From contig CAJWAE010000012.1 in the NCBI GenBank assembly GCA_913020075.1, positions 1 to 36,494 on the forward strand: DNA of 36,494 nt, written 5' to 3'. Source of the stretch: an uncultured Flavobacteriaceae bacterium (GTDB lineage: Bacteria; Bacteroidota; Bacteroidia; Flavobacteriales; Flavobacteriaceae). A program made the position numbers and the translations under genes. A model generated the notes under the pieces. That model ran no database searches. It saw nothing but the letters and a program-made list of their open reading frames with translations, and was not told the origin of the DNA. Positions 1 to 36,494 of this stretch are shown here, in pieces; the first letter of the stretch is position 1; each line of letters opens with the position of its first letter.

Positions 1-508
1 CAGAAGAAGTATGAGTTCTTAACAAAATATCTGGATCAGTTTGAATAAAAAAAGTATCCTGCATATCTCTTGCAGGATGGTATTCGGGAAGGTTTAATGC
101 TGTAAAATTATGCCAATCATCTTCTATTTCTGGACCCTCAGAAATAGAGAAACCGATTTGAGTGAAAATATCAATAATTCGATTTTTTACAATTGAAATT
201 GGATGACGATTTCCTGAGTGGATTGGAAAATGTGTTCTACTGAGGTCATTTGTAGATTTTACCTCACCTTTAAGTTTCTGTTGAGTCTGGAGTACTTTTA
301 TTTTTTCACTAACAGCGTTTTTCAGAATATTGAGTTCTTGACCAAAAGTCTTCTTTTCGTCAGCAGGAACTTCTCTAAAAGCAGCAAATAAACCATTCAG
401 TATTCCTTTTTTACCAGAATAACTTAAACGAAACTCTTCAATAGCTTGTGCTTCAGTACTTGAAAAATCTTTCACTTGCTTTAAATGTTTTTTTACTCTA
501 TCTATCAT
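1..508 (-). CDS. pheS: Phenylalanyl-tRNA synthetase alpha subunit, N-terminal part (gene runs off the left edge)
   Basis: Class II aminoacyl-tRNA synthetase alpha chain; with PheT it charges tRNA-Phe in the cytoplasm. The ATG is at 508 and the frame stays open for 169 codons to the window edge, so only the N-terminal half is present. The first ~90 residues form the charged helical tRNA-binding arm. The catalytic domain then begins with the family signature HPARDMQDTFF at about residues 144-154, followed by RTHTSS at 164-169, where motif 2 is approached. The intact start and lack of stops argue for a functional gene. It is divergent from the cvpA-like gene at 827. The identification rests on the signature motif and is firm; the missing C-terminus cannot be judged. 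Confidence 0.93.
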   Translation of the reverse strand, partial: MIDRVKKHLKQVKDFSSTEAQAIEEFRLSYSGKKGILNGLFAAFREVPADEKKTFGQELNILKNAVSEKIKVLQTQQKLKGEVKSTNDLSRTHFPIHSGNRHPISIVKNRIIDIFTQIGFSISEGPEIEDDWHNFTALNLPEYHPARDMQDTFFIQTDPDILLRTHTSS

Positions 509-826
509 AATACAAAAATAAAATAGTTTTATGAAAATACACCTCGCTAAACAAAGTAATCTATTAATTAAAAAAAATGCTGAGGGTGTTTAAAAAAGAT
601 AGTGAATGTAAAACATCAAAATATAGCCATCCCGAATCATTAAAATAATTAAACTGTGAAAACTTTTCAGTTAGTACTCAAGTGTATTTTTTCCTGTGTC
701 CTTTTAATTAAGTATCTGATTCGTTTTTTAACATATTTAAAAATATTAGTTGTCGAAACAGAAAATACAGCTTTTAATTATAAATCTAAAAGTCATTAAT
801 TTTTGAAAAAATAGTATTTTGGTACT
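509..826. other. Intergenic region between divergent pheS and cvpA-like genes; no gene seen
   Basis: About 318 bases of very AT-rich DNA with stops in all frames. It must hold the promoters of both flanking genes. On the minus strand an ATTACTTTG sequence about 43 bases before the pheS ATG resembles, but does not exactly match, the Bacteroidota -7 element TAnnTTTG. I saw no clear hairpin, RNA gene or gene remnant here. Confidence 0.5.
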
Positions 827-1336
827 ATGAATTCATTTGATGTAATTTTTTTTGTTGCTCTAACTTATGGTGTAATTCGTGGACTAATTAAAGGCTTTGT
901 AGTTGAGGTCTCCGGAATGATTGCACTTGTTTTTGGTATTTTTGGTGCTTTTAAGTTTTCATCTGTTTTGGGGAACTTCTTGATTGATTATGTTAATTGG
1001 GAACCTAAAATCATCCAAATTATAAGTTTTATTTTACTATTTATAGGTATTATTTATTGTATTTCTTTATTGGCTAAAATGCTCACCAAAGCATTAAAAA
1101 TTATTGCGCTTGGGCTTTTAAATCGCTTAGCAGGAGGACTTTTTGGTGTCTTGAAATGGATAACTATTCTATCTGCCTTTACTCTAATATATCAAGAAAT
1201 AAACACTATTGTCACCCTTATGCCCAAAACAGTTTTAGAAGAATCTATTTCCTATCCGTTTCTTTCAAATCTTAGTTCAATTTTATTTGATTGGGTTTTA
1301 AACAACGAAACAATTAAAAATCAGTCAATTATTTAA
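827..1336 (+). CDS. CvpA-family integral membrane protein
   Basis: A 169-residue hydrophobic protein with about four membrane spans (roughly residues 6-24, 28-50, 62-85 and 100-125). It starts with the typical family N-terminus (M-N-S-F-D followed by a hydrophobic helix and G-x-x-x-G-x-x-K-G-F). CvpA-type proteins are inner-membrane proteins first noted for colicin V production; the general function is not settled. The last 12 bases overlap the 3' end of batE, which is transcribed towards it, so the two transcripts converge with no room for a separate terminator. The family assignment rests on topology and the N-terminal pattern and is fairly secure; the physiological role is unknown. Confidence 0.8.
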   Translation: MNSFDVIFFVALTYGVIRGLIKGFVVEVSGMIALVFGIFGAFKFSSVLGNFLIDYVNWEPKIIQIISFILLFIGIIYCISLLAKMLTKALKIIALGLLNRLAGGLFGVLKWITILSAFTLIYQEINTIVTLMPKTVLEESISYPFLSNLSSILFDWVLNNETIKNQSII

Positions 1337-2116
1337 ACTTCTTAAATCTGCATTTTGAATCCATCCCTCTGAACCGTTAACAATTCTAATTTTCTGCCAT
1401 TCGTCAAGAACGTCTAATAATTGAACTTTGGTTCCTTCATGAAGGTTAAATTGGATTTCACCTCTTTGATTAGGTTCAGACCATATATCTATTTGCTTAG
1501 AAAATAAAATAGCATATTCTGTGTTTTTATCTTGTTGATCTATAGAGAAAGTGATGCCAATACTTCCTAGAAAAAACACCAAACAAAGTAGAGATGAAAA
1601 GAAAAAAGAACGCTTTAACCTAGGATCACTTAAAAATAAATAGCCTAAAAATAAAAATGTAAATATCCATATCAAAACTAATGTAACTTTAGACCAAGCT
1701 TTAAGACTCCAAAAAGAAAATAACTTATTTTGAATTACTGCTAGCTGAGATTTAGGCAAAGGCTCAATTGAATCAATGGTCATGTTTTGCGCAAAAGCAC
1801 TATTTATTTGTATATCATCATCATCAGGCGCTAATTGTTTTGCTTTTTCGTAAGAATAAATACTTTCCGCAACATTGTTTAATCGGTAATATGAATTTCC
1901 TAAATTAAAATAAAGTGCTGCACTATGATTTCCTGTGTTGAGGGTTTGTTGATATAGTGAAACTGCTTTTTTATAATCTCCATCGTTGTATGCAGCGTTT
2001 CCATTTTCAAAAAGAGGTTCCACAGAAGCCTGTCCATAAATAATAAAAGCATTAAACATCAAGAGCGGTAAAATCCATTTTTCTTTTAAAATCGTTAAGT
2101 ATTTTCTTTTTATCAT
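1325..2116 (-). CDS. batE: BatE: TPR and SH3-like domain protein of the aerotolerance operon
   Basis: A 263-residue envelope protein and the last gene of the bat operon. The N-terminus has a hydrophobic signal or anchor (to about residue 28), followed by two or three tetratricopeptide repeats (about 37-105, with the A-L-Y-F-N-L-G-N-S-Y-Y pattern). Two membrane helices lie near 140-163 and 169-190. The C-terminal ~60 residues look like a bacterial SH3 domain (W-x-K-I-x(4)-G-x-E-G-W-I). This architecture is typical of BatE. TPR and SH3 modules suggest protein-protein or wall contacts, so it probably serves with BatA-D in an envelope complex. It begins 5 bases after the batD stop. Confidence 0.88.
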   Translation of the reverse strand: MIKRKYLTILKEKWILPLLMFNAFIIYGQASVEPLFENGNAAYNDGDYKKAVSLYQQTLNTGNHSAALYFNLGNSYYRLNNVAESIYSYEKAKQLAPDDDDIQINSAFAQNMTIDSIEPLPKSQLAVIQNKLFSFWSLKAWSKVTLVLIWIFTFLFLGYLFLSDPRLKRSFFFSSLLCLVFFLGSIGITFSIDQQDKNTEYAILFSKQIDIWSEPNQRGEIQFNLHEGTKVQLLDVLDEWQKIRIVNGSEGWIQNADLRSLNN

Positions 2117-2121
2117 TCCTT

Positions 2122-3891
2122 TTATAACTGTCTATCTATGGCAGCAATAACACTACTTGCCTTTTCGTAATCTTTTTGAATACTAACCGATGATCCAGGT
2201 GCATATCGCGCAAGCTCACAGTTTTCAACAACTGAAACAAAATCCATGGCAACTTGCTGATCAACATTCTTTTCATTTAACAAGCTTTCGATTTTGTACT
2301 TACTCAATTCTGTGGTTTCAATTTTTAGTTTTGCTTTTAAATAATTATGTAATGCCCGCTCTAATGCTTCGTAAAAAACTACTTGATTGTTAAAGGCTTT
2401 TTTGGCTGAACTCAAATACTTCTTTGCCAATTTTTCTGCAAGTCTTTGCTTAGCATTTGAGCTGTCTTGTGATTTTTCTGAAACATACCGTTTTATTGTA
2501 TATCCTGATAATAAAATGATTGAAGGAATAAATAACAAGATCCAAAAACTTGTAGTCTTCCAAAGAGATAGTGATTGGATAGACTCTAATTTTGTGTCTA
2601 ATTGAATAAACCGAAAGGTATCATTTTGAGGTCGAGCTAGTCTTTTTGGAGTTCTATCATTTTTAGTTAAACTACCGGCTGTAGGTCCTTCGTAAACGTC
2701 TATCAATAAGTCCTGGGAGCTTAACGTTTTATAATTTGAGGTTTTAGGGTCAAAAAAAGAGAATTCAATTGATTGGATAGGGTATTTCCCTTGATATTGT
2801 GGAACAATAGTATATACATCTTCTACAGATCCTTGCATTCCAGAAAGAGATATTTTTACATTTTCTGAATGTTCGGGGTCATATACTTCAAGAGTGTTGG
2901 GAACATTAATTTTAGGAAGATTGAAAAGTTTTAAATTTCCTTTTCCATTAACTTTTATTTTAGCTTGAAAGGATTCCGATGCTTTTAGAGCATCTTTATC
3001 TAAAATAACGTCAAAATCAAACTGACCTACTGCTCCTGAAAAATCAATAGGCTTATTTGCCTCTGGAAGACTTTTTACATTAATTGTTTTACGCCCCACG
3101 GAAATCGTTTTTTGTCCTTGTGTTAGCATTCTTCTTCCAAATAAATCTCTACGGTTGTTAGGAACACTCAAACTCAAATTAAGAGTTAGTGGCTCTAAAA
3201 TTAACTTTCCTATTTTTTGAGGGTAAAGAACTACCTTACGCCAAACCACTTCATTATATGACTCTCCTTTATACTCTCCTCTTGTATTGACACGTACTTG
3301 TCCTATTTTAATCATATGACTCCAAAAATCACCATAGCTGGGAGACTCTAATTCTTGAACATCTGAAATTGAAATAGGATTTCTAAAATATAATTTATAA
3401 ACCACTGTAAACCCTTCATTTAAATAGGGACTGGCATTTGTGATTTCAGCTACCAACTTAATGTTTTCGTCTGTTATATAATCAATATTATTTGGATCAT
3501 TTGGTTTTTCAACAGCCTCTGTTACTTTTATGCCAATGGGAGAGGTTTTATAAACTTCATCACCAATTGTAATAGCCGCTTGCCCTAAAGTGAATTTGCC
3601 TTTAAGTTTTGGTGTCAAGAAATAAGTATAGGTTTTTGAGAAATTTTGAACTCCATTTATCCATGAACGGCTTACGGATTGTTGTGGACCACTCACAACT
3701 TGAAACCCAGTAAAAGGAGGGGGAATGAAATCATCACCATTTTCATTCATTTTAAAATCTACACGCAAGCGTTCATTTAGACCTAATCGCTTTTTACTTA
3801 CTTTTGCGTCAAAACTAATTTGAGCATTAAGTGTTAATGATCCAAATATAATTATAAAAAATAATGTTCGAAATACTAAGATTTTTATCAT
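2122..3891 (-). CDS. batD: BatD: oxygen-tolerance (aerotolerance) membrane protein
   Basis: A 589-residue protein with a cleavable signal peptide (residues 1-23, ending N-A-Q). It has a long periplasmic region of repeated beta-sandwich (Ig-like) character, one membrane helix at about 447-468 and a ~120-residue charged helical cytoplasmic tail. Length and layout match BatD. The protein was linked to oxidative-stress survival in Bacteroides fragilis, while work in other bacteria shows variable phenotypes, so the biochemical role is open. It sits between batC (2 bases away) and batE (5 bases away) and is certainly cotranscribed. The opposite-strand ORFs inside it are shadows. Confidence 0.9.
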   Translation of the reverse strand: MIKILVFRTLFFIIIFGSLTLNAQISFDAKVSKKRLGLNERLRVDFKMNENGDDFIPPPFTGFQVVSGPQQSVSRSWINGVQNFSKTYTYFLTPKLKGKFTLGQAAITIGDEVYKTSPIGIKVTEAVEKPNDPNNIDYITDENIKLVAEITNASPYLNEGFTVVYKLYFRNPISISDVQELESPSYGDFWSHMIKIGQVRVNTRGEYKGESYNEVVWRKVVLYPQKIGKLILEPLTLNLSLSVPNNRRDLFGRRMLTQGQKTISVGRKTINVKSLPEANKPIDFSGAVGQFDFDVILDKDALKASESFQAKIKVNGKGNLKLFNLPKINVPNTLEVYDPEHSENVKISLSGMQGSVEDVYTIVPQYQGKYPIQSIEFSFFDPKTSNYKTLSSQDLLIDVYEGPTAGSLTKNDRTPKRLARPQNDTFRFIQLDTKLESIQSLSLWKTTSFWILLFIPSIILLSGYTIKRYVSEKSQDSSNAKQRLAEKLAKKYLSSAKKAFNNQVVFYEALERALHNYLKAKLKIETTELSKYKIESLLNEKNVDQQVAMDFVSVVENCELARYAPGSSVSIQKDYEKASSVIAAIDRQL

Positions 3892-3893
3892 AA

Positions 3894-4712
3894 TTACCAG
3901 TCTTTCTTACCTCTTACGGGAATACCTTTAGTTTTTTTAGCATTTATTTTCTCTTGTACTTTTTTTTCTTGATTATTCATAGCTTCTAGCAGGCTTTTTA
4001 CTTGTTGAGGAGATAGTTGTCCTTTTTTTGGAGACTGTTTTTCGTTTTCAGGTTTATTTTCACTTTCATTAGGTTTTTCATCTTTCTTCTGATCTCCTTC
4101 ATTTTTTGGTTCTCCTTTATCTTTTGTTTCGTCTTCTTCCTCGCCTTCTTTTTTGGGATCTTGTTTTTCTTTGTCTTCTTGGTCACCCTTCTGATCTTTA
4201 TCTTGTTCTTTGTCCTGATCCTTTTCTTCTTTATTTTTATTATCCTCTTGCTCCTGCTCCTCTGGTGGTTTTTCTTTTTCCAAGAGCTCTTTAGCTAAAG
4301 CAAAATTATAACGTGTCTCTTCGTCTGAGGGATTATTTCTTAGAGCATTTTTATAGGATTCAACTGCTTTTTGATATTCTTTTTGTTGCATAAAGACATT
4401 TCCCATATTATGAAAGGCTTTATGCTTACCATCCTTATTAGCTGCAAACTTTTGAGTCTGAAAAAAACGCTGAGAGGCTTCATTAAATTGTTTGTCTAAA
4501 AAATGAGTGTTTCCAAGATTGTATAATGCATCTGATTTTTTAGGAGATAACGAAAGTGCTTTTCTGAATGCTTTTTCAGCTTTCACATATGCTTCTTTTT
4601 GGAATTGTTCATTCCCTTCAAAAATAAGATTATTGACCTCTCCTTTTTGACTAAATCCAAAGGAAAAAAAACCAATCACTAAAAAAATAAAAACCTTAAT
4701 TGTCGTTTTCAT
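3894..4712 (-). CDS. batC: BatC: TPR protein with a long charged linker
   Basis: A 272-residue exported protein. A signal peptide covers residues 1-21 (ends F-S-Q). Three TPR units follow at about 25-145 (A-L-Y-N-L-G-N-T-H-F; A-F-H-N-M-G-N-V-F; T-R-Y-N-F-A-L-A). From about 150 to 232 the sequence is almost entirely E, K, D, Q and N and is probably disordered. A short conserved-looking C-terminus (L-S-P-Q-Q-V-K-S-L-L-E-A-M) ends with a basic tail. The TPR-plus-charged-tail plan is characteristic of BatC. The 5' end overlaps the batB 3' end by 17 bases, which implies translational coupling. Confidence 0.88.
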   Translation of the reverse strand: MKTTIKVFIFLVIGFFSFGFSQKGEVNNLIFEGNEQFQKEAYVKAEKAFRKALSLSPKKSDALYNLGNTHFLDKQFNEASQRFFQTQKFAANKDGKHKAFHNMGNVFMQQKEYQKAVESYKNALRNNPSDEETRYNFALAKELLEKEKPPEEQEQEDNKNKEEKDQDKEQDKDQKGDQEDKEKQDPKKEGEEEDETKDKGEPKNEGDQKKDEKPNESENKPENEKQSPKKGQLSPQQVKSLLEAMNNQEKKVQEKINAKKTKGIPVRGKKDW

Positions 4713-5736
4713 TAAATAAGTTTAATTTTTGGACCCACTTTGTTTTAGTTTCAAACAAAAATAAGTCGATTAATAGAAAAAATAAAGCAACTATCAGAAA
4801 AGGTTGAAAACGATCTTTATAGCTCACGAATTTCTTTGCTTCAAACTCTTTTTTATCCATAGCTTTCAGTTTTTGTGACACAAAATCTAAAACAGCTTGA
4901 GTTTCATTTCCGTCTTGATAAGACCCATTAGTTGCTTCAGCGATAGCTTTTAAAATTTCTGAATTACGCTTTGTGATAACAACCTCACCTTCAAAATCTT
5001 TTTTATATGACTCTACTACTCCATTTTGTCTAAGTGGAATGGGTGCTCCTGCTTCTGTTCCAATTCCAAAAGTAAAAATTTTAATTCCTAAATCTGCAGC
5101 TCTTGATGCTGCATTAGAAGCGTCTTCAGAATGATCCTCACCATCAGAAATTAAAAAAATAACGCGATTGGTTTGATCCTCATCATCAAAAAATGTTGCG
5201 GAAAGATCAATAGCACTATCTAGAGCAGTTCCTTGAGAAGAAAGCATATCAGTGTTTAGGGCCTGTAAAAACATTTTTGCTGCTCCATAATCTGTAGTAA
5301 TTGGAAGTTGAGGAATTGCTTGAGCAGCATATGCAATAATACCTATACGATCACTTGCCAACTGATTAAGTATTGCAGAGACCAATCTTTTAGACTTTTC
5401 AATACGGTTTGGAGCAATATCCTCAGCTAGCATGCTTTTGGAAACATCAATTGCAAAAACAATATCTACACCTTCTCGTTTAACAGTTTCAAGTTGTGTT
5501 CCTATTTTGGGATTCATTAAGCCTAAAATTAAAAACAAAAATGAAAAACTTAAAAGTGTTATTTTTAATGTTGTCTTAAACCGGGATCGGTTTGGACTCA
5601 GGATTTCTAATAATTCTGGATGAGCAAATTTTGCTTGTGTTTTACGTTTCCATCTTTGAGATAGACCATAAAAAAGCCAAAGCAAAGGAAGCAGGGCTAA
5701 ATAATATATATATTGGAATGCGTCTATTTGATACAT
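4696..5736 (-). CDS. batB: BatB: von Willebrand factor A domain membrane protein
   Basis: A 346-residue inner-membrane protein. Hydrophobic helices lie at about 8-24, 57-75 and 312-329, with a VWA domain between the second and third. The MIDAS metal motif D-V-S-K-S is at residues 97-101, followed by the M-L-A-E-D-I-x-P-N-R stretch typical of Bat proteins. L-I-S-D-G-E-D-H-S supplies the later VWA acidic residues. All MIDAS residues visible to me are present, so it should bind a divalent cation. It lies 2 bases after batA and overlaps batC. BatA and BatB are paralogous neighbours, probably a pair in one complex. Confidence 0.92.
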   Translation of the reverse strand: MYQIDAFQYIYYLALLPLLWLFYGLSQRWKRKTQAKFAHPELLEILSPNRSRFKTTLKITLLSFSFLFLILGLMNPKIGTQLETVKREGVDIVFAIDVSKSMLAEDIAPNRIEKSKRLVSAILNQLASDRIGIIAYAAQAIPQLPITTDYGAAKMFLQALNTDMLSSQGTALDSAIDLSATFFDDEDQTNRVIFLISDGEDHSEDASNAASRAADLGIKIFTFGIGTEAGAPIPLRQNGVVESYKKDFEGEVVITKRNSEILKAIAEATNGSYQDGNETQAVLDFVSQKLKAMDKKEFEAKKFVSYKDRFQPFLIVALFFLLIDLFLFETKTKWVQKLNLFNENDN

Positions 5737-5738
5737 TA

Positions 5739-6743
5739 TTAAATAAAGCTTTTAAATATCGTATTGCGAGCAATTAACTCAATAACAAGTATAACAATAG
5801 AAAACAAAACAAGAAAGCGATATTTTTCTTCGTAATTATAATATTTAAATTCCTCTATCTCTGTTTTCTCAAGTTTATTAATCTCTGCGTAAATTTCTTC
5901 TAGTTTTTTATTATCAGTTGCACGAAAATAGACCCCTCCAGTTGAGGCTGCTATTTCTTGAAGTAACGTTTCGTCTATTTCAACTTTAGTCATTCCATAT
6001 TGAAATTCACCATTAGGCAAAACAGCAACTGGTGCAAGTGCTCTTCCATTGCTTCCTAATCCAATAGTATACGTTTTAATGTCAAATTCTACAGCAAGTT
6101 CTGTTGCAATTTTAGGATCAATAAAACCGGAATTATTTACTCCATCTGTTAATAAAATAATCACTTTACTTTTCGCCCTGCTGTCTTTTAATCTATTCAC
6201 AGATGTAGCTAATCCCATTCCAATTGCAGTTCCATCTTCTATCAAACCCTGATAAGATATTTCGCGTAGTCCACTCTTAACAATTCCTTTATCGCTAGTA
6301 ATGGGGGTTTTAGTATAGCTTTCCCCAGCATAAACTACCAATCCAATTCTGTCAGATATTCGATCATCTACAAAGGCAGAAGCTACTCGCTTTAAAGCAC
6401 TCAATCGATCAGGTTTTAAATCCTGAGCCAGCATACTGGAGGATACATCAATTGCCATAACGATATCAATTCCTTTATTGGTTTTAGTTCTGGTAGAAAC
6501 ATCTAAAGTTTGTGGACGAGCAATCGCAAAAACAATCAAACCCATTGCTAATAAGCGAAAGAAAAAAAGCAAAGGCCGTAATTTAGTCCAAAAAGAAGAT
6601 TGCCCTTTAAAACTAGAGAAGCTTGGCATTTTTAACTTTGGTTGTGTTTTTTTCCAGGTGAAAATATGCCACATAATTGCCAAAGGAAGTGACAAAAGCA
6701 ACCAAATATAATTTGGATTAGCAAAATAAATTCCTTCAAACAT
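5739..6743 (-). CDS. batA: BatA: von Willebrand factor A domain membrane protein
   Basis: A 334-residue paralogue of the next gene, batB. Membrane helices lie at about 10-27, 58-75 and 310-327. The VWA domain carries MIDAS motif D-V-S-S-S at 99-103 and the Bat-typical M-L-A-Q-D-L-K-P-D-R just after it; L-L-T-D-G-V-N-N-S-G is the downstream metal-site loop. It lies 3 bases after the 542-residue two-TM protein. MoxR-type ATPases with VWA partners are thought to act as chaperones that fit cofactors or assemble complexes. The Bat target is not known. Confidence 0.92.
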   Translation of the reverse strand: MFEGIYFANPNYIWLLLSLPLAIMWHIFTWKKTQPKLKMPSFSSFKGQSSFWTKLRPLLFFFRLLAMGLIVFAIARPQTLDVSTRTKTNKGIDIVMAIDVSSSMLAQDLKPDRLSALKRVASAFVDDRISDRIGLVVYAGESYTKTPITSDKGIVKSGLREISYQGLIEDGTAIGMGLATSVNRLKDSRAKSKVIILLTDGVNNSGFIDPKIATELAVEFDIKTYTIGLGSNGRALAPVAVLPNGEFQYGMTKVEIDETLLQEIAASTGGVYFRATDNKKLEEIYAEINKLEKTEIEEFKYYNYEEKYRFLVLFSIVILVIELIARNTIFKSFI

Positions 6744-6746
6744 TTC

Positions 6747-8375
6747 CTAGAGTTCTTTGATTAATTCCAAACTATTAATGATTCTTTTTTCTATTTCTGG
6801 AGCATATCGATCATCTTTTTCAAACATCATTGTAAAAATAATTGTTCCCTCTTCAAAGGTAAAAAGTAAAGTATTAAAAGAACACCTAACCCTTTCCTCA
6901 TTTCCTTTTTTAGGGTAATCTAACGTTCCGTATACTTTAAAAACAGGTGTGCCAGAAGGAAGCTTAAATTCATCATTTTTCATTAAAATATTTACGGCTC
7001 CTTTTGATTCAAAATTAGAGATAATTTTTGCAACTAAATCTTGTCCTTTTTCAAAATCTGTTTTTTTAGAATTAGTAGACGGGGATTCTTCTTTTTTTAG
7101 ATTGGATTTAGGAAAATCAAATAAGATGTTAATATAAAAAGGACTATCATAATTGCCCAATCTAAACTCTTGAATAATCTTTTGATCACTTGGGATTCTT
7201 TCTAACACTTCTGGTGTTTCAACAAGTAGTGGGGGTATTCCGTATTGACTTTTTACCCATTTACCACTATATAAGGCTTTAGTTGGATAACCAAGAAGGG
7301 TGTCTCGCACTGGATAAAATCCGTAAATAATCATCGACACAACTAAACTTAAAACAATTAAAACTCCAACTCCTGTAAGTCCCCATATCCATTGCTCTTT
7401 TTGTCTTTTCTTTTTTAAGAATTCTTGGTAAGCTGCTTTTTCCTTTAATTCTTCTTCTGTAGGCTCAGGAAGTGCCTCTTTAGTCTCAATAACTACATGT
7501 TGAACAACTTTACGATCTTGATTTGCAATCCCATATTCAGGTATTGATTTTGCAAACTTGACTAAATCCGCATTTTGAAGTACTTCACTCAAACTTTTCA
7601 ATGTGGCTTTATCTAAATCTAGAGTTCCTGAATCCTTTCGCATCTGAAGTTTTGTTAATAATTCCTCAGAGGTACTTTCTAAAGCATCAATTTTAGCTTC
7701 TTCCTCTAAATATCTTCTAACAACATCTGTAAGGCGGGAATAATACTTTTTAAATTCATCTTGCTTCAAAGGTTTCTCGGACTCCAAAGCTTTTAACTCT
7801 TCTATAGCACGATCAAAAGGAAGAAGCTCAAGCTCCATCAATTCTTTTTTTCGCTTTTGAAAAAAATATGTCATTGTGATTCCTGCTAAGAACAATAAAA
7901 TTAATCCTCCCCATAGGACTCGGCCAATTAAAACATCATAATTTTTTTCTACATCAACTATAGATTTAATGTCATATAATTTTTGCTTAAGTGTGTCCAC
8001 TTCTATAGCCTCAACACGAACTGGAATGAGATCTGAAATTTTAGAAAAACCGTTAATCTTTACTTGTTGTTGCGGAATAAAATAATCTCCTGAATCAAAT
8101 TGAATCAATGCAAATCTTTTAGTATATAAATAGTGGGTTTTTAAACGAATGGTATCTATTGGACTTTCTTCTAAGAGTTCAAAAGGAAAAAATACAGGCT
8201 CTTCTGGAAAAAAAATTCTTGCAGTACTGTCTGCTTTGACTTGAAGAGTATAATTTAATTGCTGACCTATTTTAACAACTGTAGAATCAATTGCAAAGGA
8301 TAAGGTTCCCTGATTCTGAGACCATAGAAAGGTTGTGAAAAGAAAAGAAAAGTAAAAGTTATAAAACTGTTTCAT
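6747..8375 (-). CDS. Bat-operon protein with signal peptide, two membrane helices and a DUF4381-like middle
   Basis: A 542-residue protein without a settled name. Visible parts are a signal peptide (1-19, ends W-S-Q), a periplasmic BatD-like beta region to ~145, a membrane helix at 149-172 and a charged cytoplasmic part containing Y-Y-S-R-L-T-D-V-V-R-R-Y-L (about 211-223). The last resembles the DUF4381 pattern seen next to MoxR/VWA genes. A second helix at 330-352 is followed by a C-terminal region (about 360-542) that I cannot assign. It lies between the DUF58 gene (1 base away) and batA (4 bases away), so it is part of the operon and probably a scaffold for the VWA proteins. The role is inferred from position only. 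Confidence 0.75.
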   Translation of the reverse strand: MKQFYNFYFSFLFTTFLWSQNQGTLSFAIDSTVVKIGQQLNYTLQVKADSTARIFFPEEPVFFPFELLEESPIDTIRLKTHYLYTKRFALIQFDSGDYFIPQQQVKINGFSKISDLIPVRVEAIEVDTLKQKLYDIKSIVDVEKNYDVLIGRVLWGGLILLFLAGITMTYFFQKRKKELMELELLPFDRAIEELKALESEKPLKQDEFKKYYSRLTDVVRRYLEEEAKIDALESTSEELLTKLQMRKDSGTLDLDKATLKSLSEVLQNADLVKFAKSIPEYGIANQDRKVVQHVVIETKEALPEPTEEELKEKAAYQEFLKKKRQKEQWIWGLTGVGVLIVLSLVVSMIIYGFYPVRDTLLGYPTKALYSGKWVKSQYGIPPLLVETPEVLERIPSDQKIIQEFRLGNYDSPFYINILFDFPKSNLKKEESPSTNSKKTDFEKGQDLVAKIISNFESKGAVNILMKNDEFKLPSGTPVFKVYGTLDYPKKGNEERVRCSFNTLLFTFEEGTIIFTMMFEKDDRYAPEIEKRIINSLELIKEL

Positions 8376-9242
8376 CTATATTCTTGCTTTAAAGTAACCC
8401 AAGAGCTTTTTAACATAGCTTTCCTCTATGCAACAGCTTAAATTTCCTGCTCCATTTTTTTGAAATAATTCTTCATAAATTGCAACATGCTTATTATAAT
8501 TTAATTTGTATGTTTTTCTGATTTTTTTTGAATGTGTATTTATCCATCTTACAGATCCCGTTTCGGCATCTTTTATTGGGACAATTCCTAAATTTGGAAG
8601 TTCTTTTTCAACCTGATCATAAACGCGAATCCCGGTTAAATCGTGTTTTTTTGAGGCAATTCTCAAGGTTTTTTCATATCCTTTATCCATAAAATCAGAT
8701 AAAATAAAAACTATTGCTTTCTTTTTTAAAACACCCAAAAGAAATTCTAAAGCATTAGAAATATCTGTTTTTAAACTCTGAGGCTTAAATTCTAATAGTT
8801 CGCGGATTATTCTTAGGACATGTGATCTTCCTTTCTTGGGAGGAATAAACAACTCAACTTGATCAGAAAATAAAAACAAACCTACTTTATCATTATTCTG
8901 CAAAGCTGAAAAAGCTAAAGTTGCAGCTATTTCAGTAAGTATTTCTCTTTTAAATTGAGTTTGTGTTCCAAAATTTTCTGATCCACTAACATCTACAACA
9001 AGCATCAAGGTCAATTCTCGCTCTTCCTCAAAAACCTTAACATAGGGCTCATTATAACGTGCTGTAACATTCCAATCTATAGAGCGGACATCATCCCCAA
9101 ATTGATATTGCCGAACTTCGCTGAAGGTCATACCTCGTCCTTTGAAAGTAGAATGATATTCTCCTCCAAAGACATTATCGCTTAAACGACGAGTCTTAAT
9201 TTCAATTTTACGAACTTTTTTCAGTAGCGCTTTTGTGTCCAT
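8376..9242 (-). CDS. DUF58 (VWA-like) protein, MoxR partner
   Basis: A 288-residue soluble protein with the DUF58 hallmark around residues 44-62 (R-Q-Y-Q-F-G-D-D-V-R-S-I-D-W-N-V-T-A-R) and a VWA fold whose metal motif D-V-S-G-S is at 84-88. DUF58 proteins are the usual cytoplasmic partners of MoxR ATPases and are probably the adaptor between the ATPase and the membrane VWA proteins. The gene follows moxR by 37 bases and abuts the 542-residue gene. No membrane segment is visible. The family call is firm; molecular function is inferred from the family. Confidence 0.9.
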   Translation of the reverse strand: MDTKALLKKVRKIEIKTRRLSDNVFGGEYHSTFKGRGMTFSEVRQYQFGDDVRSIDWNVTARYNEPYVKVFEEERELTLMLVVDVSGSENFGTQTQFKREILTEIAATLAFSALQNNDKVGLFLFSDQVELFIPPKKGRSHVLRIIRELLEFKPQSLKTDISNALEFLLGVLKKKAIVFILSDFMDKGYEKTLRIASKKHDLTGIRVYDQVEKELPNLGIVPIKDAETGSVRWINTHSKKIRKTYKLNYNKHVAIYEELFQKNGAGNLSCCIEESYVKKLLGYFKARI

Positions 9243-9279
9243 TGCGTCCTGTTCTCTTAGTTTTTTATAGATTATGACC

Positions 9280-10293
9280 CTAAGGGACCTCTACTTCGTT
9301 GATGATCTGTGTAATTAAATCTTCAGAGGTGATATTCTCTGCTTCTGCCTCATAAGTCAATCCAATACGGTGTCGAAGAACATCAAATATTACAGCTCGT
9401 ACATCTTCTGGTATCACGTAACCCCTTTGCTTTAAAAAAGCATGGCATTTTGCAGCAGTAGCCAAATTGATACTCCCACGAGGAGAAGCACCAAAGCTAA
9501 TTAAAGGTTTAATGGATTCTAAATTATAATTTTCGGGATAACGCGTTGCGAAAATTAAATTTAAAATATACTTTTCAATTTTCTCATCCATGTAGACCTC
9601 TTTTACAGTTTCTTGAGCGGATAAAATCTGTTTGGTTGTAACCACTGGTTGTATCTTGGGCTGATTACTATTAAGATTATTACGAACTATTAATTGCTCC
9701 TCATCCATTTTAGGGTAATCAATTACTGTTTTTAACATAAATCGATCTACTTGTGCCTCAGGCAAGGGGTAAGTTCCTTCTTGTTCGACTGGATTTTGGG
9801 TTGCCATAACTAAAAAAGGGGCTTGTAGTTTAAAGGTAGTATCACCAATAGTAACTTGCTTTTCTTGCATGGCCTCTAATAGGGCTGACTGAACTTTAGC
9901 GGGTGCTCTATTAATCTCATCTGCTAAAACAAAATTAGCAAAAATTGGACCTTTCTTTATTGAAAAATCATTTTCTTTAATATTGTAAATCATAGTTCCC
10001 ACTACATCTGCAGGAAGTAAATCGGGGGTAAATTGAATTCTACTAAAACTACCCTTAACAGCCTGACTCAAGGTGTTTATTGCTAATGTCTTGGCAAGTC
10101 CGGGAACTCCCTCTAAAAGAACGTGTCCCCTGCCTAATAAGCCAATTAATAACCTATCAATCATATGTTTTTGACCAACAATAACTTTATTCATCTCCAT
10201 TGTAAGGAGGTTCACAAAAGCACTTTCTTTCTCAATTTTTTCATTTATAGATTTGATATCTACAACTTCATTTGTACTGTTCTTAACTAACAT
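9280..10293 (-). CDS. moxR: MoxR-family AAA+ ATPase
   Basis: A 337-residue AAA+ ATPase, first gene of the bat operon. Walker A is G-V-P-G-L-A-K-T at residues 62-69 and Walker B is V-L-A-D-E-I-N-R-A-P. The conserved Q-N-P-V-E-Q-E-G-T-Y-P-L-P-E-A-Q-x-D-R-F block (sensor 1/arginine region) is also present. The A in place of G before K-T in the P-loop is normal for MoxR. MoxR proteins work with VWA partners as chaperone-like remodellers; here the partners are the DUF58 protein, BatA and BatB downstream. Its start faces the aldo/keto reductase gene across a 143-base divergent spacer that contains a 12-base palindrome. Confidence 0.93.
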   Translation of the reverse strand: MLVKNSTNEVVDIKSINEKIEKESAFVNLLTMEMNKVIVGQKHMIDRLLIGLLGRGHVLLEGVPGLAKTLAINTLSQAVKGSFSRIQFTPDLLPADVVGTMIYNIKENDFSIKKGPIFANFVLADEINRAPAKVQSALLEAMQEKQVTIGDTTFKLQAPFLVMATQNPVEQEGTYPLPEAQVDRFMLKTVIDYPKMDEEQLIVRNNLNSNQPKIQPVVTTKQILSAQETVKEVYMDEKIEKYILNLIFATRYPENYNLESIKPLISFGASPRGSINLATAAKCHAFLKQRGYVIPEDVRAVIFDVLRHRIGLTYEAEAENITSEDLITQIINEVEVP

Positions 10294-10341
10294 TTTTTAA
10301 ACTTTTTTGGATTGCAAATTTGAAGAATTTATTTTCCATTC

Positions 10342-10353
10342 ATTGTTAACAAT
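10342..10353. promoter_or_regulatory. Perfect 12-base palindrome in the moxR / aldo-keto reductase divergent spacer
   Basis: ATTGTTAACAAT reads the same on both strands and lies 49 bases before the moxR ATG and 84 bases before the aldo/keto reductase ATG. On the minus strand its TTG is followed, 18 bases on, by TAAATTCT, a weak match to the -7 element. It could be a dimeric repressor site overlapping the moxR promoter. A chance origin is possible in DNA this AT-rich, so the regulatory role is only suggested. Confidence 0.3.
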
Positions 10354-10436
10354 TGGTTAAAAATTGTTTTTTTAGAAAATTTAGTGTAACAAAATTGTTC
10401 CTAATTTTAAAAGTGAAAATAACTTATTTTATTTAG

Positions 10437-11135
10437 ATGAAATCTTTTTCAAGAATAATTTCAGGAACCATGACTTGGGGTCAGTGGGGAAAAAAATATA
10501 CACCTTATGAAATCCAATCTCTGATTGAACAGACTGTCTATTTAGGAATAAACACCTTTGATCATGCAGATATTTACGGAGGATATACAACCGAAGCTGA
10601 TTTTGGATCTGGCTTTAAAATTAGCTCTGTAAGTCGTGAATCTGTTTATTTTATTTCAAAGTGTGGAATTCAATTTCCCTGTGACCAACGTCCGTTAAAC
10701 GTAAAGCATTATGATTATTCTGCCAAGCATTTAAGGATGAGTGTTGAAAATTCATTGAAAAAATTGCAGACTGATTACATAGATGTACTGCTTCTTCATA
10801 GACCAAGCCCTCTAATGGAGTCAGAAACTATATTAAAAGTGGTTCAAGAGCTTCAAGTCGAGGGTAAGATAAAAGATCTAGGAGTATCAAATTTTACAGC
10901 TTCTCAAATGAGTTTGTTTCAACAAGAGGTTCCCCTGTCTTGGAATCAATTGGAATGTTCACTAACGAACGAATCACCAATGTTTGACGGAACATTAGAT
11001 CATATGAAAATTAATAATGTTGGAGCAATGGCATGGAGCCCCCTAGGCAGTTACTTTAAAGAAAAATCTCCTCAAAACAAGCGTATAAAAGGAGTAATGA
11101 ATGATCTTAGTCGAAAATATAATTGTTCTTGGTAA
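10437..11135 (+). pseudogene. Aldo/keto reductase (YdhF-like) lacking its C-terminus
   Basis: The frame encodes 232 residues of an NADPH-dependent aldo/keto reductase. The catalytic tetrad is visible: D42 and Y47 in F-D-H-A-D-I-Y, K75 in Y-F-I-S-K and H121 in L-L-L-H-R-P. The W-S-P-L-G sequence of the cofactor side follows near residue 206. Homology continues to K-Y-N-C-S at about residue 231. A Trp codon and TAA come next instead of the D-Q-L-L-L-A-W helix and remaining ~55 residues expected for the family. The lost part includes much of the cofactor-binding end, so activity is doubtful. Directly after the break, in another frame, comes the C-terminus of PyrE, so the gene was cut by a deletion or a misassembly, not by a simple point mutation. 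Confidence 0.8.
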
Positions 11136-11385
11136 AAGTAGTTTAAATGCTGTTATAGCTCTTAAAGAGGCTGGTGCAAGAGTTTTAGGTATGAAAGCAT
11201 TATTCACTTACGGATTTGAAATTTCAAATGTTGCTTTTAAAAATGCAGATATTAAATTACAAACACTTTGTGATTATCAACACTTATTGACTGTGGCATT
11301 AAATCAAGGGAAAATATCTAAAAAACAAGCTGAAAATTTGCAGGTTTGGCGTAAAAATCCCATCGAGTGGTCTCCTAGTCATTAG
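11131..11385 (+). pseudogene. pyrE: C-terminal fragment of orotate phosphoribosyltransferase
   Basis: From G-K-S-S-L-N-A-V onward this frame matches the last ~85 residues of bacteroidotal PyrE: A-L-K-E-A-G-A-R-V-L-G-M, then F-T-Y-G-F, then the C-terminal W-R-K-N-P-I-E-W. The preceding ~130 residues, including the orotate site and the core of the PRPP loop (normally E-D-L-I-S-T-G-K-S-S), are missing. Just before the break the frame reads V-E-N-I-I-V-L-G-K, which only partly resembles the loop. The nearest in-frame ATG is at 11101, inside the aldo/keto reductase. A 94-residue product from it would lack catalysis. The 3' end overlaps biotin ligase by 11 bases on the opposite strand. PyrE makes OMP in pyrimidine synthesis; an intact copy is not in this window. 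Confidence 0.8.
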
Positions 11386-12124
11386 TTTCGTATTTCATTC
11401 TCACTTCATGAGAACCCAACTCTAGTCGAACACCCATTATATCCTCTAGAATTAAATTTCCTGATTCAGTAACATCTTTCAAAATTCCTTTGAAATTAAA
11501 ATCTTTAGTTTCAAAGGAACTTAATTTGTTTCTTCTCCATAATAATTGAGAATATTCCTTAATAGATTTATTTTTGGAAATCAGATTTAATGAAAATAGC
11601 GCAATCTCTAATTTAGGCTTTAAAATATTAAATACTGCTTCGGGATCTCTTTTTAATCCTGAAACCATTTCTAGTGAACCTGCAAAAGGTAAATTTTCAT
11701 TATAAAATTCATTAATATTCAATCCAATACCAATGATAGAAGCTTTAAGCTTATTTTTTTTTAAAAAATTTTCTATTAAAATTCCACCTATTTTTTTATT
11801 TGCTGACAAAATGTCGTTAGGCCATTTTATTGAAACATCTGGTATCCCAATATCTTCAAGAGCACGAACCAAACAAACAGAAACAGAAGCGCTGATAAAA
11901 AAAGTATTTGCGGAAGTCAAATGTTCAAAAATCTTATAAACACTGAAGGTAAGACTATTTCCAGGGCTTGAAATCCAAATATTATCGCGCTGACCTCTTC
12001 CTGAGGTTTGATGCTTCGCCAGAACCAAATCACCATCACTACACTTGCCATTATTATAACTTTCTTTTAAAAAGTCATTTGTTGAGGAAATGGCATCAAT
12101 TTTGATTAATTTAAAATAGGTCAT
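11375..12124 (-). CDS. birA: Biotin--[acetyl-CoA-carboxylase] ligase (single-domain BirA type)
   Basis: Activates biotin with ATP and attaches it to the biotin carboxyl carrier protein. Visible motifs are S-T-N-D near the start, the biotinyl-AMP loop S-G-R-G-Q-R-D followed by W-x-S-x-x-G-N-S-L-T-F-S, the catalytic K-W-P-N-D-I-L and G-G-I-L-I-E-N. There is no N-terminal helix-turn-helix, so it is an enzyme without repressor function. I place the start at 12124 (M-T-Y-F-K-L-I-K-I-D), giving 249 residues. A longer frame to 12175 exists, but its 17 extra residues precede the family's usual first strand and overlap the rsfS promoter. Confidence 0.9.
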   Translation of the reverse strand: MTYFKLIKIDAISSTNDFLKESYNNGKCSDGDLVLAKHQTSGRGQRDNIWISSPGNSLTFSVYKIFEHLTSANTFFISASVSVCLVRALEDIGIPDVSIKWPNDILSANKKIGGILIENFLKKNKLKASIIGIGLNINEFYNENLPFAGSLEMVSGLKRDPEAVFNILKPKLEIALFSLNLISKNKSIKEYSQLLWRRNKLSSFETKDFNFKGILKDVTESGNLILEDIMGVRLELGSHEVRMKYETND

Positions 12125-12132
12125 AGAAGACG

Positions 12133-12162
12133 TTGTAAGAGACTCAAAAAGTAATAAATTTG
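12133..12162 (+). promoter_or_regulatory. Bacteroidota-type promoter of rsfS-ftsH operon
   Basis: TTG at 12133-12135 and TAAATTTG at 12155-12162 are separated by exactly 19 bases. This matches the -33 TTG / -7 TAnnTTTG consensus of the Bacteroidota housekeeping sigma factor with no mismatch. The -7 box ends 20 bases before the rsfS ATG. The element lies just upstream of the birA start on the other strand, so the two promoters overlap. Confidence 0.65.
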
Positions 12163-12182
12163 TATAAAAGTGCACAACTTAT

Positions 12183-12554
12183 ATGGTAAATAAAAAAAGT
12201 GATGCAGAAAATCTTCTAAAAGAAATCATTAATGGAATCGAAAATGTTAAAGGAGATAAAATACAGAAGCTAGATTTAACAGAAATAGAAAATACTCCTT
12301 GTGACTATTTTGTTATTTGTAGCGGAAATTCTAACACACAAGTTTCTGCAATTGTAAGTTCTATTCAAAAAAATGTAAGTAAAACACTTCATGAAAAACC
12401 ATATCATACCGAGGGTTTGGAATTAGCCGAATGGGTTTTGATTGACTATGTAGACGTTGTGGTGCATGTTTTTCAAAATCAAACACGAGAATATTACAAT
12501 ATCGAAGAGTTATGGGGAGATGCTAAAAGCACCCTTATTTCATCGAATTATTAA
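12183..12554 (+). CDS. rsfS: Ribosome silencing factor RsfS
   Basis: A 123-residue DUF143-family protein that binds L14 on the large ribosomal subunit and blocks subunit joining when nutrients are scarce. Family features are the C-D-Y-F-V-I-C-S-G-N-S-N-T-Q-V segment (about 38-52), the G-L-x-x-A-E-W-V-L-I-D-Y region (79-90) and V-H-V-F-x(5)-R-E-Y-Y-x-I-E-E-L-W-G-D (96-115). Length is normal. It is the first gene of a five-gene plus-strand operon, six bases before ftsH, with a perfect promoter upstream. Confidence 0.95.
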   Translation: MVNKKSDAENLLKEIINGIENVKGDKIQKLDLTEIENTPCDYFVICSGNSNTQVSAIVSSIQKNVSKTLHEKPYHTEGLELAEWVLIDYVDVVVHVFQNQTREYYNIEELWGDAKSTLISSNY

Positions 12555-12560
12555 AATTAT

Positions 12561-14573
12561 ATGAAAGAAGATAAAAAACCAACCACTCCTAAATTTAATA
12601 TTTACTGGCTTTACGGTGCAATCGTTTTTGCTTTGTTAGGAATGAGTCTTTTCGGGGGGAGTGAATCCTGGCAATCAATAAGTAAAACAAATATATCCAA
12701 CTTTGAAAAATACTTGAATGCCGGTGATGTCAGTGAAGTAACTGTTATTCGAAACCAAAGCAGTGTCCGTGTTTCGATTTCACCTGATGCACTTACTAAG
12801 AGTGAACATGAAGGGGTAAACTCTAAAAATATTTTAGGTCAGGAAAATACACAAGGTCCACATTATCAATTTGAAGTTGGGAGTTTAGAGCTTTTTGAAG
12901 AAAAACTTGAAAAAGCAAGAAATAATGGCATTTCTTTCCGATTGGAATTTATTACAATAGAGAATAGATGGGTTGATGCCCTCATTGGATTTTTACCAAT
13001 TATAATCATTATTGGAGTATGGATTTTTATAATGCGAAGAATGTCAGGTGGTGCAGGTGGTGGTGCAGGTGGACAAATTTTTAATATTGGAAAATCTAAA
13101 GCAAAATTATATGATAAAGATGTAGATGTTAAAGTAACATTTAAAGATGTTGCCGGTCTTGAAGGTGCGAAAGAAGAAATTCAAGAAATTGTAGATTTTT
13201 TAAAAAACCCAACAAAATATACCGTTTTAGGAGGAAAAATTCCTAAAGGCGCACTATTAGTTGGTTCCCCTGGCACAGGTAAAACACTACTCGCAAAGGC
13301 AGTCGCTGGTGAAGCAAAAGTTCCTTTTTTCTCACTGTCTGGATCTGATTTTGTAGAGATGTTTGTGGGAGTTGGTGCATCACGAGTTAGGGATTTGTTT
13401 AAACAAGCTAAAGACAAATCACCTTCTATCATTTTTATTGATGAAATAGATGCGATCGGAAGAGCTCGTGGTAAAAGTAATATGACAGGATCTAACGATG
13501 AACGTGAAAATACCTTAAATCAGCTGCTTACAGAAATGGATGGGTTTGGAACAAACACTAATGTTATCATAATTGCAGCTACAAACCGAGCTGATGTTTT
13601 AGATAAAGCTTTGATGAGAGCAGGACGTTTTGACAGACAAATATATGTTGATCTTCCTGATTTAAATGAACGTCGTGAAATCTTCAAAGTACACTTAAAG
13701 CCTATTAAAGCTATAAAATCTTTAGATGTTGATTTTCTTGCCAAACAAACTCCTGGTTTTTCTGGAGCTGACATTGCGAATGTATGTAATGAAGCTGCTT
13801 TGATTGCCGCAAGAAAAAATAAAAAAGCAGTCGGAAAAGAAGATTTCTTAAATGCTGTAGATCGAATTGTAGGTGGATTAGAAAAGAAAAATAAAATTAT
13901 TACTCCTGAGGAAAAGAAAACTATTGCATACCATGAAGCAGGTCATGCCATTGTAAGTTGGTTATTAGAACATGCTGCTCCTCTTGTTAAAGTTACCATA
14001 GTTCCCAGAGGACAATCTTTAGGTGCTGCCTGGTATCTTCCTGAAGAACGTCAAATTGTTCGCACAGAACAGATGTTAGATGAAATGTGTGCTGCACTAG
14101 GAGGACGTGCTGCGGAGAGAGTTATTTTTGATAAAATATCAACTGGAGCATTAAGTGATTTAGAAAAAGTTACTCGTCAAGCTAGGGCTATGGTATCAGT
14201 TTATGGATTAAATGATAAAATTGGAAATATTACATATTATGATTCTTCAGGTCAAGCGGAATATAATTTTACAAAACCTTACTCTGAGGATACTGCTAAA
14301 AAAATTGATTACGAAATTTCACAGATTATAGAAAAGCAATATAACCGAGCTTTAGACATTTTAAATTCTTCAAAAGATAAATTAACACAACTTGCTGACA
14401 GACTTTTAGAAAAAGAAGTTATTTTTAAGGATGATTTAGAAAACATTCTGGGGAAAAGACCTTTTAAAACTAACGAAGAAAAAATTCAAGCAGCAAAAGC
14501 AACAAAGGCAACAAAGGCTACAAAGGCTACAAAGGCTACAAAGGCTACAAAGGCAGTAAAAGTGAAAAAGTAA
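12561..14573 (+). CDS. ftsH: ATP-dependent zinc metalloprotease FtsH
   Basis: A 670-residue membrane-bound AAA+ protease that degrades membrane and regulatory proteins. Membrane helices are at about 15-32 and 140-157, enclosing a periplasmic domain. Then come the AAA module with Walker A G-S-P-G-T-G-K-T (235-242), Walker B I-I-F-I-D-E-I-D (290-297), the R-A-G-R-F-D-R arginine-finger region, and the zinc site H-E-A-G-H at 458-462. Two points are unusual. The second P-loop residue is Ser where most FtsH have Pro. The C-terminus ends in six A-T-K repeats and a lysine-rich tail encoded by a 9-base tandem repeat. It sits 6 bases after rsfS in the conserved flavobacterial order. Confidence 0.96.
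14499..14552 (+). repeat. Six 9-base tandem repeats in the ftsH 3' end
   Basis: Six consecutive copies of GC(A/T)ACAAAG, four identical (GCTACAAAG) and two with A at position 3, encode A-T-K six times just before the FtsH stop codon. The copies are near-identical at DNA level, which points to recent slippage and predicts length variation between strains. Confidence 0.9.
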
Positions 14574-14580
14574 ATTAATA

Positions 14581-15171
14581 ATGGGGATTTGGGGAAAGAT
14601 TTTTGGTGGTACTAATGAAAATAAATCTGAAAAAAGCCCTTATTTACCAGCTGAAATAGTTCCACTAGAAATTAGTTTTGCGAAAAATTTTACAATAAAA
14701 GGGGGACGTTTTTTATATTGTGAAACACCTCCTGTTTCCAAAGTAACTTTTGAAAAAATTTGTGCAGATTTAAATTGTAGTAAAGTTGATGTTTTTAGCT
14801 TAGATAAAAACTTATCTAGTCGCTTTGAAATTCCTTTTGTTTATCAAAATTCGGAAAGTCTAATTTCTTACAAAGCAGCCCTTATGAATTGTGAATATGC
14901 CATAAGTAATACTGGTAAAATATTACTAAGTGAACACCAAATAAAACATTTTAATCTTTCAGATTTTCCGAATACTATTATTGTTTTAGCTACATTGAAT
15001 CAACTTGTTAGTGATGTAAGTCAGGGAATGACATTGTTAAAAAATAAATACGGAAAGGAAATTCCGACAAACATTACCACATTAAAATTACCTGATGAAG
15101 AAAAAAAAATCAATAATGGGAATAGTGCAAAAAATATATATTTGCTTCTAGAAGATGTATTAATAAAATGA
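14581..15171 (+). CDS. LUD-domain (LutC/YkgG-like) protein
   Basis: A 196-residue cytoplasmic protein that occupies the position between ftsH and cdsA where flavobacteria commonly carry a LUD-domain gene. The C-terminal half fits the domain: a C-E-Y-A-I-S-N-T-G-K-I-L strand-turn (about 101-112), N-T-I-I-V-L-A (130-136) and Q-L-V-S-D (141-145). LUD proteins include the lactate-utilisation subunit LutC, but no lutA or lutB is nearby, so involvement in lactate metabolism should not be assumed. It starts 7 bases after ftsH, and its stop overlaps the cdsA start by 4 bases (ATGA), indicating coupled translation. Confidence 0.75.
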   Translation: MGIWGKIFGGTNENKSEKSPYLPAEIVPLEISFAKNFTIKGGRFLYCETPPVSKVTFEKICADLNCSKVDVFSLDKNLSSRFEIPFVYQNSESLISYKAALMNCEYAISNTGKILLSEHQIKHFNLSDFPNTIIVLATLNQLVSDVSQGMTLLKNKYGKEIPTNITTLKLPDEEKKINNGNSAKNIYLLLEDVLIK

Positions 15172-15971
15172 GAGAATTAATAATTAGAGGTCTTTCAGGG
15201 CTACTATATGTAGCTCTTATAGTTTCCTCAGCCTTCATTTCAGATTTAGCACTTGTAATAGTCCTATTTGTTTTTTCGGGACTTGCCCTTTTTGAATTTC
15301 AAAGATTACTTCAATACAAAAGCCCTATACCTTTTCTTTTATTTGGATTATTAGTATATCAGCTCTTCATCAAAGAACCTAGTACTAATATGATCTATAG
15401 CTTCCTTGCTCTGTCAATCTTAGCAAATTTAATATTAGCCTATTTGCTTTTTTTAAATAAACCCTTTCCTTCAGCTCCATATCAAAAGAGCAGCTTATCA
15501 TTTTTTTATTTAGTTGGCTCAGCTTATTTCATTGTTGCAACTACCCATTTTGAAACCAGTATTAATAATAGCATAACATTAATTATGTATTTATTAATTT
15601 GGGTTAACAATAGTTTTGCTTATTTGTCCGGAAAAAAATGGGGTAAAAAACCTCTATTCCCTTCAATTTCACCTAAAAAAACCTGGGAAGGCTTATGGGG
15701 AGGTGCAATAGCTTGTATTATAACTAGTTTAGTAATCTCTTTCTTTGATGATTCTTTACCAGTTTGGAGCTTTCCTGTTTTAGCTCTTATTATTATCTTA
15801 ACTGCAACTATTGGTGATTTGATACAATCTAAATTTAAAAGACAGGCTAAAGTCAAGGATAGTGGATCGTTAATTCCAGGTCATGGTGGGTTTTATGATC
15901 GTATGGATAGCGTTTTGTTTACTGCCCCTTTTATTTATTTATTTATAATTATTACCAATTATGTTTCATAA
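15168..15971 (+). CDS. cdsA: Phosphatidate cytidylyltransferase
   Basis: Makes CDP-diacylglycerol from phosphatidate and CTP in the inner membrane, the branch point of phospholipid synthesis. The 267 residues are mostly hydrophobic with about seven helices. The complete family signature S-K-F-K-R-x(4)-K-D-S-G-x-L-I-P-G-H-G-G-x-x-D-R-M-D lies near residues 223-247. The gene overlaps the LUD gene by 4 bases and psd by 11 bases, so it is cotranscribed with psd, whose pathway it feeds. Confidence 0.95.
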   Translation: MRELIIRGLSGLLYVALIVSSAFISDLALVIVLFVFSGLALFEFQRLLQYKSPIPFLLFGLLVYQLFIKEPSTNMIYSFLALSILANLILAYLLFLNKPFPSAPYQKSSLSFFYLVGSAYFIVATTHFETSINNSITLIMYLLIWVNNSFAYLSGKKWGKKPLFPSISPKKTWEGLWGGAIACIITSLVISFFDDSLPVWSFPVLALIIILTATIGDLIQSKFKRQAKVKDSGSLIPGHGGFYDRMDSVLFTAPFIYLFIIITNYVS

Positions 15972-16623
15972 AGAAGGATATCTGATTATTATGACCAGCT
16001 TTGTTCTATCAGCAGGCATAGTCATTTTTACAGAATATATAGTTGATAATTTTCCAATAATAAAATTTCTAATTCAACTATTTGTATTGATGATGTTAAT
16101 ATTGGTGCTTCAATTTTTCAGAAATCCTAAACGCATAACTCAAAAGAATAAAAACAACCTTATCGCACCTGTTGATGGAAAAATAGTGATTATTAAAGAA
16201 GTTTTTGAAAAGGAATATTTTAAAGATAATCGTATTCAAGTTTCTATTTTCATGTCACCGCTTAATGTACATGTAACAAGATATACTATGAGTGGGCGTG
16301 TACAATTCAGCAAATATCATCCAGGAAAATATTTGGTAGCTTGGCATCCAAAGTCTTCTGAATTAAATGAAAGAACCAGCATCGTATTAAAAAATGATCA
16401 ATTTGGCGAAATACTCTATCGTCAAATAGCAGGAGCTGTAGCTCGTAGAATTATCAACTATGCAAAAAAAGGTATGGAAGTTGAGCAAGGATCAGATGCA
16501 GGGTTCATAAAGTTTGGCTCTCGAGTAGATTTATTTTTACCTCTAGGAACTACTTTAGATATTGCTATAAATGATATTGTAAAAGGGGGTATACAAACTA
16601 TTGCACATAAACCTTTATCCTAA
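15961..16623 (+). CDS. psd: Phosphatidylserine decarboxylase proenzyme
   Basis: Converts phosphatidylserine to phosphatidylethanolamine. The 220-residue length fits the short form of the enzyme. Two membrane helices occupy about 8-24 and 34-52. A-P-V-D-G at 69-73 and F-M-S-P-L-N-V-H-V at 97-105 are family motifs. The self-cleavage site that yields the pyruvoyl group is G186-S187 in K-F-G-S-R-V-D. The gene overlaps cdsA by 11 bases and the convergent valS by 4 bases. The phosphatidylserine synthase that should act between CdsA and Psd is not in this window. Confidence 0.94.
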   Translation: MFHKEGYLIIMTSFVLSAGIVIFTEYIVDNFPIIKFLIQLFVLMMLILVLQFFRNPKRITQKNKNNLIAPVDGKIVIIKEVFEKEYFKDNRIQVSIFMSPLNVHVTRYTMSGRVQFSKYHPGKYLVAWHPKSSELNERTSIVLKNDQFGEILYRQIAGAVARRIINYAKKGMEVEQGSDAGFIKFGSRVDLFLPLGTTLDIAINDIVKGGIQTIAHKPLS

Positions 16624-19250
16624 AGTAAAGCTAGACTTTTCTTTAATAAACTAATTTTCTCTTCGGCATCTGACACCTTTTTGCGTTCAATCGCTATTAC
16701 TTTTTCAGGAGCATTAGCAACAAATCGTTCATTGGATAATTTTTTATTAACAGAAGCTAAAAAGCCTTTAGTGTATTCAAGTTCTGATTGTATTTTTTCT
16801 CGTTCTGGTTCAGTATCTTCAAAAGCTTCAGTTGGGATAAAAAACTCTAAATTATTAACTCTGAAGGTTCCCCCAAAAGAATTTTCAGAAGGCTTTTGAT
16901 AATTCATCTCACCGACAAATCCTAACTTAATTATACTTGCTTCATAAGCTAATTTAGTATTACTATTAGACACATTTAAATCAATCCTTTCTTTAAATGA
17001 GATGCCCTTTTCTTTTCTAAAGTTTCGAATGCCGGCAATAATTTCTTTTGTCATTTCAAACTCTGAAATAAAAGAGCTTTCATAGCTTTTAGTTTTTGGC
17101 CAGTGTGAAATCGTGAGCGCGTTTTCTTTATTTCTAGGTCTAATACAATGCCATAATTCTTCTGTTAAGAATGGCATAAATGGGTGAAGCAGACGTAAAT
17201 TATTTTCAAATAAAGCAATTACTTTCAAATGAGTCTTTTTATCTATAGGCTGACCGTATTCAGGTTTAATTAATTCCAAAAGCCAAGAACAAAAGTCATC
17301 CCAAATAAGCTTGTAAATAGACATTAGAGCATCTGAAACACGATACTTTTCAAAATTTTCATTTACCCAATCCAAAGTTTTTTGGAATTGATTTTCATAC
17401 CAATTTAAAGCCTCTAAAGAAGCATTTGATGGATTAATTTCTGTCTTTACTTCCCATCCATGTATAAGACGATAAGCATTCCAAATTTTATTTGCAAAAT
17501 TTTTTCCTTGCTGACATAAGCTTTCATCAAACAATAGATCGTTCCCTGCTGCTGAACTTAACATTAAACCTACTCTAACTCCATCAGCACCATAAGTTTT
17601 AATGAGTTCGAGTGCATCGGGAGAATTACCCAGTTGCTTAGACATTTTTCTTCCCTTTTTATCTCTTACAAGACCGTTTAGGTAAACTTTAGAAAAAGGC
17701 TTTTCATTTTTAAATTCATATCCTGCAATAATCATTCTAGCTACCCAAAAAAAAAGAATATCAGGACCCGTAACTAAATCTTGAGTTGGATAATAATAAT
17801 TTATTTCTTCATTATCAGGGTTACGTATCCCATCAAAAACTGATATTGGCCATAACCATGAGGAAAACCATGTATCCAAAACATCTTCATCTTGTCTGAG
17901 ATTTTCTATAGTTAGTTCAAAGTTATTGCTCTTTTCCTTAGCTTGAATTAGAGCTTCGTCAGTAGTTAATGCTACTACAAAATCATTTACTCCCTCACCA
18001 TAGTAATATGCAGGAATACGTTGCCCCCACCATAGTTGTCTTGAAATATTCCAATCACGAATGTTTTCCATCCAATGACGGTAAGTATTTTTAAATTTCT
18101 CAGGCAACAATACAATTTCATCAGAATTCAGTACTGCATTTATAGCTGGTTTGGCAAGACTTTCCATCTTTAAAAACCATTGATCTGATAGGCGAGGTTC
18201 GATTACAGCTTTGGTTCTTTCTGAAGTTCCAACCTTGTGTATGTGTGATTGAGTTTTGATTAAGATCCCCAATATATCAAGATCTTTCACAATCTTTTTA
18301 CGAGCTATAAATCGATTCAATCCCTCATAAACTAGACCATTTGAATTTAGACTTGCATCAGGGTTAAAAATATCAATAATATCTAAATTATGTTTTTCCC
18401 CAAGTGCCTTATCGTTAATGTCATGAGCAGGTGTAACTTTTAAACATCCAGTACCAAAATCCATAGCGACATACTCGTCTTGAATTATAGGAATTGATCT
18501 ATCGGTAAGAGGAACAAATACTCTTTTCCCTTTTAAATGTGAGTAACGGTTGTCCTCGGGATGAATACAGATAGCAGTATCGCCAAGTAAAGTTTCCGGC
18601 CGAGTTGTTGCTATAATAACTTTTTCTTTAGAACCTTCGACTTGATAGGCAATATGATAAAGGTTTCCTGATTTCTCTTCATAAACAATCTCCTCATCAG
18701 AGAGAGTAGTTTGTGCCTCAGGATCCCAATTAATCATTCTAAATCCTCTGTAGATCATTCCTTTTTTATACAAGTCGACGAAAACTTGAAGAACTGATTC
18801 TGACATTTCAGGATCTAAAGTGAATTTGGTTCGACTCCAATCACAACTACAGCCTAATTTTTTTAGTTGTTCTAAAATTACACCTCCATATTCATCAGTC
18901 CATTTCCATGCATGCTCTAAAAATGCCTCACGAGTAAGACTATTTTTTTCAATTCCTTCAACTTTTAGTTTTGCAACAACTTTTGCTTCAGTTGCTATTG
19001 AAGCATGATCTGTACCAGGCACCCAACAAGCATTGTAGCCTCTCATTCTTGCTCTTCGAATAATTATATCCTGAAGTGAATTATTAAGCATATGTCCCAT
19101 ATGCAAAATTCCTGTCACATTGGGGGGAGGAATAACGATAGTATATGGCTCACGATCATCAGGAACGGATTTAAAATAATCATTTGCCTGCCAAAAGTCA
19201 TACCATTTACTCTCAACTTTTTGTGAATCAAACTTGGAAGGGATTTCCAT
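16620..19250 (-). CDS. valS: Valyl-tRNA synthetase
   Basis: Class Ia synthetase, 876 residues, charging tRNA-Val. The ATP site motifs are P-P-P-N-V-T-G-x-L-H-M-G-H (HIGH motif, about 41-53) and G-R-K-M-S-K-Q-L-G-N-S (KMSKS). The editing domain lies between, with T-T-R-P-E-T-L-L-G-D-T-A, and a C-terminal coiled-coil arm follows (about 810-876, rich in E and K). All parts expected for ValS are present and the length is typical. A good promoter lies upstream at 19280-19287, and a decayed DUF1573 gene lies beyond it. Confidence 0.97.
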   Translation of the reverse strand: MEIPSKFDSQKVESKWYDFWQANDYFKSVPDDREPYTIVIPPPNVTGILHMGHMLNNSLQDIIIRRARMRGYNACWVPGTDHASIATEAKVVAKLKVEGIEKNSLTREAFLEHAWKWTDEYGGVILEQLKKLGCSCDWSRTKFTLDPEMSESVLQVFVDLYKKGMIYRGFRMINWDPEAQTTLSDEEIVYEEKSGNLYHIAYQVEGSKEKVIIATTRPETLLGDTAICIHPEDNRYSHLKGKRVFVPLTDRSIPIIQDEYVAMDFGTGCLKVTPAHDINDKALGEKHNLDIIDIFNPDASLNSNGLVYEGLNRFIARKKIVKDLDILGILIKTQSHIHKVGTSERTKAVIEPRLSDQWFLKMESLAKPAINAVLNSDEIVLLPEKFKNTYRHWMENIRDWNISRQLWWGQRIPAYYYGEGVNDFVVALTTDEALIQAKEKSNNFELTIENLRQDEDVLDTWFSSWLWPISVFDGIRNPDNEEINYYYPTQDLVTGPDILFFWVARMIIAGYEFKNEKPFSKVYLNGLVRDKKGRKMSKQLGNSPDALELIKTYGADGVRVGLMLSSAAGNDLLFDESLCQQGKNFANKIWNAYRLIHGWEVKTEINPSNASLEALNWYENQFQKTLDWVNENFEKYRVSDALMSIYKLIWDDFCSWLLELIKPEYGQPIDKKTHLKVIALFENNLRLLHPFMPFLTEELWHCIRPRNKENALTISHWPKTKSYESSFISEFEMTKEIIAGIRNFRKEKGISFKERIDLNVSNSNTKLAYEASIIKLGFVGEMNYQKPSENSFGGTFRVNNLEFFIPTEAFEDTEPEREKIQSELEYTKGFLASVNKKLSNERFVANAPEKVIAIERKKVSDAEEKISLLKKSLALL

Positions 19251-19279
19251 AAAATTTTTTATTCTAAATTTTAGTTCTT

Positions 19280-19287
19280 CAAAAGTA
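19280..19287 (-). promoter_or_regulatory. -7 promoter element of valS
   Basis: On the minus strand TACTTTTG is a perfect TAnnTTTG match ending 29 bases before the valS ATG. Nineteen bases upstream of it the triplet is TTT instead of the ideal TTG. Position and spacing suit the valS promoter. Confidence 0.45.
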
Positions 19288-19374
19288 ACAACACTTACCT
19301 TATAATAAAAACGGTATTCCAGTATTTAAAAAAATAATTTTTTTGAACGAAATATAATTTACAAATATTCCATT

Positions 19375-19628
19375 GATCTTTTTATACTATTTGATAAAAC
19401 TAATTTAATTTTAAAAGAAATAGGTCATCAAATTAAATTTGAGAATACATGTATTGATTATGGTTTAATCTCTAATTTAGTCAATGAAAAAATTCTTTAA
19501 CTAATACAAAAAACTTTAATTTAATTATTAAAAATATAAAATCTAGTTGTGGATGTAAAGTGTCAAAAAAACAAAATGATCTAATTGAAAAAAATATAAA
19601 TCCCAATAATAATTTTAAATTGAATTAA
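19375..19628 (+). pseudogene. Remnant of a DUF1573-domain protein gene
   Basis: Two adjacent frames together give a recognisable DUF1573 module. The first (open 19330-19497, no ATG) reads H-Q-I-K-F-E-N-T-x-I-D-Y-G-L-I-S, matching the domain's F-x-x-x-x-x-D-F-G-x-I opening. After the A-run at 19487-19492 the -1 frame continues N-S-L-T-N-T-K-N-F-N-L-I-I-K-N-I-K, then the hallmark S-S-C-G-C at 19545-19556, and stops at 19626-19628. Restoring a single A would join them. The start codon, signal peptide and everything after the first beta-sandwich strands are missing, so the gene is dead, not merely misread. DUF1573 genes often neighbour valS in flavobacteria as far as I recall, which supports the call. 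Confidence 0.65.
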
Positions 19629-19688
19629 AAGATTAGATAACTATCACTTAAATTGAATTTTTTATCATTTTTGCTTTTTATATTTAAC

Positions 19689-20888
19689 ATGCCAATATTA
19701 TCAAAAAAAGGAATTGAACTTCCAATCTCACCAATTAGTAAACTGGTAGCTTTTTCAGACGAAGCTAAAAGTAAAGGCATCGACGTACTGCACCTTAATA
19801 TAGGTCAACCTGATATCCCTTCCCCAAAAGAATCTTTAAACGCCGTTCGGAACTCAAACTTAAAGCTTCTTCCTTACGGACCATCACAAGGAACAATTTG
19901 TTACCGAAAAAAATTATGTGATTATTATAGTAAACACAAAATCGAAATCTCTCCTGATGATATTATTGTAACAACCGGGGCAAGTGAGGCATTAACTTTT
20001 GCGCTCAATGTAATTTGTGATCCAGGTGATGAAATTATTATTCCCGAACCTTTTTATGCAAATTATAATGGTTTTGCAAGTGCTGCAAATGTAAATGTTA
20101 TTCCTGTTATTTCAGAATTTAAGTCACAATTCCAATTGCCTTCTTTGGAAGACATTAATCAAAAAATTTCATCAAAAACAAGGGCTATTCTTTTGTGTAA
20201 TCCTAGTAATCCTACAGGATATGTCTACAGTAAAGAAGAAATCACTACCCTCTGCGAATTAGCAATTAAAAAGGATATTTTTTTAATTGTTGATGAAGTT
20301 TATCGCGAATTTATTTACGGTGACCACAAGCATTATTCTGTATTAAAGCACAAGAAAAGCTTTAAAAATACTGTTATGATTGATTCTGTATCCAAACGCT
20401 ATAGTATGTGTGGAGCTCGAGTTGGTTGTATTGTTTCTAAAAATAAAGCCTTAATTCGAAATACTTTAAAATTTGCTCACTTACGTCTTTCACCACCTAC
20501 ATATGCTTTAATAGCAAGTGAAGCTGCTCTTAATATATCCGATGACTATCTCAAAAATGCAGTTGGAGAATACAGTCAAAGAAGAGATGTATTAATTGAA
20601 CAATTAGAGAAAATTCCAAATGTTGAAGTTTCTCATCCAATGGGAGCTTTTTACTGTATTGTGAAATTACCCGTGAGAGATGCAGAGGATTTTTCAAAAT
20701 TCCTTCTTACTGATTTTCGTGATAATAGTCAAACTATTATGTTAGCTCCTGCTTCAGGGTTTTATTCTTCGCCCAGGTTAGGATTAAATGAGGTTCGAAT
20801 CGCCTTTATTTTAGACTCTAAAAAACTGACCCGAGCTGCAATTATTTTGGGAAAAGCTTTAGAAGCATATAGTAAATTAGTATCTTGA
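19689..20888 (+). CDS. PLP-dependent class I/II aminotransferase (aspartate aminotransferase-like)
   Basis: Fold-type I aminotransferase of 399 residues. Counting from the ATG at 19689 (M-P-I-L-S-K-K-G), L-N-I-G-Q-P-D-I binds substrate near residue 38. T-G-A-S-E-A-L is the PLP-phosphate loop (about 96-102), C-N-P-S-N-P-T-G lies at 170-177, and D-E-V-Y-R-E-F at 202-208 carries the pyridine-binding Asp. The Schiff-base lysine is K236 in D-S-V-S-K-R-Y. A longer frame begins at 19653, but those 12 hydrophobic residues are not part of the family. Substrate specificity cannot be read from the sequence. It is followed 3 bases later by murB, probably on the same transcript. Confidence 0.9.
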   Translation: MPILSKKGIELPISPISKLVAFSDEAKSKGIDVLHLNIGQPDIPSPKESLNAVRNSNLKLLPYGPSQGTICYRKKLCDYYSKHKIEISPDDIIVTTGASEALTFALNVICDPGDEIIIPEPFYANYNGFASAANVNVIPVISEFKSQFQLPSLEDINQKISSKTRAILLCNPSNPTGYVYSKEEITTLCELAIKKDIFLIVDEVYREFIYGDHKHYSVLKHKKSFKNTVMIDSVSKRYSMCGARVGCIVSKNKALIRNTLKFAHLRLSPPTYALIASEAALNISDDYLKNAVGEYSQRRDVLIEQLEKIPNVEVSHPMGAFYCIVKLPVRDAEDFSKFLLTDFRDNSQTIMLAPASGFYSSPRLGLNEVRIAFILDSKKLTRAAIILGKALEAYSKLVS

Positions 20889-20891
20889 ATT

Positions 20892-21899
20892 ATGCTGGAG
20901 TTTAGAGAAAAGGTATCCTTAAAACCCTACAATACTTTTGGAGTTGATGTTATAACTCAAAAGTTTATTGCAATCGACTCCATTGATACTTTAAAAAAAG
21001 CAATAACCCTTTCAAAAAAAATGCCTTTTCGTATTTTAGGAGGGGGTAGTAATGTCTTATTCACTGAGAATTTTGATGGAGCTACTTTTTTAATGAATAA
21101 CAAGGGTATAATAATTTCAAATGAGGATGATCATCATGTCTTAGTTGAGGTTCAAGCTGGAGAAAATTGGCATGAGTTTGTTGTTTGGTGTATAAAAAAT
21201 AATTATGGTGGTGTAGAAAATCTCTCATTAATTCCAGGAAGCGTTGGTGCAGCACCCATTCAAAATATTGGGGCTTATGGCGTAGAATTAAAATCTATTT
21301 TTTATTCATGTCAAGCATTAAACGTTATTGATTTATCATTAAAAAAATTTAATGCTCAAGAATGTAATTTTGGTTACCGAACTTCAGCATTCAAAACTGA
21401 TTTAAAAGGTAAGTTTATTATAACAAGTGTATGCTTTCAATTGAAGAAAGTCCCTCATGAAATAAAAATATCTTATGGTGCTTTAAAAGTACATTTAAAA
21501 GACAAGTTACCCTCAATACAAAATGTTGCCCAAGCAGTTATTGATATAAGACAATCCAAGCTTCCTGATCCAAAAAAAATTGGGAATGGTGGTAGCTTTT
21601 TCAAAAACCCATTGGTAAGTAATTCACTTTTAAAGCGTATTCAAAAACTATATCCCGAAATTCCAAACTATCCCAACAGTGATAATCAAGTTAAAATTCC
21701 AGCAGGATGGTTAATTGAATCACTTGGTTTCAAGGGGACAAGAGATGGAGATGCTGGTGTTCACAAAGATCAAGCTTTGGTTCTTGTTAATTATGGTTCT
21801 GCTAAAGGTTCAGAAATTGTTGCCCTTGCAAAAAAAATTCAATCTGCGGTTAATCAAAAATTTCAAATTCAATTAGAAATTGAAGTAAACATTTTATAA
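20892..21899 (+). CDS. murB: UDP-N-acetylenolpyruvoylglucosamine reductase
   Basis: FAD enzyme that reduces UDP-GlcNAc-enolpyruvate to UDP-MurNAc in peptidoglycan synthesis. The 335 residues match the E. coli-like (type I) length. The FAD site is R-I-L-G-G-G-S-N-V-L-F (about 47-57), N-L-S-L-I-P-G-S-V-G-A-A-P-I-Q-N-I-G-A-Y-G is the conserved central block, and G-N-G-G-S-F-F-K-N-P contains the catalytic Ser. The C-terminal E-I-E-V supplies the active-site Glu. It converges on dtd with a gap of only 2 bases. Confidence 0.96.
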   Translation: MLEFREKVSLKPYNTFGVDVITQKFIAIDSIDTLKKAITLSKKMPFRILGGGSNVLFTENFDGATFLMNNKGIIISNEDDHHVLVEVQAGENWHEFVVWCIKNNYGGVENLSLIPGSVGAAPIQNIGAYGVELKSIFYSCQALNVIDLSLKKFNAQECNFGYRTSAFKTDLKGKFIITSVCFQLKKVPHEIKISYGALKVHLKDKLPSIQNVAQAVIDIRQSKLPDPKKIGNGGSFFKNPLVSNSLLKRIQKLYPEIPNYPNSDNQVKIPAGWLIESLGFKGTRDGDAGVHKDQALVLVNYGSAKGSEIVALAKKIQSAVNQKFQIQLEIEVNIL

Positions 21900-21901
21900 T
21901 A

Positions 21902-22354
21902 CTACTCTCTAATTTTTGAATCTATTTGGATAGTGACGGGTCCGTCATTAACTAACTCAATTTGCATGTCTTCTCCAAAAGTTCCAGAGACTAGCTTTAT
22001 TCCCGGCTGGTTTTGAACTCTTTTTAAAAAGAGTTCATACAAGGGAATGGCATGAACATGATTTGCAGCACGAATATATGAAGGTCGGTTTCCTTTTTTT
22101 GATGAGGCCATTAAAGTAAATTGACTGACAACCATTAAATGTCCTTCAGTATCTAACAGAGAATGATTCATTATTCCCTCAGTATCATTAAAAATTCTTA
22201 AATTAATGATCTTATTTACTAACCATTCTACATCCTTAGGGTTGTCAATCATTTCAATACCTAAAAGCACAACTAGACCTTCACCAATACTTCGTGTCTC
22301 TTTTTTATCAATAACGACTTGGGCTTTTGTAACCCTCTGAATAACTACTCTCAT
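21902..22354 (-). CDS. dtd: D-aminoacyl-tRNA deacylase
   Basis: Hydrolyses D-amino acids (and glycine) wrongly attached to tRNA. The 150-residue length is normal. The two active-site signatures are S-Q-F-T-L-M-A (about 78-84) followed by K-K-G-N-R-P-S-Y, and the cross-subunit Gly-cisPro motif N-D-G-P-V-T-I near the C-terminus (about 136-142). It follows rsgA by one base and is probably translated from the same transcript. Confidence 0.96.
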   Translation of the reverse strand: MRVVIQRVTKAQVVIDKKETRSIGEGLVVLLGIEMIDNPKDVEWLVNKIINLRIFNDTEGIMNHSLLDTEGHLMVVSQFTLMASSKKGNRPSYIRAANHVHAIPLYELFLKRVQNQPGIKLVSGTFGEDMQIELVNDGPVTIQIDSKIRE

Positions 22355-22355
22355 G

Positions 22356-23285
22356 TTAATTTCTGTATGGAGAATCTTCTTCTAGCATCTGAAGATAACT
22401 CTGATATCTTACTGGTGAAATTACTCTAGACTTAACTGCTGAAATCACAGCACAATTTGGTTCATTATTGTGTAAACAATTATTAAATTTACATTGGGCT
22501 TTAAGTATCAGAAATTCCGGAAAATAATTACCTATTTCTTCTGGCCCTATGTCAAATACTCCAAAGCCCTTAATTCCGGGCGTATCAATGATTTTAATTC
22601 CTGCTTTTAAAGCAAACATTTCTGCAAAAGTAGTGGTGTGAATTCCTTGTTTATGCTGAGTAGAAATAGCCGCTGTTTTTAGGGCTAAATCAGGAGATAT
22701 GGCATTAACTAGAGTAGATTTTCCCACCCCACTATGTCCTGAAAACATACTGATTTTATTGAGCATTAAGTTCTCTAATTCTTTGATTTTCCAACTCTTT
22801 TTTGCGGAAATTTGATAGGTGTCGTAACCTATTTTTTGATAGATTTCTTCTAAATCTTCGATTTCTTTAATCTCAGATTTAGTATAGGTATCCATTTTAT
22901 TGAAAAGTAAAATAGCGGGTATTTGATAAGCTTGAGCCGTCACCAAAAACCGATCAATAAAAGCCGGAAATGTAGTTGGATTATTTAAAGTTACTATTAA
23001 AAAAACCTGATCAATATTGGATGCAATAATATGAGTTTGTTTAGAAAGATTAACTGATTTACGAACAATATAATTTCGTCTTTCTTCAATCTTATTGATT
23101 GTCCCTTCAGGAACAGCAGCGTTAGAATCAACTTCAAAAATAACCCAATCACCAACTGCAATCGGATTTGTGCTTTTTATTCCATTTAAACGCAACTTAC
23201 CTTTAATCCTACAGGCATAAAAAACTCCTTCTGATTCAACAGTATACCAACTTCCCGTAGACCGATAAACAAGACCTTTTTTCAA
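22356..23285 (-). CDS. rsgA: Ribosome small subunit-dependent GTPase A
   Basis: Circularly permuted GTPase that checks 30S maturation. It has an N-terminal OB fold (V-G-D-W-V-I-F-E), N-K-M-D (G4), then the P-loop G-H-S-G-V-G-K-S-T and switch-2 D-T-P-G-I-K-G-F-G. The C-terminal zinc motif is C-x5-C-x-H-x5-C, typical of RsgA. Length 309. The frame begins with TTG at 23283-23285. No ATG is available before the conserved K-G-x-V-x-x-S-T-G-S-W-Y-T-V start of the protein, so initiation at TTG is likely. The gene diverges from gpmI. Confidence 0.94.
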   Translation of the reverse strand: MKKGLVYRSTGSWYTVESEGVFYACRIKGKLRLNGIKSTNPIAVGDWVIFEVDSNAAVPEGTINKIEERRNYIVRKSVNLSKQTHIIASNIDQVFLIVTLNNPTTFPAFIDRFLVTAQAYQIPAILLFNKMDTYTKSEIKEIEDLEEIYQKIGYDTYQISAKKSWKIKELENLMLNKISMFSGHSGVGKSTLVNAISPDLALKTAAISTQHKQGIHTTTFAEMFALKAGIKIIDTPGIKGFGVFDIGPEEIGNYFPEFLILKAQCKFNNCLHNNEPNCAVISAVKSRVISPVRYQSYLQMLEEDSPYRN

Positions 23286-23323
23286 ATGTTTTATTTACAA
23301 AGTAACAGTTTTTTTTTCAGCTA

Positions 23324-23353
23324 TTGTGTTTTCATGAAAAGCTTAGTAATTTG
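23324..23353 (+). promoter_or_regulatory. Possible gpmI promoter
   Basis: TTG at 23324-23326 and TAATTTG at 23347-23353 are 20 bases apart, and the -7-like box ends 19 bases before the gpmI ATG. The box is one base short of TAnnTTTG, and a second candidate, TATCTTTA (23354-23361), follows directly. This is a tentative call. Confidence 0.3.
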
Positions 23354-23372
23354 TATCTTTAAAAAAATATTT

Positions 23373-24899
23373 ATGGCTCAAAAGACTCTTTTAATGATTT
23401 TAGATGGATGGGGAAATTCTTCAAACCCCAAGGTTTCTGCAGTTGATCAGGCCAAAACCCCTTATATTGATTCTTTATATCAAAATTATGAATATAGCTC
23501 ATTAAGGACAGATGGAGAACACGTAGGACTTCCAGATGGACAAATGGGTAATAGCGAAGTAGGACATATGAATTTAGGTGCTGGTCGTATTGTTTATCAA
23601 GATTTAGCTAAAATTAATTTATCAGTTGAAAACGATAGTCTTCGTAATGAAAAAGTATTAACCGATAGCTTAGAGTATGCAAAAAAAGAAGATAAAAAAG
23701 TACATCTTCTTGGTTTACTTTCCGACGGAGGAGTTCATTCTCATATAAATCATGTCGAGGGTTTATTAGAGCTCATAGGTGAATATAAATTAAATAATGT
23801 TTTCCTACATGCTTTTTCTGATGGACGAGATGTGGATCCAAAGTCAGGAAAAGGTTTTGTAGAAAGAATAGAAAAAAAATTAACAGAAACAGGAGGCCAA
23901 TTAGCTTCTTTAATTGGTCGATATTACGCTATGGATCGAGATAAAAGATGGGAACGTATAAAACAAGCATATGATTTATTAGTGAATGGGAAAGGAACAG
24001 CTACATCAAGTTTTTCAGAAAGTCTTTCAAGTAGTTATAAAAAGGGAGTAACTGATGAGTTTATTGCGCCCCTTTATCGTAAGGGTTCTAATGGAAAAGC
24101 AATCACTCTTCTTGAATCCGGAGATGTTATTCTTTTCTTCAATTTTAGAACTGATCGCGGAAGGGAACTAACACAAGTGCTTTCTCAAAAAGCTTTTCCT
24201 GATTATAAAATGAAGCCACTAAACTTCTATTACATTACATTAACTAATTATGATAATTCTTTCCGAAAAGTTCATGTCATTTTTGATAAGGATAATTTAC
24301 AAGACACACTCGGTGAAGTTTTATCCCAAGCAGGAAAAACTCAAGTCCGTATTGCAGAAACTGAAAAATATCCTCATGTTACATTCTTTTTTAATGGAGG
24401 AAGAGAAACTCCTTTTAAAGGTGAAGATCGAATTTTATGCCCTTCACCCAAAGTAGCAACTTATGACTTAAAACCCGAAATGAGCGCTTACGAAATTAGA
24501 GATAGGATTATAACTAAAATAAAAGCCGATGCTCCAGATTTTATTTGTCTAAATTTTGCTAATCCAGACATGGTTGGTCATACAGGAAATTTAAAAGCTG
24601 CTATAAAAGCTTGTGAATCAGTAGATGAATGCACCCAATCAGTCATAAGGACTGCTTTAAATGCAGGATATGCAAGTATTCTAATTGCAGATCATGGAAA
24701 CTGTGAAACCATGATAAATTCTGACGGAAGTCCAAATACAGCACATACTACTAATCCCGTTCCAATCATTTTAATAGACCCTGAAAGAAAAAAAATAAAA
24801 TCTGGTGTTTTAGGTGATATAGCTCCTACTGTTTTAGATTTATTGGAGATAAAACCTCCAAAGAAAATGACTCAAAACTCATTATTAATTCGCTCATGA
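23373..24899 (+). CDS. gpmI: 2,3-bisphosphoglycerate-independent phosphoglycerate mutase
   Basis: Interconverts 3- and 2-phosphoglycerate in glycolysis using two metal ions. It begins L-M-I-L-D-G-W-G (first metal Asp). The phospho-Ser nucleophile lies in Q-M-G-N-S-E-V-G-H-M-N, H-A-F-S-D-G-R-D-V marks the transferase domain, and I-A-D-H-G-N-C-E is the late metal site. I start at 23373 (M-A-Q-K-T-L-L-M), giving 508 residues, the family's usual size. A longer frame to 23286 adds 29 hydrophobic residues that do not belong to this cytoplasmic enzyme. The stop overlaps the next start as ATGA. Confidence 0.96.
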   Translation: MAQKTLLMILDGWGNSSNPKVSAVDQAKTPYIDSLYQNYEYSSLRTDGEHVGLPDGQMGNSEVGHMNLGAGRIVYQDLAKINLSVENDSLRNEKVLTDSLEYAKKEDKKVHLLGLLSDGGVHSHINHVEGLLELIGEYKLNNVFLHAFSDGRDVDPKSGKGFVERIEKKLTETGGQLASLIGRYYAMDRDKRWERIKQAYDLLVNGKGTATSSFSESLSSSYKKGVTDEFIAPLYRKGSNGKAITLLESGDVILFFNFRTDRGRELTQVLSQKAFPDYKMKPLNFYYITLTNYDNSFRKVHVIFDKDNLQDTLGEVLSQAGKTQVRIAETEKYPHVTFFFNGGRETPFKGEDRILCPSPKVATYDLKPEMSAYEIRDRIITKIKADAPDFICLNFANPDMVGHTGNLKAAIKACESVDECTQSVIRTALNAGYASILIADHGNCETMINSDGSPNTAHTTNPVPIILIDPERKKIKSGVLGDIAPTVLDLLEIKPPKKMTQNSLLIRS

Positions 24900-25456
24900 G
24901 AACATATATATATATTGTTTTTAGTTTATTCACCTTTTTGGGATGTAATAATTTTGCTAGTGAGAAAACACTCCAACCTCTAGAAGTACAAACTTTGATT
25001 GGAGAGGAGGGAGAAACAGTAATCCTTGGTTTTTTGAACCGAGCAAATTTAAACACTCCCGAATTCCAAGCTTGGCTTGAACCCGAATATGAAAATTTAA
25101 AAATTCCCAAAGGCTGGGTTAATGAACATATTTCTTTAACTAAAGGACTTACTTTTAAACTAATTTTAGGTACTTGGTGTGGAGATACTCAAAGAGAATT
25201 AGGAGGTATGTTTAAGCTATTAGATTTACTTGGTGTTTCAGAAGATCGCATCGAAATGTATTCTATCTCTGAAGCAAAAGATAGTCCGCTGGGTTATGAA
25301 GAAAAATATGACATACTTAATATTCCTACATTAATTTTTATGGAAAATGGAAAAGAAAATAATCGAATTGTTGAATTTCCTGTAGAAAGCCTAGTTGAAG
25401 ATTTTTCTAAAATTTTAAAAAAACAGCCTTACAAAGACTCCTACTCAGACTTTTAA
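24896..25456 (+). CDS. Thioredoxin-fold lipoprotein with a CGDT active-site variant
   Basis: A 186-residue protein with a lipoprotein-type N-terminus (hydrophobic stretch ending F-L-G-C at residue 17) and a thioredoxin-like domain. The strand leading to W-C-G-D-T-Q-R-E (about 99-106) and the cis-Pro segment N-I-P-T-L-I-F (about 141-147) are both recognisable. The second cysteine of a C-x-x-C pair is replaced by Thr, so it cannot act as an ordinary disulfide oxidoreductase on its own. A peroxiredoxin-like, scaffold or thiol-exchange role is possible. It is translationally coupled to gpmI (4-base overlap) and is followed 1 base later by map. Confidence 0.75.
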   Translation: MRTYIYIVFSLFTFLGCNNFASEKTLQPLEVQTLIGEEGETVILGFLNRANLNTPEFQAWLEPEYENLKIPKGWVNEHISLTKGLTFKLILGTWCGDTQRELGGMFKLLDLLGVSEDRIEMYSISEAKDSPLGYEEKYDILNIPTLIFMENGKENNRIVEFPVESLVEDFSKILKKQPYKDSYSDF

Positions 25457-25457
25457 T

Positions 25458-26276
25458 ATGGCTGAAATTATCCTTAAAACCAGAGAAGAGATTGAACTCA
25501 TTCGAGAAAGTGCTTTGATCGTTTCAAAAACACTGGGCATGCTAGCTTCTGAAATAAAACCAGGAATAAGTACATTAAAGCTAGATAAATTAGCTGAAAA
25601 TTTTATTCGAGACCATAACGCAGTGCCAGGTTTTTTAGGGCTCTATGGCTTCCCAAATACCTTATGCGTGAGTCCAAATGCTCAAATAGTTCATGGTATT
25701 CCAAATAAAATACCCTTATTAGAAGGCGATATTATTTCAATCGATTGTGGAGCACTAAAAAATGGGTTTTATGGAGATCATGCATATACATTTGCCGTTG
25801 GTGAAATTGATTCAAGTATTGAGAAATTATTACGTATTACCAAAGAATCTCTTTACAAAGGAATTGAAACATTTACAGAAGGTAATCGTATTGGAGATAT
25901 GGGTTATGCAATTCAAAATCATTGTGAAAAAGAAGGCTATGGAGTTGTAAGAGAGCTTGTAGGGCATGGCTTAGGGAAGATAATGCATGAAGGTCCGGAA
26001 GTGCCCAACTACGGCCGTAGAGGGCGTGGAAAAAAAATTTTAAACGGTATGGTATTAGCTATTGAACCTATGATCAATCAGGGCACACATCGAATCAAAC
26101 AATTAAAAGACGGATGGACAATTCTTACAGCTGATAATAAAGTCAGTGCACACTTTGAACATAATGTCGCTTTGATTAACGGAAAGCCAGAGCTACTTTC
26201 TACTTTTAAATATATTAATCAGTCTTTGGGAATAGAAAGTGATGAAGAAATACTTTTTTATAAAGATCATCCTTAA
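25458..26276 (+). CDS. map: Type I methionine aminopeptidase
   Basis: Removes the initiator methionine from new proteins. The five metal ligands of the pita-bread fold are visible: I-D-C-G (Asp), G-D-H-A-Y-T-F (Asp), G-H-G-L-G-K-I-M-H-E-G-P-E-V-P-N-Y (His), A-I-E-P-M-I (Glu) and A-H-F-E-H-N-V (Glu). The 272-residue length is typical for this group and there is no N-terminal zinc-finger extension. It lies in a tight run with the thioredoxin-like gene (1 base away) and the methyltransferase gene (2 bases away). Confidence 0.96.
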   Translation: MAEIILKTREEIELIRESALIVSKTLGMLASEIKPGISTLKLDKLAENFIRDHNAVPGFLGLYGFPNTLCVSPNAQIVHGIPNKIPLLEGDIISIDCGALKNGFYGDHAYTFAVGEIDSSIEKLLRITKESLYKGIETFTEGNRIGDMGYAIQNHCEKEGYGVVRELVGHGLGKIMHEGPEVPNYGRRGRGKKILNGMVLAIEPMINQGTHRIKQLKDGWTILTADNKVSAHFEHNVALINGKPELLSTFKYINQSLGIESDEEILFYKDHP

Positions 26277-26278
26277 CT

Positions 26279-27034
26279 ATGAAATGGATTTTAAATATTA
26301 TTCCAAGACCTATTTTAATTAAGCTGAGTATTTGGTTTCGGCCTTTTATTAAATGGTATTACAAGGGGAATCGATTCAAAGATCCTATAGATGGAAGTTC
26401 TTATCGTAAATTTTTACCATATGGTTATCAAAAGTTACGTCAAAATGCACTTTGTCCAGGAACGCTTTCTCTAGAAAGACATCGTTTATTATGGTTGTAT
26501 TTAGATAGAGAAACAACTTTTTTGAAGGATACTATTAGAGTATTACATGTAGCTCCTGAACAGGTTTTTTATAAGAAATTTAAATCTTTTAGCAATTGGG
26601 ACTATTGTACAACAGATCTCCACTCTCCTCTAGCTGATATTAAAGCTGATATTTGTAACCTGCCTTTTAAAGAGAATACATATGATCTGATTTTATGTAA
26701 TCATGTATTTGAACATATCTCAGACGATAAAAAAGCAATGTCAGAACTGTATCGTATCTTAAAAAAAGGGGGGACACTTATTGCTCAAGTGCCTCTTGAT
26801 GAAACAAGAAAAGAGACCTTTGAAGATGACAGCATCACAGATCGAAAAAAACGAACCATAATCTTTGGACAATATGATCATGTGAGAATCTATGGTCAAA
26901 ATTATTATTCAAGATTGGAATCGGCAGGATTTAAAGTGAGTAGAATCAATATTATGAAGAAACTAACTTCAAAAGAAATAAAATATTTTGGTTTGCCTAT
27001 TCAAGAAGATATACCTGTAGGGAAAAAAGAATAA
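26279..27034 (+). CDS. Class I SAM-dependent methyltransferase
   Basis: A 251-residue protein with a Methyltransf_11-type core. L-H-V-A-P-E (about 90-95) stands at motif I, where G-x-G is more usual. D-L-H-S-P-L-A-D-I-K-A-D-I-C-N-L-P-F covers motifs II-III. Y-D-L-I-L-C-N-H-V-F-E-H-I (about 136-148) is motif IV, and the L-K-K-G-G-T-L-I helix-strand follows. The substrate is unknown. It is the last gene of the gpmI run, and its stop lies inside the inverted-repeat terminator shared with apbE. Confidence 0.82.
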   Translation: MKWILNIIPRPILIKLSIWFRPFIKWYYKGNRFKDPIDGSSYRKFLPYGYQKLRQNALCPGTLSLERHRLLWLYLDRETTFLKDTIRVLHVAPEQVFYKKFKSFSNWDYCTTDLHSPLADIKADICNLPFKENTYDLILCNHVFEHISDDKKAMSELYRILKKGGTLIAQVPLDETRKETFEDDSITDRKKRTIIFGQYDHVRIYGQNYYSRLESAGFKVSRINIMKKLTSKEIKYFGLPIQEDIPVGKKE

Positions 27035-27059
27035 GTGTTTTAAAAACACTTATTCTTTT
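27025..27059. terminator. Bidirectional terminator between methyltransferase and apbE
   Basis: A perfect 17-base inverted repeat with a single base between the arms: AAAAGAATAAGTGTTTT at 27025-27041 and its complement at 27043-27059. In RNA this gives a stem of about 12 pairs flanked by A and U tracts on both strands, which suits termination in either direction. Both convergent genes stop within the repeat (27032-27034 on +, 27050-27052 on -), and both proteins end in K-E because they share the arm sequence. Confidence 0.85.
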
Positions 27060-28054
27060 GAAAATCCATCAGAAGAAAACTCTTGAACTATTCCTTGTCC
27101 GTCCTTAATAATCCAGAATGCTTCTAGATTGGGATCATTTTTAATCATCGCTTTACCTAAATCAAAAGGCATTACCATTAATGAGGTTGCATAAGCGTCA
27201 GCTGTCATACAATTGGGTGCTAGAACAGAAGCACTTAATATCATTGAAGGAAAAGCATTACCTGTTTTGGGATTAATGGAATGAGACAATAATTGTCCAG
27301 TTTTTTTATCAGTTTTGTATTTTCTGTAGTTACCTGAAGTAGCTAAAGCTTGATTATTTAGAGAAATAATTTTAATAAATTTTCTTTTTTTTCCTTGTTG
27401 AGGGTCATCAATTGCTACTTTCCACAACTCATTTGTCTTAGGGCTTTTTCCATTTGACCTGATTTCTCCTCCAACTTCTATCAAAAAATCTAAATATCCT
27501 TTAAATTTTATAAAATCAGCAATGACATCAACAGCGTATCCTTTTGCCAAAGCATTAAAGTCAAAATACAATGAGGGATGCCCTTTTTTAATAGTCTTTT
27601 CGTCTGTTAATAATGTTTTATCCCAGCCAGTAAACATTAAAATACTATCACGCTGTTTTTTTGAAATTTGTTTTAATGCTTTTTCTGGACCAAATCCATA
27701 CGCGTTGACTAAGGCCCCAACTGTGGGATCAAAATAACCATCTGATTTTTTCCAAACTTCAGTAGCTGTATTATATACATTTATAAAATGAATATCTACT
27801 TCTTGAAGAGTATCACCTATGTTAATTTTGGAAATATCTGAATTAGGAATATAAGTGGATAAAGATTTATTAAGCACACGAAAAATAGAATCAAGACTGA
27901 GCTCAAATTTATTTAAATCAGAAACTTCCTTTAAAATAATTGAATAAGTAGTTCCTAGAGCAAAACCTTCAATTTTATTAACTTCTGTTGTGCCTAATTG
28001 ACAATTACAAAATAAAGCTGATAAAAGAAAACTAGAATATTTCCTGAAGTCCAT
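27050..28054 (-). CDS. apbE: FAD:protein FMN transferase (ApbE family)
   Basis: Attaches FMN through a phosphoester bond to a threonine of target proteins, chiefly NqrB and NqrC. Family motifs are F-D-F-N-A-L-A-K-G-Y-A-V-D (usually L-D-L-G-G-I-A-K-G-Y), E-V-G-G-E-I-R-S-N-G and the metal site A-D-A-Y-A-T-S-L-M-V-M. I prefer the ATG at 28054, giving M-D-F-R-K-Y followed by a hydrophobic stretch ending at a Cys pair (probable lipoprotein or signal), over the one at 28069. It lies 3.4 kb from nqrF-C, whose NqrC has the SGAT target motif. The 5' end overlaps the small upstream gene. Confidence 0.92.
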   Translation of the reverse strand: MDFRKYSSFLLSALFCNCQLGTTEVNKIEGFALGTTYSIILKEVSDLNKFELSLDSIFRVLNKSLSTYIPNSDISKINIGDTLQEVDIHFINVYNTATEVWKKSDGYFDPTVGALVNAYGFGPEKALKQISKKQRDSILMFTGWDKTLLTDEKTIKKGHPSLYFDFNALAKGYAVDVIADFIKFKGYLDFLIEVGGEIRSNGKSPKTNELWKVAIDDPQQGKKRKFIKIISLNNQALATSGNYRKYKTDKKTGQLLSHSINPKTGNAFPSMILSASVLAPNCMTADAYATSLMVMPFDLGKAMIKNDPNLEAFWIIKDGQGIVQEFSSDGFSKE

Positions 28055-28391
28055 CAAAATTAACCACATAGGGATCGTTTTTAGTTAGTGTAATATTATA
28101 ATCTTCTGCGTGAGCAAACCCAACGCCTGCAAAAAAGAGTTGAGCATTATTTTTTTTAGCATGGATTTTAACTTTTTCCAAATGCTCTAAGTCAAATTGT
28201 TTTGGTGCTTTAGGATACAAACATCCTTTTACTACCACAAAAAAAAGTGCCTTATCTTTAACACAAACGAATTGTGGAGAGCGTTTAAGTTGGGAATTAA
28301 CAGCCAAAAACTCATAGTCTTCCTTTTCTAGAAAATCACCAACCTCTTTCATTGCAAGTTGATGCACTTCCTGTGTATTTAATCTATTCAT
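28032..28391 (-). CDS. Small conserved cytoplasmic protein upstream of apbE, function unknown
   Basis: 119 residues from the ATG at 28391 (M-N-R-L-N-T-Q-E-V-H); a frame to 28409 exists, but the internal Met gives the expected start. No signal or membrane segment is seen. It shows alternating helix and strand: F-L-E-K-E-D-Y-E-F-L-A-V-N, then P-Q-F-V-C-V and F-F-V-V-V-K-G, then L-F-F-A-G-V-G, an arrangement reminiscent of a restriction-nuclease-like or Nif11-sized alpha/beta unit but without a motif I can name. It overlaps apbE by 23 bases and so is coupled to it; a role in flavinylation or Nqr assembly is a guess from position. I recall homologues being labelled as NqrF in flavobacterial annotations, but it contains no NqrF domain. 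Confidence 0.7.
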   Translation of the reverse strand: MNRLNTQEVHQLAMKEVGDFLEKEDYEFLAVNSQLKRSPQFVCVKDKALFFVVVKGCLYPKAPKQFDLEHLEKVKIHAKKNNAQLFFAGVGFAHAEDYNITLTKNDPYVVNFDGLQEIF

Positions 28392-28408
28392 AAAATACAA
28401 AATTAACA

Positions 28409-28416
28409 CAAAAATA
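28409..28416 (-). promoter_or_regulatory. -7 promoter element of the small gene-apbE pair
   Basis: On the minus strand TATTTTTG matches TAnnTTTG perfectly and ends 17 bases before the ATG at 28391. No clear TTG is seen 19 bases upstream, so support is partial. Confidence 0.35.
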
Positions 28417-28446
28417 GACAGATTATAAAAATCATAGGAAAATATG

Positions 28447-28454
28447 TACTTTCG
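28447..28454 (+). promoter_or_regulatory. -7 promoter element of the M16 protease gene
   Basis: TACTTTCG differs from TAnnTTTG in one base and ends 23 bases before the ATG at 28478. The upstream element is weak (TTA, spacer about 21). Confidence 0.35.
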
Positions 28455-28477
28455 TTTTTATTATTTACAATACTCTT

Positions 28478-31426
28478 ATGAAAATATTTAGTGCTCTTTT
28501 ATTTACTTCATTACTAATTGGTTTTTTTTCTTGTAATAACGAATTTCATAAAACCAAAACTTCTACTTCTGGGGGCTACAGCTATGAATTTGTCTCAAAC
28601 GACCCAACTCAGACCAGAATTTACACATTAGATAATGGGCTAAAAGTCTACCTTAGTAATTTTGAAAATGCTCCTCGAATTCATGTTTTTACTGCTGTAA
28701 AGGCAGGAGGCAAAAATGATCCTGAAAATAATACAGGTTTAGCCCATTATCTAGAACATATTCTGTTTAAGGGAAATAAATATTTTGGAACCTTAGATTA
28801 TGAAGCTGAAAAACCTTTATTAGATTCTTTAGAAAATCTATTTAATGACTATGCAAGTATTGAAAATCCCAGGGCACGTGCAGAACATTATAAAAAAATT
28901 GATGCTGTTTCTAATGAAGCTGCAAAGTTTGCAATCCCTAATGAGTACGATAAAATGATATCTATGATAGGTGGCAAAGGACTTAATGCCTATACAACTG
29001 AGGACAGAACTGTGTATACCGTTGATATTCCTGCCAATGAAATGGAACGTTTTTTAACCCTTGAAGGATTTCGCTTTAAACAAATTGTAAATAGGCTATT
29101 TCATACAGAACTAGAGGCGGTATATGAGGAAAAAAATCGTTCATTGGATAGTGATTTCAGAAAACAATACTTCGCTTTATTACAGAATTTATTTCCTAAT
29201 CATCCATACGGAACACAATCTGTTATTGGAACTATTGATCACTTAAAAAACCCCTCTATTACAGAAATTAAAAATTATTTCAACACATACTATCGTCCTA
29301 ATAATGTTGCGATCTGTATGAGTGGCGAATTAGATTTTGATAAGACTATTGCCCTTATCGATAAAAACTTTGGAGAATGGGAACCAAACAAGAAGCTGCC
29401 AGCTTTCAGTTATGTTATACAACCTGAAATAACAGAACCTATTGAAGTGGATGTTTTAGGTCCAGATCGTGAATCACTGATTATGGGATTTAGGTTTGAT
29501 GGAAAGGCAAGTAATGATTTAATGCATGTTCAACTCATTGACATGATTTTATCTAATAGAACTGCGGGATTAATTGACTTAAACTTAGTACAGCAACAAA
29601 AAGTATTAAGTGCCAGTGCAACTGTTCGAAATATGAATGATTTTGCAATTCACACCTTTATGGGTAATCCTAAAGAAGGGCAATCGCTTGAAGATGTTAA
29701 AGAACTTCTTCTGGGTGAAATTGAAAATATTAAAAAAGGAAACTTTGACCAATGGCTCTTAAAAGCAGTAATTAATGACCTTAAAAAATCAGTGATGGAA
29801 CAAGGTGATTCTGAGAATGCTAATTATTATCGTGCGAATAATATGGTAATGGCATTCACTAGAGAAAAAAACTGGAAAAATGAAGTGACATATTTTAATC
29901 GATTATCTAAAATTACAAAAGAAGACTTAATTGCCTTTGCAAAACAAAATTACAAAGACAACTATGCTGTCATTTATAAACGTAGCGGGGTAGATTCTAA
30001 TTCCCAAAAAGTAGAAAAGCCAAAAATCACAAAAGTCCCTTTAAATCGAGAACAAACTTCACCTTTACAAGATCGTTTGGCTGGGCTTAAGTTAGACAAA
30101 CTACAACCCAAATTCATTGATTTTAAAATTGATATAGATCAATATAAAATTGGAATGCTTGAGGTTATTGCCAAAGAAAATACAGATAATGATTTATTTA
30201 GTTTAACCTATTTATTTGATTTTGGAAGAAATTTAGATCACATACTTCCTTTGGCTACAGAATTTATGAATTATGTGGGTACCGATGATATGAGTCCTGA
30301 AGAAGTAAAACAAGAGTTTTATAAACTAGGAGCTAACATGAAATTGAATTTAAGTGGAGATGGAACCCAAACTTTTATTACACTCAGCGGATTAAGTAAT
30401 GCTATGAAACCAGCAATGCAACTCTTTGAAAAACTTCTTCAAGAACCCATAGGCTCAAAAGATGCGCTTGATAAATTGAAGAAAAGAATATTAAAAGATC
30501 GTAAAGATATCAAAAAGAATAAAGGAGTGATTTTACAGAGACAAATGTATGCTTATGCCAAATATGGAAAAGACAATCCTTTGAAGGATATAGTCACCTC
30601 AGAAGAGCTAAAACAGATAAAACACGAAGAACTTACCCAACGAATTCAAAACCTTTCCTCCTTCCCACATCGTATTTTATATTACGGAAATAAATCAATA
30701 ACTGAGTTGACCGATTTGGTTACTTCACATCATAATGTTCCTCAAACCTTTAATGAAATTGATGATATAAAAAAATATAATGAGAAAGACTATGCCTCAA
30801 ATCAGGTGTTTTGGTCACACTTTGACATGGTGCAAACAGAAATTATTTTATTATCTAAATTGGATGTATTAAATAATTCCAAGACTGCTGCTATTCAGAT
30901 GTTTAACCAGTATTTTGGAGCAGGTATGAATAGTATTGTTTTTCAAGAAATCAGAGAAGCACAAGGCTTGGCATATTCAGTATATTCTGCTTATAGACAA
31001 GCGGCTAAAAAAAACGGGAGTGATTATTTATTCTCTTATATTGGAATTCAATCTGATAAACAAAAAGAAGCCTTAGGTTCAATGTTTAATTTGATAAATA
31101 ACCTTCCTAAGTCACCTCAAGCATTTAATATTGGAAAGCAAGCCATTCTCAATAAAATTGAAAGCGAACGTATTACAAAAAAAAATATGGTGAATAGCTA
31201 TCTAGCTGCTGAAAAAAAAGGTTTAGATATAGATGTCCGTGAACAAATTTATAATGAAGTGAAGGCTATGAATTATAATGATCTTCTGGAGTTTCATAAA
31301 AACTATGTAAAAAATAAATCCCATAATATTTTATTGATTGGAGATCGAAATAATATTGATTTTGAAAACTTAAAACAATATGGAAAAGTTCAAGAACTTT
31401 CTCTAGAAAGTTTGTTTGGGTATTAA
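28478..31426 (+). CDS. M16 family zinc metallopeptidase, exported
   Basis: A 982-residue double-unit insulinase/pitrilysin-type protease. The N-terminus has a hydrophobic export signal ending F-F-S-C (Cys19), so a lipoprotein is likely. The inverted zinc motif H-Y-L-E-H is at residues 90-94 and the third ligand Glu lies in E-L-E-A-V-Y-E-E-K-N-R near 217. The catalytic half is followed by a second, inactive-type half with G-M-N-S-I-V-F-Q-E-I-R-E-x-x-G-L-A-Y-S (about 815-833), which holds substrate in this family. The key residues are all present, so it should be active in the envelope. It converges on nqrF with a hairpin between them. Its insertion between apbE and nqr is probably incidental. 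Confidence 0.93.
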   Translation: MKIFSALLFTSLLIGFFSCNNEFHKTKTSTSGGYSYEFVSNDPTQTRIYTLDNGLKVYLSNFENAPRIHVFTAVKAGGKNDPENNTGLAHYLEHILFKGNKYFGTLDYEAEKPLLDSLENLFNDYASIENPRARAEHYKKIDAVSNEAAKFAIPNEYDKMISMIGGKGLNAYTTEDRTVYTVDIPANEMERFLTLEGFRFKQIVNRLFHTELEAVYEEKNRSLDSDFRKQYFALLQNLFPNHPYGTQSVIGTIDHLKNPSITEIKNYFNTYYRPNNVAICMSGELDFDKTIALIDKNFGEWEPNKKLPAFSYVIQPEITEPIEVDVLGPDRESLIMGFRFDGKASNDLMHVQLIDMILSNRTAGLIDLNLVQQQKVLSASATVRNMNDFAIHTFMGNPKEGQSLEDVKELLLGEIENIKKGNFDQWLLKAVINDLKKSVMEQGDSENANYYRANNMVMAFTREKNWKNEVTYFNRLSKITKEDLIAFAKQNYKDNYAVIYKRSGVDSNSQKVEKPKITKVPLNREQTSPLQDRLAGLKLDKLQPKFIDFKIDIDQYKIGMLEVIAKENTDNDLFSLTYLFDFGRNLDHILPLATEFMNYVGTDDMSPEEVKQEFYKLGANMKLNLSGDGTQTFITLSGLSNAMKPAMQLFEKLLQEPIGSKDALDKLKKRILKDRKDIKKNKGVILQRQMYAYAKYGKDNPLKDIVTSEELKQIKHEELTQRIQNLSSFPHRILYYGNKSITELTDLVTSHHNVPQTFNEIDDIKKYNEKDYASNQVFWSHFDMVQTEIILLSKLDVLNNSKTAAIQMFNQYFGAGMNSIVFQEIREAQGLAYSVYSAYRQAAKKNGSDYLFSYIGIQSDKQKEALGSMFNLINNLPKSPQAFNIGKQAILNKIESERITKKNMVNSYLAAEKKGLDIDVREQIYNEVKAMNYNDLLEFHKNYVKNKSHNILLIGDRNNIDFENLKQYGKVQELSLESLFGY

Positions 31427-31442
31427 ATTGGATTCTACATAT

Positions 31443-31470
31443 AAAAAAGAGGCTTACAAACCTTTTTTTT
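31443..31470. terminator. Probable bidirectional terminator between M16 protease and nqrF
   Basis: AAAAAAGAGG (31443-31452) and CCTTTTTTTT (31461-31470) can pair over ten positions (one G-U) around an 8-base loop, giving an A-rich arm and a T run on the + strand and the mirror on the - strand. It lies between the two convergent stop codons. Confidence 0.5.
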
Positions 31471-31479
31471 TATTAAATA

Positions 31480-32775
31480 TTAACCTCCAAAATCATCGAA
31501 ACGAACATTTTCTGGTGGGACTCCAAAATCTTCTGCCATCCTTTCTATGGCCTGATTCATTAATGGAGGTCCACAAAAATAGACTTCGATATCTTCTGGT
31601 GTATCATGATGATCTAAGTAATTATCAATAACCACTTGATGCACAAAACCAGTAAAACCATCTCCTTTTCCTTCAAGACCTTGCTTAACTTTCCAGTTGT
31701 CTTCTTCCATCGGTTCAGACAAAGCAATATAAAATTTAAAATTAGGAAAATCTTTTTCTAAGGCTCTAAAGTGATCTATGTAGAATAATTCTCTTTTTGA
31801 TCTTCCTCCGTACCAAAAAGTAACTTTACGACCAGTTTGAAGTGTTCTAAACAATTCATATAAATGAGAACGCATAGGAGCCATTCCAGCTCCACCCCCT
31901 ACATACAACATCTCAGAATCGGATTCATTAATGAAGAATTCTCCGTAAGGACCTGATATAGTCACTTTATCACCTGCTTTTTTAGAAAAAATATAAGAAG
32001 AAGCTACTCCTGGATTAATATCACTCCACCCATTTTTAACACGATCAAATGGAGGGGTAGCAATACGAACATTCAACATGATTTCTTTTCCTTCAGCAGG
32101 GAATGAAGCCATTGAATAGGCACGTTCTACAGTTTCTGGATTTTTCATTGTTAGTGGCCATAATCCGAACTTATCCCACTCTAATTTAAATTTATCAAGT
32201 TCTCCTGGATGTTCTTCTGGATGTGCAGAAATATCAATATCCTCAAACTTAATTTCACATTCTGGAATTTCAATCTGAATATATCCACCTGCCTTATAAT
32301 CCATTTCCTCAGGAATTTTTATAACAAATTCCTTTATGAAAGAAGCTACATTCCAATTACGAAGAACGATAGCTTCAAATTTTTTAATCCCAAACACCTC
32401 TTCTGGTACTTGAATCACCATATTTTCTTTTACTTTTACTTGACAACCTAAGCGCCATCCCTCAGCAACTTCTTTTCGTGAAAAATGTGGTGCTTCAGTA
32501 GGGAGAATTTCACCTCCACCTTCAATCACTTGACATTTACACTGAATACATGTGCCACCTCCTCCACAAGCTGAGGGTAAAAAAATTTTATTACTTCCTA
32601 GAGTACTAAGTAAAGTATTCCCAGAAGAAACTTCAACTTTATTATCCCCATTAATAAGTAAGGAAACAGGCCCTGAGGGTAATAGTTTAGCTTTTACACC
32701 TAAAAGCATTCCTACTAATAAAAAAGTAATAATTAAAAAAACAATAATACTTGCTAAGACAACTGAATAATCCAT
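31480..32775 (-). CDS. nqrF: Na+-translocating NADH:quinone reductase subunit F
   Basis: NADH-oxidising entry subunit of the Na+ pump. Its 431 residues comprise an N-terminal membrane anchor (about 5-27) and a ferredoxin domain with [2Fe-2S] cysteines C70, C76, C79 and C111. The FAD/NADH reductase domain follows with R-A-Y-S-M-A-S (FAD), V-G-G-G-A-G-M-A-P-M-R-S-H (NADH) and C-G-P-P-L-M-N-Q. The canonical end F-D-D-F-G-G is intact. It is the last gene of the nqr operon, 7 bases after nqrE. Confidence 0.97.
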   Translation of the reverse strand: MDYSVVLASIIVFLIITFLLVGMLLGVKAKLLPSGPVSLLINGDNKVEVSSGNTLLSTLGSNKIFLPSACGGGGTCIQCKCQVIEGGGEILPTEAPHFSRKEVAEGWRLGCQVKVKENMVIQVPEEVFGIKKFEAIVLRNWNVASFIKEFVIKIPEEMDYKAGGYIQIEIPECEIKFEDIDISAHPEEHPGELDKFKLEWDKFGLWPLTMKNPETVERAYSMASFPAEGKEIMLNVRIATPPFDRVKNGWSDINPGVASSYIFSKKAGDKVTISGPYGEFFINESDSEMLYVGGGAGMAPMRSHLYELFRTLQTGRKVTFWYGGRSKRELFYIDHFRALEKDFPNFKFYIALSEPMEEDNWKVKQGLEGKGDGFTGFVHQVVIDNYLDHHDTPEDIEVYFCGPPLMNQAIERMAEDFGVPPENVRFDDFGG

Positions 32776-32782
32776 TCTTAAA

Positions 32783-33400
32783 TTATATTTTAATTCCCAT
32801 AAAACTCATAAATCCTAATGCCATCAAACCGGTAATGATAAAGGTAATTCCTAAACCACGTAACGGTGCCGGTACGTTAGAATATGTTATTTTTTCTCTT
32901 ATTGCAGCAATAGCTACAATTGCTAGTAACCATCCAATTCCTGAACCCAATCCATAAACTGCTGATTCAACAATACCCGAAAAATCTTTTTGTTGCATAA
33001 ACAGTGATCCCCCTAAAATAGCACAGTTTACAGCAATAAGTGGTAAAAAAATTCCTAATGCTCCATAAAGTGCAGGAGCAAATTTTTCAACTATCATTTC
33101 TACTAGTTGGACCATAGAAGCAATCACAGCAATAAACATTATAAAGCTTAAAAAACTTAAATCAAGATCTGCATATCTGGGGCTTAACCAGGCTAATGCT
33201 CCTGAATCTAATAAATATGTGTCCAATAAAAAATTAATGGGCACAGTAATAGCTAAAACAAAAATGACAGCAAAGCCTAATCCTACCGCTGTTTTAACAG
33301 TTTTTGAAACTGCTAAATAAGAACACATACCCAAGAAGTAGGCAAAAATCATATTCTCAATAAATATACTTTTAACAAATAAGTTTAAATATCCTTCCAT
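32783..33400 (-). CDS. nqrE: Na+-translocating NADH:quinone reductase subunit E
   Basis: Integral membrane subunit with about six helices. With the start at 33400 ([10 protein letters not shown]) it has 205 residues, and the two cysteines that help hold the intramembrane iron centre fall at C26 (L-G-M-C-S) and C126 (V-N-C-A-I-L-G-G). C26 agrees with the position in the Vibrio cholerae subunit. The longer frame from 33424 would overlap nqrD and shift these positions by eight, so I reject it. The gap to nqrD is then 10 bases. Confidence 0.95.
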
Positions 33401-33410
33401 GGTATTAATA

Positions 33411-34106
33411 TTAATTTTTTTCAATTAATGTTCGATTACGCGAACGTTGAATCCAAATTAGAATCCCTACCGTAATTAGAGCCATTGGTGAAAGTAACAT
33501 CAACCCGTTATTTACGTATCCCATTTCATAAATAACATCTGGAATCACTTGGAAACCAAAAAGTTTTCCTGATCCTAAAAGCTCGCGAAAAAATGCAACA
33601 ATTACTAAAATTAATCCATAGCCTGCAGCATTCCCAATTCCATCTAAAAAAGACCTCCAAACACCATTCCCTAGTGCAAAAGCTTCAAGACGTCCCATAA
33701 CTATACAATTGGTGATAATCAATCCGATAAATATTGAGAGTTCTTTACTTACATCATAAGCATATGCCCGTAATACTTGATCTACCAAAATAACCATTGC
33801 AGCAACAACAACTAATTGAACAATAATTCGAATTCGATTAGGTATTAAGTCTCTTAATAAAGAAATGATCACATTGCTTGCTGCCATAACCACCATTACT
33901 GATACGCTCATTACCAAGGCTGGCTTTAATTGAACCGTAATCGCTAAAGCTGAACATATCCCTAAAACCTGAACAGTAATAGGATTATTATCATCCATAG
34001 GATCATATAATAACTTCCGGTTTTTTTTAGAAAAAAGAGGTTCTTTTTCTTTATTTACAAAAAGAATCATCGGTGTTTTATCAATATTAGATTGATTTTT
34101 TTTCAT
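33411..34106 (-). CDS. nqrD: Na+-translocating NADH:quinone reductase subunit D
   Basis: A 231-residue membrane subunit with about six helices, paralogous to NqrE. The iron-centre cysteines are C51 (L-G-I-C-S-A-L-A) and C134 (T-N-C-I-V-M-G-R). Their spacing of 83 equals that of the Vibrio subunit. Compared with Vibrio NqrD the N-terminus is about 22 residues longer, including [13 protein letters not shown], which suits Bacteroidota homologues. The first residues could be an over-extension, since M13 is an alternative start. It begins 4 bases after nqrC. Confidence 0.95.
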
Positions 34107-34110
34107 CAGT

Positions 34111-34735
34111 TTATTCGTTAGAAACTATCGCAGTGGTTGTATCGGATTTGAAATAAGGTAAATAATGGGTCAAACGTTCAATAATCATTTCTGTAACACC
34201 ATCGCCTGTAATTGTTGCACCTGATATGGCATCTACTTCATGATCGTCTTTATCAGTGTCTTTTGGATCATTATTCGTTTTAGAAACATTGATCCCTACT
34301 AAATTTCCTTGAATATCGAAAACTTTTTCTCCCACAAAACGATCTTGAAACCATTGCTGGGTAATTTCTGCTCCCAAACCTGCAGTCTCTCCTTTGTGAT
34401 CAAAAACAGCTCCTTGTATGGTGTTTATATCATCCTTCAAAGCAATATATCCCCATATTGCATCCCATAGTCCGGCACCTTGAAGAGGCACAATATAAAA
34501 CTTAGAACTATCTACTGTAGCCTCATATAAAGGAAATCTTTGTTCAGATACAGGTTTTTTGAGTTCGGTATTCAAATTAATTTTAAAAGCATCTATATTT
34601 TTATCTATGCCTCCTGAAGTAGTTAGGGAAATTTCAGAAGTGATGTATTTATTATATAACTTCTCTGCCTTTTCTCGATCGGTTTCAACTCCAATTGTAG
34701 CTAGAATATTTTGCATTTTTTCCTTTCTTACATTA
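34111..34735 (-). CDS. nqrC: Na+-translocating NADH:quinone reductase subunit C, 5' end missing at a chimeric junction
   Basis: FMN-bearing periplasmic subunit. About 208 native residues remain, from N-V-R-K-E-K-M-Q-N-I-L-A-T-I-G-V to the stop. The flavinylation motif is D-A-I-S-G-A-T-I-T; the Thr of SGAT should carry FMN attached by ApbE. G-A-G-L-W-D-A-I-W-G-Y and G-L-G-A-E-I-T-Q-Q-W-F are family blocks. The N-terminal membrane helix and ~40 residues are missing. The reading frame runs on to 35805 without a stop, but that part is translated from eukaryotic-looking DNA on the wrong strand and is not NqrC. nqrA and nqrB, expected upstream, are absent for the same reason. Confidence 0.93.
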
Positions 34736-34750
34736 CTTCTCTTTTCTCTA

Positions 34751-36494
34751 CTCTCAACAGAATCGGGTGCCATTGTCCTGGGTGGTGGTTCTACCGCTGT
34801 CCAAGTCCCCAAGGGTTCGCACATCACTTGCACTGGCGTCGACAACACCTGCGACAACTTTGCCGCGTGTCCAGCTGGTTGGTATGGAGGTGATCCACCA
34901 ACGAAGACTTGCTCTCCATGTGATGCTGGCCAGACGTCGTTTCCCGGTGCCGTCTCGTGCAACGAATGCGAGAGAGGAAAGTTCGCTGCCACCAGCAACG
35001 AACCCTCGTGCAAAGCCTGCGACAAGACCATGAACGAGTACGCCGACGTTACTGGCTTGAAGGAGTGCAAGCTTTGTCCTGCTGGATGGCTGTCCACAGG
35101 TACAGAGGCTTGCGTTGCGATGGGTCTTGACGCGACGCTGCCCATTCCCACATCCTTGTCGATCAAACGAGGCGAAACATGGAGCGAGCTGATCGTCGAA
35201 TGGGACTTGGAGGACACGTCGTACGAAGAGTTTGTGATTCGAATTAGCACGTCGGAGGAGTTCACTCGGGACACGACTGAGCAATATGTTACTAAATCCA
35301 AGGGAGGAGGAGGAGCAGCAGGAGGAGGAGGAAGGAGGAGGAGAATGTCACTGCCCACGCTGGGTTCCACGGATCTTCGATTCGTCGTCCACTTTGCGCG
35401 GATCCAAACGCTGGCACCTGACGGCGTCCGCCTTGGTAAAGAGAGCGCGACGTCAAGAGGATGGAGAAGCATTGGTGGGAAGGACTGCTTTGCCTCGACC
35501 GAGTACCTGAACGCAACGGGATCGGTGGCACCCTCTGAGTGGGAGTGTGCGCCCTGTCCTGCGGGTGCCGACTGTCGCAGCTCCTTGATTGCCGAGGAGA
35601 TCAAAGCTAAGTTTGGTTGGTGGCGCTGCCACGGCTCTCTGACCTTTGCATCGTGCCTTGGCGCGGCTTGTCTCGGTGGTCCGAATCCTCTGCTCGCAGG
35701 AAAGTACTTTCGCTCCACTGTCAACAGCACGGGAGCAGCAGACCCTGACGACAACGGACTGGCTGGCAGCGATGCCGTGGATCTCGCCTTGGTCGACTCA
35801 GTCAACGAGACCTGTGCTCAGGGACACGCCAATCCGCCGATCAACAACACGCGATGCTCTTCTTGCGCTGTTAACTACGCTCTCTCCGGTGACGGCTCTG
35901 GTCGTTGCGTCGAGTGTGGTGGTGCTGGTGGCTCGATGGCTCTCTTTTTGCTCACTGTCTTGGGTGTCGTGGTTCTGTTCGTGCTCTTGATCGCTGTGAA
36001 AATGAGATCGACAGGTAAGAAAAAGGCCGAGCACAGTACCATGAAGAGAATCCTTCTTACGCATCTCCAGATGATTTCAATCGTTCTTTCTCTCAACGTC
36101 AGCTGGCCGACTACCGTCAGCACAGTTTTGTCACTTGCCTCCAGTCTGACCTCGATCTCAGCCCAGGCTGCATCCATCCAGTGCAGCTTTGGTGATGATC
36201 AATCGAGCAACGCTGAAGTCTACTACGGAATGTTAATTGCCACAGCTCTCCTTCCTCTCGTCCTCATGTGCGTCACGACTGTCTTCTGGTTCGTCCTCCT
36301 GCCTCTAGTGGGAATGCACAAGTGCTTGACATGCGGAAAAAAAATTGTGTACCAGCCATGTATTCCTACAAAAAATCCATTCAGACGTCGTAAAAAGAAA
36401 AAGAAGCCGACGAGAAGCGAGAGATTGCCGACTCTAATTCGAAGTGGTGGTGGTGGTGGTGGTGGTGGTAGTAGTAGCAGCAGCACCACCACGC
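34751..36494 (+). CDS. Fragment of a eukaryotic Cys-rich multi-span membrane protein (ephrin-receptor-like/GCC2-GCC3 repeats)
   Basis: An uninterrupted frame of 581 codons, open at both ends. The N-terminal ~110 residues carry Cys-rich repeats of the type C-P-A-G-W-Y-G and C-x-x-C-D-A-G-Q-T-S-F-P-G-A-x-S-C. A second Cys-rich part (about 260-390) has P-C-P-A-G-A-D-C, F-G-W-W-R-C-H-G and A-A-C-L-G-G-P-N, a pattern I know from large stramenopile-type receptor-like proteins. N-x-S/T sites (N-A-T, N-S-T, N-E-T, N-N-T) suit an extracellular domain. A strong membrane helix at about 395-418, hydrophobic stretches to ~480, another helix pair at ~490-521 and a basic, then Gly/Ser/Thr-rich tail follow. 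The start is not present; an acceptor-like CTCTCAACAG at 34751-34760 could mark an exon start at 34761. The host is not identified. Confidence 0.7.
35303..35344 (+). repeat. GGA/GCA/AGG triplet tract in the eukaryotic frame
   Basis: A 42-base purine-rich run of triplets (GGA x4, GCA x2, GGA x4, AGG x3, AGA) inserted in frame. It encodes Gly4-Ala2-Gly4-Arg4 within an otherwise ordinary extracellular domain. Such in-frame triplet expansion is usual in eukaryotic coding DNA and unlike the rest of the window. Confidence 0.85.
36446..36493 (+). repeat. GGT/AGT/AGC/ACC triplet microsatellite at the right edge
   Basis: Eight GGT triplets (36446-36469) followed by AGT x2, AGC x3, ACC x3 and ACG, encoding poly-Gly, poly-Ser and poly-Thr in the same frame. 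It abuts the window end, where assemblies often break at simple repeats. Confidence 0.85.

Follow-up and report, generated by a model that had tools for sequence, protein, structure and literature searches.

The 36,494-bp window analyzed here is the whole of contig C12 of a draft flavobacterial genome (102 contigs, 1.70 Mb, completeness 85.58%, contamination 3.49%), and near its right end the gene nqrC gives way, at 34734/34735, to unrelated DNA. This join almost certainly arose artificially, either during assembly or when DNA was amplified beforehand. The homology to nqrC breaks off inside the gene, the operon interrupted at this point is intact in relatives, the contig on the other side of the gap (C5) also ends in foreign DNA, and a further contig of the same genome (C13) does so as well.

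The bacterial side of the join is well defined. On its minus strand, C12 carries nqrF, nqrE, nqrD, and most of nqrC. The first of these (31480–32775), found in one copy in the genome, has NAD_binding_1, Fer2, and FAD_binding_6 domains above cut-off, while nqrE (32783–33424) and nqrD (33411–34106) both match Rnf-Nqr (PF02508; E = 1.3e-57 and 5.9e-56, respectively) and are named from their positions in the operon. The remaining gene, nqrC (34111–34734), is assigned by homology to 80 named loci, by a match to FMN_bind (PF04205, E = 1.5e-16), and by a score above the cut-off of TIGR01938 (152.8 bits against 144) over profile positions 40–250 of 251. Like other proteins of that family, subunit C of the Na+-translocating NADH:quinone reductase, it lies among conserved operon neighbors; unlike them, it lacks about 37 N-terminal residues, by comparison with same-genus relatives, and the loss falls at the join. 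With the TIGR01938 match beginning only at profile position 40, the complete N-terminal membrane helix is absent. The relatives used for comparison come from records that mostly belong to uncultured Flavobacteriaceae and Bacteroidetes, 377 nqrC loci being confirmed and the 80 named ones kept. The gene was found in 17 of 21 genomes searched, counting our own, and 11 of the 12 other same-genus genomes have it; an nqrC match was not found in the same-genus genome G010, which is 68% complete. Elsewhere on C12, two features of the plus strand deserve mention in their own right: a frame that we take from its sequence to be FtsH-like (12561–14573) has a C-terminal tail of repeated Lys-Ala-Thr units (14470–14573), and two overlapping frames (10437–11135 and 11101–11385), presumably of the aldo/keto reductase family, resemble a single frameshifted gene (10437–11385).

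An earlier sequence-only reading of this DNA held that NqrC homology ends at an N-V-R-K-E-K block and that GC-rich DNA with a Cys-rich frame on the opposite strand follows just beyond it. Both observations were correct, and the join can be placed at 34734/34735. When C12 was compared by blastn with a set of loci that contains the same genome more than once, 90 alignments extended beyond 34600, and 88 of these stopped at 34725–34735, with the other two stopping at 34740 and 34744. A codon-level comparison agrees. The N-V-R-K-E-K block is common to C12, the 80 named loci, and C5, with slight variation in some loci (N-I-R or K-E-Q, for example), and upstream of it C12 matches some relatives at one Ser only, which immediately precedes the N. 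In all 80 named loci, 33 or more open codons, a Met among them, precede the block in frame, no more than 250 bp upstream lies the end of the NqrB match, and nqrB directly adjoins nqrC. The minus-strand frame of C12 is open upstream of the block for 361 codons, and apart from the one Ser it is unlike nqrC; a 564-aa frame (34111–35805), which spans nqrC and the foreign part, was taken as fortuitous.

Composition changes at the same place. GC content rises from 0.32–0.35 to 0.55–0.59 across the join, with a change-point at 34750 and near ties from 34735 to 34763. Third-position GC is 0.585 in the foreign frame compared with 0.19–0.23 in nqrC-F and valS, and the observed/expected ratio of CpG is 0.94 in the foreign part against 0.61 in the bacterial part. 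No k-mer shared between the two sides of the join was identified. The contig runs through the join without a break, which would fit a real bacterial border, with the nqr operon ending here beside a gene that is genuinely bacterial but unusual in composition. We give this reading hardly any credence, since nqrC is truncated within its coding sequence, all three compositional measures change, and the foreign frame has no further match in its own genome.

The 25 bases that follow the nqrC homology (34736–34760, plus strand) read cttctcttttctctactctcaacag, a pyrimidine tract in which 17 of 20 bases before a CAG (34758–34760) are pyrimidines. This resembles a spliceosomal 3' splice site and lies immediately before the GC-rich coding stretch. 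Equally good sites occur 14 times on the plus strand and 13 times on the minus strand of the whole of C12, or roughly once per 2.6 kb and strand, and the occurrence of one at the join by chance is therefore unlikely. Because this tract directly precedes the GC-rich stretch, the foreign DNA probably begins at about 34735 with the putative intron end of a foreign gene, and the step in GC is likely to be an intron/exon border some 25 bases beyond that start.

The foreign tail makes up the last 1.73 kb of C12 (GC 0.55). Its plus-strand frame (34757–36493) runs for 579 codons with no stop up to the contig end, and we describe the part from 34761 to 36494 as a eukaryote-like coding fragment in which Cys-rich modules are followed by hydrophobic stretches. 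The contig ends inside a GGT-type simple repeat (36446–36494, plus strand), visible in the sequence and in matches to GC-rich patterns at 36446–36468. The sequence-only reading had called this a Cys-rich receptor frame; the richness in Cys stands, and for the receptor label there is a weak match to Ephrin_rec_like (PF07699), which reaches 15.5 bits (E = 0.015), below the Pfam cut-off of 23.1. The frame may be likened to the Cys-rich Ephrin_rec_like membrane proteins of algae and protists. As in these proteins, C-x2-C modules recur and long helices are predicted after them (residues 391–526 of a structural model), but the frame differs in falling under the curated cut-off, and the confidence of the model (mean pLDDT 46.2) is too low for a fold comparison.

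A eukaryotic source for this piece is the best reading of these features and a likely one. It is also conceivable, though we consider it doubtful, that the contig is chimeric and the foreign piece comes instead from a prokaryote or a large virus. The Ephrin_rec_like match below cut-off leaves room for such a source, as do matches in other genomes of the phylum: a search of 395 same-phylum genomes with the foreign frame matched four, namely our own and three weak ones (E = 9.6e-7 at residues 36–119; 6.9e-6 at 36–116; 6.2e-4 at 50–209, with four stops), two of the three being restricted to the Cys-rich stretch. Moreover, the foreign end of C5 is bacterial, and the GC-rich left end of C35 encodes an unassigned protein. 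Against this, no relative of the frame was confirmed in IMG/VR contigs, phages, plasmids, PHROGs, or NCBIfam, nor by peptide patterns in GTDB contigs, with the proviso that pattern scans detect close relatives only; and the splice-acceptor-like tract, the simple-repeat coding stretches, and a deubiquitinase fragment on C13 also weigh against such a source. With no matches, or only weak ones, in these collections and in the genomes of the phylum, a phage, plasmid, viral, or prokaryotic origin was set aside. Searching PDB sequences for the foreign frame gave E values of 0.48 or worse, and Rfam at gathering scores returned no hit in C12 or in four stretches from contig ends.

The sole nqrB found in the genome is near the end of C5, where it is followed by the start of an nqrC, and the last 417 bp of that nqrC piece overlap the nqrC of C12 with 71% DNA identity. 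Comparison of the last 1,917 bp of C5 (L002) with two relatives gives opposite trends along its length. Identity to L033, a record labeled FRAM_WSC20, is 75.7% over positions 1–1211, 100% over 1212–1281, and 98.1% over 1282–1917, whereas identity to L048 over the same three segments is 82.3%, 85.7%, and 72.5%; the two relatives are 78.4% identical to each other in the first segment and 73.4% in the last. Because identity to L033 rises while identity to L048 falls, C5 is, on this profile, switching to a different flavobacterium inside nqrB, at a stretch of 70 identical base pairs. The foreign end that begins with this stretch occupies 48390–49095 of C5 (L002:1212–1917), or about 0.64–0.7 kb. 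The relatives tell the same story: among the 10 best for the upstream part of C5 and the 10 best for nqrC-F of C12, seven are common to both (L016, L029, L034, L035, L048, L051, and L052), and none of these seven is among the 10 best of the nqrC end of C5.

Foreign DNA thus terminates both contigs that flank the nqrB–nqrC gap. Natural recombination is, in principle, another conceivable cause of the switch in C5, but it would give the genome two nqrC genes, that of C5 and that of C12. The candidate that the C5 piece is such a second true nqrC, as a paralogue or through a mixed bin, was rejected on the L033 identity profile, which places the switch inside nqrB. Short matches of 44 bp on C67 and 43 bp on C29 were also found in the genome; that on C67 was taken as chance, being missed by the NqrC protein search and lying in a frame that looks unrelated.

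A scan of the same genome for GC-rich stretches led to C13 (35,489 bp), whose last 0.73 kb or so (34757–35488; L102:2758–3489) has a GC content of 0.55–0.70 in 150-bp blocks. This end encodes a fragment of a UCH-type deubiquitinase, or ubiquitin hydrolase (PF00443, E = 2.4e-10, 40.9 bits vs 23.9), with a PDB match to USP35 (E = 3.6e-4). UCH-type deubiquitinases are mainly eukaryotic. A wider survey covered 120 of the 204 contig ends, of which six (on C100–C102) gave zero GC and were taken as unreadable. Among the 114 that remained, four reach a GC of at least 0.5 in a block of 250 bp that lies within 500 bp of the contig end: the right ends of C13 and C12 and the left ends of C35 and C23. The other 110 stay below 0.5, a point against a chimera, although this measure is blind to foreign ends of ordinary GC such as that of C5. 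In the outer 250 bp, GC is raised to 0.56 at the left end of C35 (1–520, L141) and to 0.51 at that of C23 (1–120, L129), and the left end of C17 (GC 0.48) carries a fragment of a CDP-glucose 4,6-dehydratase. We regard these three left ends as suspect or neutral and exclude them from the evidence for a chimera. GC-rich pattern matches on C14, C39, C52, C56, and C21 fall in stretches of ordinary GC, and such matches also occur on C7, C22, and C26.

Foreign DNA on other contig ends of the same genome is a main reason for preferring assembly error to gene transfer. In a real transfer, eukaryotic DNA would have inserted in nqrC and broken a sodium pump gene, and in its favor the join lies inside one contig with no run of N seen in the stretch read. 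Such an event would have removed the start and the membrane helix from nqrC and spared nqrB, D, E, and F; the insert reaches the contig end without meeting bacterial DNA again, C5 and C13 have foreign ends of the same kind, and the arrangement is intact in all 80 named relatives. We consider it very improbable. The same holds for its most specific form, in which an intron end and exon would sit in the nqrC of a flavobacterial subpopulation with a disabled sodium pump, as a fresh transfer caught before its loss; this strains belief. The sequence-only reading had favored a chimeric contig and ranked a real transfer as the less likely alternative, and that ranking is supported by the foreign ends of C5 and C13 and by the named loci, every one of which has nqrB next to nqrC and an open nqrC start.

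For the chimera, it also speaks that the foreign part reaches the contig end through the GGT repeat and that nqrC is left without a start. How the pieces came together can be proposed as follows. The bacterial sequence of C12 should run on through the first 37 or so nqrC codons into the nqrB on C5. The genuine parts of the two contigs would be separated by only about 220–290 bp in the homologous frame, and this stretch would have been left unassembled. At its broken end, C12 may have been joined to an unrelated eukaryote-like fragment of the same sample, made up of a putative intron end and an exon, and on the C5 side the contig may have passed into the nqrB–nqrC of a different flavobacterium via the identical 70 bp. 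One report (PMC8862208) states that chimeric sequences can arise when metagenomic assembly merges regions that are similar. C12 departs from that pattern in that no similar region was seen between the two sides of its join. As in chimeric contig ends of metagenome-assembled genomes, foreign DNA lies at the contig end, and in C5 the two sources meet where a conserved gene is identical between them.

Were the transfer real, it would be a striking recent insertion from a eukaryote into a bacterium. The join in C12 is not evidence for gene transfer, and it matters mainly as a caution. It also offers a check that needs no reads, which is to ask whether the contig with the adjoining gene ends in foreign DNA too; here C5, which holds the missing neighbor nqrB, stops at this very gap, its nqrB being followed by part of a foreign nqrC. 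Foreign DNA is carried by no fewer than three contig ends of this draft genome (on C5, C12, and C13), and therefore claims of gene transfer drawn from this genome should omit genes at contig ends.
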